Below, one piece after another: positions 1-64,000 of a stretch of 64,000 bases of DNA. Position 1 is the stretch's first letter. The number at the start of each line of letters is the position of its first letter. The notes beneath the pieces were generated by a model. The model was not told the origin of the DNA and ran no database searches. It saw only the letters and a list, made by a program, of their open reading frames with translations. The DNA is from Gilliamella sp. ESL0405. Its GTDB lineage: Bacteria; Pseudomonadota; Gammaproteobacteria; Enterobacterales; Orbaceae. The DNA lies in the NCBI RefSeq assembly GCF_019469205.1, contig NZ_CP048265.1:930001-994000 (forward strand). Reading direction: 5' to 3'. Both the position numbers and the translations under genes were made by a program.

Positions 1-55
1 CGTTATTATATCCTAAAATCAATAGCTAAAAAATAAGATTAGGAGCAAGAAAGAT

Positions 56-991
56 TTAATAAAACAGATCTTTTTCTTTAAAAAACCTATCTAAAAATGA
101 GCCATTAACTTTATCTTTATAACGATAGGTTAATTTATGTATAGAAGATTTATTTTTTATTTCTTCTAATTTTTCTAAGCAAAAGTCTTCATTAAAAGAT
201 AATTGCATTAGGTGAGTCGGTTCTTCAATTAAATTAATTGAGGCATTCCATTCATCTGCTAAACATTTGTGCTCATCAATGAGGCATCTAAAAATAAAAT
301 ATATTAGAAAGTAATCAATAATTTTATCTTCATTTTTCCAATAATCAAAAAGGGCGTTTCTCACACTACACATTAAGTTATTATTAGGTTGAGAATGCAT
401 AAACCAACTAGCAAATGCCAGATATGTGTGGCAATCAAACCAAGCACTGTCTTTAGTAATGCGAAAAGCAAAAAAATTGGATTGAAGAATTTGGGATGGT
501 ATCTTATGAGTTAATAAAACTGTCGCATCAATCCAAGTACCGCCATATTTTGCCAATAAGCAAACTCGAATAATATCTGATAAATGTACTGGCGTGATAA
601 TGCCTTTTTTATATTTTTCAATGATATATTCTGGTAACTCAATATAATCAAGATAATTTTCTTCTGTTAGCCGAATAATTTTACGGTCGCCAGCATACTT
701 TTCCACGCTTTCGAAACACAATTTAACAATATTTGGTGCGCTAGCTTCACCTTGAAACCAAATTTGCCAAATCGGTAATTGCTCCGGAGGGGTAAAGGCT
801 GCTTCGCAATTGACTTGAGCCGTATGACTACAATATTTAACAATATGATCATAAAATTCTTTCTGCTTACGATACGGCAGATTAAAAACTTCGTTTTTTA
901 GGTAATTTTTAACTTTTTTTCTAACCGGAGATAGAAAAATAGGAAAAGTTATGATTTTTATTATTTCTTTTGTAACTTTGTATGATAGCAT
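56..991 (-). CDS. Capsular-polysaccharide-type glycosyltransferase
   Basis: A 311-residue protein with the layout of Caps_synth / GT32-like sugar transferases. A basic N-terminal stretch with a hydrophobic patch (about residues 8-22) could hold it at the inner membrane. The segment IWQIWFQG (about 74-81) and the block SDIIRVCLLAKYGG...WIDA (138-156) carry the Asp residues that bind the nucleotide-sugar metal in this family. It probably transfers a sugar onto a surface polysaccharide or LPS; donor and acceptor cannot be read from sequence. It is divergent from the neighbouring GT8 gene, and no clear ribosome binding site precedes its ATG. The family call is from recognition, the role in this locus from context. 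Confidence 0.8.
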   Translation of the reverse strand: MLSYKVTKEIIKIITFPIFLSPVRKKVKNYLKNEVFNLPYRKQKEFYDHIVKYCSHTAQVNCEAAFTPPEQLPIWQIWFQGEASAPNIVKLCFESVEKYAGDRKIIRLTEENYLDYIELPEYIIEKYKKGIITPVHLSDIIRVCLLAKYGGTWIDATVLLTHKIPSQILQSNFFAFRITKDSAWFDCHTYLAFASWFMHSQPNNNLMCSVRNALFDYWKNEDKIIDYFLIYFIFRCLIDEHKCLADEWNASINLIEEPTHLMQLSFNEDFCLEKLEEIKNKSSIHKLTYRYKDKVNGSFLDRFFKEKDLFY

Positions 992-1130
992 GGTTTCAAA
1001 TGTTCACTTTATATTCTAAAATATTAGCACAATGTAAAAATCCTTTCTATAAATTATCAATTTATTTTAAACGATTATTTATAAGTGGTAAGAACTTTAT
1101 TCAGATAGAAAAATTAATTGAGAATGATGT

Positions 1131-2099
1131 ATGTTTGATTGGAAGAAATTTGTAAATAAAATGGAGACTTTTTCAGAAAGTAATGAACCAAATTCAAATA
1201 TGTTGCACATAGCATTAGCCTTTGATGATAATTATGCAATGCCTGCTGGGGTAACAATAACTTCTGTGATAAAAAACAATAGCTCTTCATGTTTTTGTTT
1301 TCATCTTTTAGTCGATAATGTTTCATTAGAAAATATAGCTAAGTTTAAAGAATTAGTTAATCAACAAGTCACTATTAAAATCTATTATTTAAATGATAAT
1401 TTTGAAATTAATCCCAATACATTAGTACTTGGTTATTTATCAGCTGTATCCTGTGTTCGTTTTATTTTACCAGCTTTATTGTATTCACAAACTAAGAAAT
1501 TTCTCTATATCGATAGTGATATTCTTTGTTTGAAGCCTATTTCAGAATTATATAATACTGATATTTCAAATTATGTTGCTGCGGTGATATCCGATGATAA
1601 GCCGATGCAAAACAAAATAAAGCAATTTTATAATATTGATTCTGAAAGATACTTTAATTCAGGAGTTTTATTGATAAATTCTGAAAAATGGATGCAAGAT
1701 GATCTTACTAATAAATGTATTGAGAAGGTCAACGACGGAAATATTTATCACTTTGCCGATCAGGATGTTTTAAATATTTTGCTAGAGAATAAAACATTAT
1801 TATTACCTATCAAATATAATACTAAAATTCATATTACTTTCCCTTGTAATGAAGAAAAAGCGATAGCACCTTACACCGTGTTATTACACTATGTTACTGG
1901 ATACAAGCCATGGTATCAGACATTTAACTCTCAGTTATTTCAAAGCTATCATGCTCTATCGCCTTGGAACAATACTCCTCGACCGCTTGCATTAAAGAAA
2001 TCATGGTTACGCAATTATGCAAAACACTGTTTCAAAGAAAAACAATTTAGCTTATCGATTAAATTCTATTATTTATATTTGTTAAGAAAACTAGTTTAA
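1131..2099 (+). CDS. GT8 family glycosyltransferase (LPS-type), paralogue 1
   Basis: A 322-residue GT8 enzyme of the WaaO/WaaJ/WaaR type (LPS outer-core glucosyl/galactosyltransferases). The nucleotide-sugar entry motif FDDNYAMPAG is at residues 31-40, the metal-binding DSD in YIDSDILC at 128-130, then YFNSGVLLIN, FADQDVLNIL and HYVTGYKPWYQ. After PWNN comes a basic tail of the Glyco_transf_8C type. The start is supported by the N-termini of the two other + strand paralogues. Its stop overlaps the convergent GT8 gene by 4 bp. Strong A+T bias fits the variable polysaccharide locus. The sugar transferred is unknown. Confidence 0.88.
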   Translation: MFDWKKFVNKMETFSESNEPNSNMLHIALAFDDNYAMPAGVTITSVIKNNSSSCFCFHLLVDNVSLENIAKFKELVNQQVTIKIYYLNDNFEINPNTLVLGYLSAVSCVRFILPALLYSQTKKFLYIDSDILCLKPISELYNTDISNYVAAVISDDKPMQNKIKQFYNIDSERYFNSGVLLINSEKWMQDDLTNKCIEKVNDGNIYHFADQDVLNILLENKTLLLPIKYNTKIHITFPCNEEKAIAPYTVLLHYVTGYKPWYQTFNSQLFQSYHALSPWNNTPRPLALKKSWLRNYAKHCFKEKQFSLSIKFYYLYLLRKLV

Positions 2100-3052
2100 T
2101 TTTTTTTCACTATTTTTAACTTAATATAAGTAAGAAAATACTTTAGGCTTGTAAAAAATTGCCCTTTTTTAAAAAAGGACTTAGCATAAATACGATAATC
2201 ATTAACCCGCATTTTATGCTTATAACTTTTAAGAGGAGTATTTGCCCAAGGGGTGAAGTGTTTATAAAAATTATACAAATTTTGTGCAAGTCCGGTGTGT
2301 TCTTGATACCACATCTTCCTTGCGCCAGTGAAATGAATTATGCATGGTAATGACGCTTTATCGTAAAAAAATGTCTCTTTTTGCTTATCATTCATCCAGG
2401 TAAATAAATAATTCCATTTTGGATCTATCCATAGAACTTGATTTTCTAATACGATATTTAAAGCATCTTGATCAGGATAGACTAGATTTTTGTTTTCAGA
2501 AGAAAGTAGTATCTGATTAACTTTGTTTTCAGTATCAAACTCAATCCACTTATGAACATTAATATATAAAAGGCCCGAGTTAAAATAATTGGTTGAATTA
2601 AGTTGAAGTCTTTCCTGATTTTTCAACATATTTTGTTTATCCAATGAATCGGGCGTTACAGCACATATCACTGAATCTATATTGATATCTAAAATTGAAG
2701 AAATATCAGCAAAACATAAAGTATCGGCATCAAGATAAATGAATTTATCAACAATACCATTTAATAGTCTGGGAACTGATAGTCGTATATACATCGACCG
2801 ATTGATATGTTTGACTTTGTTATTTTGAGTATCAGAATATTTTGTCAACTCTTCTACAGGAATTGAATATAGCGTAATTGAAGAGCTAAGTTGTTGTAAC
2901 TTCTGTTGTTCCTCTTGCGAGACATCATACAAAAAAACATGAAAATGAATATTATTATTGAGATTATTATGTACTATAGAGCTTATCGACACGCCTACAT
3001 GTTCAAGATAATTTGAATCAGTACAATATGCGATATTAATAATATTATTCAT
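2096..3052 (-). CDS. GT8 family glycosyltransferase, divergent paralogue
   Basis: A GT8 enzyme of about 318 residues, transcribed against its three neighbours. It has INIAYCTDSNYLEHVG at the N-terminus, DAD in YLDADTLC (108-110), YFNSGLLYIN, YPDQDALNIVL and a FTGARKMWYQ block near the end, followed by the same basic C-terminal tail type. The ATG at 3052 is preferred because AAGAG lies 8 nt upstream; the longer in-frame ATG at 3079 has no ribosome binding site. It is clearly more distant from the three + strand copies than they are from each other. It likely adds a different hexose to the same surface glycan (inference). Confidence 0.87.
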   Translation of the reverse strand: MNNIINIAYCTDSNYLEHVGVSISSIVHNNLNNNIHFHVFLYDVSQEEQQKLQQLSSSITLYSIPVEELTKYSDTQNNKVKHINRSMYIRLSVPRLLNGIVDKFIYLDADTLCFADISSILDINIDSVICAVTPDSLDKQNMLKNQERLQLNSTNYFNSGLLYINVHKWIEFDTENKVNQILLSSENKNLVYPDQDALNIVLENQVLWIDPKWNYLFTWMNDKQKETFFYDKASLPCIIHFTGARKMWYQEHTGLAQNLYNFYKHFTPWANTPLKSYKHKMRVNDYRIYAKSFFKKGQFFTSLKYFLTYIKLKIVKKN

Positions 3053-3203
3053 TTCAGACACTCTTAAATAACCTATCATGATATTTAGTCATTACCCAAT
3101 TAATATGTCAATATAAAATTGATTATTACTTCATTGTTTAATTTAACGTATGTTACAATGTTATTTCAAATTTTCTAAAATCATCCTTAAATATTAGTAA
3201 AAA

Positions 3204-4181
3204 ATGAAAGAAAATCTTTTTATCAAAAAAATCAATACATTATTTGAAAATGCTAAAGCATCTTTAGAAACCACACATATTGCATTTTGTTTTGATGACA
3301 ATTATGCAATGCCAGCAGGAATAGCGATGTCTTCGGTTATTTCAAATAATTTGGATAAGAATCTGGTATTCCATTTGTTTGCTAATAATGTAACTAATGA
3401 AAAAATATCAAGATTTAATCAACTAAACAGCGATAATGTTAGCATAATTTGTTATGAAATTGGGGATGATTTTTCGATTAATCCTGATACATTAGTATTG
3501 CATGTATCAGCCTCAACCTGCTTACGATTTGTCGTTCCTCAGATATTAAATAAAGTGACTTCGCGAGTTTTATATTTAGATTGCGATGTACTTTGTACAA
3601 ATAATCTCAATGAATTAATTCACACTGATTTAAGTGATAAATATGCAGCAGTAGTACCTGATGTTGATAAAACACAGGAAAAGCAATGCCCAGCTTGTGA
3701 TATCCCTTACGGTGAATATTTTAATGCCGGAATGATCTATATTAATACTGATATGTGGGTAGATAATAATCTTACCGATAAAGCGTTTGCTATGATAAAT
3801 AGCGGTAAAGTATATAAGTTTGCTGATCAAGATGTATTAAATATTTTGATGCAAGCTAAAACAGTATTTTTACCTAAACGTTTTAATATTCTTACCTCAT
3901 TAACGGTAGGCGGAAAAGAAGATAGTGTGATTGGCAATGATGCGGTGATAATTCATTATGTCACTGGCAATAAACCTTGGTACCAATTATATTTAACACC
4001 ACTTTATCAACGATATTTGTCATCCTCACCGTGGGCAAACGATAAATTGTTAGTAGCGAATGAAAATGCACCTTCTACAACCAGACGATATGCAAAATTA
4101 CTTGCCAGTCAACACAAATATTTTGCCGCTATTAAATATTATCTCCTTTATCTAAAACATAAAGCTTGTAAAAAACATTAA
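3204..4181 (+). CDS. GT8 family glycosyltransferase (LPS-type), paralogue 2
   Basis: A 325-residue GT8 enzyme closely related to the one at 1131. It shares FDDNYAMPAG (30-39), LYLDCDVLC with DCD at 126-128, YFNAGMIYIN, FADQDVLNIL, HYVTGNKPWYQ and the PWAND-plus-basic-tail C-terminus. The middle residue of DxD is Cys, which the family tolerates because only the two Asp bind metal. It is followed after 10 bp by the next GT8 gene, so the two form a small operon. Its donor sugar probably differs from paralogue 1, but nothing in the sequence says which. Confidence 0.88.
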   Translation: MKENLFIKKINTLFENAKASLETTHIAFCFDDNYAMPAGIAMSSVISNNLDKNLVFHLFANNVTNEKISRFNQLNSDNVSIICYEIGDDFSINPDTLVLHVSASTCLRFVVPQILNKVTSRVLYLDCDVLCTNNLNELIHTDLSDKYAAVVPDVDKTQEKQCPACDIPYGEYFNAGMIYINTDMWVDNNLTDKAFAMINSGKVYKFADQDVLNILMQAKTVFLPKRFNILTSLTVGGKEDSVIGNDAVIIHYVTGNKPWYQLYLTPLYQRYLSSSPWANDKLLVANENAPSTTRRYAKLLASQHKYFAAIKYYLLYLKHKACKKH

Positions 4182-4191
4182 GGATTAGATT

Positions 4192-5166
4192 GTGATTAAT
4201 GTTGATGCATTTATTAATAAAAAAAATGAATTATTGTCTTGTGCTTTTTCAGATGCTAAACACGTATTGCATATTCTTTTATGTTTTGATGATAACTACG
4301 CTTTATCTGCTGGAGTCGATATTATTTCGGTTATTGAAAATAATCAAAAACAGCCAATTCATTTTCATCTTTTTACCCATAATCTAAATGATGAAAATAG
4401 AAAGAAACTCTCTCTTATCAAAGCTAATGATGTTGCTATAACTGAATATGTGATTAATGATCAGTTTAAAATTGATAAAAAAAATACCGAACAATTTCCT
4501 ATTGCCGCTTGCGTCAGATTGATAGCGCCAATGATCTTAAAAGATATTGCTACCAAATTATTGTATATTGATAGTGATACGCTTTGTATTAAAAAATTGG
4601 ATTTAATTGAACAAATTAATTTAGATTCTATTATTGTAGCAGCTGTTGCTGATATGCCCTATATGCAACAATCACAATGCGCTAAATATGATGTTATATT
4701 TGGCACGTATTTCAATTCAGGTGTTATGTTAATTAATGTGCCACTTTGGTGTCAGCAAGATATCACATCTAAGACATTAAAACTTTTAAATAGTGGTGAA
4801 AAATACCAATTTCCTGATCAAGATGTGTTAAATATTGCTATTGGTGAAAAAAGATTTATCTTGCCGCAAAAGTATAATAATTTGCTTGCATTATCGGTTA
4901 ATGGTAATGAAGATGCCAATGTGCCACAAGATACGGTTCTTATCCATTACATCACTAAAAATAAGCCATGGCATCAGCCATATCGCTCCAGATTGTTTGA
5001 CAACTATTTAGAACAATCCCCATGGCGAAATGATTGTTTACCACTCTACTGTGCAAAGAAAACCTCATCAATACGGGCTTACTCTCGATTGATGTTTAAA
5101 CAAAAAAAATATTTGTCCGGGATAGGTCACTATTTGATCTATTTAAAAACCAAATTGCTGAAATAA
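4192..5166 (+). CDS. GT8 family glycosyltransferase (LPS-type), paralogue 3
   Basis: A 324-residue GT8 enzyme starting at GTG, 7 nt after AAGGA, and 10 bp behind the previous gene. Motifs are CFDDNYALSAG (31-41), LYIDSDTLC with DSD at 127-129, YFNSGVMLIN, FPDQDVLNIA and HYITKNKPWHQ, where His replaces the Tyr of its sisters in the WYQ block. The C-terminus again has PWRND and a basic tail. It is the last gene of the polysaccharide locus before the housekeeping gene yoaA, and most likely acts on the cytoplasmic face of the inner membrane in LPS core or O-unit assembly. Confidence 0.88.
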   Translation: MINVDAFINKKNELLSCAFSDAKHVLHILLCFDDNYALSAGVDIISVIENNQKQPIHFHLFTHNLNDENRKKLSLIKANDVAITEYVINDQFKIDKKNTEQFPIAACVRLIAPMILKDIATKLLYIDSDTLCIKKLDLIEQINLDSIIVAAVADMPYMQQSQCAKYDVIFGTYFNSGVMLINVPLWCQQDITSKTLKLLNSGEKYQFPDQDVLNIAIGEKRFILPQKYNNLLALSVNGNEDANVPQDTVLIHYITKNKPWHQPYRSRLFDNYLEQSPWRNDCLPLYCAKKTSSIRAYSRLMFKQKKYLSGIGHYLIYLKTKLLK

Positions 5167-5514
5167 AATGCGATTCTCTCTCTGAGAAAAATTAATTGAA
5201 ATATTAATCAATATTGGCTTATCCAAACGTTTATGATTTAACGATTATTCATCTTTCAGTAATATTTAATCAATTGATTATTAGGCATAAAAATATGATT
5301 TAGTCGATGTGTAAACTAATCCTGTATATCTTTTTCTTTCGGTTATTGGTATAGTATGCCACTTATTTAAGTGGTTAATTGTTCAATTCTATAAAATAAA
5401 TTCATATCAGCATAAATGAACGTACTCAACTTTCATTGCGTTTTAATATTCCTAAATAGATTTTCTTATTTTGATTAATGTGTTGAATTTATCTTTTTAT
5501 CAGGTGCATGTTAA
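5167..5514. other. Intergenic region upstream of yoaA
   Basis: About 350 bp of AT-rich DNA without an open frame. It holds a short TTCTC/GAGAA hairpin (5174-5188) just after the GT8 stop, possibly a weak terminator, and a 16-bp palindrome at 5359-5374. No promoter could be assigned with confidence. Confidence 0.5.
5359..5374. promoter_or_regulatory. Palindrome CCACTTA-TT-TAAGTGG upstream of yoaA
   Basis: Perfect 7-bp arms separated by two bases, about 140 bp before the yoaA start codon. The size and symmetry fit an operator for a dimeric repressor. It does not match the LexA consensus, and I cannot name the regulator. Confidence 0.3.
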
Positions 5515-7419
5515 GTGATTGATGATTTTGCAGAAAATGGTTTACTGGCTAAAGCGATAGACGGCTTTGTGGCAAGAGAGCCACAACGCAACATGGCGAG
5601 TAAAGTTTCCGAATCGATAGAAAAACAGCATGCTCTTGTGGTTGAAGCAGGTACCGGAACGGGTAAAACTTTCGCTTATCTTGTACCTGCCTTGCGCAGT
5701 GAAAAGAAAGTGATACTTTCAACAGGATCTAAAAATTTACAAGAACAACTATTTAGTAAAGATCTACCGATTATCAAAAAGGCATTAAATTACACGGGTA
5801 AAATATCGTTACTGAAAGGGAGATCGAACTATCTTTGTTTAGAACGTTTGTATCATCAATATGCCGCCGCCGGTGATCTCAATAAAGATTTACGTGTTGA
5901 TTTGGCTAGGGTCAAAAACTGGTCGATTAAAACCAAAGATGGCGATATCAGTAAATGCACAACGGTTACTGAGGATAATCCGATTTGGCCTATTTTAACC
6001 AGCACTAATGATAGTTGTCTTGGAAGTGATTGTGAACATTATAACGATTGCTATGTCGTCAAAGCCCGAAAGCGAGCATTAAATGCGGATGTTGTTGTTG
6101 TCAATCATCATCTATTTTTAGCGGATGTGGTAGTAAAAGACACCGGATTTGGCGAACTCATACCTAAAGCTGATGTGATGATTTTTGATGAAGCGCATCA
6201 ACTTCCAGATTTAGCTTGTCATTATTTCGGCGAACAATTAACAAGTAGACAACTTTTTGATTTAGCCAAAGAAATTACTCTTTGTTATCGCACCGAAGTC
6301 AAAGACATGGCTCAACTACAACAGTGTGCCGATAAACTTCAAAAATGCACTCAAGATTTACGGTTGGTCATTAATCAGCAAGCACCCAAAGGTAATTTAC
6401 GTACTTTATTTAATCAACCTGCTGTAAAACAAGAATTATCTTATCTTTTTGATGCGCTAAACTTTTGTCACGAAGTGATGTTATTAGCTATTGGTCGTTC
6501 TTCAACGCTCGATAACTGTTTTGATAGAGTAAGCCAATATACTTTGCTGTTAAAACGACTTCAAGAGATCAATACCACCGGCTATAGTTATTGGTATGAA
6601 AGTAGTCTTAACTACTTTCTCTTTGCGTTAACGCCATTATCGGTTGCCGATAAGTTCACCGAATTATTAGCGGAACGAAAAGGCAGTTGGATATTTACCT
6701 CTGCTACTTTGTCAGTCAATAATCAATTAGATTATTTTACTAAACGTTTAGGCTTAACCAATGCTGACTCATTAATATTAGAAAGCCCTTTTGATTATGC
6801 TCATCAAACCATAATGTGTGTGCCTCGCTATATTCCTTCACCTAATGAACAAGGTAATGCGGAAAAACTGGTCAATATTCTATTGCCGGTGATTGAAGCA
6901 AATAATGGGCGATGTTTCTTTTTATGTACCTCTTATGCAATGATGAATGCATTGGCTAAGCAGTTTAGAGAGCTGACCCAATTACCCGTACTGGTTCAAG
7001 GTGAAACCAGCAAAGTAAAATTATTAGATCAGTTTGTTGCCAGCGGTAATGCACTGTTAATCGCAACCAGTAGCTTTTGGGAGGGGATAGATGTTAGAGG
7101 CGATACCCTATCATGTGTTATCATAGATAAGTTACCATTTACATCTCCGGACGATCCACTTATTAAAGCGCGTATGGAGGATTGTCAAATGCAAGGTGGC
7201 GATGCGTTTAATGATGTACAACTACCAGAAGCGGTGATCACCTTAAAACAAGGTGTCGGGCGCTTGATACGTCACCATAATGATCGTGGTGCAATTATTA
7301 TTTGTGATAATCGTCTGGTCATGCGACCATACGGTGCAACATTTATTAATAGTTTACCGCCTTCACCCAGAACACGAGATATAAATAAAGTAATTAATTT
7401 CTTATTATCAAAGAACTAA
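5515..7419 (+). CDS. yoaA: ATP-dependent DNA helicase YoaA (DinG/XPD family)
   Basis: A 634-residue iron-sulfur superfamily 2 helicase, close to E. coli YoaA along its whole length. Walker A GTGTGKT is at 46-52 and the DEAH box of motif II at 225-228. Four cysteines for the 4Fe-4S cluster are at 108 (SNYLC), 168, 173 and 179 (CLGSDC...NDC). The C-terminal motifs SSFWEGIDVRGD and QGVGRLIR complete the ATPase core. Known role: unwinding damaged DNA at stalled forks, with a reported link to the clamp-loader subunit HolC in E. coli. Translation starts at GTG with AGGTG upstream; no in-frame ATG is nearby. tsaB follows after 27 bp, as in E. coli. Confidence 0.95.
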   Translation: MIDDFAENGLLAKAIDGFVAREPQRNMASKVSESIEKQHALVVEAGTGTGKTFAYLVPALRSEKKVILSTGSKNLQEQLFSKDLPIIKKALNYTGKISLLKGRSNYLCLERLYHQYAAAGDLNKDLRVDLARVKNWSIKTKDGDISKCTTVTEDNPIWPILTSTNDSCLGSDCEHYNDCYVVKARKRALNADVVVVNHHLFLADVVVKDTGFGELIPKADVMIFDEAHQLPDLACHYFGEQLTSRQLFDLAKEITLCYRTEVKDMAQLQQCADKLQKCTQDLRLVINQQAPKGNLRTLFNQPAVKQELSYLFDALNFCHEVMLLAIGRSSTLDNCFDRVSQYTLLLKRLQEINTTGYSYWYESSLNYFLFALTPLSVADKFTELLAERKGSWIFTSATLSVNNQLDYFTKRLGLTNADSLILESPFDYAHQTIMCVPRYIPSPNEQGNAEKLVNILLPVIEANNGRCFFLCTSYAMMNALAKQFRELTQLPVLVQGETSKVKLLDQFVASGNALLIATSSFWEGIDVRGDTLSCVIIDKLPFTSPDDPLIKARMEDCQMQGGDAFNDVQLPEAVITLKQGVGRLIRHHNDRGAIIICDNRLVMRPYGATFINSLPPSPRTRDINKVINFLLSKN

Positions 7420-7446
7420 CAAAAGACAGAAATTTTTGGGAAAAAA

Positions 7447-8127
7447 ATGAGTACTATATTAGCAATTGATACTTCAACTGAAGCTTGTTCGGTCGCTTTA
7501 CTTTATCGTAATGAAATCACTTCAGATTTTATGATCTCAGCCAGAGACCATACTAAGCAAATACTCCCTATGGTAGATAAAATATTGCACCAATCTGACT
7601 GCTCACTTTCTCAAGTTGATGCTATTGCTTTTGGCCAAGGCCCCGGAAGTTTTACCGGTGTTCGAATTGGCATTGGGGTTGCCCAAGGTTTAGCATTGGG
7701 GCTTGATAAACCAATGATAGGCGTATCAACGTTAATGACTTTAGCTCAAGGGGCATATCGTAACAAACAAGCAACCGATGTAATTGCAGCAATCGATGCC
7801 AGAATGAACGAGGTCTACTTAGGACAATACCATTATATCGATGATCAATGGCAAGCGGTTATCACTCCTTGCGTTGTTGCACCTGAAAAAGTCGGTGACA
7901 AAATACAAACGATAACCAGCTCAACTTATTGTGCAGGTACTGGCTGGCAAACTTATCCGGATATGTTAACGAACATTAAACAAAGTGATGTTTTACTGCC
8001 CGATGCTCAAGATTTGATTGTCATTGCTGAACAAAAATGGCAAAACAATGAGTGGCTAAATGTACAGGATGCTGAACCCACCTATTTACGAAACGAAGTA
8101 ACATGGAAAAAGTTACCGGGGCGATAA
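7447..8127 (+). CDS. tsaB: tRNA threonylcarbamoyladenosine biosynthesis protein TsaB
   Basis: A 226-residue member of the ASKHA fold, the non-catalytic partner of TsaD in making t6A37 on ANN-decoding tRNAs. It starts with ILAIDTSTEACSVAL, contains FGQGPGSFTGVRIGIG (about 61-76) and lacks the metal-binding HxxxH of TsaD, as expected for TsaB. Length matches E. coli TsaB (about 231). It is co-transcribed with yoaA. It should be essential. A bidirectional terminator separates it from grxA. Confidence 0.95.
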   Translation: MSTILAIDTSTEACSVALLYRNEITSDFMISARDHTKQILPMVDKILHQSDCSLSQVDAIAFGQGPGSFTGVRIGIGVAQGLALGLDKPMIGVSTLMTLAQGAYRNKQATDVIAAIDARMNEVYLGQYHYIDDQWQAVITPCVVAPEKVGDKIQTITSSTYCAGTGWQTYPDMLTNIKQSDVLLPDAQDLIVIAEQKWQNNEWLNVQDAEPTYLRNEVTWKKLPGR

Positions 8128-8129
8128 AA

Positions 8130-8151
8130 AAAGCCACAATTAAGTGGCTTT
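8130..8151. terminator. Bidirectional terminator between tsaB and grxA
   Basis: Stem AAAGCCAC / GTGGCTTT with a 6-nt AATTAA loop, 3 bp after the tsaB stop. An A-run on its left and T-rich DNA on its right let it serve both converging genes. Confidence 0.8.
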
Positions 8152-8175
8152 TAAATAGAATTTGATGATGAAAGA

Positions 8176-8442
8176 TTACTCTTTGAAAAGACCTAAATGC
8201 TCTTTAGCATAAGCTTCAAAGTCAGTGCATCCACCAATTGGTTTTTCATCAATAAAGATTTGTGGCACAGTTTCAACTGGCTTGCCCACACTTTTAGAAA
8301 GATCTTCTTTAGTAATGCCTTCTGCATTAATGTCGACATAACGATAAGAAAAATCATCACGTTCTTGCGATAATTTTTCGGCTAACTCTTTCGCTCGTAC
8401 GCAATACGGACAGCCTTGACGACCAAAAATTACAGTATACAT
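8176..8442 (-). CDS. grxA: Glutaredoxin 1
   Basis: An 88-residue dithiol glutaredoxin with active site GCPYC (residues 10-14), the cis-Pro segment TVPQIF and GGCTDF near the end. It matches E. coli GrxA far better than GrxC, including YVDINAEGITKEDL. It reduces disulfides such as those in ribonucleotide reductase and OxyR using glutathione. The ATG has AGAGGTG close upstream. It is convergent with tsaB and shares its terminator. In E. coli the gene is OxyR-activated; I could not identify an OxyR site here. Confidence 0.95.
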   Translation of the reverse strand: MYTVIFGRQGCPYCVRAKELAEKLSQERDDFSYRYVDINAEGITKEDLSKSVGKPVETVPQIFIDEKPIGGCTDFEAYAKEHLGLFKE

Positions 8443-8808
8443 TTGTCACCTCTTTCATTGATATTAATGATATGTTCACTATACTTTAGTTTTAAAGAAA
8501 AAAAAGTTGTTAAACATATTTGTTTAAATAGATTATATCTATTGATAATCAAATTGGAAAGTTAAAAAGGCTTTAAGGTGGATCACCAAAATTAGATTGC
8601 TTATTTTTTCATATATTTCATCGCACTTTTGAAACAGCCAGCAACATTATTTTTATAATATGATTATATTATTAGAGAATAAAGACTGTTTTTTAGTCAG
8701 CCTGTTATAACTAAACTTTTCTTGAAATAGCAAAAATAAATATTATTTATTATGCTTATTGATAAGCGAAAGCTATAATCGGTTGTAATTAACTAATTGG
8801 ATATAAAT
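8443..8808. other. Intergenic region between grxA and the yggN-like gene
   Basis: About 365 bp of AT-rich DNA holding the divergent promoters. I see no open frame, repeat or recognisable operator in it. Confidence 0.4.
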
Positions 8809-9501
8809 ATGTTAAAAAAAATATTATTAATCGTTTTGTTATTACCCATGAGTGTCTATGCTGCTAAAAAAGAGTGTGCTGTTAAACCCAGTTATGACAT
8901 CTCTATCAGCAAAGAGAGTGTGCATATTTACAATAAAAAGGATGATTTGATTATTTTGCCAAACGGTAATGTAATATTAAATCAAAAATCGATAACGCCA
9001 AATCGTGCCTTACAAAAAAAATTAATCCAATTTCAAAAGGATTTTCGGATTCAGCTACCTAAGCTTGAACAACAATCTTTAGACCTTTTACTTGAGATAA
9101 AAACAAGTTTTGATCAAGCTATAGTAAATCAATTAAGTGATGATAGTGAGCTGAAAAGTGAATTAAATAAATTGTATAAACGCTTGGTCAAGTTGCTTCA
9201 TACAGCCATTATCACTGAGCAAGGTAATACTCAATTTCATTATGAAAATTTTAATAATCTAAAAAAAGAAGGACAAGATATTGGCGAACGTATTTTTTAT
9301 AATGTGGTCGGTGGCAGTATTTTGCATTTTAATTTTTTCAAAAATATGGGTGCAATTAAAGAGATTTCCAAAAACGAATGGAAGGCGCAAAAGCCTAAAC
9401 TTAAAGCTTTTGAAGCCAATATTTGTTCAGTTATAACCAATTTTGACCAAAATTATAAACAAATATTGACTGAACTTAACCAATCAACCATAACTGAATA
9501 G
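8809..9501 (+). CDS. DUF2884 (YggN-like) periplasmic protein
   Basis: A 230-residue secreted protein: signal peptide MLKKILLIVLLLPMSVYA (1-18), then CAV...YDISISKESVHI, LIILPNGNVILN and a helical middle part, with a late Cys in EANICSVI. The pattern matches E. coli YggN (DUF2884), including the paired Cys near each end, which probably form a disulfide. Function is unknown in the family; the location is probably the periplasm. The ATG at 8809 is preferred over the in-frame TTG at 8797 because it begins the signal peptide. It is a single gene between grxA and folD. Confidence 0.75.
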   Translation: MLKKILLIVLLLPMSVYAAKKECAVKPSYDISISKESVHIYNKKDDLIILPNGNVILNQKSITPNRALQKKLIQFQKDFRIQLPKLEQQSLDLLLEIKTSFDQAIVNQLSDDSELKSELNKLYKRLVKLLHTAIITEQGNTQFHYENFNNLKKEGQDIGERIFYNVVGGSILHFNFFKNMGAIKEISKNEWKAQKPKLKAFEANICSVITNFDQNYKQILTELNQSTITE

Positions 9502-9559
9502 ACATTAATAAAAACTTTTGCGAGAATAATATTTTCAGTAAACATAGAAATGAAGACTT

Positions 9560-10408
9560 ATGAGTGCACAAATAATTGATGGAAAAGCGTTATCGCAACA
9601 AATCCGCAATGACATAGCGAGTAAAGTTAAAGCACGTGTTGAAAAAGGATTAACTCCTCCGGGGCTAGCGGTTATACAGGTAGGCTCCGACCCTGCATCT
9701 AAAATTTATGTCAGCAATAAGCAAAAAGCTTGTGATGATGTTGGTTTTGCTTCATTTGCTTATGATTTTCCAAGCTCTACAACAGCTGATTTATTAGCGC
9801 TAATTGATGAACTTAATCAACGTCCTGAGGTACATGGTATTTTAGTTCAACTCCCATTACCGGACAATATTGATAAAACTAAGGTGCTTGAACGCATAGA
9901 TCCACGTAAAGATGTCGATGGTTTTCACCCTTATAATATTGGTCATTTATTACAGCGAGACCCTATTTTACGCCCATGCACCCCTTATGGTGTTGTTAAA
10001 ATGTTAGAATCAACCGGAGTAAACCTATCGGGTCTTAATGCAACGGTAGTGGGTGCCTCAAGTATCGTCGGGCGCCCAATGGCACTGGAGTTATTATTGT
10101 TAGGATGTACAACAACTATCACTCATTCTCGCACTGTTGATTTAGCAAAACATGTCAGCAATGCTGATATTGTTGTTGCCGGAGTGGGAATTGCCAATTA
10201 CGTGAAAGGCGAGTGGATTAAGCCGGGTGCAATTGTTATCGATGTTGGCATTAACCGATTAGCCAATGGTAAATTAGTGGGGGATGTCGAGTTTGACGAA
10301 GCTGCTAAGCGTGCAGGTTGGATTACCCCAGTTCCTGGTGGAGTCGGCCCAATGACGGTAGCGATGTTGATGAGTAATACATTCGAAGCTTGTGAAAAGT
10401 TTAGTTAG
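9560..10408 (+). CDS. folD: Bifunctional methylenetetrahydrofolate dehydrogenase/cyclohydrolase
   Basis: A 282-residue FolD, which interconverts 5,10-methylene-THF and 10-formyl-THF with NADP. Visible signatures are the catalytic YVSNKQKAC (Tyr and Lys, about 50-58), [17 protein letters not shown], the cofactor-loop segment [11 protein letters not shown] and [11 protein letters not shown] near the end. Length is standard. It supplies one-carbon units for the purine pathway genes also present (purE, purK). Start ATG at 9560; ppiB follows after 80 bp. Confidence 0.97.
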
Positions 10409-10488
10409 TCGATAGGGCAATACCATGTCACAAGATTTCAGATTTTTTAGATGTAAAATAAAATAAAAATGAAAATAAGGAACATTTT

Positions 10489-10980
10489 ATGGTTATATTT
10501 CACACTTCATACGGTGATATCAAAATTAAAACCCATGAAGATAAAGCACCGGAAACGGTAAAAAATTTTATTGAATACTGCAAAGAGGGTTTTTACGATA
10601 ATACAATCTTCCACCGAGTGATTAATAATTTCATGATTCAAGGTGGTGGTTTCGGGCCGGATATGCAACAAAAGAAAACCAAAGCGCCAATCAAAAACGA
10701 AGCTGATAATGGTTTAAAAAATAATCGTGGTACATTAGCTATGGCGCGTACTTCTGATCCACATTCTGCTACGGCGCAATTTTTTATCAATGTGGTCGAT
10801 AATGACTACCTCAATTACCATTCATCTGATGTCAATGGCTATGGCTACTGCGTTTTTGCGGAAGTTGTAGATGGTATGGATGTCGTTGATAAAATTAAAG
10901 CTGTCAAAACAGGGCGTTCCGGTATGCATTCTGATGTTCCTGTGGAAGAGGTTTTAATCAAGAGTGTTACGGTTGAATAA
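10489..10980 (+). CDS. ppiB: Peptidyl-prolyl cis-trans isomerase B (cyclophilin)
   Basis: A 163-residue cytoplasmic cyclophilin without a signal peptide, so PpiB rather than PpiA. The active-site Arg is in FHRVI (about 43-47), followed by [22 protein letters not shown] and [22 protein letters not shown] precedes the ATG. Its last 17 bp overlap the start of lpxH, so the two are translationally coupled, the same gene order as in E. coli. Confidence 0.96.
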
Positions 10981-11725
10981 TCCAACACGCTTTTTTATTG
11001 CAGATATTCATCTTGCTGACAATACATCTGCCTGCGGTTGTTTCGATATCACCGCAGGCTTTTTGTCTTTCTTAGAGCAGCTCCCCGATCATTGTGAACT
11101 CTACATACTCGGCGATCTATTTGATTATTGGATTGGTGATGATGTCAATACACCGTTACATCAAAAAGTGGCTGACGCATTACAATCTCTGACAGAACGC
11201 CATATCAAAAAATTTTTTGTCCATGGTAATCGTGATTTTCTGTTAGGAAAAAAGTACGCCAAATTGTGTGATATGACGATATTGCCTGATGTAAATTGTA
11301 TTGATAATCAAAACCAAAATATCCTTTTTTTGCATGGTGATCTACTCTGTATTGACGATCGGCAATATCAAAAATTCCGTAAGGTGATGCATAATAAGTG
11401 GTTGCAAAAGCTCTTTTTACTGTTACCACGCACGATTCGCACGAAAATCGCCGGAAAATTACGGCAAGAAAGCAGTGCGCATAATCAAGTCAAGTCTGAA
11501 AACATTATGGATGTTAACCAGCAAGCGGTTGAAGCAATGATGAAACAGCATAAAGCCAATATTATGATACATGGCCATACCCATAAACCTGCTACGCATC
11601 ACTTTTTAATTAATGGTCGTCAAGCTAGCAGAATCGTTCTAGGCGCTTGGCATGACGGTGTTTCGTACATTAAGCAAGAGAGTAACAGCGAAACTGTATC
11701 GCTTTACAACCACGCTTTTAAATAA
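10964..11725 (+). CDS. lpxH: UDP-2,3-diacylglucosamine diphosphatase
   Basis: A calcineurin-type metallophosphoesterase of about 250 residues that cleaves UDP-2,3-diacyl-GlcN to lipid X in lipid A synthesis, on the inner face of the inner membrane. Metal-binding motifs are [28 protein letters not shown] and HGHTHKPA. The open frame begins at GTG 10964 inside ppiB; a TTG at 10973 with AAGAG 8 nt upstream is an equally good start. Its 3' end overlaps the convergent modC by 22 bp, an unusual arrangement. Confidence 0.95.
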
Positions 11726-12384
11726 TCACTTTGCAATATATCATCAGTTTTTCCAAAATTAAGTAATCGCCCCTGATCTAAAATGACGACTTCATCTGCT
11801 ATACACTTCACTTCGTTGATATTATGAGTGACATAGATAATAGGTATATTAAAATCACTAACCAATTTGGCAATATAACTCAATAATTCTCTTTTACGTG
11901 GCATATCCAATGCTGATAGTGGCTCGTCCATTAGCAGCAATTTGGGATTAGTAAGTAATGCTCGCCCAATGGCAACACGCTGTTTTTCACCACCTGATAA
12001 CATTGCCGGATAACGATCTAATAGGGAGCTGATATTGAGCACATCAACAATTTCATCAAATTTGGGTGACTTAATCCCTTTAGCGCCATAGGTCAGATTT
12101 TTTGAAACTGTAAAATGGGGAAAAAGTAAAGCATCTTGAAAAACCGTACCGATATCTCGTTTATTCGGTAAGATAAACTGCCGTTGTTCAATATCAACTA
12201 ATATTTCATCATTTAGCTGAATAAAGCCATGATCGGGTTTGATTAACCCGTTAATAAGATTGATTAAGGTGGATTTTCCCGCACCTGAAACGCCTAAAAC
12301 AGCGGTAACGCCTTGACAGTTTATGGTATGGTTAAATTCAAAAATAAATGAAGAGAGTTGTTTGCTCACTGCTAATTTTAACAT
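11704..12384 (-). CDS. modC: Molybdate ABC transporter ATP-binding protein, short form without MOP domain
   Basis: A 226-residue ABC ATPase with Walker A GVSGAGKST (31-39), Q-loop VFQD (81-84), signature LSGGEKQ (129-135), Walker B LLLMDEP (149-155) and the switch His in VTHN. It powers molybdate import with ModA and ModB. E. coli ModC is about 350 residues because a C-terminal TOBE/MOP regulatory domain follows the ATPase. Here the protein stops where that domain should begin, and its last codons overlap lpxH. It follows modB after 6 bp. Function is likely intact, but feedback inhibition by molybdate through ModC should be absent. Confidence 0.92.
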   Translation of the reverse strand: MLKLAVSKQLSSFIFEFNHTINCQGVTAVLGVSGAGKSTLINLINGLIKPDHGFIQLNDEILVDIEQRQFILPNKRDIGTVFQDALLFPHFTVSKNLTYGAKGIKSPKFDEIVDVLNISSLLDRYPAMLSGGEKQRVAIGRALLTNPKLLLMDEPLSALDMPRKRELLSYIAKLVSDFNIPIIYVTHNINEVKCIADEVVILDQGRLLNFGKTDDILQSDYLKAWL

Positions 12385-12390
12385 AACCGA

Positions 12391-13080
12391 TCACCCTGCC
12401 AGCTTCTTTTTATGCCAGCGGTTTAACATTTCAGATAGGAATAGGGCAACCAGTGATAACACTATCGAGATAATGCACAACCTCAGTGCGGCTGATTCAC
12501 CATTAGGCATTTGCAGCAAGGTATACATAGCTAATGGTAAAGTTCGTGTTTCGCCCTGAATATTTGAGACAAAAGTTATGGTCGCACCAAACTCACCTAA
12601 ACAGCGAGCAAACCCAAGAACAATACCCATTAAAACACCGGGAAAAGCTAGGGGTAAGGTGATTGTAACAAATACACGTAACGAGCTGGCGCCTAATGTA
12701 CGTGCTACATTTTCTAAACGAATATCGATAGATTCAATGGCTAAACGTATAGACCGTACCATTAACGGGAAAGCAACTACTGCAGAGGCCAACGCTGCAC
12801 CTTGCCAATTAAAACTGAAACTAATATGGAAAAAATGATTTAACCACTCGCCAATTACCCCATGACGCCCCATTGTCAAAAGTAACAGATAACCTAACAC
12901 AACAGGTGGCAAAACTAAAGGTAGATGGACAACGCTATCAAAGAGAGATTTTCCCCAAAATTGACAGCGGGCTAAAATCCAAGCTGTTAAAATGCCTAGT
13001 GGCAGACTAAATAAAATTGCCGCACCGGCAACTTTCAAGCTTAGCAGTAAGGTTTGCCATTCAAATTGCGTTAATATCAT
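12391..13080 (-). CDS. modB: Molybdate ABC transporter permease
   Basis: A 229-residue inner-membrane permease, the same length as E. coli ModB. It has five or six hydrophobic helices and the coupling motif ENVARTLGASSLRVFVTITLP (EAA loop) that contacts ModC, followed by LGFARCLGEFGATI. It lies 11 bp after modA and 6 bp before modC, in one operon. Confidence 0.95.
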   Translation of the reverse strand: MILTQFEWQTLLLSLKVAGAAILFSLPLGILTAWILARCQFWGKSLFDSVVHLPLVLPPVVLGYLLLLTMGRHGVIGEWLNHFFHISFSFNWQGAALASAVVAFPLMVRSIRLAIESIDIRLENVARTLGASSLRVFVTITLPLAFPGVLMGIVLGFARCLGEFGATITFVSNIQGETRTLPLAMYTLLQMPNGESAALRLCIISIVLSLVALFLSEMLNRWHKKKLAG

Positions 13081-13091
13081 AATAAAATAGA

Positions 13092-13844
13092 TTATTTAGT
13101 GATAAATCCATATTTTTCGAAAATCGCCTTAGCCTGTGGTGATTTTAAGTACTGATAAAAATCATTAGCTTCCGATTTTAACATTGTTATAGGATATTCA
13201 ATCGATTCAAAAGTATCAGCCGGGAAAGTACCAACAATTTTCACTTTATCACTTACTTTAGCATCCGTACTATAAACAATACCTAAAGCTGCTTCATTGC
13301 GTTCAACTAACATTAATGCATCACGGACATTACTGGCAGGGGCAAATTGTGGCGCTAGCTTATCATACACACCTAAATGAGTTAACGACTCTTTAGCGTA
13401 AAGTCCGGCTGGCACATGTTGAGGATCACCAATAGCTAATCTTTCGCCTTTGGGTAAAATGGCTTGCCAATTAGTATCTTTATTAATATCGACTTGATCA
13501 ATTTTCGCTTGCTTTGGTGCAATAAGAACTAAACTATTTTTTAATAGATCTTCTTTATTTTTGGTTAACTGATGATCGATAAGATATGTCATCCATTTTT
13601 GATCTGCTGACATAAAAATATCGGCAGGGGCACCTTGTTCAATCTGCTTAGCTAAAACTGAAGAGGAAGCAAATGAAAAGACAATTTCTGCATCTTGATG
13701 CTCTGCTTTATAGGCTGTAGCAATATCTTGCATAGCATTAGTTAACGAAGCAGCGGCAAAAACCGTTACTTTTTGTGTAGCTAGAGCCGAAAACGACAGT
13801 ATCAAAGCTGTCAATCCAAAAATAAATCCAGTTAATTTTTTCAT
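13092..13844 (-). CDS. modA: Molybdate-binding periplasmic protein
   Basis: A 250-residue substrate-binding protein with signal peptide MKKLTGFIFGLTALILSFSALA (1-22, cleavage before TQK). The ligand loops match ModA: FAAASLTNAMQDIA, SFASSSVLAKQIEQGAPADIF, and VRDALMLVERNEAALGIVYSTD near the end. It captures molybdate or tungstate in the periplasm for ModBC. First gene of modABC, with the ModE-type palindrome 64 bp upstream of its start codon. Confidence 0.96.
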   Translation of the reverse strand: MKKLTGFIFGLTALILSFSALATQKVTVFAAASLTNAMQDIATAYKAEHQDAEIVFSFASSSVLAKQIEQGAPADIFMSADQKWMTYLIDHQLTKNKEDLLKNSLVLIAPKQAKIDQVDINKDTNWQAILPKGERLAIGDPQHVPAGLYAKESLTHLGVYDKLAPQFAPASNVRDALMLVERNEAALGIVYSTDAKVSDKVKIVGTFPADTFESIEYPITMLKSEANDFYQYLKSPQAKAIFEKYGFITK

Positions 13845-13907
13845 TTAATCCCTCACAAATTCCATGATGACAACAATTTAACGATAAAATTGATTAATCA
13901 CTTAACC

Positions 13908-13945
13908 ATAGCATCGTTATATAAAATAATACATAACGATGCTAT
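13908..13945. promoter_or_regulatory. ModE-binding palindrome (Mo box) upstream of modA
   Basis: Perfect 13-bp inverted repeat ATAGCATCGTTAT / ATAACGATGCTAT (13908-13920 and 13933-13945) around a 12-bp AT spacer. The core CGTTATAT...ATAACG is the known ModE operator, and modE itself is the next gene. Molybdate-bound ModE should sit here and repress modABC. Confidence 0.85.
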
Positions 13946-14059
13946 CAAAAAAATTTATAAAGTACAATTAAAGATCAATAGTTAATCAAATTGAATAAAT
14001 AAAACAATATTCACCAAATTATCATATAATGACCAACAACAAGTACAGACTTTGAACCC

Positions 14060-14102
14060 TAGGCAAAAAGCGTCTAAAATAGATTAATCTGTAGGCAAAA
14101 AG
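14060..14102. promoter_or_regulatory. Direct repeats TAGGCAAAAAG around a palindrome, before modE
   Basis: TAGGCAAAAAG occurs at 14060-14070 and again at 14092-14102, 32 bp apart, with the 10-bp palindrome AGATTAATCT (14081-14090) between them. It lies just upstream of modE and may be a separate control site for modEF. No known regulator was matched. Confidence 0.35.
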
Positions 14103-14132
14103 TCGCTGTAAAGCTTATCAAGGGTTAGCAAG

Positions 14133-14909
14133 ATGTTCTCGCCAGAAATATTTTTAACATTAAAACTCAATCAGCAATTATTTACTGATGCAAGACGTAT
14201 TGCATTACTAAAAGCGATAGAGCACACAGGCTCTTTAAGTCAGGCGGCAAAATCAATTGGCATCAGCTACAAAACTGCCTGGGATGCTATCAATGAAATC
14301 AATCAATTAGCCCCTAAACCTTTTCTGATTACCGCAACTGGTGGTAAAAATGGTGGCGGGACAAAATTAAGCGCTTATGGCGTTAGGTTTATTCAACTTT
14401 ATGATCTGCTGACACAACTTCAGCATAACGCTTTTCAAATATTAAGTGATGATGAGATACCGCTTGATGATATTTTAAAGACAACGGCAAAGTTATCCTT
14501 ACAAACCAGTGCGCGTAATCAATTATATGGTAGCGTGCAGCAGATTGAAACGAACACTATTGCTGGCTTTATCGATGTTAAGTTGAATGATAAACAGACA
14601 GAGTTAAAAGCTTATATCACCCAGCAAAGTATTGAACGATTGAAATTAAGCATTGATAAATCTGTTCTTTTATTAATTAAAGCGCCTTTAATTGAATTTA
14701 ATGATAGCTACCAAAATTGTTTACTCGGTAAAGTAGAAACAATAACCAAAGAGGGGCAGTGGAGCGAAATTGCTATTTCATTACCGTCGGGTTTAATGCT
14801 CTATGCCAGTAAATTAACCTGTGAAATTGAACCTCTCGCTTTAACGGTAGGCAAACAAATCACGTTATCTATTGATCCCCAACACATTATTGTCGCAACA
14901 TTAGTTTAG
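14133..14909 (+). CDS. modE: Molybdate-responsive transcriptional regulator ModE
   Basis: A 258-residue regulator: N-terminal winged helix-turn-helix (about 15-75, with ARRIALLKAIEHTGSLSQAAK and SYKTAWDAINEIN), then two tandem MOP domains that bind molybdate (SARNQLYGSVQQIETN and LLGKVETI...ASKLTCEIEPL). It senses molybdate and represses modABC in E. coli while activating molybdenum-cofactor genes. It is divergent from modA and 15 bp before modF. Length matches E. coli ModE (262). Confidence 0.95.
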   Translation: MFSPEIFLTLKLNQQLFTDARRIALLKAIEHTGSLSQAAKSIGISYKTAWDAINEINQLAPKPFLITATGGKNGGGTKLSAYGVRFIQLYDLLTQLQHNAFQILSDDEIPLDDILKTTAKLSLQTSARNQLYGSVQQIETNTIAGFIDVKLNDKQTELKAYITQQSIERLKLSIDKSVLLLIKAPLIEFNDSYQNCLLGKVETITKEGQWSEIAISLPSGLMLYASKLTCEIEPLALTVGKQITLSIDPQHIIVATLV

Positions 14910-14924
14910 TTTATTGAGGTAGTT

Positions 14925-16385
14925 ATGTTACATATTGAAAATGCACACTATAGAATCAATGATTATAAAGTGTTTATCATCGAATCTTTAACAATCGATA
15001 AAGGAACCAGTGTTGCTTTTGTTGGGCGTAATGGCAGTGGCAAATCAGTACTGGCAAAAGCGCTAGCTTCTGAACAACCATTATTGTCCGGGCAGGTTAA
15101 CAATCAATTTAAATCCTCAGCGCATATCTCTTTTGAACAGCTACAAAAACTGATTGATGAGGAGTGGAAACGTAATAATACCGATATGTTAAGTGAAGGG
15201 GAGGATGATACAGGACTCACTACCGCGCAAATTATTCAAGAAAAAACAGTTGATGATAAACTTTGTCAGCAATTAGCAGAACAATTTGGCATTGCTCATC
15301 TTTTAGATAGACGTTTTAAATACCTATCCACCGGTGAAACACGTAAAACCTTAATATGCCGAACATTAATGTCAAAGCCTGAATTATTAATTTTAGATGA
15401 GCCATTTGATGGACTGGATCAATTATCCCGAGAAAATTTAGCAGAAAAGTTAAGCGAGTTATCTAAGCAAGGCATTACTATCATATTGATTTTAAACCGC
15501 TTTAATGAAATCCCTCTTTTTGTTAACTATATTGGCTTATTAGCCGATTGCCAGCTATTGAAATTTGGACTAAAAGACACAATATTAGACGATGAAACAG
15601 TAAAACTACTGGCTGATCTTGAAAGTTTGCCTAACGCAGATTTGCCCGATCCCGAGCAATCACCTGTACCGCTATCCGATACCTTAGATCGTATTAATCT
15701 GATTAATGGACATGTTCAATATGACGACAAAGTCATCATAGCAGGTTTAAACTGGCAAGTTAAAGCTCATGAAAATTGGCAAATTGTTGGCCCTAATGGT
15801 GCGGGTAAGTCAACGTTGTTAAGTTTAGTTACCGGTGATCATCCGCAGGGATATAATAATGATCTGACTTTATTTGGTCGTAAACGGGGAACCGGTGAAA
15901 CGATTTGGGATATTAAACGTCATATTGGTTATGTGAGTAGCAGTTTACACCTGGACTATCGTGTTAGTTCAAGTGTCAAAAATGTATTAGTTTCCGGCTA
16001 TTTTGATTCAATTGGCGTATATCAAGCTATTAGTGATAAGCAGTCGAAACTGGCAGATGAGTGGTTATCAATTTTAGGATTAACACAGCAAGCGGATAAA
16101 CCGTTTCAATCACTGTCTTGGGGGCAACAACGGCTGGTATTAATTGCTCGAGCACTGGTGAAGCATCCAACATTATTGATTTTGGATGAGCCTTTACAGG
16201 GGCTTGACCATTTAAATCGAGAATTAGTTAAACGTTGGATTGATCGCTTAATCAATAACGGACACACACAATTGTTATTTGTATCACATCATGCCGAGGA
16301 TGCGCCAAAATGCATCACTCATCGACTAACTTTTGTGCCCAAGGTTGATTTTAGCTATCAATATAAAATTGAAAAATTAAATTAA
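14925..16385 (+). CDS. modF: Tandem ABC ATPase ModF
   Basis: A 486-residue protein with two ABC ATPase halves and no membrane segment. The first half has Walker A GRNGSGKS (about 34-41), signature YLSTGETRK and Walker B LLILDEP. The second has GPNGAGKST, signature SLSWGQQRL and Walker B LLILDEP. This is the ModF (PhrA) layout found beside modE in enterics. Its precise role in molybdenum metabolism is not settled. It is co-transcribed with modE. Confidence 0.93.
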   Translation: MLHIENAHYRINDYKVFIIESLTIDKGTSVAFVGRNGSGKSVLAKALASEQPLLSGQVNNQFKSSAHISFEQLQKLIDEEWKRNNTDMLSEGEDDTGLTTAQIIQEKTVDDKLCQQLAEQFGIAHLLDRRFKYLSTGETRKTLICRTLMSKPELLILDEPFDGLDQLSRENLAEKLSELSKQGITIILILNRFNEIPLFVNYIGLLADCQLLKFGLKDTILDDETVKLLADLESLPNADLPDPEQSPVPLSDTLDRINLINGHVQYDDKVIIAGLNWQVKAHENWQIVGPNGAGKSTLLSLVTGDHPQGYNNDLTLFGRKRGTGETIWDIKRHIGYVSSSLHLDYRVSSSVKNVLVSGYFDSIGVYQAISDKQSKLADEWLSILGLTQQADKPFQSLSWGQQRLVLIARALVKHPTLLILDEPLQGLDHLNRELVKRWIDRLINNGHTQLLFVSHHAEDAPKCITHRLTFVPKVDFSYQYKIEKLN

Positions 16386-16780
16386 GTATTTGGTAAAACC
16401 TATTGAACCGAAATTGAAAAATAGGAAAAATCATCAAAAAAACTTTTTTGTCATGGTTAAATTTTACCGGAAAAAATGAAAAAAGTTTATAAAGGTTATA
16501 CTTATGAAGTTATCCCCGATGCCTGTGGATAACTCTGTGAATAGATTATTGAAAAGTGTGCTGACCTCAATGGCTAACAGGTTTTAACTCGGTTTGGTTA
16601 CAACTTAATCATGAAGTGTGAAATTGTTATTTATCAATAAGTTAGCATAAATCAAGTTATCATTTCGTTATTATTCTTATGCGTTTTTATATCAAATGCA
16701 CAAAAAATATAAGATTTGAAAAGGTCAAGTCTTTTTGGGGATAATTTTTATTAATAGGTAAAATATTAGGTTGCGATGTA
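16386..16780. other. Intergenic region between modF and uvrB
   Basis: About 395 bp. It begins with a long inverted repeat AAACTTTTTT...AAAAAAGTTT (16440-16449 and 16479-16488), possibly the modF terminator. It also holds a consensus DnaA box (16524-16532). No LexA box of the CTG-N10-CAG type was found, although uvrB is SOS-controlled in E. coli. Confidence 0.5.
16524..16532 (-). promoter_or_regulatory. DnaA box upstream of uvrB
   Basis: TGTGGATAA is the exact complement of the strong DnaA box TTATCCACA. A weaker TTATCCCCG lies 14 bp to its left (16510-16518). A DnaA site in the uvrB control region has been described in E. coli, so this may be a conserved arrangement. Confidence 0.5.
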
Positions 16781-18784
16781 ATGAGAAAATTTAAATTATG
16801 TTCCGATTTCAAACCTGCTGGTGATCAACCAGCAGCAATAAGTAGGATTAATCAAAACCTTGATGACGGAATTGCACATCAAACATTGTTAGGTGTTACA
16901 GGTTCAGGTAAAACATTCACCATGGCCAATGTGATAGCTAAACATAATCGCCCAACAATAATTCTTGCGCCAAATAAAACATTAGCAGCGCAACTTTATG
17001 GCGAAATGAAAGCTTTCTTTCCAGAAAATGCCGTTGAATATTTTGTGTCTTACTATGATTATTATCAGCCTGAATCGTATGTACCGTCGACAGATACGTT
17101 TATTGAAAAAGATGCTTCTATTAATGAGCACATTGAACAAATGCGCCTTTCTGCCACCAAATCACTATTAGAAAGACGTGATGTGGTAATTGTTGCTTCG
17201 GTTTCAGCTATTTACGGGTTAGGTGCGCCTGAAACATATATGTCAATGATTTTGCATTTAACTCGAGGAACAATCACCGATCAACGTTCAATCTTAAATC
17301 GATTAGCAGAGTTGCAATATACTCGAAATGAACTCGGATTTAGTCGTGGTACGTTTCGGGTAAGAGGCGATGTTATCGATATTTTCCCAGCGGATTCTGA
17401 TGAACTGGCGGTAAGAGTAGAACTGTTTGATGATGAAGTTGAAAAGATAGTCATGTTCGATCCATTAACCGGCAATAGTATCAATGAAGTGCCGCGCATT
17501 ACTATTTATCCAAAAACGCACTATGTTACGCCAAGAAATATCATGGATAATGCCATTGCGCAAATTAAGCAAGAGCTTAAAGAGCGTCAAAAGGTGCTAT
17601 TAGATAATAATCGTCTTTTAGAAGAACAACGATTAACTCAACGTACATTGTTTGATATCGAAATGATGACCGAATTGGGATACTGTTCCGGGATAGAAAA
17701 CTATTCCCGCTTTTTGGCACAACGGAATCCGGGCGATCCGCCAGCAACATTATTTGATTATCTACCCGCTGACGGTTTATTATTTATTGATGAATCGCAT
17801 GTTGCGATACCGCAGTTAGGGGCTATGTATAATGGTGACCGATCGCGTAAGCTCAATTTGGTTGAGTACGGTTTTCGTCTACCTTCTGCATTAGATAATC
17901 GACCATTAAAATTTTCAGAATTTGAAAATATAATGCCGCAAACGATCTATGTATCGGCAACGCCAGCGAAATATGAAATTGAAAAATCTGGTGGAGAGAT
18001 TATTGAACAGGTGGTTAGACCAACCGGACTACTTGATCCTATTATTGAGGTTAGACCGGTTGCGACTCAGGTCGATGATCTACTTTCTGAAATCAAAATC
18101 CGGATGCGTAATGATGAACGCGTGCTAGTGACAACCTTAACTAAACGTATGGCAGAAAACTTAACTGATTATCTTTCTGAGCATAATGTTAAAGTTAAAT
18201 ATCTACATTCAGATATCAATACTGTTGAACGAATGGAGATTATTCGTGATTTACGTCTGGGTAAAGTTGATGTTTTAGTGGGTATTAACTTATTACGAGA
18301 AGGGCTCGATATTCCTGAAGTTTCCCTTATCGCAATACTTGATGCTGACAGAGAAGGCTTTTTACGTTCGGAAAGTTCATTGATACAAACGGTAGGCCGT
18401 GCCGCTCGTAATGTTAATGGTCGAGCAATATTATATGCGGACAAAATTACGCCAGCTATGCAAAAAACCATTGATGAAACCGCTCGTCGTCGTAAAAAAC
18501 AGGAAGATTTCAACACTGAGCATGGCATAACACCAAAATCAGTCCGTAAAGAGATCAAAGATATTTTAGATGCCAGATTGAGCACTAAAAAATCTACTGC
18601 TAAAGTACAGGCCTTCGAACCAGGTAAATCGTATAACTATGTATCGGTGAAAGAAGTTCAAGCAAGAGTCAAAGAGCTTGAAGCGATGATGTACGAAGCA
18701 GCACAAAATCTTGAGTTTGAAAAAGCTGGCGTACTACGTGATGAGATAAAACAATTGCGAGCCGATTTTATTAAAGTCTCTTAA
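16781..18784 (+). CDS. uvrB: Excinuclease ABC subunit B
   Basis: A 667-residue damage-verifying helicase of nucleotide excision repair. The sequence shows Walker A GVTGSGKT (about 39-46), the beta-hairpin region around [12 protein letters not shown] that clamps DNA, DESH in motif [22 protein letters not shown] in motif VI, and the C-terminal UVR domain ([20 protein letters not shown]) that binds UvrC. Length matches E. coli UvrB (673). GTTGCGATGTA precedes the ATG. A RidA-family gene follows after 25 bp. Confidence 0.98.
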
Positions 18785-18809
18785 TTATTCATCAAAAAAG
18801 GAAAATATG

Positions 18810-19160
18810 ATGACCATAAAACGAATTGACCCGGCTGATCGCTGGTCTGAAGCGGTGATCCACAATAATGTTATTTATTACACCAGTGTACCGAGTGACT
18901 TGATTAATGATGCTTATGCGCAAACCAAAAGCGCATTAGCAGAGATTGATCAAATCTTAGCAAGAGCTAATAGCGACAAATCACAACTTTTAGATGTAAC
19001 CATTTTTTTAGTGAACAAAAGTGATTTTGCCGCTATGAATAAAGCATGGGATGAATGGGTGGCAAAAGGAAGTGCACCAGTTCGCTGTACCGTACAGGCT
19101 GGATTAATGAAAGATGAATACTTAATTGAAATCAAAATTGTTGCCGCAATAAAACCGTAA
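18810..19160 (+). CDS. RidA family protein, YoaB-like
   Basis: A 116-residue YjgF/YER057c/UK114 fold protein nearly collinear with E. coli YoaB (IHNNVIYYT, DVTIFLVNKSDFAAMNKAWDEW, APVRCTVQAGL, IEIKIVAA). The Arg of PVRCTVQA is the residue that binds the substrate carboxylate in RidA enamine/imine deaminases. It may clear reactive enamines. Two ATGs lie in tandem; 18810 is better spaced (7 nt) from AGGA than 18807. In E. coli yoaB sits near yoaA; here it has moved behind uvrB. Confidence 0.85.
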   Translation: MTIKRIDPADRWSEAVIHNNVIYYTSVPSDLINDAYAQTKSALAEIDQILARANSDKSQLLDVTIFLVNKSDFAAMNKAWDEWVAKGSAPVRCTVQAGLMKDEYLIEIKIVAAIKP

Positions 19161-19174
19161 TTTAAAAACAACTG

Positions 19175-19194
19175 CCGCTGACGGCTGTCGGCGG
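19175..19194 (+). terminator. Hairpin after the yoaB-like gene
   Basis: CCGCTGAC-GGCT-GTCGGCGG forms an 8-bp GC-rich stem with one G-T pair, 14 bp after the stop codon. It lacks a T-run, so it may be a weak or Rho-assisted terminator. Confidence 0.45.
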
Positions 19195-19390
19195 ATATCA
19201 ACCCTATTGGACTATTTATAGTAACAAAATCAGCTAACGGTAAAGTCCTTAAAACGTAAATGGTGAACAAGTTACGTTTGTCCAATCAAATATAGTTATC
19301 CCCAAATACTGGCTTTTTTTTATCCTCATTAATTAAATTTTAGTGTATACTTTCGTACACTTAACACTTGATATCTTCACATCTATATCT

Positions 19391-19891
19391 ATGCATATTC
19401 AACCTAAAATAGCCATTGTCATGGGCTCTAAAAGTGATTGGAACACAATGCAACATGCGGCTGATATCCTTGATGCATTAGCCATTACTTATCATGTCGA
19501 AATTGTCTCAGCACATCGTACACCCGATAAATTATTTCAATTTGCTCAAGATGCTAAGCAACGAGGATTTGAAGTAATTATTGCCGGGGCTGGCGGAGCT
19601 GCTCATCTGCCCGGTATGTTAGCGGCAAAAACGCTTGTGCCGGTATTGGGCGTGCCTGTACAAAGCGCTGCATTAAATGGCTTAGATAGTTTATATTCCA
19701 TTGTTCAAATGCCAAAAGGCATTCCGGTTGGCACATTAGCTATCGGTAAAGCGGGTGCAGCAAATGCAGCATTATTGGCAGCTCAAATTTTGGCATTACA
19801 TGATAAAGACATTTATCAACGATTATCGACATGGCGCTTAAGCCAAACCGATGAAGTATTAAATAATCCTGATCCAAGAGTAGAAGCATAA
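19391..19891 (+). CDS. purE: N5-carboxyaminoimidazole ribonucleotide mutase
   Basis: A class I PurE of 166 residues from the ATG at 19391, converting N5-CAIR to CAIR in purine synthesis. Visible: [20 protein letters not shown] with the catalytic His, [15 protein letters not shown] and [22 protein letters not shown]. The frame is open from GTG 19343, but the residues before HIQPKIAIV are not part of the family. No clear ribosome binding site precedes the ATG. The stop codon is 2 bp from the purK start, so the pair is a coupled operon as in E. coli. Confidence 0.95.
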
Positions 19892-19892
19892 A

Positions 19893-20963
19893 ATGACAAC
19901 TCAAACTGTATGTGTGCTTGGCAACGGTCAATTAGGGCGCATGCTCAGACAAGCTGGCGAACCATTAGGTATTAAAGTCTTTCCTGTGGGGCTAGATGAT
20001 GACCCAAAAACGATTCCTTATCAACATTCAGTCATTACGGCTGAAATTGAACGCTGGCCAGATACCCCTTTTACGCAGCTATTAGCTAATCATCCCTACT
20101 TTATTAATCGAAATATCTTCCCAATTATTGCTGATCGCCTAACCCAAAAACAACTACTGGATGAACTAGGATTACCCACAGCAAAATGGTGCCCACTTAA
20201 TGATAAACAGGACTGGCAAACACTGTTTAATCAGTTGGGTGAACGACTAATTGTAAAACGTCGAATCGGCGGTTATGACGGTCGAGGACAGTGGCGCATT
20301 GGGATCAATAGTGAAATAGATATACCGGATGATATATATCAACATGCTATCGTTGAACAAGCGATTTTATTTGAAAAAGAGATGTCATTAATTGGTGCCC
20401 GTAATGCCCAAGGTGAAACTGTCTTCTATCCACTGACCAACAACCTACATCAAGACGGCATATTAAAAATGAGTGTTGCACTGGCGGAGCAAGCGCCGGA
20501 GCTACAAACTAAAGCAGAAACAATGCTTGCAACTATCATGCATAAACTCAACTATATTGGGGTTATGGCGATGGAGTGTTTTGTTAAAGGTGATGAGCTA
20601 CTCATTAATGAGCTGGCACCTCGTGTACATAATAGTGGTCATTGGACTCAAAATGGCGCATCTATCAGCCAATTTGAATTGCATCTGAGAGCAATATTAA
20701 ACTTACCTATGCCTAAACCTGATGTTTCAAGTCCGGCGGTTATGGTTAATTTAATTGGTACTGACCTCAATTACAATTGGTTGACTGATGAGTTAGTTCA
20801 CCTGCATTGGTATGAAAAAGAGGTAAGGGCAGGGCGTAAAGTAGGGCATCTTAACTTAACGCATAATCAGCCAGAAAAATTAATACGTTCTTTAGATAAA
20901 CTTATTCCATTATTGCCGGCTGATTATCAAATTCCGATCGAATGGGCCAAGCAATGGTTATAA
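19893..20963 (+). CDS. purK: N5-carboxyaminoimidazole ribonucleotide synthase
   Basis: A 356-residue ATP-grasp enzyme that carboxylates AIR with bicarbonate and ATP. It shows VLGNGQLGRMLRQAGEPLG at the N-terminus, IVKRRIGGYDGRGQW (ATP-grasp loop), MSLIGARN, MECFV and INELAPRVHNSGHWT. It directly follows purE and supplies its substrate. Length matches E. coli PurK (355). Confidence 0.97.
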   Translation: MTTQTVCVLGNGQLGRMLRQAGEPLGIKVFPVGLDDDPKTIPYQHSVITAEIERWPDTPFTQLLANHPYFINRNIFPIIADRLTQKQLLDELGLPTAKWCPLNDKQDWQTLFNQLGERLIVKRRIGGYDGRGQWRIGINSEIDIPDDIYQHAIVEQAILFEKEMSLIGARNAQGETVFYPLTNNLHQDGILKMSVALAEQAPELQTKAETMLATIMHKLNYIGVMAMECFVKGDELLINELAPRVHNSGHWTQNGASISQFELHLRAILNLPMPKPDVSSPAVMVNLIGTDLNYNWLTDELVHLHWYEKEVRAGRKVGHLNLTHNQPEKLIRSLDKLIPLLPADYQIPIEWAKQWL

Positions 20964-21011
20964 CGGTTTGATGTGTAACAAAGTTATCAATTTAATTCAA
21001 AGGAATGTACC

Positions 21012-22499
21012 ATGATCGACTTCAATCAAAAAATTAATTACCAACGATATAGTAGCAAACAGTGTGAAACGCTAAACGATGAGTATGCTGTATTACGTCG
21101 ATTTGAAAGTGATCGTGGTCGAATTATCAACTCGGCGGCTATACGACGCCTACAACAAAAAACTCAAGTTTTTCCATTAGAACGTAATTCGGTTGTGCGT
21201 ACAAGGTTAACTCACTCAATGGAAGTCCAACAGGTTGGGCGTTACATAGTTAAAGAGATAGTTGATCGTTTAAATAAATCCGGGCAATTGAAAAAATACG
21301 GGCTTGATAAATCGATTATGTCGATTGAAACGCTGGTTGAAATGGCGTGTTTAATGCATGACATTGGTAACCCACCATTTGGTCATTTTGGTGAAGCGGC
21401 AATTAACCAATGGTTTACACAACGTTTAGGCATCGATAAACAGAGCCGTTATAAAGTGCTTGAAGAGTATGCCAGTGACAATGAAGACATCCGCCAACTA
21501 AAACAAAAGATTCGTCAAGATCTCTGCCATTTTGAAGGTAATGCTCAAGCGATCCGTTTAGTGCACACAATATTAAAACTCAATTTAACTTATTCGCAAA
21601 TTGCTTCCATACTTAAATATTCTAAGCCGGCATATTGGTCATCACCAGTACCCGATAAGTTTGCCTATTTAATGAAAAAGCCCGGTTATTACTTATCTGA
21701 AGAACCTTTTATTCTAGAGATGTCAAAGCAGTTAGATATCCAGCCATTTCATCGTTATCCGCTTACCTATATTATGGAAGCAGCCGATGATATCTCATAC
21801 TGTATTGCTGATTTGGAAGATGCCGTTGAAAAGAAAATTTTAACGGTACAACAGTTATATCACTCTTTAAAAGAGGCGTGGGGGCCTGTTAAAAAAGGCG
21901 ATCTCTTCGATTATGTGGTAAACCGCCCTTATGAAAACCTAAAACAAAACCAATTTGAAGCCATAGGCATAGATCAATTCTTTATGTATTTACGTGTCAA
22001 TACAATAGGTAGACTTGTTCCGCATGCCGCTGAACGTTTCATTGAAAATATCGAAGCAATCTATCACGGCTCATTTAATCATGCTTTATTGGAAGATCAT
22101 GATGCCGAATATAAACTGCTTAATATTTTTAAAACTGTTGGGGTTGAACATATTTTTAATCATGAATCAGTGGAAAATATTGAACTGCAAGGCTATCGAA
22201 TTATAAGCGGATTATTAGATATCTACAGCCCTTTGCTTGATATGCCGACCGACGATTTTACAAAACTAGTGCAAGATGGCAATCACAAAAAATATCCTAT
22301 CGAAACACGCTTGTATCATAAATTATCATCAAAACATCGTGTCGCTTATCAACAAGCTGTGACAAAACACAATATCAAACAGCCAGATTATGCTTGCTGG
22401 GAATTTTATTATCGTTGTCGGTTGATTCAAGACTATATCAGTGGGATGACAGACCACTTTGCCTATGATGAATATCGTAAATTAATGGTGACGTTCTAA
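21012..22499 (+). CDS. dgt: Deoxyguanosinetriphosphate triphosphohydrolase
   Basis: A 495-residue HD-domain dGTPase that releases triphosphate from dGTP. The sequence has [15 protein letters not shown] with the first metal His, [15 protein letters not shown] with the HD pair, the region [11 protein letters not shown] and [18 protein letters not shown] with the last metal Asp. Length is close to E. coli Dgt (505). AAAGGAATGTACC precedes the ATG. It is 48 bp behind purK and may be read through from it. Confidence 0.95.
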
Positions 22500-22535
22500 A
22501 TAAATTGATTTTAGTGGGCACCAAAAAACAGCACT

Positions 22536-22550
22536 GCACTATATTAGTGC
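22536..22550. promoter_or_regulatory. NtrC-type enhancer site for glnK-amtB
   Basis: GCAC-N7-GTGC (22536-22539 and 22547-22550) is the symmetric core of NtrC (GlnG) binding sites. It lies about 160 bp upstream of a sigma-54 promoter, the usual enhancer distance. A poorer half-site, GCACC, lies at 22518-22522. Confidence 0.7.
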
Positions 22551-22569
22551 GCAAATAAAACTCACGATC

Positions 22570-22593
22570 AAGCTAAAGCCGCAGCTTTAGCTT
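22570..22593. terminator. Perfect hairpin downstream of dgt
   Basis: AAGCTAAAGC-CGCA-GCTTTAGCTT is a perfect 10-bp stem with a 4-nt loop, 70 bp after dgt. There is no T-run after it, so termination is likely but not certain. It sits between the NtrC site and the sigma-54 promoter. Confidence 0.5.
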
Positions 22594-22697
22594 CCTAACA
22601 TAGTAAACTTGCATATCTGCCTCATTGGCGAAATAGCAAGCTAACTTGATATCAATATATCCTACTATTTCTGGCAAAGATAAAAGCACATTAATTT

Positions 22698-22714
22698 ATG
22701 GCATGCACTTTGCA
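22698..22714 (+). promoter_or_regulatory. Sigma-54 promoter of glnK-amtB
   Basis: TGGCATGCACTTTGCA matches the -24/-12 consensus TGGCACG-N4-TTGCA at all but one position. GG (22700-22701) and GC (22712-22713) have the exact 10-bp spacing. It ends about 40 bp before the glnK ATG. This predicts nitrogen-limitation control through RpoN and NtrC. Confidence 0.9.
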
Positions 22715-22752
22715 TTACATTGCTTATCTATCATATTTATGAGGAGCAATGA

Positions 22753-23091
<339 letters not shown>

Positions 23092-23111
23092 TCATTGTTA
23101 AGGATATTGTT

Positions 23112-24392
23112 ATGTTAAAAAAGTTGATTTTTCCAATTGGGTTATTGCTTTCCTGTCCTGCCTTTGCTGATGAAATTTTGATAGTTGATAAAGCGGACAA
23201 TGCATTTATGATGATCTGTACTGCACTGGTACTGTTTATGTCTGTTCCGGGAATAGCGCTATTTTATGGAGGATTACTGCGTTCTAAAAATGTGCTATCG
23301 ATGTTATCACAAGTATTAGTCAGTTTTTCGTTAATTGCAGTACTTTGGATTGTTTACGGATATAGTTTAGCATTTGGTGAAGGTAACTGGTTTTTTGGCA
23401 ATTTCGAGCACTTTTTATTAATTGGTGTCGGGATTACCGATATCTACGGTTCAATTTTTGAACTTATTTGGATTGCTTTTCAAGGCTCGTTTGCTTGTAT
23501 AACCTGTTGTTTAATTTTAGGCGCATTTGCGGAACGGATCCGTTTTTCAGCCGTATTAATTTTTACTGTTTTATGGTTCACCTTCTCTTATATTCCAATG
23601 GCACATATGGTTTGGGGCGGCGGAATATTAGGTGATGAAGGCGCATTAGATTTTGCCGGTGGCACGGTGGTACACATTAATGCTGCCGTTGCCGGTTTAA
23701 TTGGCGCATATCTGATTAAAAATCGAATCGGTTATAACCGTGAACCACTTAAACCGTTCAATTTACCTTATGTTTATCTGGGGGCTGCAATCTTATATAT
23801 TGGCTGGTTTGGATTCAACGCCGGATCGTCAACTCATGCAGATGAAATAGCCGGTCTTGCCTTTATCAATACGGTAGCTGCCACCGCCGCAGCGGTTTTA
23901 GCATGGTCGGTAGCCGAATGGGTATTACGTGGCAAACCTTCATGTTTAGGCGCAGTATCCGGTGTCATTGCCGGATTAGTCGGGATAACTCCAGCGGCCG
24001 GCTTTGTCGGTGTTGGCGGAGCAATGCTGATTGGTCTTATTTGTGGATTTGCCGGTGTATGGGGCGTTTCATCACTAAAACGTATCTTAAAAGTTGATGA
24101 TACCTGTGATGTCTTTGGTGTACATGGGGTGTGTGGGATCGTCGGTTGTTTACTAACCGGAATTTTCACATCAGAATCATTAGGTGGATTAGGTTATAGC
24201 GAAGATACCAATATGTTAAGCCAAGTGGGTGTTCAATTGATGAGTATTATCACCTGCGTTATATGGACATCCGTGGTTGCCTTTGTCGCGTATAAAATCG
24301 CTGATCTTTGCGTCGGCTTACGTGTTCCTGAAGAGCAAGAGCGTGAAGGATTGGATATCAATAGTCATGGTGAAAGTGCATTTAATAGTTAA
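23112..24392 (+). CDS. amtB: Ammonium channel AmtB
   Basis: A 426-residue Amt/Rh/MEP channel with a cleavable signal peptide (1-19, ending CPAFA) and 11 expected membrane helices. Family hallmarks are FYGGLLRSKN, the twin pore His in VVHINAAVAG and FGVHGVCGIVG, and DxxxH-type packing. It conducts ammonia/ammonium across the inner membrane and is regulated by GlnK. A strong hairpin terminator follows at 24426. Confidence 0.96.
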   Translation: MLKKLIFPIGLLLSCPAFADEILIVDKADNAFMMICTALVLFMSVPGIALFYGGLLRSKNVLSMLSQVLVSFSLIAVLWIVYGYSLAFGEGNWFFGNFEHFLLIGVGITDIYGSIFELIWIAFQGSFACITCCLILGAFAERIRFSAVLIFTVLWFTFSYIPMAHMVWGGGILGDEGALDFAGGTVVHINAAVAGLIGAYLIKNRIGYNREPLKPFNLPYVYLGAAILYIGWFGFNAGSSTHADEIAGLAFINTVAATAAAVLAWSVAEWVLRGKPSCLGAVSGVIAGLVGITPAAGFVGVGGAMLIGLICGFAGVWGVSSLKRILKVDDTCDVFGVHGVCGIVGCLLTGIFTSESLGGLGYSEDTNMLSQVGVQLMSIITCVIWTSVVAFVAYKIADLCVGLRVPEEQEREGLDINSHGESAFNS

Positions 24393-24425
24393 TTGAATGT
24401 GAGTAACAAAAGATTCACTATTTAA

Positions 24426-24457
24426 ATAATCTACAGCATATTATTGCTGTAGATTAT
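24426..24457. terminator. Bidirectional terminator after amtB
   Basis: Perfect 13-bp stem ATAATCTACAGCA / TGCTGTAGATTAT with a 6-nt loop, 33 bp after amtB and 40 bp before the convergent hypothetical gene's stop. It can serve both. Confidence 0.75.
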
Positions 24458-24496
24458 GATTTATAACAATTGTTGTATTGTTACTGATATAAATTT

Positions 24497-24973
24497 TTAA
24501 TCGTCCCAAAGCATAATTGCATTGTCTTCGGTTAAAATTAATGGTGGAGCAAAAAGATACTCTTTAATCTTAGTGGGTATAACATCCACATCATTTAGAT
24601 TAAGTTGTAATTCCGGATAAGCTTTTGCTAACTCTTTTAATCGAGTATTAAGTAATTGCTTAACCTTATTCGATTCGTTTTCAATTGCAATTTCATCTTT
24701 TAACATACCAATTTGTTTAGCATGGTGTTCAGACTCAAATATTTCACGAAAGATAAACGAAAACCCGCCACTATTATTTGAGCTGTTACTATCATGATAC
24801 TCCTTGTATTCAGAATGACGTAATTTCAGCTCCTTAATACGTAACCCAATAATCTCATCAATATGATCAGTATAATAATTTAGCGTTGGATCTAAATAGG
24901 CTAAGGTTTTGTGTTCAGGAATTGCATCATTACTATGTACTAACGTAAATAAAGGTTTTTTCTGTGTCTTCAT
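24497..24973 (-). CDS. Hypothetical protein, 158 residues
   Basis: Not recognised. It is a soluble, highly charged protein with no signal peptide or membrane helix. A Ser/Asn/Gly-rich patch (HDSNSSNNSGG, about 60-70) joins two helix-prone parts, the second rich in Lys/Glu/Leu. The C-terminus ends in ILTEDNAIMLWDD. A good ribosome binding site, AAGGAAG, lies 7 nt before the ATG, which supports expression. It is convergent with amtB. Its 5' side opens on a gene-poor stretch. Possibly lineage-specific. Confidence 0.6.
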   Translation of the reverse strand: MKTQKKPLFTLVHSNDAIPEHKTLAYLDPTLNYYTDHIDEIIGLRIKELKLRHSEYKEYHDSNSSNNSGGFSFIFREIFESEHHAKQIGMLKDEIAIENESNKVKQLLNTRLKELAKAYPELQLNLNDVDVIPTKIKEYLFAPPLILTEDNAIMLWDD

Positions 24974-25590
24974 TCTGTAACTTCCTTTTTAATATTGTAT
25001 AAAAATAACAACAATATATTGAATAAAAATTGTTACTTTTAGGTAAAGATGTTTCAGTTTTACATAACGTTTCAGTATGAAATCAATCAAGATTTCAAAA
25101 TTAACTACTATTTACTTTTAGAAATTAGAACTAATGGTGGTTTATAACATCGATTAACAAACCACTTTAATTACCGTTACAACCCAACTTAAAAAAATTA
25201 AACAGAAATAAATTGTTCCTCAATACCCTCCATTAATTAATGCTATTAATTGCCTGTTTTGCTACAAGCAGATGATGTTTAAAACATGTGTTTACAACTC
25301 CGTTTGAATTTGTCCTAACTACATTAAAACTACGACTTAACGAGAATCTAACTAAAACAAATTAAACATTGATATCTATACACACAATAATTGAATTTCT
25401 TATTGCATATATCTTAGACATTAACTGTACAAAATTAAGCTAACAAAAACATCCGTATTAAATTTAGAAAAGCATGCTATCAAACTAATCATTTACTCAT
25501 AATTTAATAGGTTATTACATTTATTACTATTTCAAAGCAGCTTGTAAACAGTCAATTAAGAGACTAATTAACAAATAAAAATATCGCGTT
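24974..25590. other. Gene-poor AT-rich stretch
   Basis: About 620 bp with no frame that looks coding. The only structure I found is a 7-bp stem GTGGTTT / AAACCAC (25137-25165). With the next two intervals it forms a 1.27-kb low-information block upstream of the dsdC-type gene, which may be decayed sequence. Confidence 0.4.
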
Positions 25591-25878
25591 TCAAAACAAA
25601 TAAAATTGTTTTAAACAGTAAAAATTTTTAGGAAATTGAGCATTTAGGGTGCAATCCATTTTATTATCTCTTCTTCCTGAATTTGTTAATAAAACATTGA
25701 ATGAGCTTCTTTGAATTATAAAATAAAAATTAAAGTAATATTTCAAAAAAATGTAAAAATAAACAACTTTAATTTTGTTTGCTTGTTTTTGACAGAATAA
25801 AACAAGTTCTTCTAAAAATAAAAGATTATTTATTATGTGGGGACGGCGTATTAATTTTTCAATACCTACTGGTGACAT
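25591..25878 (-). CDS. Possible small protein, 95 residues, divergent from dsdC
   Basis: Not recognised. The frame is open from 25920, but the ATG at 25878 has AAGGA 8 nt upstream, the only positive sign that it is translated. The product starts MSPVGIEKLIRRPHI, has a helical stretch, then an aromatic KVVYFYIFLKYYFNFYF segment that could be membrane-associated, and an odd NSGRRDNKMDC tail. Amino-acid use is skewed by the local A+T content. It may be a real small gene, the relic of a larger one, or chance. Confidence 0.3.
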   Translation of the reverse strand: MSPVGIEKLIRRPHIINNLLFLEELVLFCQKQANKIKVVYFYIFLKYYFNFYFIIQRSSFNVLLTNSGRRDNKMDCTLNAQFPKNFYCLKQFYLF

Positions 25879-26123
25879 TACTTCATTCCTTTTTATTTTA
25901 TTGAATAAACTCGATAACAATACTTATAAACTAAGGTGAAGCTATATTTAAAGACTGAATTTCACTAAAAGATAATACAAAAAAATAATCAAATCTCAGT
26001 TAAGTTTTTTTATTAAAAATGTTATCTTTCTAGTTTATAAATGCTAGTGTTTTTACAAGTTTTTGTCCAGTATTTGACAAATGATCAATTATGAACTTAA
26101 CATGAACTAGATTGTTTCAAATA

Positions 26124-26139
26124 TGTGATCTAGATCATA
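26124..26139. promoter_or_regulatory. CRP-like site upstream of the dsdC-type regulator
   Basis: TGTGA-TCTAGA-TCATA matches the CRP consensus TGTGA-N6-TCACA at nine of ten conserved positions. It lies about 105 bp before the regulator's start codon. It could act on the regulator or on something divergent. Confidence 0.55.
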
Positions 26140-26244
26140 AAATTAACTCACGCTTCAACATGAAGAAATTAGTGTAGGTATCTAAGTAAGGATAAGAGGT
26201 TTTTAGGTAATAGTTTTTATAATGCTCTAATAGGAGTGCTGTAA

Positions 26245-27213
26245 ATGTACGATGAAGATAAATATCTGAATAAGAATCGTGTTATCAACCGCTATCAATT
26301 ATCAAAGTTACATACTTTCGAATCAGCCGCAAGGCACCTATCGTTTGCATTGGCAGCTGAAGAACTATGTATCAGCCCAAGTGCGGTAAGTCATCAAATT
26401 AATAAATTAGAAGAAGAACTTAACTTCAAATTATTTAAACGATTTCATCGCCGAATATCGCTCACTCGCGATGGAAATAATTTATTTAATGTAGTAAAAA
26501 GTTCACTCAATAATCTAAATCAAGAAATATTAGAGATTAAAAATCAAGAACTCTCTGGCGCGCTGACTATCTATTCCAGTCCGTCTTTTGCTCAAGAGTG
26601 GCTGATCCCTAAATTATCGATGTTTATTGAGGATTATCCCTATATTTCATTGAATATTTTATCGGGCAATAAGATTCTTAACTTTAGCCAGCATCGAGTT
26701 GATCTTACAATTTATTATGATGATCTCCATTATGATGAATTGCTTTGTGAACATCTTATGAACGAAAGTATTTTGCCGGTTTGTACGCCGTCTTATGCAA
26801 TCAAACATGACTTACATGAAAATATTGATAATCTTCACAAATGCATATTTTTACATGACAACCAAAATAATGGCTACGATTCCAATTTTGCCGAGTGGGA
26901 GGCGTGGACTAACTATTTCTCGCTAGCTTGTGATTTAAACAAAATGCAAAATATGCTATTTGACCGATCAGATTATGCAATAACCGCAGCCTTAAATCAT
27001 GTTGGAATCGCAATGGGGCGAAAACTCCTTGTCCAAAAATATCTTCAAACAGGTCAATTAATTTCGCCTTTTCCAAATATGGAGGCTCCTTGTTCTCAGC
27101 GTTATTATGTCTGTAAATCACAGGGCAAATATAATCCAAAAGTTGATATTTTTATCAATTGGTTAAAAAATCAGTTCAAACAATCACCCCTATCATTATT
27201 GATTGAGCGCTAA
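26245..27213 (+). CDS. LysR-family regulator, DsdC type
   Basis: A 322-residue LysR protein. The N-terminal helix-turn-helix (about 18-77: QLSKLHTFESAARHLSFALAAEEL...SAVSHQINKLEEEL) and the later NQEILEIKNQELSG and FDRSDYAITAALNHVGIAMGRK blocks follow E. coli DsdC, the D-serine-responsive activator, closely. AGGAG lies 8 nt before the ATG. No D-serine ammonia-lyase (dsdA) or permease (dsdX) is in the window, so its target is unknown. The adjacent convergent DMT transporter is not an obvious partner. The family is certain; the DsdC identity is likely. Confidence 0.85.
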   Translation: MYDEDKYLNKNRVINRYQLSKLHTFESAARHLSFALAAEELCISPSAVSHQINKLEEELNFKLFKRFHRRISLTRDGNNLFNVVKSSLNNLNQEILEIKNQELSGALTIYSSPSFAQEWLIPKLSMFIEDYPYISLNILSGNKILNFSQHRVDLTIYYDDLHYDELLCEHLMNESILPVCTPSYAIKHDLHENIDNLHKCIFLHDNQNNGYDSNFAEWEAWTNYFSLACDLNKMQNMLFDRSDYAITAALNHVGIAMGRKLLVQKYLQTGQLISPFPNMEAPCSQRYYVCKSQGKYNPKVDIFINWLKNQFKQSPLSLLIER

Positions 27214-27252
27214 TGTGTTTGCTGCAAATGATTAAGGTAAGATTCCAGTAAT

Positions 27253-27277
27253 AAGTGTGGTTTGATTAACCACACTT
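27253..27277. terminator. Bidirectional terminator between the LysR gene and the DMT transporter
   Basis: Perfect stem AAGTGTGGTT / AACCACACTT with a 5-nt loop between two convergent genes (stops at 27213 and 27290). Confidence 0.75.
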
Positions 27278-27289
27278 AAAGCTGTTTAA

Positions 27290-28201
27290 TTAGGGTCTTT
27301 TTTTGATATGGATTAAGTTAGGTAAGGCGATAGCCAATAAAATAATTAACACGCCTACCCACTGATTAAAATAAACTGACTCTTTCAAGTAGAAATAAGA
27401 ACAGGTTACCGCAACCGGCAATTCAGCCGCTGATAAAATCGCACTAAAGGAAATCCCAATTTTGGGAATGCCCACCGAAAACAGAAAAGGGGGTAGTACT
27501 GTGCCGAGTAAAGCTAGTAAAAAACCTAATTGATAGAGTTGATCATGAATATTAATTTTGAAAAAGAACATCGGCGGAAAAATCAAAAACGTCACAATGC
27601 AAGCACCGGTAATCATCAATGCACTTTTTTCAAGCTTAGGTAATTCATTGCCAATATTACTGCTGGTAGTAATAAATAAGGAGTACATAATGGCGGCTAA
27701 TAGCCCAAACATACAACCAAACAGGTTTAAACGAATATCTTCATTAAAAATACCTGCTGCTAAAGCGCTTCCAACAATAATGACAATGACAGTGACAATT
27801 TGAATAAATGATGGTTTATTTTTGAAAATGACAAAATCAATAATCACGCTGATCCATAGATACTGCATTAACAAAATGATAGCAATCGAAGCGGGTACCA
27901 ATTGAACGCATTGATAATAACAAATACCGACTAAACCAGGGAAAATCCCCACCGCACAAACTTTCCATTTTTTGGTTAATGGCTGATTTAGTTCTTTTTC
28001 TGAATTGGATTTAGATTTGTGAAGTGTTTTGACTATAAGGTGAATACCCCACAAAATTAGCATTCCTAAAAAACATTGTACACCAGTTACTTCACCCAAT
28101 GAATAACCCGCTTTATACGCGGTTTTTACAATCGAAGAGAGCACACCAAAACTACAAGCGCCTAAAAATACTAATAGTCCTCCTAAAAATTTTTCTTTCA
28201 T
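27290..28201 (-). CDS. EamA/DMT-superfamily transporter
   Basis: A 303-residue inner-membrane protein with ten predicted helices in two EamA repeats (about 5-145 and 155-295). GACSFGVLSSIVKTAYKAGY at the start and LSAAELPVAVTCSYFYLKESV in the second repeat are typical. Family members export amino acids, metabolites or drugs; the substrate cannot be read here. It is a single gene, convergent with the dsdC-type regulator, with its own downstream hairpin. Confidence 0.85.
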   Translation of the reverse strand: MKEKFLGGLLVFLGACSFGVLSSIVKTAYKAGYSLGEVTGVQCFLGMLILWGIHLIVKTLHKSKSNSEKELNQPLTKKWKVCAVGIFPGLVGICYYQCVQLVPASIAIILLMQYLWISVIIDFVIFKNKPSFIQIVTVIVIIVGSALAAGIFNEDIRLNLFGCMFGLLAAIMYSLFITTSSNIGNELPKLEKSALMITGACIVTFLIFPPMFFFKINIHDQLYQLGFLLALLGTVLPPFLFSVGIPKIGISFSAILSAAELPVAVTCSYFYLKESVYFNQWVGVLIILLAIALPNLIHIKKRP

Positions 28202-28305
28202 AGTTAAATCTCGTTACTTTAAAAAACTCTATATTTCAAAAACTGTACTTATAAAACGGTACTTTTAACACATTGCCGATAACATTTTCGACACACAAAC
28301 AAATA

Positions 28306-28334
28306 AGAGCCTACAGAGGATGCCTCTGTAGCTC
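28306..28334 (-). terminator. Terminator after nupG
   Basis: Hairpin AGAGC-(C)-TACAGAGG / CCTCTGTA-GCTCT with one bulged base and a 3-nt loop, 85 bp past the nupG stop and upstream of the DMT gene. Confidence 0.6.
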
Positions 28335-28418
28335 TAAAATAATTAATAAATTAATCCTAAATGATCACAATAGAATATAAGCAATTGCGCTTAGCGCAAT
28401 AATTTGACTGGGAAGTTA

Positions 28419-29657
28419 TTACAACGCAGTTTCAGTTTTCTTATGGTCATAGTTGAATGTAAAATAAAATATAATACCTAAAATCAGCGCATAAGAAGCG
28501 AAAATTAGCCATATTGATTGCCAATCTTTAACACCATCATGCGTATACATATCAATGACAATACCGCTTAAAATAGAACCTAAATAAGCGCCAATACCAT
28601 TGACCATTGTCATATATAATCCTTGCGCACTCGCCCGAATATTCGAACTCACTTCCTTTTCGATAAATATCGAACCGGAAATATTAAAAAAGTCAAAAGC
28701 GCAACCATAAACAATCATCGATAACATCAAAAGCACAAAGCCAAATGGTGTTGGATCACCAAATGCAAAAAGACCAAATCTTAAAGTCCAAGCAATGATG
28801 CTGATCATTATTACTTTTTTGATGCCAAATTTTTTAAGGAAAAATGGGATCGTCAAAATAAAAGCGACTTCCGCCATTTGAGATACCGAAAGTAAAATAG
28901 CCGGATATTGTACAATCAAGCTATCTTTAAATTCCGGTATTCTATCAAAATCGTGCAAGAAAGCACCACCATAAGTGTTAGTGATTTGTAATATCGCGCC
29001 GAGTAACATGGCAAACAGAAAAAACACCGCCATCGTCGGTTTCTTGAATAAAACGAAAGCATCAAAACCTAATCGAGCAGCCCATGACTGCTTAGGATCT
29101 TTTTTAATTGCAATGTCTGGCAAGGTTGCACTATACAATACCAGTATTACCGATGCCGCACATGCGACATAAAGTTGTGCATTGCTAAGTTCAAATTTGA
29201 GTAAACTTATCATCCACATGGCGATAATAAAACCAATGGTGCCGTACACTCTTATTTTAGGAAAAACAGTAACCGTATCAAGCTTACTGTTATCTAAACA
29301 ATGATAGCTAATCGAGTTTGAAAGGGCGATAGTTGGCATAAAAGCAAGGGCATTACACAGCATGACCCAAAATAATACAGTGGAATTATCGACCGAAGCA
29401 GCATAAAAAAGCGCTATTGCACAAATTGAATGACAAAGCATATAGAGATATTTTGCTTGAACAAATTTATCGGCAATAATCCCAATAATACATGGCATAA
29501 TCAACGCAGCTAATCCTTTTGTGCTAAAAATCATCCCGACTTCCGTACCCGAAAAGTGTAAAGTTTTAAACAGATAGGAGCCAAAAGTAACTAACCAGCT
29601 TCCCCAAATAAAATATTGGAAAAACAACATTATTTTTAATCTATCTTTTATGTTCAT
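28419..29657 (-). CDS. nupG: Nucleoside:proton symporter (NupG/XapB type)
   Basis: A 412-residue major-facilitator symporter with 12 helices, collinear with E. coli NupG: WGSWLVTFGSYLF in helix 1, PKIRVYGTIGFI, GDPTPFGFVLLMLSMIVYGCAFDFFNISGS and SAQGLYMTMVNGIGA. It imports nucleosides with protons. The ATG at 29657 (MNIKDRLKI) is chosen because it matches the family start and has GGA 8 nt upstream; the frame is open further to 29696. punA lies 62 bp upstream on the same strand, so import and phosphorolysis of purine nucleosides are paired. Confidence 0.92.
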   Translation of the reverse strand: MNIKDRLKIMLFFQYFIWGSWLVTFGSYLFKTLHFSGTEVGMIFSTKGLAALIMPCIIGIIADKFVQAKYLYMLCHSICAIALFYAASVDNSTVLFWVMLCNALAFMPTIALSNSISYHCLDNSKLDTVTVFPKIRVYGTIGFIIAMWMISLLKFELSNAQLYVACAASVILVLYSATLPDIAIKKDPKQSWAARLGFDAFVLFKKPTMAVFFLFAMLLGAILQITNTYGGAFLHDFDRIPEFKDSLIVQYPAILLSVSQMAEVAFILTIPFFLKKFGIKKVIMISIIAWTLRFGLFAFGDPTPFGFVLLMLSMIVYGCAFDFFNISGSIFIEKEVSSNIRASAQGLYMTMVNGIGAYLGSILSGIVIDMYTHDGVKDWQSIWLIFASYALILGIIFYFTFNYDHKKTETAL

Positions 29658-29719
29658 GTTTGCTATCCATAATATAAGTGTGTACGGCTTGTACAACTCA
29701 AAATAATAAAAACGAATAA

Positions 29720-30538
29720 TTAAAAACGTTCGATAGTTTTGGTAATTAATTGTAAGAAAGTTGCTTTAACACGTTCGGCTGTTTCAATCACCTCTTCATG
29801 CCCTAATGGCTGATCTAAAATGCCACAAGCCATATTGGTTAAGCACGAAATACCAATAGTTTTGATACCTGAATGGTGAGCAACAATTGCTTCCGGTACG
29901 GTTGACATACCCACAGCATCAGCGCCTAACACACGAATCATTCTAATTTCAGCCGGCGTTTCGTAAGTTGGACCCGTCCACCAAGCATAGACACCTTGTT
30001 GTAAAGTAATATTAAGTTCTTTAGCAACGTCAAGGACGGTAGCGCGTAACTGTTTGTTGTAAAGTTCGCTAACATCTAAAAAGCGTACCCCTAACTCAGG
30101 GTTATTTGGACCAATTAATGGATTATTGGCAGTTAAATTAATATGATCGGTAATTAACATCAGTTCGCCGGGCTTAAAGCTGGTATTAACGGCACCACAG
30201 GCATTAGTAATAATTAACTTTTCAACGCCCAGCATTTTCATTACACGAACAGGAAAAGTCACTTGATCTAATGAAAACCCTTCGTAATAATGGAAACGTC
30301 CTTTCATCGCAACCACTGTTTTACCGCCGCTTTTACCAATGACTAATTCATTAGCATGACCGACCGCAGCCGATTGAGCAAAATGAGGGATATTGTCATA
30401 TGCTATGCGAACGGCATCTTCAAGAGTATCAGCAAATGGACCTAAACCAGAGCCTAAAATAATGCCGATAGTTGGTTTTTTATCGGTGTGTTGTTGAATA
30501 TAGTTAACCGCTTGTTGTATATCTGCTGTTTGATGCAT
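29720..30538 (-). CDS. punA: Purine-nucleoside phosphorylase (trimeric class)
   Basis: A 272-residue PNP of the PunA/XapA class with ILGSGLGPFAD (phosphate loop), GHANELVIG, MKGRFHYYEG, TNACGAVN, GPTYETPAEIRM and GADAVGMSTVPEAIVA. It splits (deoxy)inosine, guanosine and perhaps xanthosine to base plus ribose-1-phosphate. Length and wording are nearer Bacillus PunA than E. coli DeoD, which is a different fold class. It is the first gene of a two-gene unit with nupG; a 425-bp upstream region carries its promoter. Confidence 0.93.
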   Translation of the reverse strand: MHQTADIQQAVNYIQQHTDKKPTIGIILGSGLGPFADTLEDAVRIAYDNIPHFAQSAAVGHANELVIGKSGGKTVVAMKGRFHYYEGFSLDQVTFPVRVMKMLGVEKLIITNACGAVNTSFKPGELMLITDHINLTANNPLIGPNNPELGVRFLDVSELYNKQLRATVLDVAKELNITLQQGVYAWWTGPTYETPAEIRMIRVLGADAVGMSTVPEAIVAHHSGIKTIGISCLTNMACGILDQPLGHEEVIETAERVKATFLQLITKTIERF

Positions 30539-30963
30539 GAGTGTACCTTTTCATTTTTAATATGTGCTAATAAATAACGCTAAGTGATAAAAATAACCAC
30601 CTAAAACTTATAAATAATCAGAATGCTAAATAAAGATAAATTTAACATTAGCAATTTGAATGATGATTATTAATATCACTTAGTATGTCACAAGAAATGA
30701 TATAAATAATCTGCTTTTTCTCAAAACGAGAAAAAGATCACATAAAAAGATATAATAAAAACAATGTATTTATTATTTCGGCGTATATTATGATGATCTT
30801 CTTAAAAGAAGGGAAGTTGATTATTGCTTAAAGCGAATTCGCCTTGTGCTATTTCAAGTATTAAATCTTATAAATCAAATCATTAGGCTAAAAATTAATT
30901 TAGTCTAACTGCACATAGTAATTTGTCTGTTAAATATCTATTCAATTACGGATTTTATTATGT
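30539..30963. other. Intergenic region between fdhD and punA
   Basis: About 425 bp, AT-rich, with no open frame. It holds one clear inverted repeat (30714-30736). The rest shows nothing recognisable; the punA promoter must lie here. Confidence 0.4.
30714..30736 (-). terminator. Inverted repeat, probable fdhD terminator
   Basis: CTTTTTCTC-AAAAC-GAGAAAAAG, perfect 9-bp arms, between fdhD and punA. The A/T-rich stem could be a terminator for fdhD or an operator upstream of punA. Confidence 0.4.
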
Positions 30964-31776
30964 TTAAAACCCCTCAATCCGCTCACCACCACTATAGACA
31001 ACGCCTTTAGTACCTCGAAAAAATCCTATTAATGTGAGATTACTTTGTTTAGCTTGCTCTACAGCCATCGATGTTGCTGCTGACACAGCCAGTAAGATCT
31101 CAATACCACAAATAGCACTCTTTTGTACCATTTCATAACTGGCTCGACTGGAGACCAAAATCACACCTGCCGGATGATCAGGCTGTTGCTGTAACCGTTT
31201 GGCTCGATAGCCCAATAGTTTATCTAACGCCACATGCCTACCGATATCTTCAAACCCGGCAATAAAGTTTCCTTGTAAATTGAGCCATACCGCTGCATGA
31301 GTGCAACCTGTTTGCTGCCCGACAAGCTGCACTTGCTCCAAACTTGCCAGCGAGTTTGTAAAATCAGATAAGTTAATCCGGTGATTGTTTGGCAACGTTG
31401 GGATAAATTGACAAACTTGTTCGATCTGTTCGCTACCACAAATTCCACAACCGGTTCGGCCAGCTAAGTGGCGGCGCTTGTTTTTTAGTTCAGCAAAGCG
31501 TCTTGATGAGAGTTCAATATGTACTTCAATGCCTTGCGGGGTAGGGTTGATATCAATGCCATAAATATCCGTCACTGCGGTAATAATTTTTTCGGTTAAT
31601 GAAAAACCAATAGCAAAATACGCTAAGTCTTTAGGCGATGCCATCATCACCACGTGGGAAATACCGTTATAAATCAGGGCTACCGGCATTTCTATGGCTA
31701 ACTGATCTAACTCAGGTGCCAACTGTTTGGCAGCAATAAATTTATTAACTGTAAGTGTTTCGATACCGATTGTCAT
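30964..31776 (-). CDS. fdhD: Formate dehydrogenase accessory sulfurtransferase FdhD
   Basis: A 270-residue FdhD, which passes sulfur from IscS to the molybdenum cofactor of formate dehydrogenase. The sulfur-carrying pair is Cys110 and Cys113 in [22 protein letters not shown] and [11 protein letters not shown] match the family's guanine-nucleotide-binding part. Its presence implies an active molybdenum or tungsten formate dehydrogenase elsewhere in the genome, and so links to the mod locus at 11.7-16.4 kb. Confidence 0.95.
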
Positions 31777-31978
31777 AGTTGGCTCTTGATCTTGATGTTG
31801 TCAATGAGATTAGTAAGTTAAATATAATAACTGAGGATAAAGTTAATAGAAAGTACTGAATAATCAACGAAAATTGAAGATAGTAAGATTCTACCAATCA
31901 TTGACTTATTGAGATGCGTACACGGTTTAATATGTTAAAATGAAGCATCGTTAACAATATTTTAATGCAACTAAACTT

Positions 31979-32509
31979 ATGTCAATACATGAAATTACCC
32001 ATGAAATTATGCAGTTTATTCAACAACACCAAGTCTGGGCTTTGCCGATTATCTTTCTATTAGCTTTTGGTGAGTCATTGGCGATTATCTCTTTACTGGT
32101 GCCGGCAACTGCAATTTTATTAGGTGCCGGTGCACTGGTTGGCGCTGGTGTTATGTCATTTGTTCCGGTGTTGATTGTGGCATCGTTGGGCGCCATTTTT
32201 GGAGATTGGCTCTCTTACTGGTTAGGTAAACATTATCATCAGCAAGTGATCAACGCATGGCCACTGAATAAACACCCAAAATTAGTTTATCGAGCCGAAC
32301 AGTTTTTTGCTCGTTATGGCACATTTGGCGTTTTTATCGGTCGTTTTTTTGGACCATTACGGGCATTAGTACCACTTATCGCAGGTACGATGCATATGCC
32401 AGCGACAAAATTTAATTTGGCTAATGTCACCTCAGCGCCGATTTGGGCTTTTGTGTTACTTGCCCCCGGCGCTTTCGGTATGCGTTGGTTAGAAACCCTA
32501 TTTGGTTAA
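31979..32509 (+). CDS. DedA-family membrane protein
   Basis: A 176-residue inner-membrane protein of the DedA (SNARE-associated/VTT) family. It has FGESLAIISLLVPATAILLGAGAL early and the core FIGRFFGPLRALVPLIAGTMHM, with the essential Arg of GRFxGPxR. Relatives act in membrane homeostasis and undecaprenyl-phosphate or phospholipid flipping. It is shorter than most E. coli DedA proteins (about 200-250), losing the C-terminal helices. It is convergent with mscM and overlaps it by 4 bp. Confidence 0.88.
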   Translation: MSIHEITHEIMQFIQQHQVWALPIIFLLAFGESLAIISLLVPATAILLGAGALVGAGVMSFVPVLIVASLGAIFGDWLSYWLGKHYHQQVINAWPLNKHPKLVYRAEQFFARYGTFGVFIGRFFGPLRALVPLIAGTMHMPATKFNLANVTSAPIWAFVLLAPGAFGMRWLETLFG

Positions 32510-35127
32510 ATGGTGCCAACGGTATAACTGCGACGCCCACTTTTGCGACCAAGCGCTTCTAAATTGGTTTGCAATGGTGGGAATGGTAATGTTAAATGGT
32601 GACGACGATACGCCTCGAGTATCAATTTATGTATAGCGCTACGTAGTTGCATGCGGTGCCCCATTTCAGCGGCAAAAACACGTAACTCAAATAACTGAAT
32701 ACCTTCTTGAATATCAACTAAAAATACTTGTGGCTCCGGATCTTTAAGCACATATTCACACTCATCAGATGCTTGCTGTAATAGTTTTATAACCAGTTCG
32801 CTATCTGCATCAATGGTTGCGGGAATCGTCAGTACAATTCGGGTTATGGAATCCGATAGCGACCAGTTGACGAGCTGTTCAGTAATAAACGCCTTATTTG
32901 GCATCACAATCTCTTTGCGATCCCAATCAACAATAGTAATGGCACGTGTGCTAATTTTGGTAATGTTACCGGTTAAATCACGAATAGTCACGGTATCACC
33001 AATACGTACCGGCTTTTCAAATAGAATAATTAGGCCTGAAATAAAGTTAGCAAATATTTCTTGAAGACCGAAACCTAAACCAACACCTAAGGCGGCAATA
33101 AGCCACTGTATTTTAGACCAATCAATACCGATAAATGAAAAAGCAATCATGCTACCAATCATTAAAATAATATATTTAGAAACGGTCGATATGGCGTAAC
33201 TGGTACCGGGCGCTAAATCTAAATGCTGTAATATGCCCAGCTCTAAAAGTGCCGGTAAGTTTTTAACCAGTTGAATGGTAATTGTCATCACTAAAATCGC
33301 AATAAATACCGCACCAAGAGTAATATATTGTTCAGCTTCTGTTCCATTAACAATAATCGTCGTTCCCCACAATTTAATGTTATTCATAAAGGCGAACGCT
33401 GAATGGAGTTCTGACCAAAGCAGTATCATACTAATGAGAGCAATTAACATAATAATTGATCTCACTAATTGTAACGACTGAGCACTAATCACATCCAAAT
33501 CAATAACAGGCTCATCGACACCGTCATTATTGACCTGAGATAACTCTTCTTCCTGACCTTTGGCTCGTTGCATTCTTTCTAGCCGGCGCTGTTTGGTGCG
33601 TTCAAATTCAATTCTTCGTTTTTGAATCCACATCCAGCGACGAATCATAAAATAGATAACTAACAGACCAAACCAGATAATCACCGAGGCTTCAAGACGC
33701 CCCAATAAAACCTGTGCGGTAGATAGATAACCTAAGCAAGCGGCAATAATGGCTAACCATGGGGCACTTAATAAGATAAACCATAAAATATGGCTTAATA
33801 AATTATCACCACAACCTTTTTTATCAATGTAAAGTGGTACGCCGGCACGATGAATTGAGTTAGTCATAAACACTAATGCAAAGCATAAAATAATAAATGC
33901 AGTGCGACCAATCGTTGCGGCAAATTGACGGTTATTAAACTGATCAAAACTCATCACAATCATAACTAACGGAATCACGACCCAAACCGAAAGTTGGTAA
34001 TATTTCATTGCTTCACGGACATTTCGTTTTGACCAGCCGAAATGAGTAATAAACAGCCCATTTTTAGCGGCGAAATGGGCAGTAATGATAAACACCCATA
34101 GAATAGGCGCAGCGGCATTAACCCCATACCCCAAAGCGACAGCGACAGGATAATCCCAATTAATTTGCAAGGCATAACCAAATACCGCCCACAAAATTGG
34201 GATAGGTAATGCCATAATTAAGGAGTAAATAATCACTTTTAAGGTTAACGAATAACTATCTTGCGTCACTTTACCCACCCGTGAAGCTGATTTGTTTAAA
34301 AATGCATAATATTTATTGCGCATCTTGAAGTGGGTAAACACAAACAGTAGTGACAAAACCAATAAAAAGAGTGGTTTTGGTGCCGTCAATACTTCACTAC
34401 TGGCGTTATAAAGTTGGGTTAACGTATCAATTGAAAAAATGACATAAACCACATCTTTAGCAAGATTAACCGGAAAGTTTAGCGAAATAGGGTTGACATC
34501 AGCTACCCAGAAAAAGTAGCGGTGTGCTGCCTCGTTCACTTCATCAATGGCATTGGTCAGTTGTTTGTTAGAAATCTTTAATTTAGTGAGTTCAAGAATC
34601 GTGGTATCGGTACCGGAAATTAACGTCTTAAGAAGCTCACTTTGTTCACGAAGTAGCCGTCGATATTGGCTGGCAATTTTTACATTAGCTAATGAGCCGT
34701 TTAATGTCGGGTAGTTAGCTAATGCTGATAAGGTATTAGTGTAATTAAGTTGCTGAACTTTAGCTTCAGCAATTTCGGCATCTAAAGGCTGTGATTTTGG
34801 TTTTTCCGGAAGGCGCAATAATTGTTGACGTAAGGTTTCGCCAAGCGCTGTTGAAAAACTTAACCACTCGCCTTGTTCAGCTAAGGTTGCTAGCGTATTT
34901 TGAACATGCGAAATTTGCGTGGTGATGTTGTTTTGTTCATTAATAATGCTGGTTAAGTGAGTCTTTTGGTACTCCAAATTTTGACGAAGATCATCGTTTT
35001 TTTCATTCAATTCATTAATAATAGCAGAAAGTTCATCTTCATTATTAATTACCAACATACTCTCTTGAGCAACAGCAATGGATGAAAAGAGCAGGAACAA
35101 ACAACATAAAAAACCACGCATTGACAT
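32506..35127 (-). CDS. mscM: Mechanosensitive channel of the MscM/MscK type
   Basis: An 873-residue large MscS-family channel. A signal peptide (1-20, ending AVA) leads to a coiled periplasmic region (about 25-190), then many membrane helices (about 230-660). The conserved MscS pore and cytoplasmic core follow, with GVGLGFGLQEIFANFISGLIIL, PVRIGDTVTI and VDWDRKEIVMPN. E. coli MscM (YjeP) has 1107 residues; the difference lies mainly in a shorter periplasmic N-terminal part. It protects against hypo-osmotic shock. It follows psd after 4 bp, the E. coli order. Confidence 0.9.
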   Translation of the reverse strand: MSMRGFLCCLFLLFSSIAVAQESMLVINNEDELSAIINELNEKNDDLRQNLEYQKTHLTSIINEQNNITTQISHVQNTLATLAEQGEWLSFSTALGETLRQQLLRLPEKPKSQPLDAEIAEAKVQQLNYTNTLSALANYPTLNGSLANVKIASQYRRLLREQSELLKTLISGTDTTILELTKLKISNKQLTNAIDEVNEAAHRYFFWVADVNPISLNFPVNLAKDVVYVIFSIDTLTQLYNASSEVLTAPKPLFLLVLSLLFVFTHFKMRNKYYAFLNKSASRVGKVTQDSYSLTLKVIIYSLIMALPIPILWAVFGYALQINWDYPVAVALGYGVNAAAPILWVFIITAHFAAKNGLFITHFGWSKRNVREAMKYYQLSVWVVIPLVMIVMSFDQFNNRQFAATIGRTAFIILCFALVFMTNSIHRAGVPLYIDKKGCGDNLLSHILWFILLSAPWLAIIAACLGYLSTAQVLLGRLEASVIIWFGLLVIYFMIRRWMWIQKRRIEFERTKQRRLERMQRAKGQEEELSQVNNDGVDEPVIDLDVISAQSLQLVRSIIMLIALISMILLWSELHSAFAFMNNIKLWGTTIIVNGTEAEQYITLGAVFIAILVMTITIQLVKNLPALLELGILQHLDLAPGTSYAISTVSKYIILMIGSMIAFSFIGIDWSKIQWLIAALGVGLGFGLQEIFANFISGLIILFEKPVRIGDTVTIRDLTGNITKISTRAITIVDWDRKEIVMPNKAFITEQLVNWSLSDSITRIVLTIPATIDADSELVIKLLQQASDECEYVLKDPEPQVFLVDIQEGIQLFELRVFAAEMGHRMQLRSAIHKLILEAYRRHHLTLPFPPLQTNLEALGRKSGRRSYTVGTI

Positions 35128-35131
35128 AAAG

Positions 35132-35980
35132 TTAGATCCTTTCTGCTAATTTTTGACCCACACGAACTTGATCGCCAATTTTAAGATGACTGTCAAATTC
35201 AATGGCGTTTGAAGCAAATAATGTAATCACTGTTGAACCAAGTTTGAAACAGCCCATATCTTCGCCTTTGGACAATTTCACCTCGCCCGAATAAGTCCAG
35301 CGTTTCATAATTCCGTCACGTGGAGGGGTGATTAGGCCTTCCCAAGCAACTTCAATACTTCCAACAATGGTTGCGCCAACCAAAATTTGAGCCATAGGTC
35401 CAAAATCGGTTTCGAACAGGCAAATCACACGTTCGTTACGAGCAAAGATATTCGCAATACATTCAGTGGTTGCTTTACTGACTGAAAATAGCGAACCGGG
35501 CACATAGATCATCTCCCGTAAAGTTCCGTCACACGGCATATGAAAGCGGTGATAGTTTTTTGGCGATAAATAAGTGGTGGCAAAAGCGCCATTTTTAAAA
35601 AACTTAATCATGTCAGGATGACAGGCAAGCAGTGAATCTAACGTGTAAAAGTGCCCTTTTGCTTGTAACAATAAATTGTCTTGAATTGTACCAAATTGGC
35701 TGATAACTCCGTCAGCCGGCATAACCACTGAATTGGTTGAAGCATCAATAGGGCGAGCATCTTGTTTTAGTTCACGAGCAAAGAAATCATTGAAGGTTTT
35801 ATACTCTTTGACATTGCTGATTTGAGCTTCACTCAAATCGATTTTATACAGCTTACTAAAGCCTTGAATCATCCACGTTGTCACGATGCCCAACTGTTTT
35901 TTTGCCAGCCAACCAAAAATAACGGTTAACATCTGTTTAGGAAGAAGATACTGAATCATTGCTTTTAACTGATTTAACAT
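35132..35980 (-). CDS. psd: Phosphatidylserine decarboxylase proenzyme
   Basis: A 282-residue proenzyme that makes phosphatidylethanolamine at the inner membrane. LGST at 247-250 is the self-cleavage site; Ser249 becomes the pyruvoyl group of the alpha chain. MPADG (Asp90) and YHRFHMP (His144 and His147) supply the charge relay for autocleavage. Length matches proteobacterial Psd after allowing for a short N-terminus. It is co-transcribed with mscM. Confidence 0.96.
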   Translation of the reverse strand: MLNQLKAMIQYLLPKQMLTVIFGWLAKKQLGIVTTWMIQGFSKLYKIDLSEAQISNVKEYKTFNDFFARELKQDARPIDASTNSVVMPADGVISQFGTIQDNLLLQAKGHFYTLDSLLACHPDMIKFFKNGAFATTYLSPKNYHRFHMPCDGTLREMIYVPGSLFSVSKATTECIANIFARNERVICLFETDFGPMAQILVGATIVGSIEVAWEGLITPPRDGIMKRWTYSGEVKLSKGEDMGCFKLGSTVITLFASNAIEFDSHLKIGDQVRVGQKLAERI

Positions 35981-36063
35981 AGAAAACTCTCAAATTAGTT
36001 TAGTAATATTTCATTATAACAATATTTATAACGAATGTATAAAATGCCCTTAAATCGACAATT

Positions 36064-36079
36064 TGTGCGTTAGATCACA
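36064..36079. promoter_or_regulatory. CRP-like site upstream of rhaB
   Basis: TGTGC-GTTAGA-TCACA, one mismatch from the CRP half-site pair, about 110 bp before the rhaB start. CRP co-activation of rhaBAD is established in E. coli, so a working site here is expected. Confidence 0.7.
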
Positions 36080-36189
36080 TAGATTTTAAATATTTTGCCA
36101 ATAAGTGCAAAACAATGGCAATCGATTAAAAGTGTCACTCACATTAGTTTTCTAAACTGTGCTCATTACCAATAATGAGGATAGATTTA

Positions 36190-37602
36190 ATGGCAATTCG
36201 ATACGTTGCTGCAATAGATTTAGGCGCATCAAGCGGCCGTGTAATGTTGGCAAGTTTTGATCAGCAAACGGAAGATTTAACGCTGAGTGAAATACATCGA
36301 TTTAGTAATGGATTTAAAGCGATAGATAAACATTACTGTTGGGATCTGAATTATTTAGAGCAAGAAATATTAAACGGCTTAAGCAAAATTGTTGAGCAAA
36401 ATATCAAACTTGACAGTATCGGGATTGATACATGGGGAGTGGATTATGTCTTGCTTGACAGCAAAGGCGAGATTGTTGGGCCAACTTATGCCTATCGCGA
36501 TCATCGTACTGATAGCGTTATGGAACAAGTTCAAGCTGAATTGGGCGCTGAGGCGATTTATCAAAAAACCGGCATCCAGTTCTTAACCTTCAACACCCTT
36601 TATCAACTAAAAGCCATGATGAATGAAAACCCGTCATGGTTAGCACAAGTGACCGATTTAGTGATGATCCCCGATTATCTGATCTATCGTCTTACCGGCA
36701 AACTTAACCGGGAATACACCAATGCAACAACAACCCAGTTAGTTAACGTCACCCGTCATGATTGGGATGATGAATTACTGAACTATCTTGGTTTACCCCG
36801 TAAATGGTTTGGTGAAATTACTATGCCGGGTAATCAAGTCGGCACTTGGAAAAGCCCCAAAGGCGATTCGATTCCGGTGATTGCTGTCGCCAGTCATGAT
36901 ACCGCCAGCGCAGTGATTGCCGCACCAATCAACAATCACAATAGTGCTTATTTGTGTTCGGGCACTTGGTCATTAATGGGCATTGAATCATCACAACCTT
37001 TTACTGAGCCGCACGCTTTAAAAGCCAACATCACCAATGAAGGGGGTGTTAATGGCTCCTATCGGGTATTAAAAAATATTATGGGACTATGGTTATTTCA
37101 ACGCGTTTGCGCTGAACACCAAATAAATGATATTCGCTCATTGATTAAGCAAGCTGAGCAACAACCCGCTTTTAAACATGTTATCAATCCTAACGATTCC
37201 AGACTATTAAACCCAGAATCCATGACTGAAACCTTAAAACAACTCTGTCATGAACATAACGGTCTTAAGCCGCAAAGCTTAGCAGAACTGGTTCGCTGTA
37301 TTTTCGATAGTTTAGCGCTGTTATATCGGGAAGTCATAACCGAACTATCAAGCTTAATAAAACAGCCTATCCAAACGTTACATATCGTTGGAGGAGGTTG
37401 TCAAAACGCATTTTTAAATCAGCTATGTGCTGATCTTTGCCAAATTAGTGTTACTGCCGGACCGATTGAGTCATCTGCACTGGGTAATGTTGGTTACCAG
37501 CTCATTTCTTTAGGTGATATTGCGGATGTTAAACAGCTACGCCAGATCATCACGCATAATTTTAAAACTGACATTTATTATCCCCGCAACATGGCTAACT
37601 AA
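36190..37602 (+). CDS. rhaB: L-rhamnulokinase
   Basis: A 470-residue FGGY-family kinase that phosphorylates L-rhamnulose. DLGASSGRVMLA (phosphate 1), GIDTWGVDYVLLD, NTLYQL, YTNATTTQLVN, SHDTASAVIAAP and VGGGCQNAFLNQLCAD follow E. coli RhaB. The start at 36190 (TGAGG 9 nt upstream) is preferred to an in-frame ATG at 36175 that would place the ribosome site inside the gene. The C-terminus is shorter than that of E. coli RhaB (489). First gene of the rha catabolic operon. Confidence 0.96.
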   Translation: MAIRYVAAIDLGASSGRVMLASFDQQTEDLTLSEIHRFSNGFKAIDKHYCWDLNYLEQEILNGLSKIVEQNIKLDSIGIDTWGVDYVLLDSKGEIVGPTYAYRDHRTDSVMEQVQAELGAEAIYQKTGIQFLTFNTLYQLKAMMNENPSWLAQVTDLVMIPDYLIYRLTGKLNREYTNATTTQLVNVTRHDWDDELLNYLGLPRKWFGEITMPGNQVGTWKSPKGDSIPVIAVASHDTASAVIAAPINNHNSAYLCSGTWSLMGIESSQPFTEPHALKANITNEGGVNGSYRVLKNIMGLWLFQRVCAEHQINDIRSLIKQAEQQPAFKHVINPNDSRLLNPESMTETLKQLCHEHNGLKPQSLAELVRCIFDSLALLYREVITELSSLIKQPIQTLHIVGGGCQNAFLNQLCADLCQISVTAGPIESSALGNVGYQLISLGDIADVKQLRQIITHNFKTDIYYPRNMAN

Positions 37603-37641
37603 TTAATTAACATGATTTTATATTGAATTAAGGAGCATCAA

Positions 37642-38895
37642 ATGAGTGAAGTTGAAAAGGCATATCAAATTGCCAAAACCCGATTTGAGCAGCTAGGTGT
37701 CGATACCGATGCCGCAATCGCCGCAATGGCAAAGCTACCGATATCGGTGCATTGCTGGCAGGGCGATGATGTCGTCGGCTTTGAAAAACTAGAAGGTGAA
37801 TTAACAGGCGGCATTCAAGCAACCGGCAACTATCCGGGTAAAGCACGTAATGCCGATGAGTTAAGAGCTGATTTAGATAAAGCCTTTAGCCTGATCCCGG
37901 GTCCCAAAAGATTAAATTTACATGCATGTTATTTAGAGGCTGATCACAAAGTCGATCGTAACGAAATTAAACCGGAACATTTCGCTAATTGGGTAAATTG
38001 GGCGAAACAACAGCATATTGGACTTGATTTTAACCCAACTTACTTTTCTCATCCTCTAAGTAATGAAGGTACGTTAACCCATGTCGATGATGAAATTCGC
38101 CAGTTTTGGATCGATCATGGTAAAGCTTGCCGTAAAATCTCAGCATATTTTGGCAAAGAGCTTGGCACCCCTTCGGTGATGAATATTTGGCTACCGGACG
38201 GCATGAAAGATATAACCGTCGACAAGTTTGCGCCTAGACAACGTTTAGTTCAAGCCATTGATGAGATCATCAGTGAAAAACTTGATCCCAAATATCATAT
38301 TGATGCGGTTGAAAGCAAACTATTTGGTATTGGGCTTGAGTCTTATACTGCCGGATCAAACGAATTTTATTTAGCCTATGCAACTTCACGTAAAACGGCG
38401 CTATGTTTAGATGCCGGGCATTTTCATCCAACCGAAGTGATTTCAGATAAGATCTCCGCAGTAATGCCGTTTGTTGAACACTTATTATTACACGTCAGCC
38501 GCCCGGTTCGTTGGGATAGCGATCACGTGGTTTTATTTGATGACGAAACCCAAAACATTGCCAGTGAGATCATCCGTAACAACTTATTCGATCGCGTACA
38601 TATTGGCTTAGATTTCTTTGATGCCTCAATTAACCGTATTGCCGCTTGGGTGATAGGTACCCGCAATATGAAAAAATGTTTATTAAAAGCCCTGCTTGAG
38701 CCGACCGAAAAACTCAAACAGTACGAACGTGAGCGAGACTTTACCTCAAGACTTGCGCTTTTAGAAGAGCAAAAATCGTTACCATGGCAGGCGGTTTGGG
38801 ATAAGTATTGTCAATTAAACGATGTACCTGTCGGCAGCCAATGGCTCGAAGAGGTACGTCAATATGAAACAGCGGTATTAAGTCAACGTAAATAA
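37642..38895 (+). CDS. rhaA: L-rhamnose isomerase
   Basis: A 417-residue metal-dependent isomerase converting L-rhamnose to L-rhamnulose, two residues short of E. coli RhaA (419). Diagnostic stretches are [16 protein letters not shown] near the N-terminus, [22 protein letters not shown], and the metal/active-site segments [13 protein letters not shown] and [22 protein letters not shown] precedes the ATG. It lies 39 bp after rhaB and 10 bp before rhaD. Confidence 0.97.
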
Positions 38896-38905
38896 GGTGA
38901 AAACA

Positions 38906-39727
38906 ATGCAACAGATTCAATCTTCTTGGTTTGTCCAAGCAATGGTAAAAGCGACTTATGATATGTGGCTAAAAGGTTGGGATGAACGTAACGGCGGTAA
39001 TGTCAGTTTAAGATTATTAGAAAGTGACATAATTTCATTCCAAAACGACTTTTATGCTAATCCTCGCCACGAATCATTAACGCAAGATGTGAGCAAATTA
39101 GCTAACCAATATTTTATTGTCACCGGATCGGGCAAATTCTTTCGTAACGTCATTTTAGATCCTGCTGACACGTTGGCTGTGGTCAAAATTGACGAACAGG
39201 GCAAAGGTTATTACATCATGTGGGGACTGGTAAATGGTGGATTACCTACTTCAGAGCTAGCGGCTCACTTGCAATCACATATCGTGCGTATTGAACACAG
39301 TCAGGGTAAAGATCGGGTAATTATGCATTGTCATGCAACCAATCTTATTGCTTTAACTTATGTGCTTGAGCTTGATACAGCGGTGATTACTCGATTGTTA
39401 TGGGAAATGAGTACGGAATGTTTAGTTGTCTTTCCCGACGGTGTGGGTGTGGTTCCATGGATGGTGCCCGGCAAAGACGAAATCGGCTATGCAACTGCCG
39501 AACAAATGGCGAAACACACGCTTGTGTTATGGGCATTTCATGGCGTCTTTGGCACCGGCGCTACATTAGATGAAGCCTTTGGTCTGATAGATACCGCTGA
39601 AAAGTCTGCTCAAATACTGGTCAAAGTCTTATCAATGGGCGGCAAACGCCAAACTATCACTACTGAACAATTTAAGTTATTGGCACAAAGGTTTGATGTC
39701 AAACCAATGCAGGAGGCGTTGCAGTAA
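38906..39727 (+). CDS. rhaD: L-rhamnulose-1-phosphate aldolase
   Basis: A 273-residue class II aldolase that splits rhamnulose-1-phosphate into DHAP and L-lactaldehyde. Counted from the ATG at 38906, Zn ligands His141 and His143 (MHCHATN) and the catalytic Glu117 (TSELAAH) fall on the same numbers as in E. coli RhaD, which supports this start over the GTG at 38897. [10 protein letters not shown] and HGVFGTG are also conserved. AAGG lies 8 nt upstream. Confidence 0.97.
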
Positions 39728-39787
39728 AAAAGCTGTTTTATCAAAAGATAGATGTCATTATCTTTTAATAAATATAAGGATACAGAT

Positions 39788-40822
39788 ATGAGTAGTTCAA
39801 TTATTTTAGGCATTTTTTGGCACTTTATTGGTGCCGCTTCTGCCGCCTGTTTTTACGCACCACTAAAAAAAGTCAAAAATTGGTCTTGGGAAACGATGTG
39901 GTCAATCGCCGGTATCTTTTCTTGGATCATCCTTCCTTGGTCGATTAGCTATTATTTGCTCCCGGATTTTTTGGGATACTACGGCTCATTCGGTTTTGAT
40001 ACTTTACTTCCGGTGTTTTTATTCGGCGCTATGTGGGGCGTTGGTAATATCGGTTATGGGCTAACCATGCGTTATTTAGGTATGTCTATGGGCATAGGTA
40101 TTGCAATTGGCATTACCTTGATTGTTGGCACACTGATGACGCCGATTATACAAGGTCAATTTGGTGAACTCATTGCCTCAACCGGCGGTAAAATGACCCT
40201 GCTTGGCGTTGTTATTGCTGTTATTGGCGTTGCGATTGTCACTTATGCCGGATTACTAAAAGAGAAAACCCTTGGGGTACAAGTTGCCGATTTTAACTTG
40301 AAAAAAGGGCTGTTACTTGCTGTGATGTGTGGGATTTTTTCTGCCGGCATGTCATTTGCCATGAGCGCTGCTGTCCCTATGCATAATAAAGCTGCTGAAC
40401 TGGGGGTTGATCATCTTTATGTCGCCTTACCTAGTTATGTCATCATCATGGGCGGTGGTGCAATTATTAATCTGGGCTTTTGTATTATACGCCTTTGCTA
40501 CCAACCTGAACTCTCCTTTAAAAAAGATATCGCTATTGCCAAATCGTTACTAATCAGTAATGCCTTGTTCGCCATATTAGGCGGTGCAATGTGGTACTTC
40601 CAATTTTTCTTTTATGCTTGGGGACATGCCAATATCCCGGCTGATTATGGCTTTATGAGTTGGATGTTGCACATGAGTTTTTATGTGCTATGTGGTGGCA
40701 TTGTTGGATTGGTATTAAAAGAGTGGTTTGGCACCGGCAGTAAACCTGTGCGTATATTGTGTCTGGGTTGTTTGGTAATTATTGTTGCCGCCAACGTGGT
40801 TGGTTTAGGCATGGCAAATTAA
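39788..40822 (+). CDS. rhaT: L-rhamnose:proton symporter RhaT
   Basis: A 344-residue inner-membrane symporter of the RhaT family with ten helices, equal in length to the E. coli protein. [40 protein letters not shown] and the C-terminal [16 protein letters not shown] and [14 protein letters not shown] are near-identical to RhaT. The ATG at 39788 (AAGGA 7 nt upstream) replaces the longer frame from 39752. In E. coli rhaT is a separate unit next to rhaR; here it is inside the catabolic operon. Confidence 0.96.
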
Positions 40823-40846
40823 ATAAATAGTTAAAGGAAAAACATT

Positions 40847-42001
40847 ATGTCTTATCGCATGATTCTGAACGAAACGTCTTATTTTGGTGCTGGCTCAATC
40901 AGCCATATTGTTGATGAAGTGAAAAAACGGGGTTTTAAAAAAGCGCTTGTCGTCACCGATAAAGATTTAATTAAATTCAATGTCGCCACTAAAGTCACCA
41001 AATTATTAGATGACAACGGCTTTGATTATCAAATTTTTGATGAAGTGATACCAAATCCAACGATCGGCATTGTTCAAAAAGGGGTAGAGGTTTTTAAAAC
41101 GTCGGGAGCAGATTACATAATTGCTATTGGTGGCGGTTCACCGCAAGATACTGCTAAAGCCATTGGTATTATTATCAATAACCCGGAATTTGCCGATGTG
41201 CGAAGTTTGGAAGGGGTCGCGCCAACCAAAAAGCCTGCCGTCCCGACCATTGCCATACCGACAACCGCCGGCACAGCGGCCGAGGTAACCATTAACTATG
41301 TGATCACCGATGAAGAGAAAAAGCGTAAATTTGTCTGCGTCGATCCGCATGATATACCCGTTGTGGCAATTATTGATTCAGACATGATGGCAAGTATGCC
41401 AGCAAGCTTAAAAGCGGCAACCGGCGTGGATGCATTAACCCATGCGATTGAAGGTTATATTACAAAAGGTGCTTGGGAGCTGTCAGATATGTTTCATCTA
41501 AAAGCGATTGAAGTTATTTCACGCGCTTTACGTGATTCGGTAAAAGGCATCGCTAAAGGGAGCGAAGATATGGCTTTAGGGCAATATATTGCAGGTATGG
41601 GCTTTTCAAATGTTGGATTAGGCTTAGTACACGGTATGGCACATCCGCTAGGCGCTTTTTATGGCACACCACATGGTGTAGCAAATGCAGTACTATTACC
41701 CCATATCATGGCTTACAATGCTGATTTTACCGCGGATAAATTCCGTGATATTGCTAAAGCAATGGGCGTTACCGGCACGGACAGCATGACAACCGAACAA
41801 GCCAGAGTGGCGGCAGTTAATGCGGTAAAACAGCTTAATGAAGATGTCGCTATCCCCGCCACTTTAAAAGCGATCGGCGTTAAATTGGAAGATATACCGG
41901 CGCTGGCGCAAGCGGCTTTTGATGATGTGTGCACCGGTGGCAATCCACGGCAAGCAAGTGTAAAGGATATTGAACAATTGTATCTTGCCATTTATGAATA
42001 A
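40847..42001 (+). CDS. fucO: Lactaldehyde reductase (L-1,2-propanediol oxidoreductase)
   Basis: A 384-residue iron-dependent alcohol dehydrogenase (group III) close to E. coli FucO: VPNPTI, IAIGGGSPQDTAKAIG (NAD loop), ATGVDALTHAIEGY with the iron-binding Asp and first His, and GLVHGMAHPLGAFYGTPHGVAN with the remaining His ligands. It reduces L-lactaldehyde from the rhamnose aldolase to 1,2-propanediol, regenerating NAD in fermentation. In E. coli fucO lies in the fucose cluster; its capture in the rha operon closes the pathway in one transcript. Confidence 0.95.
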   Translation: MSYRMILNETSYFGAGSISHIVDEVKKRGFKKALVVTDKDLIKFNVATKVTKLLDDNGFDYQIFDEVIPNPTIGIVQKGVEVFKTSGADYIIAIGGGSPQDTAKAIGIIINNPEFADVRSLEGVAPTKKPAVPTIAIPTTAGTAAEVTINYVITDEEKKRKFVCVDPHDIPVVAIIDSDMMASMPASLKAATGVDALTHAIEGYITKGAWELSDMFHLKAIEVISRALRDSVKGIAKGSEDMALGQYIAGMGFSNVGLGLVHGMAHPLGAFYGTPHGVANAVLLPHIMAYNADFTADKFRDIAKAMGVTGTDSMTTEQARVAAVNAVKQLNEDVAIPATLKAIGVKLEDIPALAQAAFDDVCTGGNPRQASVKDIEQLYLAIYE

Positions 42002-42090
42002 CCATTAGCAAATGAGCACGCTTGAAACAGACCGATACGGATTAATTGGTCTGTTTCATCTGCAAAAAAATCCAACAAAAAGGAGTTGTC

Positions 42091-42405
42091 ATGATAAGAA
42101 AAGCCTCAATTATGCAAGTTCATCCCGACAAGCATGCTGAATATAAAAAACGTCACGATGAAATATTTCCGGAACTGGTTAAAGTGTTAAAAGACCACGG
42201 TGCGCACAACTACTCAATTTTTCTTGATAGTAAACGCCACCTACTTTTTGCTTATGTTGAAATCGAATCAGAAGAGCGCTGGCAAGCGGTAGCACATACT
42301 CAAGCTTGTCAAAAATGGTGGGCATTTATGCAAGACATTATGCCGAGTAATGCAGACAATAGCCCGATCAGTGAAGCGCTCACAAGCGTTTTTTACCTCG
42401 AATAA
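42091..42405 (+). CDS. rhaM: L-rhamnose mutarotase
   Basis: A 104-residue RhaM, the same length as E. coli, interconverting alpha and beta L-rhamnose so the isomerase gets its preferred anomer. [22 protein letters not shown] with the catalytic His, [12 protein letters not shown] and [10 protein letters not shown] are family signatures. The ATG at 42091 has AAGGAG 5 nt upstream; the open frame extends to 42046 without support. Last gene of the rha operon, with a terminator right behind. Confidence 0.96.
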
Positions 42406-42411
42406 AGTTAA

Positions 42412-42437
42412 CTCTCTTTCATATTGATGAAAGAGAG
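42412..42437. terminator. Bidirectional terminator between rhaM and rhaR
   Basis: Perfect 11-bp stem CTCTCTTTCAT / ATGAAAGAGAG with an ATTG loop, in the 42-bp gap of two convergent operons. Confidence 0.85.
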
Positions 42438-42447
42438 CTGACATAAA

Positions 42448-43302
42448 TCAAACCTGTTTTAACTTATCTTGAAATCGAGACCGATAGATAGACGGTGTTT
42501 GCTTCAACTCTTTTTTAAACACCGCCGAAAAATAGTTACTATCGTTATAACCGCACTCAGCAGCGATAATACTGATTGAAAGCTGGGTATTACGAAGTAA
42601 AGACATGGCTTTACATAACCGGCATTTTTGCAAATACTCATTAATGGTCATACCGGTTTGACTTTTAAATAAACGACTCAAAGAACGTGCGGCAATATTG
42701 TATTGTTTGCAAAACATCTCTAAATTAAACGCACTGGCAATACTGTTATGTAATACCGTAAATAAAATATCTAATTGATGCGTCGCCGTAGGTGACTGCT
42801 CATTAGGCTGTTGTTTAATACGATCTAATAAAATAACCAGCTGTAAAAATAGCGCTTCAGATAAGTGGATTGATGCTAGGTTATTTTTTTGCAACTCGAT
42901 AGTTAATTGATCAATAAGTGGAGAGACCTGCTTAATAAAAGAAGGATGAATACGCCATATCCGCTCAGTATGTTTTGCCGTTTGTTTAGGTAAATAATTC
43001 TCAATAGCTGAAGATAAAAACAGTTGTTGCCTTAAATATAAAACATTAATCAACTTCAAATTATTCACCGATTCATAACCGTGAATATCACTTGGATTAA
43101 TATACAAAATATCACCGCTGGTAATCGGATAGATATAATCATTCCAATGATGTAAACCATTACCCGAACAAACAATAACAATTTCATTAAAATCGTGAAA
43201 ATGGAGCGGAAAAGGTTGTTGATGATCTCGCTTTTCGACAGTAACAGTATTCATCGGTGAAATAAAATAGTCTTGTTTGTATAAACGTAAATACTTCTCC
43301 AT
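42448..43302 (-). CDS. rhaR: AraC-family activator RhaR
   Basis: A 284-residue AraC/XylS regulator with an N-terminal cupin sensor (about 1-170: HFHDFNEIVIVCSGNGLHHWN, ITSGDILYINPSDIHGYESVNN) and a C-terminal double helix-turn-helix (about 185-280: RLFKSQTGMTINEYLQKCRLCKAMSLL, CGYNDSNYFSAVFKKELKQTPS). The GMTINxYL and RxC wording matches E. coli RhaR rather than RhaS. RhaR with L-rhamnose activates rhaSR in E. coli. It lies 30 bp behind rhaS, in one operon convergent with rhaBADT-fucO-rhaM. Confidence 0.88.
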   Translation of the reverse strand: MEKYLRLYKQDYFISPMNTVTVEKRDHQQPFPLHFHDFNEIVIVCSGNGLHHWNDYIYPITSGDILYINPSDIHGYESVNNLKLINVLYLRQQLFLSSAIENYLPKQTAKHTERIWRIHPSFIKQVSPLIDQLTIELQKNNLASIHLSEALFLQLVILLDRIKQQPNEQSPTATHQLDILFTVLHNSIASAFNLEMFCKQYNIAARSLSRLFKSQTGMTINEYLQKCRLCKAMSLLRNTQLSISIIAAECGYNDSNYFSAVFKKELKQTPSIYRSRFQDKLKQV

Positions 43303-43332
43303 AAATCTGTTCCTGACCTAAAAATGACAGCA

Positions 43333-44157
43333 CTAATGATAACGCTTATCGGGATCTTTGCGTAGCGTTTGTGGTGAAAAATTAAACTCATGTTTAAAGC
43401 ATGTTGAAAAATAAGCGCTATCATTAAAACCACACTCCTGTGCAATAGTGGTTATGGACTTATCGGTATCAATGAGTTGAGTATAAGCATCGGCTAAACG
43501 TAATTTAATTAAATACTTTTGCGGAGTGATACCTATCTCATTTTTAACATGGCGATGAAATGACCGTAACGATAACGAAAACTGCTGCGTCACTTTTAGC
43601 CAATCAATTGGCTCTTTAAAATGCACTTGCAAATAACGCAGCAGTTGCTTAACCCGATTATCGCTTGACCCGCTGCCTTGATTAACATACTGATTTTGCT
43701 TAAACAGAATGAGCAGTTGTAAGAACAGGCTTTCTTGATAAGCACTCGACTCATCGTTGATATGATTGAATTGCTGAAGAATATATTGAATATTTTGATC
43801 ACACTTCTTATCAAAAAAATAGTGCGAGTGGAGTGGATCATGTTGTGGTATCAACTGATGAATGCCATTTATAAAATTAAAGCTACTGGGATCTCGAAAT
43901 AAAATATTGGTGAGATGTAAATTGTTCACATTTTCATACAGATGACAATCGGTTGCATGAATATAAAACATCATGCCCGGATAGAGATCAAACAATCGCC
44001 CATTCAAAATATGCTTACCGTAGCCGTTGGTGACAATGACAATCTCGTTAAAGTTGTGAGTATGCTCAGGGTAGACAGGTTGAGGCTCTCGAGGTTCTAC
44101 AGTGATCTTTTGCTCACTAGACGAAAAAAAATCTTTATCAAGTAACTTCTGTATCAT
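43333..44157 (-). CDS. rhaS: AraC-family activator RhaS
   Basis: A 274-residue AraC/XylS regulator. The cupin domain has YPEHTHNFNEIVIVTNGYGKHILNG; the DNA-binding part has QFSLSLRSFHRHVKNEIGITPQKYLIKLRLADAY and CGFNDSAYFSTCFKHEFNFSP, matching E. coli RhaS. RhaS with rhamnose activates the catabolic genes. The ATG at 44157 is preferred because GAGG lies 6 nt upstream, inside the four extra codons of the ATG at 44169. The gene precedes rhaR. Confidence 0.88.
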   Translation of the reverse strand: MIQKLLDKDFFSSSEQKITVEPREPQPVYPEHTHNFNEIVIVTNGYGKHILNGRLFDLYPGMMFYIHATDCHLYENVNNLHLTNILFRDPSSFNFINGIHQLIPQHDPLHSHYFFDKKCDQNIQYILQQFNHINDESSAYQESLFLQLLILFKQNQYVNQGSGSSDNRVKQLLRYLQVHFKEPIDWLKVTQQFSLSLRSFHRHVKNEIGITPQKYLIKLRLADAYTQLIDTDKSITTIAQECGFNDSAYFSTCFKHEFNFSPQTLRKDPDKRYH

Positions 44158-44474
44158 GGCGAACCTCATTTTTTTTAAAACTTACAACCACCATTTTAAA
44201 AAGTAAATCAAACTCACACCTTTAATATTTGGACAGCTAACCGAATATTTTGGCTATAAATTATAGCTGTACGTGAATTTTTATTAAAAATGTGCGAAGC
44301 TTCACATTTTTAAAATCACTTCATTAACACAAATCAGTAATAGCTAAATTAACACAAAACCGCTTATTTTTTTATAGAATAAAAAATACTCATATTTCAT
44401 CTTGTTGAAGGCTATTATTTATGATACTTTTTATCCACTTTATTTGACTTATATTAAAAAAAGAAGACGTTTAC
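44158..44474. other. Divergent control region of rhaS and the DUF1266 gene
   Basis: About 320 bp with a CRP-like palindrome at 44291-44306 and otherwise AT-rich DNA. RhaR/RhaS half-sites could lie here, but I could not align them with confidence. Confidence 0.5.
44291..44306. promoter_or_regulatory. CRP-like site upstream of rhaSR
   Basis: TGTGC-GAAGCT-TCACA within a longer symmetric block with arms TTAAAAATGTG and CACATTTTTAA. It has the same TGTGC/TCACA pair as the site before rhaB. It lies about 135 bp upstream of rhaS and 170 bp upstream of the DUF1266 gene. Confidence 0.7.
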
Positions 44475-45275
44475 ATGGAAATTTTAATTGTTATTCTGAT
44501 ATTTTTGGTAGTCCTGCTTGTAAAATACAATAGAGTCATTACAATCCTCATTAAAACCCTAAGACACAAACCCTTTCCTCAAAATACCAACAAACCTGAA
44601 CAACTGACAATCGACCAGCAAAATGCGCTATCTGCTGGGCTAATTATTGCTGAACAGCATATGTTTTGTTGGGATAGCTTAGAAAGTGATGCCCGAAACT
44701 CCGGTAAAACAGAACAGAAATATCGTTTAGGTACAGCTTGGGATGTGTTTTCTCCTCAAAGCGCAGTTGAATGCTTATCCTCTTTTGGGTCATTTCACAA
44801 AATTGTTAATAACGCGATAGAAATTTATCTTAATGTTCCCAAAGAACAGTGGCAAAGTTATATTAATGACCAAATCCCGGAAGATTATCGTGAAATTATT
44901 GGGGTGTATTGCTCAAGGTTAGATCAAGTATCTGCAATTTTAATTGAAAACAAAGTCGCCGAAAATCAGGAAGAAGTGCACCAAATTTTACTTCGAGGCG
45001 CTATTGCATGGGATTTAGGCCGCATTGTTTATATTGCCAGAGCAAGCTATATTGCGGGCTATATCAACAAAGAGCAAGCATGGCAAGCGATTAACTCAGT
45101 CTTACCTGTTGTTAAAGAACATTTTGCCAATTGGAAACAATTTGGTCAAAGTTATATGCTGGGTCGTGCCGTATATCAGCCTGATGATGCATCGATTCCG
45201 GGCTTATTTGATATTTACACACAAGCGACCACTTCTGAAGATAGTCCATGGCTAAAATACCCATTAAATAACTAA
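44475..45275 (+). CDS. Membrane-anchored DUF1266 protein
   Basis: A 266-residue protein with one N-terminal hydrophobic anchor (MEILIVILIFLVVLLVKY, 1-18) and a DUF1266 domain: SAGLIIAEQHMFCWDSLE, YRLGTAWDVFS, then AIAWDLGRIVYIARASYIAGYINKEQAW, the family's best-conserved stretch. E. coli YbeR and YbeU carry the same domain, and their function is unknown. It is divergent from rhaS and convergent with the rhamnosidase-module regulator. Whether it belongs to rhamnose use or is a bystander is unclear. Confidence 0.75.
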   Translation: MEILIVILIFLVVLLVKYNRVITILIKTLRHKPFPQNTNKPEQLTIDQQNALSAGLIIAEQHMFCWDSLESDARNSGKTEQKYRLGTAWDVFSPQSAVECLSSFGSFHKIVNNAIEIYLNVPKEQWQSYINDQIPEDYREIIGVYCSRLDQVSAILIENKVAENQEEVHQILLRGAIAWDLGRIVYIARASYIAGYINKEQAWQAINSVLPVVKEHFANWKQFGQSYMLGRAVYQPDDASIPGLFDIYTQATTSEDSPWLKYPLNN

Positions 45276-45280
45276 TTTAT

Positions 45281-45310
45281 TGCTTGTGACAGGGTGAACT
45301 GTCACAAGCA
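45281..45310. terminator. Bidirectional terminator after the DUF1266 gene
   Basis: Perfect 12-bp stem TGCTTGTGACAG / CTGTCACAAGCA with a 6-nt loop, between two convergent genes. Confidence 0.85.
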
Positions 45311-45360
45311 CTCAAATACATTCTAATCTTCATTCAATATTCAACCATAATAAATAAAAG

Positions 45361-46167
45361 TTAATTAAATTTCCGCTCTTCTGACGGCGTAATTCCAAAG
45401 GTCTTTTTATACAGAGTGGTAAAGTGAGTACTATTAATAAAACCGCAAAGTAATGATATTTCGGTAATAGTCATATCACTTTCTCGAATCTTTAATCTTG
45501 CTGACATTAACCTTAATCGTTTGATGTAATTTTCCGGCGTTAATCCGGTAGCTTGTTTAATGTGCCTAAACATGGTTCGTAACGTTAAATGAAAACGTTG
45601 AGCAATATCATGCCAATCATATTGATCAAAGCAGTTTTCTTGTAAATGATTAAGGAGCAGATGCAATTTATAGCGAGTATTATTTTTTTGTGCTTGTCCT
45701 TGCGATTGATTGATAATCGTGATGAGTTTAAAAAAAAGATATTCACGCACCGCTAAAGGTGTTTCTAAATTAAAGAGCTGGTCAATCACCATATTACATT
45801 CTTTGCGTAAAGTGGGAGTAAGCCAGATATAAGAATTTAAATCACTTGCGGAAATGGGATTTAAGAGATTTTCGATTTTATTTAAAAACACAAAATTACG
45901 ATTAGGGTTAATCAGCACATTGGTTAATTTCAAAGTACCTAAATCGTCATAAAAATGGTAATCATGACCACGCACCAAAAACACATCGCCTTGTTGAATA
46001 AATAGCGGTTTGCCATTAATCACATGTAAACCATGCCCTTGTTCGACTATCACAAGCTCGTCAAATTCATGATTATGTTCAAGACTATTTCCTTCCGGAT
46101 CACTTTTATAAAGCGCTAATTTATCAGATTCAGAATTAAAATAGGTGGCAATTTTTAAAGTATTCAT
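45361..46167 (-). CDS. AraC-family regulator, RhaS-like, of the rhamnosidase module
   Basis: A 268-residue AraC/XylS regulator with a cupin part (EHNHEFDELVIVEQGHGLHVINGKPL) and a double helix-turn-helix (RFHLTLRTMFRHIKQATGLTPENYIKRLRLMSARL, CGFINSTHFTTLYKKTFGITPS). The wording is RhaS-like, so a rhamnose-type ligand is likely. The ATG at 46167 (AGGA 9 nt upstream) is chosen over 46224. It is divergent from the GH78 gene and probably activates the rhamnosidase-symporter-porin operon; it is the third RhaS/RhaR-type regulator in 4 kb. Confidence 0.85.
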   Translation of the reverse strand: MNTLKIATYFNSESDKLALYKSDPEGNSLEHNHEFDELVIVEQGHGLHVINGKPLFIQQGDVFLVRGHDYHFYDDLGTLKLTNVLINPNRNFVFLNKIENLLNPISASDLNSYIWLTPTLRKECNMVIDQLFNLETPLAVREYLFFKLITIINQSQGQAQKNNTRYKLHLLLNHLQENCFDQYDWHDIAQRFHLTLRTMFRHIKQATGLTPENYIKRLRLMSARLKIRESDMTITEISLLCGFINSTHFTTLYKKTFGITPSEERKFN

Positions 46168-46576
46168 CGTGTCAGTCCTAAATTTTAAATTAATCTTAAA
46201 AAAGTGATGATTGAAAATATTCAATTTAGTTAACCGTCAATCGCTTAGCTTAAATCGCCTCATCGCGGGTTATCATCCTGCTCTTAGCCTGTTAGCGGAT
46301 TAGTAAATAAAAAATATTGCTGATGATTTATCGCAACAGTTTGAAATTAAAAACGATTATTCTGGTTATTGATGGTTGCAAAATGCAATTTTCAATCCGT
46401 TTATTAACACAATAAAGTAATCGACTTTTAGATAAAAAATAATAATTCAAAAAATGTGAACTTCCTCTACCTAATCTTTTTGCTGCTGCCATTTATCCTG
46501 CCAATCTGGCATTAACAAGGTGGCTGGGTTAATTCGGGCATGGCTATACTTTTAACTCTATTTACAGGAGGAATGT
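46168..46576. other. Divergent control region of the rhamnosidase module
   Basis: About 410 bp. The 3' end carries a strong ribosome binding site (AGGAGG) for the GH78 gene. A half CRP-like TGTGA lies at 46455-46459. RhaS-type half-sites are expected but I could not assign them. Confidence 0.45.
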
Positions 46577-48145
46577 ATGGCACAAGAGATACAGAAAAAT
46601 GATCATGTCGTTATGGTTAAAGATAAATCTTTCATTGCAAAAGCCGAAAAGTTATTGCCCACTCTTCATCACAAAGCTATTTACCCGCAAGACATTATTA
46701 CACTAATTCAAGACCCTACCGCTATTTATGGTTGGTCGGCTAAAGTGGTGAGCAGTGCACATGAGTATTTCACAAAAGCCTTTCAATCGGGTGAGAGTTT
46801 TATTATTGATTTTGGTCAACACGCAGTGGGTTATTTATCGTTTTTGTGCCAAAGCGTTGGCAGTCCACCTGATGCGCCAGCGCATATCAAGTTCACTTTT
46901 GGTGAAACGCTGTGTGAAGTGGCTGAACCTTTTAGCCAATATCAAGGCTGGTTAAGCAAAAGTTGGTTGCAACAGCATGATGAATATATCGATATTTTAC
47001 CGGCCAAGGTCGACCTAACGCGCCGTTATTGCTTCCGATATTTAAAAATTGAGGTGGTTTCCTTGTCGCCAAAATATCAGATTAAATTTCAAGATATCAC
47101 CTTAAATACCGTCAGCTCAGCGCCGGATAATTGTGTTATCTATCAAAGTAACGACCCGCAGTTAGCAAAAATCGATAAGGTTTCAGTGCTGACACTACAT
47201 AACTGTATGCAAGAGGTGTTCGAGGACGGGCCAAAACGTGATCGTCGGTTATGGTTAGGTGATTTACGGCTGCAAGCGTTGGTTAATGATGTCACATTTA
47301 AACAGTATGATTTAGTGCGCCGATGCTTATATCTGTTTGCCAGTCATCGCCGTGAAGACGGTATGGTATCGGCCAATATTTTTGTTAAACCCGATATTAT
47401 CGCTGATGATACCTTTCTATATGATTATTCGCTTTTTTATGTCGATGTGCTTTATAACTATTTTCTGCAAACACACGATGAACAGACCGTTAAAGAGCTA
47501 TGGCCAATTGCGCTAAGACAGATCGAAATTGCTCTCGAACGCTGTGATAAACATGGCTTAGTGACTGATAGTGATGATTGGTGGTCGTTTATTGACTGGC
47601 ATGAAGCGTTAAATAAACAAGGGGCTTCACAAGGGGTGTTAATTTACTGCGTTGATAAAGCCCTGCGGTTAGCTCAACAGTTACAACCGGCGATAACCGC
47701 AAGCCTACAACAAACGCTCGATCACCTAAAGCAGGCGGCAAGAACATTATGGGATGATAAATCGGGTTTTTACGTCAGCGGTGCCGATCGTCAAGTGAGC
47801 TATGCAACGCAAATTTGGATGATTTTAGCTGAGGTTGATGATTTACCACAGCAACAAACACTGATGCGCAATCTGCTCAATTCTCCTCCTGCAATTAATA
47901 TGAATACCCCATATCTGCGTCATCACTTTATCGCCGCCCTTTTCAAAACCGGCATGCAACAGCAAGCCATCGATGAGATCAAAGCCTATTGGGGAAAAAT
48001 GGTTGATTATGGCGCAGATACATTTTGGGAGCTCTTTGATCCGCAAAATCCAAGCTATTCGCCTTATGGTAGCAAAATCATCAACAGTTATTGCCACGCA
48101 TGGAGTTGTACACCGGCATGGTTTATTCGTCAGTATTCTCTTTAA
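46577..48145 (+). CDS. Cytoplasmic alpha-L-rhamnosidase, GH78
   Basis: A 522-residue glycoside hydrolase. An N-terminal beta domain (about 1-190) precedes an (alpha/alpha)6 barrel. EDGPKRDRRLWLGD gives Asp217, Asp222 and Asp229, the acidic cluster of the GH78 active site, and TFWE puts the probable general base at Glu485; NSYCHAWSCTPAWF closes the barrel. There is no signal peptide, so it works inside the cell on imported short substrates. It is compact beside secreted GH78 enzymes of about 900 residues and resembles enteric intracellular rhamnosidases. First gene of a module with a symporter 20 bp downstream. Confidence 0.9.
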   Translation: MAQEIQKNDHVVMVKDKSFIAKAEKLLPTLHHKAIYPQDIITLIQDPTAIYGWSAKVVSSAHEYFTKAFQSGESFIIDFGQHAVGYLSFLCQSVGSPPDAPAHIKFTFGETLCEVAEPFSQYQGWLSKSWLQQHDEYIDILPAKVDLTRRYCFRYLKIEVVSLSPKYQIKFQDITLNTVSSAPDNCVIYQSNDPQLAKIDKVSVLTLHNCMQEVFEDGPKRDRRLWLGDLRLQALVNDVTFKQYDLVRRCLYLFASHRREDGMVSANIFVKPDIIADDTFLYDYSLFYVDVLYNYFLQTHDEQTVKELWPIALRQIEIALERCDKHGLVTDSDDWWSFIDWHEALNKQGASQGVLIYCVDKALRLAQQLQPAITASLQQTLDHLKQAARTLWDDKSGFYVSGADRQVSYATQIWMILAEVDDLPQQQTLMRNLLNSPPAINMNTPYLRHHFIAALFKTGMQQQAIDEIKAYWGKMVDYGADTFWELFDPQNPSYSPYGSKIINSYCHAWSCTPAWFIRQYSL

Positions 48146-48165
48146 ATCGATAAAAGGATTCAAAC

Positions 48166-49521
48166 ATGGTCAGTTCAGTATTTAAATTATGGCGACAACG
48201 TATAGGCTACGGAATTGCCGACCTCTCTTGTAATTTAGTCTGGCAATTAATATCGCTCTATTTAATGTTTTTCTATACCGATGTCATGGAGCTACCTGCT
48301 TACTATGTCGGTATTATGTTCTTAGTTACTCGTCTGGTTGACGGGGTAGCCGATGTCTTAATGGGGCTGGTTATTGATAACACCTCAACCCGTTGGGGGC
48401 GTTGCCGTCCATGGCTACTTATTGGTGCCGTGCCGTTTGGGCTATTATGTATATTGGCTTTTTACGTACCGGATTTTGGTACAACCGGTAAGCTTATTTA
48501 TGCCTTTATTACCTATTTGTGCCTGTCATTTATCTATACGGTTGTGAATATTCCTTTTTGTGCGATGTTGCCATTTTTAACGGCCGATTCATTAGAACGT
48601 ACAACTCTTTCATCAGTAAGAATTCTGCTCGGATCATTAGGCTCAACCATTGTCGCTGTGGCGACACTGCCGTTGGTGAAAAGCTTAGGGCAGGGTAATC
48701 AAAATCAGGGCTTTTTATATACTGCCATTATCTTTGGTGTGATTGCCACTTTCTTTTTAATTGTTAGTTTTAAAAACGTGGAAGAGAAGATCACCATAAA
48801 ACAAGAGCGCATGACGCTAGCTCGAGCTTGGCAGGGTTTAAAGGACAATACACCATGGAAGATTTTTGCCTTTAACATCTTTTTGATGTGGGGGGCATTC
48901 TTTTTGCAAATGGGCGCATTAGTTTACTATTTTAACTATTATGTGCAAAATCCGGAGTTAACTGCTGTCATTGCCGGTATTTCGACCTTTGTGCCATTAA
49001 TCGGAACCTTGACCGTCCCTCTGTTAGCAAGCTATATGAAAAAACGCCACATCTATCTGTTTTCCAGCACAATCAACCTTATCGGTATGGGCATAATGAT
49101 TGTGTTTGATGTGAATCAAATCGGTTTGATTGCCGGTGCGGTAGTGTTATCCATTGGCGCCGGACAACGAACAGCAATCTATTTTTCAATGCAAGCTGAT
49201 CCGGTTGATTATGGTGTATGGAAAACCGGTATTAACACTGCGGGCATTTTAACCTCGATTAACGGGTTTTTAGGCAAAGTCGCCATGGCGGGTGCTGGCG
49301 CTATCACTGGCTTTTTGCTTTCATCCGGTGGCTATACCGCCAATGCCGTACAAACCCCAAGCGCACTGTTTGCGATCAAACTTTGCTATCTCTACCTCCC
49401 GGCAATTTTAATCATCGCCTCAATGTTTTGGATCGGTAAGTTTTACAAACTCGATGATATTTATGCCTCAATTTGTAACGAGCTTGAAGCAAGACGACAA
49501 ATTAATGCAGATAAATCATAG
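48166..49521 (+). CDS. GPH-family glycoside:cation symporter
   Basis: A 451-residue transporter of the glycoside-pentoside-hexuronide family with 12 helices. RIGYGIADLSCNLVWQLISLYLMFFYTDV at the N-terminus, DGVADVLMGLVIDNTSTRWGRCRPWLL with the cation-binding acidic residues, and VDYGVWKTGIN late in the protein mark the MelB/YicJ type. By position it imports the rhamnosidase's substrate, likely a rhamnosyl oligosaccharide or glycoside. AAAGGATTC precedes the ATG. Confidence 0.9.
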   Translation: MVSSVFKLWRQRIGYGIADLSCNLVWQLISLYLMFFYTDVMELPAYYVGIMFLVTRLVDGVADVLMGLVIDNTSTRWGRCRPWLLIGAVPFGLLCILAFYVPDFGTTGKLIYAFITYLCLSFIYTVVNIPFCAMLPFLTADSLERTTLSSVRILLGSLGSTIVAVATLPLVKSLGQGNQNQGFLYTAIIFGVIATFFLIVSFKNVEEKITIKQERMTLARAWQGLKDNTPWKIFAFNIFLMWGAFFLQMGALVYYFNYYVQNPELTAVIAGISTFVPLIGTLTVPLLASYMKKRHIYLFSSTINLIGMGIMIVFDVNQIGLIAGAVVLSIGAGQRTAIYFSMQADPVDYGVWKTGINTAGILTSINGFLGKVAMAGAGAITGFLLSSGGYTANAVQTPSALFAIKLCYLYLPAILIIASMFWIGKFYKLDDIYASICNELEARRQINADKS

Positions 49522-49558
49522 TTGGACATGTTATTTAGTAATCTATAAGGAAAGGTCT

Positions 49559-50743
49559 ATGAAGTTAAAAATAATGGTAGGCGTCTGTTGTTTATATTCC
49601 GCATCAACTTTGGCAGCAATCGAATGGCAGACAGAGCAAGGCACACTAAAATTATATGGTGATGTTGAGTTTAATATTGATGCGGCAAGTAAAAAACATC
49701 AATTAACTTCGCTTAAAACAACGGCAAAAAAGGATTTTGATGCGAAAGACGGCGATCGTTGGGATATTAATGGTCGAATCTTAATTGGTTTAGACGGTAA
49801 ACGAGAGCTGGCAAATAATGCTTATGCCGGATTTTCCGTTCAGCCACTGGCTGACTTAAGTGGCAAAGTGAATTTAGATGATGCAAGCTTCTTCTTTGGG
49901 CATAAACAAGATTGGCAGATCAAAGTCGGACGCTTTGAAGCTTATGATATGTTCCCATTAGGGCAAGATACGTTTATTGAATATTCGGGCAATACCGCCA
50001 ATGATCTCTATAGCGATGGATTTGGCTATATCTATATGATGAAAGAGGGACGAGGGCGCAGTAGTACCGGCGGTGCTTTAGAGTTAGCCAAACAATTCGG
50101 CGATTTCAATTTTCAAATCAATTCAATGGTAAAAGACGGTACAACGCTGTTTAACGATAGTACCTACCATGGCTATAAACTACGTAAAGAAAAAAACGTC
50201 GTCTATTTACGACCGGTTATCGCTTACAACAATGGTACCATTTCAGCAGCAGCGGCGGTTGAGCATAATGTTGTGAGCAATGCTTACCGTTATTATGATG
50301 AAGTTAAAGATAAATGGTTAGATCAATCTAAACGTACCGGCTATGGCTTAACATTTAGCTGGAACAGTGAAGGTGATTTTAATCAATCGGCGCAAGGCTT
50401 ATTGATTAATTCCAGCTTGGCATATTTAGATGCTGAGCAAGAAAAAGATTTTACCGCAGGCTTAAATGGTGTTTGGAATAACATTGGTCTGGGTTATATT
50501 TTTGCCGCAAATGATATTAAAACGTTTAATCCTAACTATAAAGATAAAAGCGGAATATCAACCAAAGGCAAATATAAAATACATACTATTAATGCCTCTT
50601 ATTTAATCCCAAATGTGATGGAAATGGATAATTTTAATCTTTATCTAGGGACTTATTGGTCACATCTTGATCGGGATAAAAAGCAAGGCGGTGATAGCGA
50701 TAATCGCTATGGTGCAAGATTGCGATTTAAATATCTATTCTAA
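49559..50743 (+). CDS. Outer-membrane carbohydrate porin
   Basis: A 394-residue beta-barrel with signal peptide MKLKIMVGVCCLYSASTLA (1-19). Alternating strands with many Tyr, Trp and Gly residues run to a terminal YGARLRFKYLF, the aromatic last residue needed for BAM-dependent insertion. It resembles sugar porins of the RafY/OmpL kind. The ATG at 49559 has AAGGAAAGG upstream. As third gene of the module it should let rhamnosylated substrates through the outer membrane. The exact family is less certain than the barrel nature. Confidence 0.82.
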   Translation: MKLKIMVGVCCLYSASTLAAIEWQTEQGTLKLYGDVEFNIDAASKKHQLTSLKTTAKKDFDAKDGDRWDINGRILIGLDGKRELANNAYAGFSVQPLADLSGKVNLDDASFFFGHKQDWQIKVGRFEAYDMFPLGQDTFIEYSGNTANDLYSDGFGYIYMMKEGRGRSSTGGALELAKQFGDFNFQINSMVKDGTTLFNDSTYHGYKLRKEKNVVYLRPVIAYNNGTISAAAAVEHNVVSNAYRYYDEVKDKWLDQSKRTGYGLTFSWNSEGDFNQSAQGLLINSSLAYLDAEQEKDFTAGLNGVWNNIGLGYIFAANDIKTFNPNYKDKSGISTKGKYKIHTINASYLIPNVMEMDNFNLYLGTYWSHLDRDKKQGGDSDNRYGARLRFKYLF

Positions 50744-50777
50744 GTAAATCTCACTAAATTAACCAATTAATTCACAC

Positions 50778-50806
50778 AGCAAGGTCATAATCAAACCGGC
50801 CTTGCT
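50778..50806 (+). terminator. Terminator after the porin gene
   Basis: Stem AGCAAGG / CCTTGCT followed by TTATGCTTTAATTT, 34 bp past the stop of the last gene of the module. Confidence 0.7.
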
Positions 50807-50979
50807 TTATGCTTTAATTTGCAGCATACGATTGGTTTTAAGGGCTTATTCAAAGCAAACAGAAAGCAAACCGAAAAAGGATCGTGTTGCCTAAGGATTT
50901 AACATTTCGATCCCACTAACAAGTAATTATGGATTAGCTTAACTGTGATAGCCGTAAACTAACCCATTATGCCGATTGA

Positions 50980-52398
50980 TTAAAAAAATATCAGATGATT
51001 AACGATAAACACTGGTATTAAAATCGCCACTGACCACTTCATATAACCGAAAAAGCCGGGCATGGCGATGTTGTTTTGGCTGGCTATGTTTTTCACCATA
51101 AAATTAGGGGCATTGCCAATATAGCTCAGTGCGCCCATAAATACTGATCCCATTGATATGGCTAACAGCGTGTTTGTCAGCGTGGTCATTAACATTGGTG
51201 CATCGCCGCCGGCTAGGTTGAAAAAGACCAAATAAGTCGGCGCATTATCTAAAAAGCCGGAAAGCAACCCGGTAAACCAAAAATACATTCCATTTATTGG
51301 CTCGCCTTGTGACGTATTGACCAGCGAAACCAGTGAAGCTAAAGCGCCGTTATTGCCTGCCCGTAAAATAGCCAGCATCGGAACGATAGTGATAAAAATG
51401 CCGATAAATAATTTTGCCACTTCAATCAGTGGATCCCAATTAAACTCATTACCCGCTCGCACCTGCTTTGGCGTGATGCGGATTGAAATAAGGGTAATAA
51501 CAATAAAGAATAGATCCCGTATTAAGTTGGACAGTGTGATATGGGCACCTAAAATTGTAAAACTGATAGACGATTGCCAGATGCCCGAAACCAATACATT
51601 AGCAATAATCGCCACTAATAACAGCAAATTATTTATGCCATAAACTTTCGTTGGCTCTTTGCTTTTAGCGGTCATCGTTGTTGCTAACTTGCCATATTGC
51701 CGGCAAAAATAGTGGCGATCAATCATATAATAAATCGCTAATAATATTGCCGTAGTTAGCCATACCGGCAGTAACATATGTTGTACTGTCCAACTAAAGC
51801 TTACGCCTTTTAAAAAACCAATAAATAACGGCGGATCGCCTAATGGCGTTAATCCGCCGCCAATGTTTGCCACTAGAAAGATAAAAAAGATAATGGTATG
51901 AACGGTATATTGGCGCTCTCGATTGGCTCGAATTAAAGGACGGATCATTAACATGGCCGCCCCAGTTGTACCCATGATCGACGCTAGCAAAGTGCCCAGC
52001 GCCAATAAGCCAACATTGAATTTAGGGGTACTTTTCATCGGGCTTTTAACTAAAATACCACCGGACACGGTAAACAGTGCCAGCAGTAACAAAATAAACG
52101 GAATATACTCTTCTAATATGGCATGAGCGGTTAAGTAAATCGTTGATTGTAGACCGAATGAAAACAGTGCGGAAACTAAAAATAGCAACGTCCAACCGCA
52201 AATAATTTTACCATAATGGTGATGCCATAATTGCGGTAAAAAAAGTGGCATTAAAGCAATCGACAACAAAATACCAATAAACGGCACGCCCCAAAATAAC
52301 GACAAACTATCGCCATTAAATTGTGCCGCATAAAGATCAAATGGCATAAACAGTAATAACATAATTGGTAACAAGGAGCGGTAAATAGGCTTTTTCAT
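50980..52398 (-). CDS. Sodium:proton antiporter / CitMHS-type transporter
   Basis: A 472-residue inner-membrane protein of the ion-transporter superfamily (ArsB/NhaD/CitMHS_2 group). An N-terminal signal-like helix (1-24, ending LYAA) precedes about 11 helices. ANIGGGLTPLGDPPLFIGFLKGV is the conserved re-entrant loop, and its mirror GLLSGFLDNAPTYLVFFNLAGG is in the second half. Such proteins are annotated as Na+/H+ antiporters; the transported ion is not proven. It is a single gene; the tandem repeat array lies immediately upstream of its 5' end. Confidence 0.82.
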   Translation of the reverse strand: MKKPIYRSLLPIMLLLFMPFDLYAAQFNGDSLSLFWGVPFIGILLSIALMPLFLPQLWHHHYGKIICGWTLLFLVSALFSFGLQSTIYLTAHAILEEYIPFILLLLALFTVSGGILVKSPMKSTPKFNVGLLALGTLLASIMGTTGAAMLMIRPLIRANRERQYTVHTIIFFIFLVANIGGGLTPLGDPPLFIGFLKGVSFSWTVQHMLLPVWLTTAILLAIYYMIDRHYFCRQYGKLATTMTAKSKEPTKVYGINNLLLLVAIIANVLVSGIWQSSISFTILGAHITLSNLIRDLFFIVITLISIRITPKQVRAGNEFNWDPLIEVAKLFIGIFITIVPMLAILRAGNNGALASLVSLVNTSQGEPINGMYFWFTGLLSGFLDNAPTYLVFFNLAGGDAPMLMTTLTNTLLAISMGSVFMGALSYIGNAPNFMVKNIASQNNIAMPGFFGYMKWSVAILIPVFIVNHLIFF

Positions 52399-52649
52399 GG
52401 CATTGTCAATTGGCTTAAAAGGGCAAAATTATAACAAATCCGAATTGATTTATCGAATAGTTATCAGTGAGCTAAAAGAGCCGGTTGATCAAATGATAGG
52501 TAAAATTATGGGCTGTTTAATCATTCACCATTAAAATCGATATAACCTGTTTATCATTGTGCCAATCGGCTATCAGTGGTTTAAGTATTTAATCATACAG
52601 GCATGATGTAATTTATTACTTTTAATTGGCTTCACAGCATAAAACACTA
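52399..52649. other. Upstream region of the antiporter gene
   Basis: About 250 bp between the antiporter start and the repeat array. It should hold the antiporter promoter. No open frame and no recognisable operator were found. Confidence 0.4.
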
Positions 52650-54206
52650 TTTTTATACTAAAACACCTATATTTTCTGAAACTTCTTGACAAGATTTACC
52701 AACGATAATTTAAAGTTTCTTACTTGATTGCCTAAACTACTTTCGCTTTTGCTGGCTTAATTCAAACAAATTGTTAGCTTAGGTTGGCGGGTATTTTTTT
52801 GCTAAAACGTAGGTATTTTCTGAAACTTCTTGGCAAGATTTATTTGCAACAAGTTAATTATCTTGCTTGATTGGCTAAACAGCTTTCACCTTTGCTAGTT
52901 TAATTCAAACAAGTTGTTAGCTTAGGTTGGCGGGTATTTTTTTGCTAAAACGTAGGTATTTTCTGAAACTTCTTGATAAGATTAACCAACGACAATTTAA
53001 AGTTTCTTACTTGATTGCCTAAACTACTTTCGCCTTTGCTAGCTTACTTCAAGTAAATTGTTCGCTTGGGCTGGTGAGCATTCTTTATACTGAAACGCCT
53101 ATATTTTCTGAAACTTCTTGACAAGATTTATCAACGGCAATTTAAAGTTTCTTGCATGATTGCTTAAACTGCTTTCACCTTTGTTAGTTTAATTCAAACA
53201 AGTTGTTCGGTTAGGTTGGCGGGTGTTTTTTGCTAAAACGTGGGTGTTTTCTGAAACTTCTTGACAAGATTTACCAACGATAATTTAAAGTTTCTTACTT
53301 GATTGCCTAAACTGTTTTCACCTTTGTTAGTTTAATTCAAACAAGTCATTAGTTTAGGTTGGCGGGTATTTTTTTGCTAAAACGTAGGTATTTTCTGAAA
53401 CTTCTTGGCAAGATTTATTTGCAACAAGTTAATTATCTTGCTTGATTGGCTAAACAGCTTTCACCTTTGCTAGTTTAATTCAAACAAGTTGTTAGCTTAG
53501 GTTGGCGGGTATTTTTTGCTAAAACGTGGGTGTTTTCTGAAACTTCTTGACAAGATTTATCAACGACAATTTAAAGTTTCTTGCTTGATTGCTTAAACTA
53601 CTTTCATCTTTGCTAGCTTACTTCAAGCAAATTGTTTGCTTAGGCTGGTAAGTATTCTTTATAATGAAACACCTATATTTTCTGAAACTTCTTGACAAGA
53701 TTTGCCAACGACAATTTAAAGTTTCTTACTTGATTGCCTAAACTGCTTTCGCCTTTGTTAGTTTAATTCAAACAAGTTGTTTACTTAGGTTGGCGGGTAT
53801 TCTTTTTACTAAAACGTGGGTGTTTTCTGAAACTTCTTGACAAGATTTATCAGCAACAAGTTAATTTTCTTGCTTGATTGCCTAAACTGCTTTCGCCATT
53901 GTTAGTTTTATTCAAACAAGTTGTTCGGTTAGGTTGGCGGGTGTTTTTTGCTAAAACGTGGGTGTTTTCTGAAACTTCTTGACAAGATTTATCAACGACA
54001 ATTTAAAGTTTCTTACTTGATTGCCTAAACTACTTTCGCCTTTGTTAGTTTAATTCAAACAAGTCATTAGTTTAGGTTGGCGGGTGTTTTTTTGCTAAAA
54101 CGTGGGTGTTTTCTGAAACTTCTTGACAAGATTAACCAACGACAATTTAAAGTTTCTTACTTGATTGCCTAAACTACTTTCGCCTTTGCTAGCTTACTTC
54201 AAGCAA
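52650..54206. repeat. Tandem array of a ~144-bp hairpin-bearing unit, 11 copies
   Basis: The core TTTTCTGAAACTTCTTG occurs at 52672, 52816, 52959, 53104, 53247, 53391, 53533, 53678, 53823, 53965 and 54109, spaced 142-145 bp; one copy has GCAAG for GACAAG. Each unit runs on through an AAAGTTTC block, CTTGATTG-CTAAAC, a TTCAA/CAAG block, a TTAGGTTGGCGGGT block and CTAAAACG. The last copy is cut off after TTACTTCAAGCAA. No frame of 60 codons exists in the array. Units carry inverted repeats, for example 53971-53977 with 54006-54012, and 54015-54032 with 54046-54064. The array lies between the antiporter promoter side and the 3' end of the AraC gene. Confidence 0.97.
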
Positions 54207-54330
54207 GAACATTGCTTCGATTGGTTGCTGAACAATTGTGATAAGTGTCAATACCAACAAGTTAAAACCCAGCTTAACTATTTAGTAGGATACCGGCGAA
54301 CGTAGCGAACTAGCGAAGGTAAAAAGATGA
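54207..54330. other. Right flank of the repeat array
   Basis: About 120 bp between the last repeat and the AraC stop codon. It contains a small triplication GCGAAC-GTA-GCGAAC-TA-GCGAAG (54294-54316). No terminator-like stem was found for the AraC gene. Confidence 0.4.
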
Positions 54331-55197
54331 CTATTTTTGCAATAATTTGCTGTGATATTGGCGTCGGTATTCGGTTGGTGAGCGTTCGGTCTGTTTTCGG
54401 AAAATTCGGCAAAAATAGTTACTGTCTTTAAATCCCGATGCTAAAGCGACCTCTTTGATATTGAGATCATACTCTTTAAGCAGCGATTTAGCATATTCTA
54501 ATCGAATATAGTTAAGATATTCATTCAATCCCATTTTTCCTTCCCGTTGAAATAAGTGAGATAGATAGTTGGGCGAAATATAAAATAAGTTTGCCAGCAC
54601 ATCACGGCTGATATCTTCGCGAAAATGGCTATCAATATAGCTTCGAATCGCTTGAAATAAACTGGTTGTTTTGGAGCTGGTTTTTACATCGGCATTGAGT
54701 AAATCTAATGTATCGCTCAGTAAGCTTTGAATCAGAAAATAGGCGGTTTGATTTTGTACAGATGGTTGATTATGCCAGGTTAGCTCTGCCAGTGATTGCA
54801 GGATAAAAGTGCCGATGCGAGGGCCTCGTCTGGGCAGGGTAATTTGGCTATAAGGCACTGCATCGCTACCGTCCCAACGGGTTAAACTCAGGCAAATTTG
54901 TTGTTTATCATACAAAATACTTAAGCTGGTGCAGGCACTGGTCTTTAACGGTTTATACCAACTATGTGCGGTAATATAGAGCAGATCGTCAGTCGATAAG
55001 GTTTTTTCAATTCTATTGCCGTCATTATCTGCCCACTGTATCAAAAGTTTGCCCGCTAATACGATCTCAATTTTCGGCACTTCGGTTTGGTAAGCGTGTA
55101 AAGGTTTCGCTTGCGCTTTATTGGCAAAGTAGCGATGTTTGATCTGCTGTGCGCAATTGACATAATCAGCTAATATTTGATTGATATCTTTCTTCAT
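54331..55197 (-). CDS. AraC-family transcriptional regulator beside fsa
   Basis: A 288-residue AraC/XylS protein with a divergent sensor part (about 1-170) and a C-terminal double helix-turn-helix (about 190-285: RDVLANLFYISPNYLSHLFQREGKMGLNEYLNYIRLEYAKSLL, ALASGFKDSNYFCRIFRKQTERSPTEYR). The open frame reaches a TTG at 55221; the ATG at 55197 is chosen although neither has a good ribosome binding site. It is divergent from fsa and probably controls it. It is not RhaS/RhaR-like; the ligand is unknown. Its 3' end abuts the repeat array flank. Confidence 0.85.
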   Translation of the reverse strand: MKKDINQILADYVNCAQQIKHRYFANKAQAKPLHAYQTEVPKIEIVLAGKLLIQWADNDGNRIEKTLSTDDLLYITAHSWYKPLKTSACTSLSILYDKQQICLSLTRWDGSDAVPYSQITLPRRGPRIGTFILQSLAELTWHNQPSVQNQTAYFLIQSLLSDTLDLLNADVKTSSKTTSLFQAIRSYIDSHFREDISRDVLANLFYISPNYLSHLFQREGKMGLNEYLNYIRLEYAKSLLKEYDLNIKEVALASGFKDSNYFCRIFRKQTERSPTEYRRQYHSKLLQK

Positions 55198-55315
55198 ATG
55201 GCTAAACCGTAAATGAATCAAGCAATGAATAATGACAATTATATAATTTTGTTATCTTGATTAAAAACGATAAAAAACGATTTTCATTGGCGCTATTTTA
55301 CCGTTTAATTTATTG

Positions 55316-55331
55316 TGTGATCTGGATCGCA
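55316..55331. promoter_or_regulatory. CRP-like site between the AraC gene and fsa
   Basis: TGTGA-TCTGGA-TCGCA, one mismatch from the CRP consensus, in the 260-bp divergent region. It suggests catabolite control of fsa and perhaps its regulator. Confidence 0.6.
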
Positions 55332-55456
55332 ATTTTTCATTGAGCGTACAAAAATCCAGTAAAGATCAACATTGTCATCTAGGCTTAGAGTTCACTATTT
55401 TTTACCATGCTCACTATCCATTGACTAATGAGAAAAATGTTAATTAGGAGTGACGC

Positions 55457-56119
55457 ATGGAATTATATTTAGATACCGCAAATGTTGATGCGATTAAACG
55501 TTTAGCCGCAATTTTACCGATAAAAGGGGTAACCACCAATCCCAGCATTGTAGCAAAATCAGGTAAGCCAATATTTGAGTTGTTAACTGAGCTACAAGAT
55601 CTGTTAGGCGCCGATAAAGTGCTGTTTGCTCAAGTACTTTCAAGTGATGCTAAAGCAATGATAAAAGAAGCAGAGCAGCTCAGAAAAGTGGTGCCTAATA
55701 TTGTGACAAAAATTCCGGTCAATGCCGAAGGTTTAAAAGCGATTAAGGCGTTAAGCGAGCAAGGAATTGCAACATTAGGCACGGCTGTTTACGGCGCCGG
55801 GCAGGGCTTTTTGGCGGCATTAGCTGGGGCAAAATATATTGCTCCTTACGTTAACCGAATCGATGCACAGGGTGGAAACAGCAAAGATACCGTGCAGGAA
55901 CTGCAAAAACTGCTGGATTTGCATTGCCCGGAGTCAATCGTTTTGGCGGCCAGTTTCCGAACACCAAGACAAGCGTTAGATTGTCTGTTAGCCGGCTGTC
56001 AAGGCGTTACTTTGCCGGTCGATGTCGCTGAGCTGTTTATTTCCGATCCCGCTGTTGATGCGGCTATCGCCAAATTTGATCAGGATTGGTGTAAAGCTTT
56101 TGGCGCCTTAACTTATTGA
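55457..56119 (+). CDS. fsa: Fructose-6-phosphate aldolase
   Basis: A 220-residue transaldolase-family aldolase, exactly the length of E. coli FsaA/Fsa[17 protein letters not shown] and [14 protein letters not shown] start the barrel. The Schiff-base Lys is in NIVTKIPV, then [57 protein letters not shown] and the late [12 protein letters not shown]. It cleaves fructose-6-phosphate to dihydroxyacetone and glyceraldehyde-3-phosphate in vitro; its physiological role is not settled. AGGAGTGACGC precedes the ATG. Confidence 0.95.
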
Positions 56120-56268
56120 TGTTTATCATGAGATATAGCCTATTTAACTGCTTACAACGTTAAATGGGCTTATCTGATTTTCCGATTAAAAAGATAGCAT
56201 CTTATCGAATGAATTTGGGGTATGATAGTTAAATCAAGTTGATTAACTGAAAATAAGGAATGCCCGTT

Positions 56269-57057
56269 ATGCCAAAATCTTCTACAAGGACTATCGTCAA
56301 TGCGCTTTTAACGGTATTGAAGGTTGAACAGCTATCAAAAAGTTATTTACGACTCCATTTTCGTTGTGAAAAACCGCTGGAAGTGGACCCTTTATGGATT
56401 TGCCCGCATGTCAAATTGCTATTTGCCGAACCGACAACAGGTGAGATTACTTTTCCTAAGCTAGATGAAAATAATAAGATTGTTGTTAACGATAAGATCC
56501 GCAAACTTGCCCGTAGCTATAGTATCCGCCATTATGATGCTGTCACTAACCAATTAGTGATCGACTTTGTCATTCACCCAACCGGGCTGGCATCGGTTTG
56601 GGCTCAGCAGGCTAAAGCGGGGGATCAGATTGGTCTTGTTGGTGCAGCAAGTAAACTTGCTTATCATCAACAAAATTTAGTTTTAATTGGTGATGTGTCA
56701 GCCGTGCCAGCTATTAGCTACACATTGGAAAATTTACCCGCTCAAGCGAAAGTGCAGGCTTTTTTAGCGGTGAATGATAAAAGCGATATTTTGCCCTTGT
56801 CTTTCAGCGCTGATTTTAAAGTCACTTGGTTGGTGGCTAATTCTCATCAACCCGATGAGTTTATCGAAGCAATAAAAGGTGCAGATATCCCCAATAGTTC
56901 TGATCTGTTTTTTTGGGGGGGAATGGAGTGCAATTTGGCTCGGCTTATGCGGCAAACGCTTAAAGATACATATCGTGATTTATCACCGGATGCGATACAT
57001 ATGATCAGCTATTGGCGAGAAGGTTATGCGGAAGGGGAGTTTAAACATCGTGATTAA
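56269..57057 (+). CDS. Siderophore-interacting FAD/NAD(P)H-binding protein
   Basis: A 262-residue SIP-family ferric-siderophore reductase of the ViuB/YqjH type. The FAD-binding motif RSYSIR (about residue 86-91), the following VIHPTGLASVWAQQAKAGDQIGLVGA, the cofactor loop VLIGDVSAVPAISYTLENLP and the C-terminal WGGMECNLARLMRQTL and YWREGYAE match the family. It would release iron from siderophores in the cytoplasm. AAGGA lies 9 nt before the ATG at 56269, which makes it better than the overlapping ATG at 56260. acpH follows after 15 bp. Confidence 0.9.
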   Translation: MPKSSTRTIVNALLTVLKVEQLSKSYLRLHFRCEKPLEVDPLWICPHVKLLFAEPTTGEITFPKLDENNKIVVNDKIRKLARSYSIRHYDAVTNQLVIDFVIHPTGLASVWAQQAKAGDQIGLVGAASKLAYHQQNLVLIGDVSAVPAISYTLENLPAQAKVQAFLAVNDKSDILPLSFSADFKVTWLVANSHQPDEFIEAIKGADIPNSSDLFFWGGMECNLARLMRQTLKDTYRDLSPDAIHMISYWREGYAEGEFKHRD

Positions 57058-57072
57058 TCCGTTATTTACGTA

Positions 57073-57657
57073 ATGAATATTTTAGCTCACTTACATTTAG
57101 CCACCTTGGCTAATAGTTCGTTAATTGGTAATACCGTTGCCGATTTTGTCAAAGGTGATCCCTATTTGGCGTATCCTAAGACGATTGCTGACGGCATTAT
57201 TCTGCATCGAAAAATTGATAGCCTGATTGATAGCTTGCCGGAAGTGCAACAAGCCAAACAACTCTTTTGCTCGCCGCATCGGCGTGTAGCGCCAATTGCT
57301 CTGGATATTGTCTGGGACCATTTTTTATCAAAATATTGGGCAAAATATGGGTTTAGTATCAGTGTGTCCGAGTTTAACCAATATGCTAAACAGCAGATAC
57401 AACCCTCTATCAGTGCCTATCCTAGCGAATATCAACATTTTATGCATGCAATGTGGCGAGGGGAGTGGTTGGTAAATTATGCGTCGCTCGATTTTGTTGC
57501 GCAGGTATTAACTGGCATGGCGTCAAGAAGACCAAAATTAGCAAGTCTGCAAGACACCATTATCGATATTGGTCAACACTATGATGCATTAGCCTCGCTA
57601 TTTTTTCAGCTTTATCCGAAAATGTGTGACCATGTTAAGCTATTGTCAGCCCGTTAA
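57073..57657 (+). CDS. acpH: Acyl carrier protein phosphodiesterase
   Basis: A 194-residue AcpH that removes 4'-phosphopantetheine from holo-ACP. MNILAHLHLATLANSSLIGNTVADFVKGDPY, ILHRKIDSLID, PEVQQA, RVAPIALDIVWDHFLSKYW and VLTGMASRRPKLASL closely follow E. coli AcpH (YajB, 193). The metal-binding His and Asp of the HD-like fold (LHLA, ADFVKG, WDHFL) are kept. It is likely co-transcribed with the SIP gene; a stable hairpin ends the unit. Confidence 0.94.
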   Translation: MNILAHLHLATLANSSLIGNTVADFVKGDPYLAYPKTIADGIILHRKIDSLIDSLPEVQQAKQLFCSPHRRVAPIALDIVWDHFLSKYWAKYGFSISVSEFNQYAKQQIQPSISAYPSEYQHFMHAMWRGEWLVNYASLDFVAQVLTGMASRRPKLASLQDTIIDIGQHYDALASLFFQLYPKMCDHVKLLSAR

Positions 57658-57664
57658 ATTTAAT

Positions 57665-57706
57665 GCTATCGGTCTAAGCTCAATAAAGCTGAGTAAAACC
57701 GATAGC
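57665..57706. terminator. Bidirectional terminator after acpH
   Basis: Stem GCTATCGGT / ACCGATAGC with a 24-nt loop that can fold a second small stem, between the convergent acpH and hydrolase-like genes. Confidence 0.65.
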
Positions 57707-57727
57707 AAAGCGTGATGTCATGGTCGC

Positions 57728-59821
57728 TTAATTTGGAAGTGTTATTTTCCCGTTTTCTATTTTGATCAAATCTTTTGTGTCCGGCGTTTGTAAAATAGGG
57801 ACTAGATTTTTGGATGTGGCTTGTGGCGCATGGCCAGAATTACCCCCTCGGGCTTTGGCTCGAACTAATTGGCTTTCCGGCAAAGCTGTTTTATTGTCTG
57901 AGGTCACGTTAGCCCATAACCACTCCATGGCATCTTCACCATAGTAATCTATCGCAAGCAATGTATTATCAAATGGTGCGGTACCGTCTAAATAACCGGC
58001 GTTTTCAACTTCAATATAACGCAGTTGTGATGCCGGGCCTTCAATCTTACTATTTAAAGCCACATATGCCCGTGAGGTGTCATTTGGTAACTGTTTAACA
58101 TTATTGGCACCATGCACAATAATCGTTTTTTTATTGCGTAAATCACCCGTAGCTAACACTTGCTTATGCCCATTGATGACTCTTGGATCGTTTATTTTTT
58201 CCCGTAAGCAAATTGCTCCTTTGGTACCATAATCAATTTTTCCTTGGGTCTCTGTTTGGGAATAAAACTCACGACGAGGTGATAAGAGATCTTTGTTTTC
58301 CACCAGATCTAAAATAGTGGCATCATCTCCATTCCAAACCGGCAAGTGTCCATTGGACAGCCCCCATATTTGTTCAAATGGGATTGTTTGTAACGCTTCA
58401 ACTTTGCCTTGATACATGATTGGGCTTTGTTGAGTACTTGCGACCGAATAATCGCACATGTTTTCAGTCACATCATATCGACCATAGGCGCTGATATATT
58501 GATAAGGAAAGCCGATTGATTCGGTATAGTAAAAATAGGGTAGCTGGTAGTTTAAATCTGCTGTAAATCCGTATGGCTCAAGCTGTTTCAACGCTTCTTC
58601 CGGCGTGCCTTGTTTAAGTAAACCGGCTTTTTTTAATGCTTCACAGCGATTAAGCGAATAGAGGTATTTTGATGCATAAGGTACATTATCATCGAATTTA
58701 CTTGGTTTGATAGCGGAAATGGCACAAGGAATATATAGCGCTGCTTGTGTGCTATAGTCGATCAAGGATTTTGGCATCAGCGATTTGGTTTTATTTCCTT
58801 TTTGAATAATTAATTGGTTGTTATCAATTGACGGTTGTATTTGGGGATTGACAGCGACAATCCCATTAATAATATTATTGCGATCTAATTCGCCGGCTTT
58901 TAATGCGGCGCCCGCTCCGTCACCGGCAGCATAAACTAAAACAATGGTGTTATCTTTATGAAATGTGATCCATTTCTTACTCGGGTATAAATTATTGAGT
59001 TCATAAAATGCAAATTCAATCGATTTGATAACATATTCACCCCAACGCTGTTCCGGGTTCATTTTGGAGTGAAGTTGTTTTATTGCGTAACGATTTGGAT
59101 AGTTTTTAATATAACTTTCATGATTACTAATTTGGGGTTGAAATAAGATATTGTCTTTATCGGTTTTACCGTCCACTGTAAAGCCTTGTCCGGTGGTAAT
59201 ATCATAAACACCATTACCTAATCCCTTATCGTTATAGACAACTGCACAGTTATGGCGTAATCCCCAAAGCCCACGGATTTGCACATCTTTGGCATTATAC
59301 AGCCCGTCTGAGTCGGTGGCGGGCACTGCAACGATACATGGATTGTTTTTATCAAAATCCAGCGGAATTTGTAATAACATGCCAACTCTTTCATTGACAT
59401 GATAGGTCGCTAATATTTCACTTCCGGCGATTTTACCGTCAAATAGTGGCGTTAATTTTTCACGTTGGAAACCAAATAGTGAGCCTTCTGCAGTTTTAGC
59501 ATCAATAAATCGATTGAGTTTCGCTTGTCTCAGCTCTTGGGTGGTTGGATTAGTTGGATCGGCAAAGGTTGGGGCATTATAAGATTGCGTTAATGCAGTA
59601 AAGCCAATTCCGCCTGTGACTAAGTCATCACTGTCACCGTCATAGTAATTTACACTGTTAATAGTCAGACCGCCTGGAATTGGATTTCCCGGAATATTTT
59701 TATGGCTAAAATCTCTATGGTAATTTGATTCAGTGTCGGCAAGAACGGGATTGGCAACAAATGAGAAAAATATTAATGATGCAATCGTTTTTGTTTTTAT
59801 CTTTTTTATTGGTAAGTTCAT
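57728..59821 (-). CDS. Exported 3-hydroxybutyrate-oligomer-hydrolase-like protein, nucleophile missing
   Basis: A 697-residue protein with signal peptide (1-28, ending NPVLA). HVNERVGMLLQIPLDF, CIVAVPATDSDGLY, IRGLWGLRHNCAVVYNDKGLGNG and VLVYAAGDGAGAALKAGELD follow the D-(-)-3-hydroxybutyrate oligomer hydrolase family (3HBOH). In that family, from memory, the nucleophile Ser sits in SNGG after a small-residue run; here the aligned motif is AAGDGAG with Gly300 (GGT, 58922-58924) in its place. Either this is a non-hydrolytic homologue or another Ser serves. No polyhydroxybutyrate genes are nearby. The family call is good; activity is doubtful. Confidence 0.72.
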   Translation of the reverse strand: MNLPIKKIKTKTIASLIFFSFVANPVLADTESNYHRDFSHKNIPGNPIPGGLTINSVNYYDGDSDDLVTGGIGFTALTQSYNAPTFADPTNPTTQELRQAKLNRFIDAKTAEGSLFGFQREKLTPLFDGKIAGSEILATYHVNERVGMLLQIPLDFDKNNPCIVAVPATDSDGLYNAKDVQIRGLWGLRHNCAVVYNDKGLGNGVYDITTGQGFTVDGKTDKDNILFQPQISNHESYIKNYPNRYAIKQLHSKMNPEQRWGEYVIKSIEFAFYELNNLYPSKKWITFHKDNTIVLVYAAGDGAGAALKAGELDRNNIINGIVAVNPQIQPSIDNNQLIIQKGNKTKSLMPKSLIDYSTQAALYIPCAISAIKPSKFDDNVPYASKYLYSLNRCEALKKAGLLKQGTPEEALKQLEPYGFTADLNYQLPYFYYTESIGFPYQYISAYGRYDVTENMCDYSVASTQQSPIMYQGKVEALQTIPFEQIWGLSNGHLPVWNGDDATILDLVENKDLLSPRREFYSQTETQGKIDYGTKGAICLREKINDPRVINGHKQVLATGDLRNKKTIIVHGANNVKQLPNDTSRAYVALNSKIEGPASQLRYIEVENAGYLDGTAPFDNTLLAIDYYGEDAMEWLWANVTSDNKTALPESQLVRAKARGGNSGHAPQATSKNLVPILQTPDTKDLIKIENGKITLPN

Positions 59822-59886
59822 TACTATTATATCCTATCCTTTTTACATCTATTAAGGGATTCAATCTATTAATTATACACAATATT

Positions 59887-60789
59887 TTACTGATTTTGTG
59901 GTAAATTTAAGTTACAAAGTGCCCAAAAGGCTGCAATAATCTTTTCAGATAACCGCCTTTTTTGCACACAGATGCCTATATCAAAAGGTTCCATTAAATT
60001 GGTTGACCATTCGATGATTCGTTCTCTGACTCTTTCCGGGCTATTATCCATAACCACTTTCGGTAACAGTGCCACACCACAACCTAACGCGACCATAGAG
60101 ACAATGGCTTCATGGCCTGAGACAGTCGCATAGATTTTGGGGCTGGTAATTTTTTGCTGTTTAAACCATAAGTCAATGCGGTGCCGACTGGGCCCATGTT
60201 CCGGTAAAATAAACGGAATGTGATGCCAGTCGGGGACTTTTTGATGAAGCTTATCGCTAAATGAACTATTGAGTTTCGGGATAAGTAGCACCATGTCTAT
60301 TTCACCAAACTTTAAAAATTCAACTCCGGACGGTAGTTGTTTTGGTTTACCGGCAATGGCTAAATCAGCTTGGTTGGATTGTATTTTTTCAACTGCATCC
60401 GCCGCATCGCCGGTTGATAATTTAATTTCCACTAAAGGGTAGTTAATACGAAATCTATCGAGGATTTCGGGTAGATGGCTATAGGCGGCGGTGACTGAGC
60501 AAAAAAGTGTCAGTTCACCCACTAGCTGATGTTTACTTTGATCTAATTCTAGTCTAAGTTGCTGATGTAAGTTAATCATCTGCTGAGCATAACGTTTAAC
60601 TTTTTCACCCTCAGCGGTAATTTGTACTTGACGGTTATCACGAATAAACAGCGGATGACCAAAGTGCTCTTCCAACCGTTGAATCTGTCTGGATAAGGTC
60701 GAAGGGCTAACGTGCATAGCGTCAGCGGTCATACCAAAATGGCAAGTTTCACATAAATGTAAGTATAACTTTAAGTCACGAATATTCAT
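59887..60789 (-). CDS. ilvY: LysR-family regulator IlvY
   Basis: A 300-residue LysR protein that follows E. coli IlvY almost throughout: FGMTADAMHVSPSTLSRQIQRLEEHFG in the helix-turn-helix, LFCSVTAAYSHLPEILDRF, STGDAADAVEKI, DLAIAGKP and HEAIVSMVALGCGVALLPKVV. IlvY senses acetohydroxy acids and activates ilvC, which in E. coli is divergent from it. Here the divergent neighbour is prfC, so the usual pairing is broken. GGA lies 7 nt before the ATG. Confidence 0.93.
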   Translation of the reverse strand: MNIRDLKLYLHLCETCHFGMTADAMHVSPSTLSRQIQRLEEHFGHPLFIRDNRQVQITAEGEKVKRYAQQMINLHQQLRLELDQSKHQLVGELTLFCSVTAAYSHLPEILDRFRINYPLVEIKLSTGDAADAVEKIQSNQADLAIAGKPKQLPSGVEFLKFGEIDMVLLIPKLNSSFSDKLHQKVPDWHHIPFILPEHGPSRHRIDLWFKQQKITSPKIYATVSGHEAIVSMVALGCGVALLPKVVMDNSPERVRERIIEWSTNLMEPFDIGICVQKRRLSEKIIAAFWALCNLNLPQNQ

Positions 60790-60800
60790 TGTTTATTCCG

Positions 60801-60842
60801 TTTTATACTAAAACGTTAGGTAAATCTGAAACATCTTGTCAA
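60801..60842. repeat. Lone degenerate copy of the array's leading edge
   Basis: TTTTATACTAAAAC at 60801-60814 equals the left edge of the 52.6-kb array (52651-52664). After an 11-base mismatched stretch of equal length, CTGAAACATCTTGTCAA continues the repeat core with two substitutions, in register and without a gap. It lies in the ilvY-prfC intergenic region, 6.6 kb from the array. Confidence 0.55.
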
Positions 60843-60993
60843 CACAGTGATGCTAATGGATGATTTTCTCGCAATGCAATTATTATGCATAGATAGCGTA
60901 ATAAGGCAAATAAGATAAACAACTTAAATAGCAATGTATAGCGATACCTGTTAAAATAGCCGATTATTTTTGTTGGTTGACACAGTAAACTTT

Positions 60994-62586
60994 ATGACAG
61001 AACAAGCTTATTTAGATCAAGTAAATACTCGTCGCACTTTTGCGATCATCTCTCACCCGGATGCGGGTAAAACCACCATTACGGAAAAGGTGTTGTTATT
61101 CGGTCACGCTATCCAAACTGCCGGAACGGTAAAAGGTCGAGGTGCTAATGCGCAGCATGCTAAATCTGACTGGATGGAAATGGAAAAACAGCGTGGGATT
61201 TCAATTACAACTTCAGTAATGCAATTTCCCTATAATGACTGTTTAGTCAATTTACTTGATACCCCCGGACACGAAGACTTTTCTGAAGATACTTATCGAA
61301 CCTTAACCGCTGTTGACAGCTGTTTAATGGTAATTGATGCGGCAAAAGGGGTTGAGGATCGTACCCGTAAACTTATGGAAGTGACCCGATTACGTAATAC
61401 ACCGATTCTCACTTTTATGAATAAACTTGACCGTGATATTCGTGATCCTATGGAACTGCTCGATGAGGTTGAAAGTGAACTCAACATTATGTGTGCACCA
61501 ATTACCTGGCCGATAGGTTGTGGTAAATTATTTAAAGGTGTCTATCATTTAGCGAAAGATGAAACCTATCTTTACCAATCCGGTCAAGGTCACACTATTC
61601 AAGAAGTACGCATAATCAAAGGATTAGCTAATCCTGAGCTAGATTCAGCGGTTGGCGAGGATTTAGCTCAGCAATTGCGGGATGAACTTGAACTGGTGCA
61701 AGGTGCGTCAAATGAGTTTGATTTAGAGGCGTTTTTATCCGGCGATTTAACTCCGGTCTTCTTTGGTACCGCATTAGGTAATTTTGGCGTTGATCATATG
61801 CTCGACGGTTTAACTGCTTGGGCACCGGCGCCACAACCTCGGCAAACGGATAAACGTGAAGTCAAAGCAAGCGAGGAAAAATTTACTGGTTTTGTGTTTA
61901 AGATTCAAGCGAATATGGATCCTAAACATCGTGATCGGGTAGCATTTATGCGCATTGTGTCGGGTAAATATGAAAAGGGCATGAAACTACGTCATGTTCG
62001 TATTGCTAAAGATGTCAATATCTCTGATGCATTAACGTTTATGGCCGGCGATCGTGATCATGTTGAGCAAGCTTATGCCGGTGATATTATTGGTTTACAC
62101 AATCATGGTACCATTCAAATCGGTGACACGTTTACTCAAGGGGAAGATCTTAAATTTACCGGTATTCCTAATTTTGCTCCGGAACTATTTCGCCGTATCC
62201 GCTTAAAAGATCCATTAAAACAGAAACAGTTATTAAAAGGGCTAGTGCAATTATCTGAAGAAGGTGCGGTGCAGGTTTTCCGTCCAATTGCTAATAACGA
62301 TTTAATTGTTGGCGCAGTTGGGGTACTGCAATTTGATGTGGTGGTTGCTCGCTTAAAATCAGAATATAACGTTGAAGCCATTTATGAGCCGGTGAATGTC
62401 ACCACCGCTCGTTGGGTTGAATGCGCCGATGCGAAAAAATTAGAAGAGTTCAAGCGTAAATGCGAACAAAATCTGGCATTAGACGGTGGCGACAACTTGT
62501 CATATATTGCGCCAAGTATGGTCAATTTAAATCTGACTCAAGAGCGTTATCCGGATATTGAATTTAGAAAAACTCGTGAACATTAA
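60994..62586 (+). CDS. prfC: Peptide chain release factor 3
   Basis: A 530-residue translational GTPase that recycles RF1/RF2 from the ribosome. G1 SHPDAGKTT, the switch I region with [29 protein letters not shown] (G3) and [12 protein letters not shown] (G4) are all present. Domain II and a C-terminal EF-G-like domain ([22 protein letters not shown]) follow. Length matches E. coli RF3 (529). The ATG at 60994 is chosen; the frame is open from a TTG at 60970 but the family starts here. No strong ribosome binding site is visible. Confidence 0.97.
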
Positions 62587-62903
62587 TTTACGCTTAAACC
62601 CGTAACTTACACACTACTTCCAAATGAGAGCTGATCTGTTCAGCTCTTTTTTATTATATTGTTTTAGTTAATTTGTATTATTGGTTATCTGTGATACACT
62701 CATTACGTTTTTACCTTCCTTAAATGATGATTTGATTGACTTTAATCAGTTTGTTACCTGTCAGCATCTAAAGCAAATTAAAAAATCATCAAATAGTTAT
62801 CAATACGTTCCACATAAGTTGCTATAACTTTATGTATAGGTATTTTCTTTTAGCTTTATTTTATAAGTTCGACATATAATGGTTTTTTTGGATAAAAACG
62901 GGT
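62587..62903. other. Intergenic region between prfC and ptrA
   Basis: About 315 bp with the prfC terminator at its left end and a TATAAT hexamer at 62875-62880 that could be the ptrA -10 box. No convincing -35 was seen. No open frame. Confidence 0.45.
62627..62647 (+). terminator. Intrinsic terminator of prfC
   Basis: Stem AGAGCTGA / TCAGCTCT with a 5-nt loop, followed directly by a T-run, 40 bp after the prfC stop. A classic Rho-independent terminator. Confidence 0.92.
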
Positions 62904-64000
62904 ATGGATAAGATGAAATTTAACCTGATAGTTATTACGGTATTAAGCGTTATGAGTTTTAATACCGCCTTTGCTGTAGATAAAAATATGACAAAATCAA
63001 TATCATACGAAAAAGTACAACAAAGTGAACGCGATGATCGCCAATATCAAGTTATTGAACTTGATAATAAAATGCGAGTATTGCTCGTTTCCGATCCTAA
63101 AGCGGTAAAATCGCTGGGTTCTTTAGCATTGCCGGTTGGCTCATTGCAAGATCCGAAGGATCAACAAGGTCTAGCGCATTATACCGAACATATGGTCTTA
63201 ATGGGCTCAAAAAAATACCCACAGCCGGCGAGTTTTTCCGAATTCTTAAATCGCCATGCCGGTAAATACAATGCCAGCACAACAGCAAACCGCACTGCAT
63301 TTTATTTTGAGGTTGAAAATAGTGCGTTTGATAAAGCCTTAGACTATTTAGCGGATGCGATTGCTGAGCCAAACTTAGATCCTAAATTTGCCGATAAAGA
63401 GCGAAACGCCGTCAATGCGGAAATGACAATGGGGCGTTCGAACGACGGATTTAGAATAGAGCAGGTTAATGCAGAAACCATTAATCCTCTTCATCCGTCT
63501 GCGCAATTTTCTGGCGGAAATTTAGAAACATTAAGTGATAAAGGCAACAGTAAATTGCAAACTGCATTAGTTGGCTTTCATAATAATTACTATTCGGCAA
63601 ATATTATGGTCGGCATCATCTACAGTAGCCAAGATATGAGCCAATTATCTAAGATAGCCAAAGAGACCTTTGGTCGTATTCCCAATAAAAATATTATCGC
63701 CCCTCGAGTTGATGTATCGGCTATGACATCTGATAGCGTAAGTAAACAGATTGACATGGTGCCGGCACAACCGAAAAAATTGCTGCTGTTACAGTTTCCT
63801 ATGGAAAACAATTTGGCCGAATTTGCTGATAAAAGTGATGAGTATATCGCCTATTTAGTCAGTAATAGTAGCCCAAATACTCTTTCTGCCCAGTTACAAA
63901 AACAGGGCTTGATTGAAGGTATCAATACCTCTTTTGATCCTACCCGATTTGGTAATAGTGGTATTTTTAGTATCAATGTCAGTTTGACCGATGAAGGTCT
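62904..64000 (+). CDS. ptrA: Protease III (pitrilysin), 5' part
   Basis: The first 365 codons of a periplasmic M16 metalloprotease; the gene runs off the window. The signal peptide covers about residues 1-24 (ending TAFA). The inverted zinc motif HYTEH is at 92-96, and the distal Glu is in ERNAVNAEMTMG. Following stretches (FSGGNLETLSDK, SPNTLSAQLQKQGLIEGI) match E. coli pitrilysin. Two in-frame ATGs, 62904 and 62913, are possible starts. It degrades small peptides and oxidised proteins in the periplasm. Confidence 0.93.
   Translation, partial: MDKMKFNLIVITVLSVMSFNTAFAVDKNMTKSISYEKVQQSERDDRQYQVIELDNKMRVLLVSDPKAVKSLGSLALPVGSLQDPKDQQGLAHYTEHMVLMGSKKYPQPASFSEFLNRHAGKYNASTTANRTAFYFEVENSAFDKALDYLADAIAEPNLDPKFADKERNAVNAEMTMGRSNDGFRIEQVNAETINPLHPSAQFSGGNLETLSDKGNSKLQTALVGFHNNYYSANIMVGIIYSSQDMSQLSKIAKETFGRIPNKNIIAPRVDVSAMTSDSVSKQIDMVPAQPKKLLLLQFPMENNLAEFADKSDEYIAYLVSNSSPNTLSAQLQKQGLIEGINTSFDPTRFGNSGIFSINVSLTDEG

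Follow-up and report, generated by a model that had tools for sequence, protein, structure and literature searches.

An eleven-unit tandem array of Gilliamella sp. ESL0405 joins copies of a dispersed ~43-bp intergenic core to a spacer peculiar to the array

The window, the 64,000-nucleotide stretch of Gilliamella sp. ESL0405 DNA that was analysed, contains at positions 52650–54207 an array of 11 head-to-tail units of 142–145 bp, without a frame of 60 codons, in which each unit is composed of a ~43-bp core and a spacer peculiar to this array. About 250 copies of the core are found in the same genome. The array is probably a local amplification of this Gilliamella-specific dispersed element, which would serve both as the site for a putative DNA-binding protein and as a hotspot of tandem duplication. 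A sequence-only reading had described the eleven 142–145-bp units and their lack of a 60-codon frame, a description borne out by Tandem Repeats Finder (TRF), the core positions, and a check of the open reading frames. It had taken the ~143-bp unit to be the element, which is instead resolved into a dispersed ~43-bp core and a locus-specific spacer. Its assignment of the array as non-coding and intergenic, neither CRISPR nor REP, is upheld by comparison with those repeat classes. The features of the window are as follows.

52650..54207, plus strand: tandem array of 11 units of 142–145 bp, the last truncated, each a core and a spacer
52650..52693, plus strand: core 1, 44 bp, where the array begins
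52794..52837, plus strand: core 2
52937..52980, plus strand: core 3
53082..53125, plus strand: core 4
53225..53268, plus strand: core 5
53369..53412, plus strand: core 6
53511..53554, plus strand: core 7
53656..53699, plus strand: core 8
53801..53844, plus strand: core 9
53943..53986, plus strand: core 10
54087..54130, plus strand: core 11
54131..54207, plus strand: last spacer, truncated, array end
50980..52398, minus strand: antiporter-like gene adjoining the array (name from the sequence-only reading; no NCBIfam family matched)
54331..55221, minus strand: AraC-type regulator gene adjoining the array (resembles several AraC-family models, all below cut-off)
60800..60847, plus strand: degenerate core between a LysR-type gene and prfC (names assigned by eye from the proteins; weight-matrix score 14.5)

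The TRF row for the array spans 52670–54207 with a period of 143, 10.7 copies, and 84% matches, the step between successive core starts is 142–145 bp, and the longest stop-to-stop frame wholly within the array is 50 codons (53850–54002, minus strand). The units follow a higher-order 4+4+3 pattern, in which units 2 and 6, units 3, 7, and 11, and units 4 and 8 are alike, and TRF reports additional periods of 287, 432, and 575. This pattern is the mark of block duplication. The spacer occurs at 11 places in its own genome, all of them in the window array, and has no match in the 34 other Gilliamella genomes searched. Positions 52650–53080 of the window, comprising three units, were matched by none of 72,556 plasmid records and none of 50,697 phage records, collections from which records close to the source were possibly excluded, and a plasmid or phage origin of the array was rejected on this ground.

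The core consists of TTTWTRCTNAAAC, a variable centre of 7–8 bp, and TTTCTGAAASTTYTTGWCAAG; in the favoured explanation, the two arms flanking this centre are TTTWTRCTNAAAC on the left and TTYCTGAAASTTYTTGWCAAG on the right. Core copies vary mainly at the same few positions, and within this genome TTTCTG is almost invariant among the cores. The first 301 bp of the array have 113 matches in the genome (2,809,609 bp, one contig), and matches elsewhere than in the array extend over roughly the initial 40–70 bp of the unit, with a maximum of 91 bp. A 37-bp core pattern with up to two mismatches has 249 matches in the whole genome and none in the control, and a 24-bp pattern with up to three mismatches has 139 matches, as opposed to none for the reversed pattern, which excludes chance as the source of the repeat. 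Further counts refer to a set of 587,347 bp, a part of all loci, composed of the window and 47 stretches around the core matches listed; apart from the 64-kb window, this DNA was picked for its cores. Within the set, a weight matrix finds 197 cores above 10 bits, 195 of which exceed 20 bits, and the reversed sequence contains no core above 20 bits. The 195 cores make up 55 loci, 23 of them with a single core. Most cores are intergenic, with a few overlapping the ends of long open reading frames as called by a simple script.

Arrays in this genome have the form core(spacer-core)n. In the 587-kb set, 19 simple arrays of 2–11 cores are found, including the window array, which holds the most cores; the 18 others, the further arrays that the sequence-only reading had proposed looking for, have periods and spacers of their own. 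Spacers in the simple arrays are 64–243 bp long. The spacer aligns in register with its own locus's flanking DNA on the right in 11 of the 19 arrays, compared with 36 of 342 foreign pairs (permutation p <5e-5), and on the left in six of 19, compared with 37 of 342 (permutation p ~0.01); the L011 spacer is an obvious copy of flanking DNA. Because many spacers are thus in register with the flanks of their own locus, the arrays are tandem duplications around a core. Neighbouring cores within 300 bp are on the same strand in 107 cases out of 108 and on opposite strands in one. Arrays of their own are also observed in relatives: at the RidA site, G011 has an array with a ~290-bp unit that includes the 3′ end of RidA and the core (L176), which differs from the array of G000 there, and small arrays elsewhere comprise four matches spaced 184–185 bp apart in G001 and three matches spaced 198 bp apart in G003. 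Array formation at cores is therefore recurrent. TRF rows with a period of at least 50 that lack a core are, in the 587-kb set, CRISPR arrays (period 60, with one row at 120) and one two-copy repeat; such rates do not extend to the genome as a whole, since the set was picked for cores. The two-copy repeat, the sole non-CRISPR case, is a core-free tandem repeat of 222 bp at 1235363–1235802 (L030). Apart from the array, TRF reports a single row in the 64-kb window, a 20-bp repeat.

Conservation of the core was followed at two sites, RidA and prfC, each examined in 30 genomes of the 34 and 35 matched, respectively. A core within six mismatches is present in 16 of 30 genomes at the RidA site and in 15 of 30 at the prfC site. 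At RidA, identity across 96 divergent pairs is 0.81 for the gene, 0.86 for the arms, 0.37 for the left 40 nt, and 0.64 for the right 40 nt, where a terminator-like hairpin lies to the right of the core; at prfC, 54 pairs give 0.83 for the gene, 0.83 for the arms, and 0.355 and 0.352 for the left and right flanks, the arm values being inflated at both sites by the choice of sites for motif similarity (up to six mismatches of 35). The RidA values recur when rechecked with the orthologous core of this genome (arms 0.858, left 0.366, right 0.633) and when this genome is left out (arms 0.862, left 0.374, right 0.673). Conservation of the core arms equals that of the neighbouring gene, and most of the intergenic DNA on either side is no more alike than random sequence. 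Within the window array, identity is 0.877 for cores and 0.846 for spacers, and cores are more conserved than spacers in 10 of 14 arrays, a difference that is not clear. Because array cores vary almost as much as spacers do, constraint is shown for single sites and not for each copy in an array.

The species also have dialects that differ at the same core positions. At the RidA site, this genome has TTTTCTG, G006, G007, G020, and G024 have TTTCCTG, G012, G017, G019, and G023 have TTACCTG, and G011 has TTAACCTG. All genomes that carry the core at the RidA or prfC site have at least 15 copies genome-wide, and those with five copies or fewer have no core within six mismatches at either site. Genomes with at least 15 copies and no core within six mismatches are G001 (seven mismatches), G018 (nine), G009, G022, and G033 at RidA, and G002, G018, and G034 at prfC. 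An apparent relic of the left arm is found at prfC in G005, G030, and G031.

One narrow core pattern, run as an exact scan over 84,980 species genomes, gave 10 stretches, all from Gilliamella, and a less strict pattern, written in the relatives' dialect, matched none of 25 non-Gilliamella genomes. Within Gilliamella, compared at one genome per species, two core patterns with different centre lengths have 0–105 matches per genome and 250 in the genome described here; many genomes contain tens of cores and several almost none. The near-coreless genomes include G004, G005, G008, G014, G015, G016, G021, G025, and G032. In a tree of 27 genomes built from two genes, the near-coreless genomes are distributed over three separate clades plus G010, the tree being limited by some weak branches and by gene transfer (G034 is placed beside G014). 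Of 70 core loci from relatives, a count in which L151 of this genome is left out and some sites are counted twice, 25 map into the 587-kb set. A core of this genome lies within 500 bp for 15 of these (11 distinct sites), and within 25 bp for 13 of the 15; choosing DNA for its cores favours orthology matches, but hardly to a precision of 25 bp. Five others, contributed by four genomes, coincide with the degenerate core at window position 60800, whose orthologues in many relatives are intact single cores, and the remaining five have no counterpart. Several single cores in relatives correspond to arrays in this genome: L040 and L078 to a four-core array, L077 and L081 to a seven-core array, and L050 to a two-core array. 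For the window array itself, a core is found at the antiporter locus in four of 29 relatives, one core each, and flanks of 1.5 kb around the 29 antiporter loci yielded neither the AraC nor the aldolase gene; for this reason, an ancestral single core at this locus is inferred from other loci. A selfish satellite, proposed in the sequence-only reading, is a poor fit for a core that stands alone at orthologous sites and stays conserved at them.

The favoured explanation, in which a dispersed recognition site is locally amplified, may proceed as follows. The core arms would be bound by one candidate sequence-specific DNA-binding protein; that a single trans-acting partner is involved is suggested by the constraint, the dialects, and the existence of lineages in which nearly the entire set is missing. 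The site is probably architectural, or otherwise tolerant of position, rather than a promoter element, since no orientation preference is seen for genes or for replication. By hand count, 14 loci are on the plus strand and 11 on the minus strand below 1.42 Mb, where skew is mostly positive, compared with 18 and 12 above, which is no bias, and the flanking genes of 52 clusters are oriented (−,−) in 21 cases, (+,+) in 13, (−,+) in 10, and (+,−) in eight, without clear bias relative to a background of 93, 75, 56, and 37 of 261 gaps, the genes having been predicted by a simple ORF-calling script. Once two cores stand in tandem, unequal recombination or slippage could expand and homogenise the array, a step that the 4+4+3 block pattern fits. 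Near-coreless lineages may have lost the one trans-acting partner, after which the core sites would decay. The protein landing pad and the length-variable locus, both raised in the sequence-only reading, are each supported indirectly. A bolder version, which we regard as possible though rather doubtful, is that of an undescribed, genome-wide DNA recognition system comprising one trans-acting protein and a two-armed ~43-bp site with species dialects, entirely lost from several lineages, whose sites would be hotspots that duplicate neighbouring DNA, including small CRISPR arrays, and carry copies elsewhere.

CRISPR arrays in this genome have type I-F-like repeats with a 60-bp period. Seven stretches (L010, L020, L022, L034, L035, L036, and L061; for example 1707363–1710249) contain 20 clusters of type I-F-like repeats, two of which are a single repeat, together with 18 leader copies. 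A core or core pair lies within 400 bp of 18 of the 20 clusters, mostly at a near-fixed distance and on the side opposite the leader. A GC-rich block, present in 37 copies, some at CRISPR-free loci, shares repeated units of about 450–1000 bp with the CRISPR clusters, and 35 core pairs spaced at 50–52 bp are associated with this block. A link of the cores to the CRISPR system itself was rejected. The I-F cas1 model scores above cut-off in near-coreless G005, G014, G015, G016, G026, and G032 and does not in core-rich G001, G011, G013, G023, G029, and G034; because cas1 is thus detected in near-coreless genomes and falls short of the cut-off in several core-rich ones, the cores do not depend on the type I-F system.

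In an alternative explanation, the core is a recombination site: core-flanked cassettes, including the GC-rich CRISPR block, would insert where a single core already stands and accumulate there, in a manner loosely comparable to integron cassettes or to Campbell-type insertion via 44 bp of homology. In agreement with such insertion, 12 of the 19 simple arrays look bounded by cores, in that neither flank beyond the array aligns with the spacer any better than the best-matching foreign flank; the GC-rich block and core pairs are found at many loci, often with unique flanks directly outside the outer cores; and two arms with a variable centre would, by analogy, resemble the site of a recombinase. 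Many simple-array spacers are, however, local in origin, the window spacer is found nowhere else, composite arrays are not all bounded by cores (in one, a block at 1648688 extends beyond the outermost core, which is the first, at 1648752), and ordinary homologous recombination would suffice. This alternative is considered unlikely. Spread of the core by a transposase as a miniature mobile element, MITE- or REP-like, with the arrays as a by-product, would account for the high copy number, the mostly intergenic placement, and the species-specific abundance. It is at odds with the many orthologous sites shared across species whose genes are ~80% identical, with the arms kept, and with the lack in this genome of a RAYT transposase (PF01797), which is found in one of 35 genomes in the genus (G019), so that a REP/RAYT reading was rejected. 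DNA folds of five cores (z −0.26 to 1.01) are no better than those of shuffles, a further point against a mobile element and the ground on which the core as a hairpin was rejected; mobility of this kind is accordingly judged quite improbable.

Ordinary variable-number tandem repeats (VNTRs), duplicated by slippage with the core as a passive passenger, would show the copy divergence and block pattern observed here, which are typical of slippage or unequal exchange. The core-free long-period rows of the 587-kb set are nevertheless CRISPR arrays bar one, which ties the core to array formation within DNA that was, the window apart, picked for cores; a passive role is considered very improbable. 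A transcribed repeat RNA, such as a small-RNA sponge or structured repeat, had also been proposed in the sequence-only reading, and the shared strand of all but one of the neighbouring core pairs would suit it. The fold z-scores in six unit/strand tests are −1.2 to 0.9, none of the 20 consensus pairs shows compensatory change, Rfam gives no match at gathering score in the window and eight core-rich loci, and promoter-like sites number three, compared with a shuffled mean of 4.6. These results led to the rejection of a structured RNA and leave the transcribed repeat with hardly any credence. Terminator-like sites number one, compared with 1.5 in shuffles, and a promoter or terminator reading was likewise rejected for want of an excess.

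The core belongs among interspersed intergenic direct repeats, and among those compared, in accounts seen in part, it is STAR-like but longer and site-conserved between species. In the portion of one report available (PMC3532100), STAR elements (Staphylococcus aureus repeat) are described as a 14-bp GC-rich motif, T(G/A/T)TGTTG(G/T)GGCCC(C/A), of unknown function in intergenic DNA, with loci that are mostly solitary and sometimes form tracts, spacers of ~40–44 bp at the locus described that are distinct between loci and alike within them, variable copy number, abundance that differs between species independent of relatedness, and loci that are not common to different species. The core is similar in being an interspersed intergenic direct repeat, single or arrayed, with locus-specific spacers. 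It differs in its length of ~43 bp and its AT-rich, unrelated sequence, in its simple-array spacers of 64–243 bp, in the many loci common to species, and in its species dialects, none being described for STAR in that portion. REP/BIME elements, as far as the available part of their description goes (PMC2817692), likewise exceed 100 copies per genome and form clusters; in contrast, the core has no stem-loop, is arranged head-to-tail rather than alternating, and occurs in a genome without a RAYT. Similar to a CRISPR, the window array is composed of direct repeats and spacers, but its spacers are homologous copies (0.846 identity) and its period is 142–145 bp. Unlike the different gene cassettes of an integron array, these spacers are non-coding copies. 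DNA uptake sequences are genus-specific words with species dialects, no strand preference, and a thousand or more copies. The core shares with them the restriction to a genus, the dialects, and the lack of strand preference, and differs in having tens to 250 copies, a length of ~43 bp, and a mostly intergenic location.

Among the titles and abstract openings listed for Gilliamella and Orbaceae, with subscription papers mostly outside this coverage, none describes the core repeat. Intergenic repeat families of bacteria are in many cases mobile, restricted to one species, or without a known purpose, and the core can be traced site by site through a genus as single, decayed, near-absent, or independently arrayed at one site. 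Two testable questions follow: which protein conserves so long a non-coding site, and why such sites duplicate in tandem. If copy number varies between strains, the arrays could provide markers for bee-gut strains.

A separate observation concerns L041 of G004 and L018 of this genome (2762057), where 3 kb containing a single core are 98% identical, the antiporter genes of the two species being 71% identical; judged from the sequences, this looks like a recent gene transfer that carried a core.
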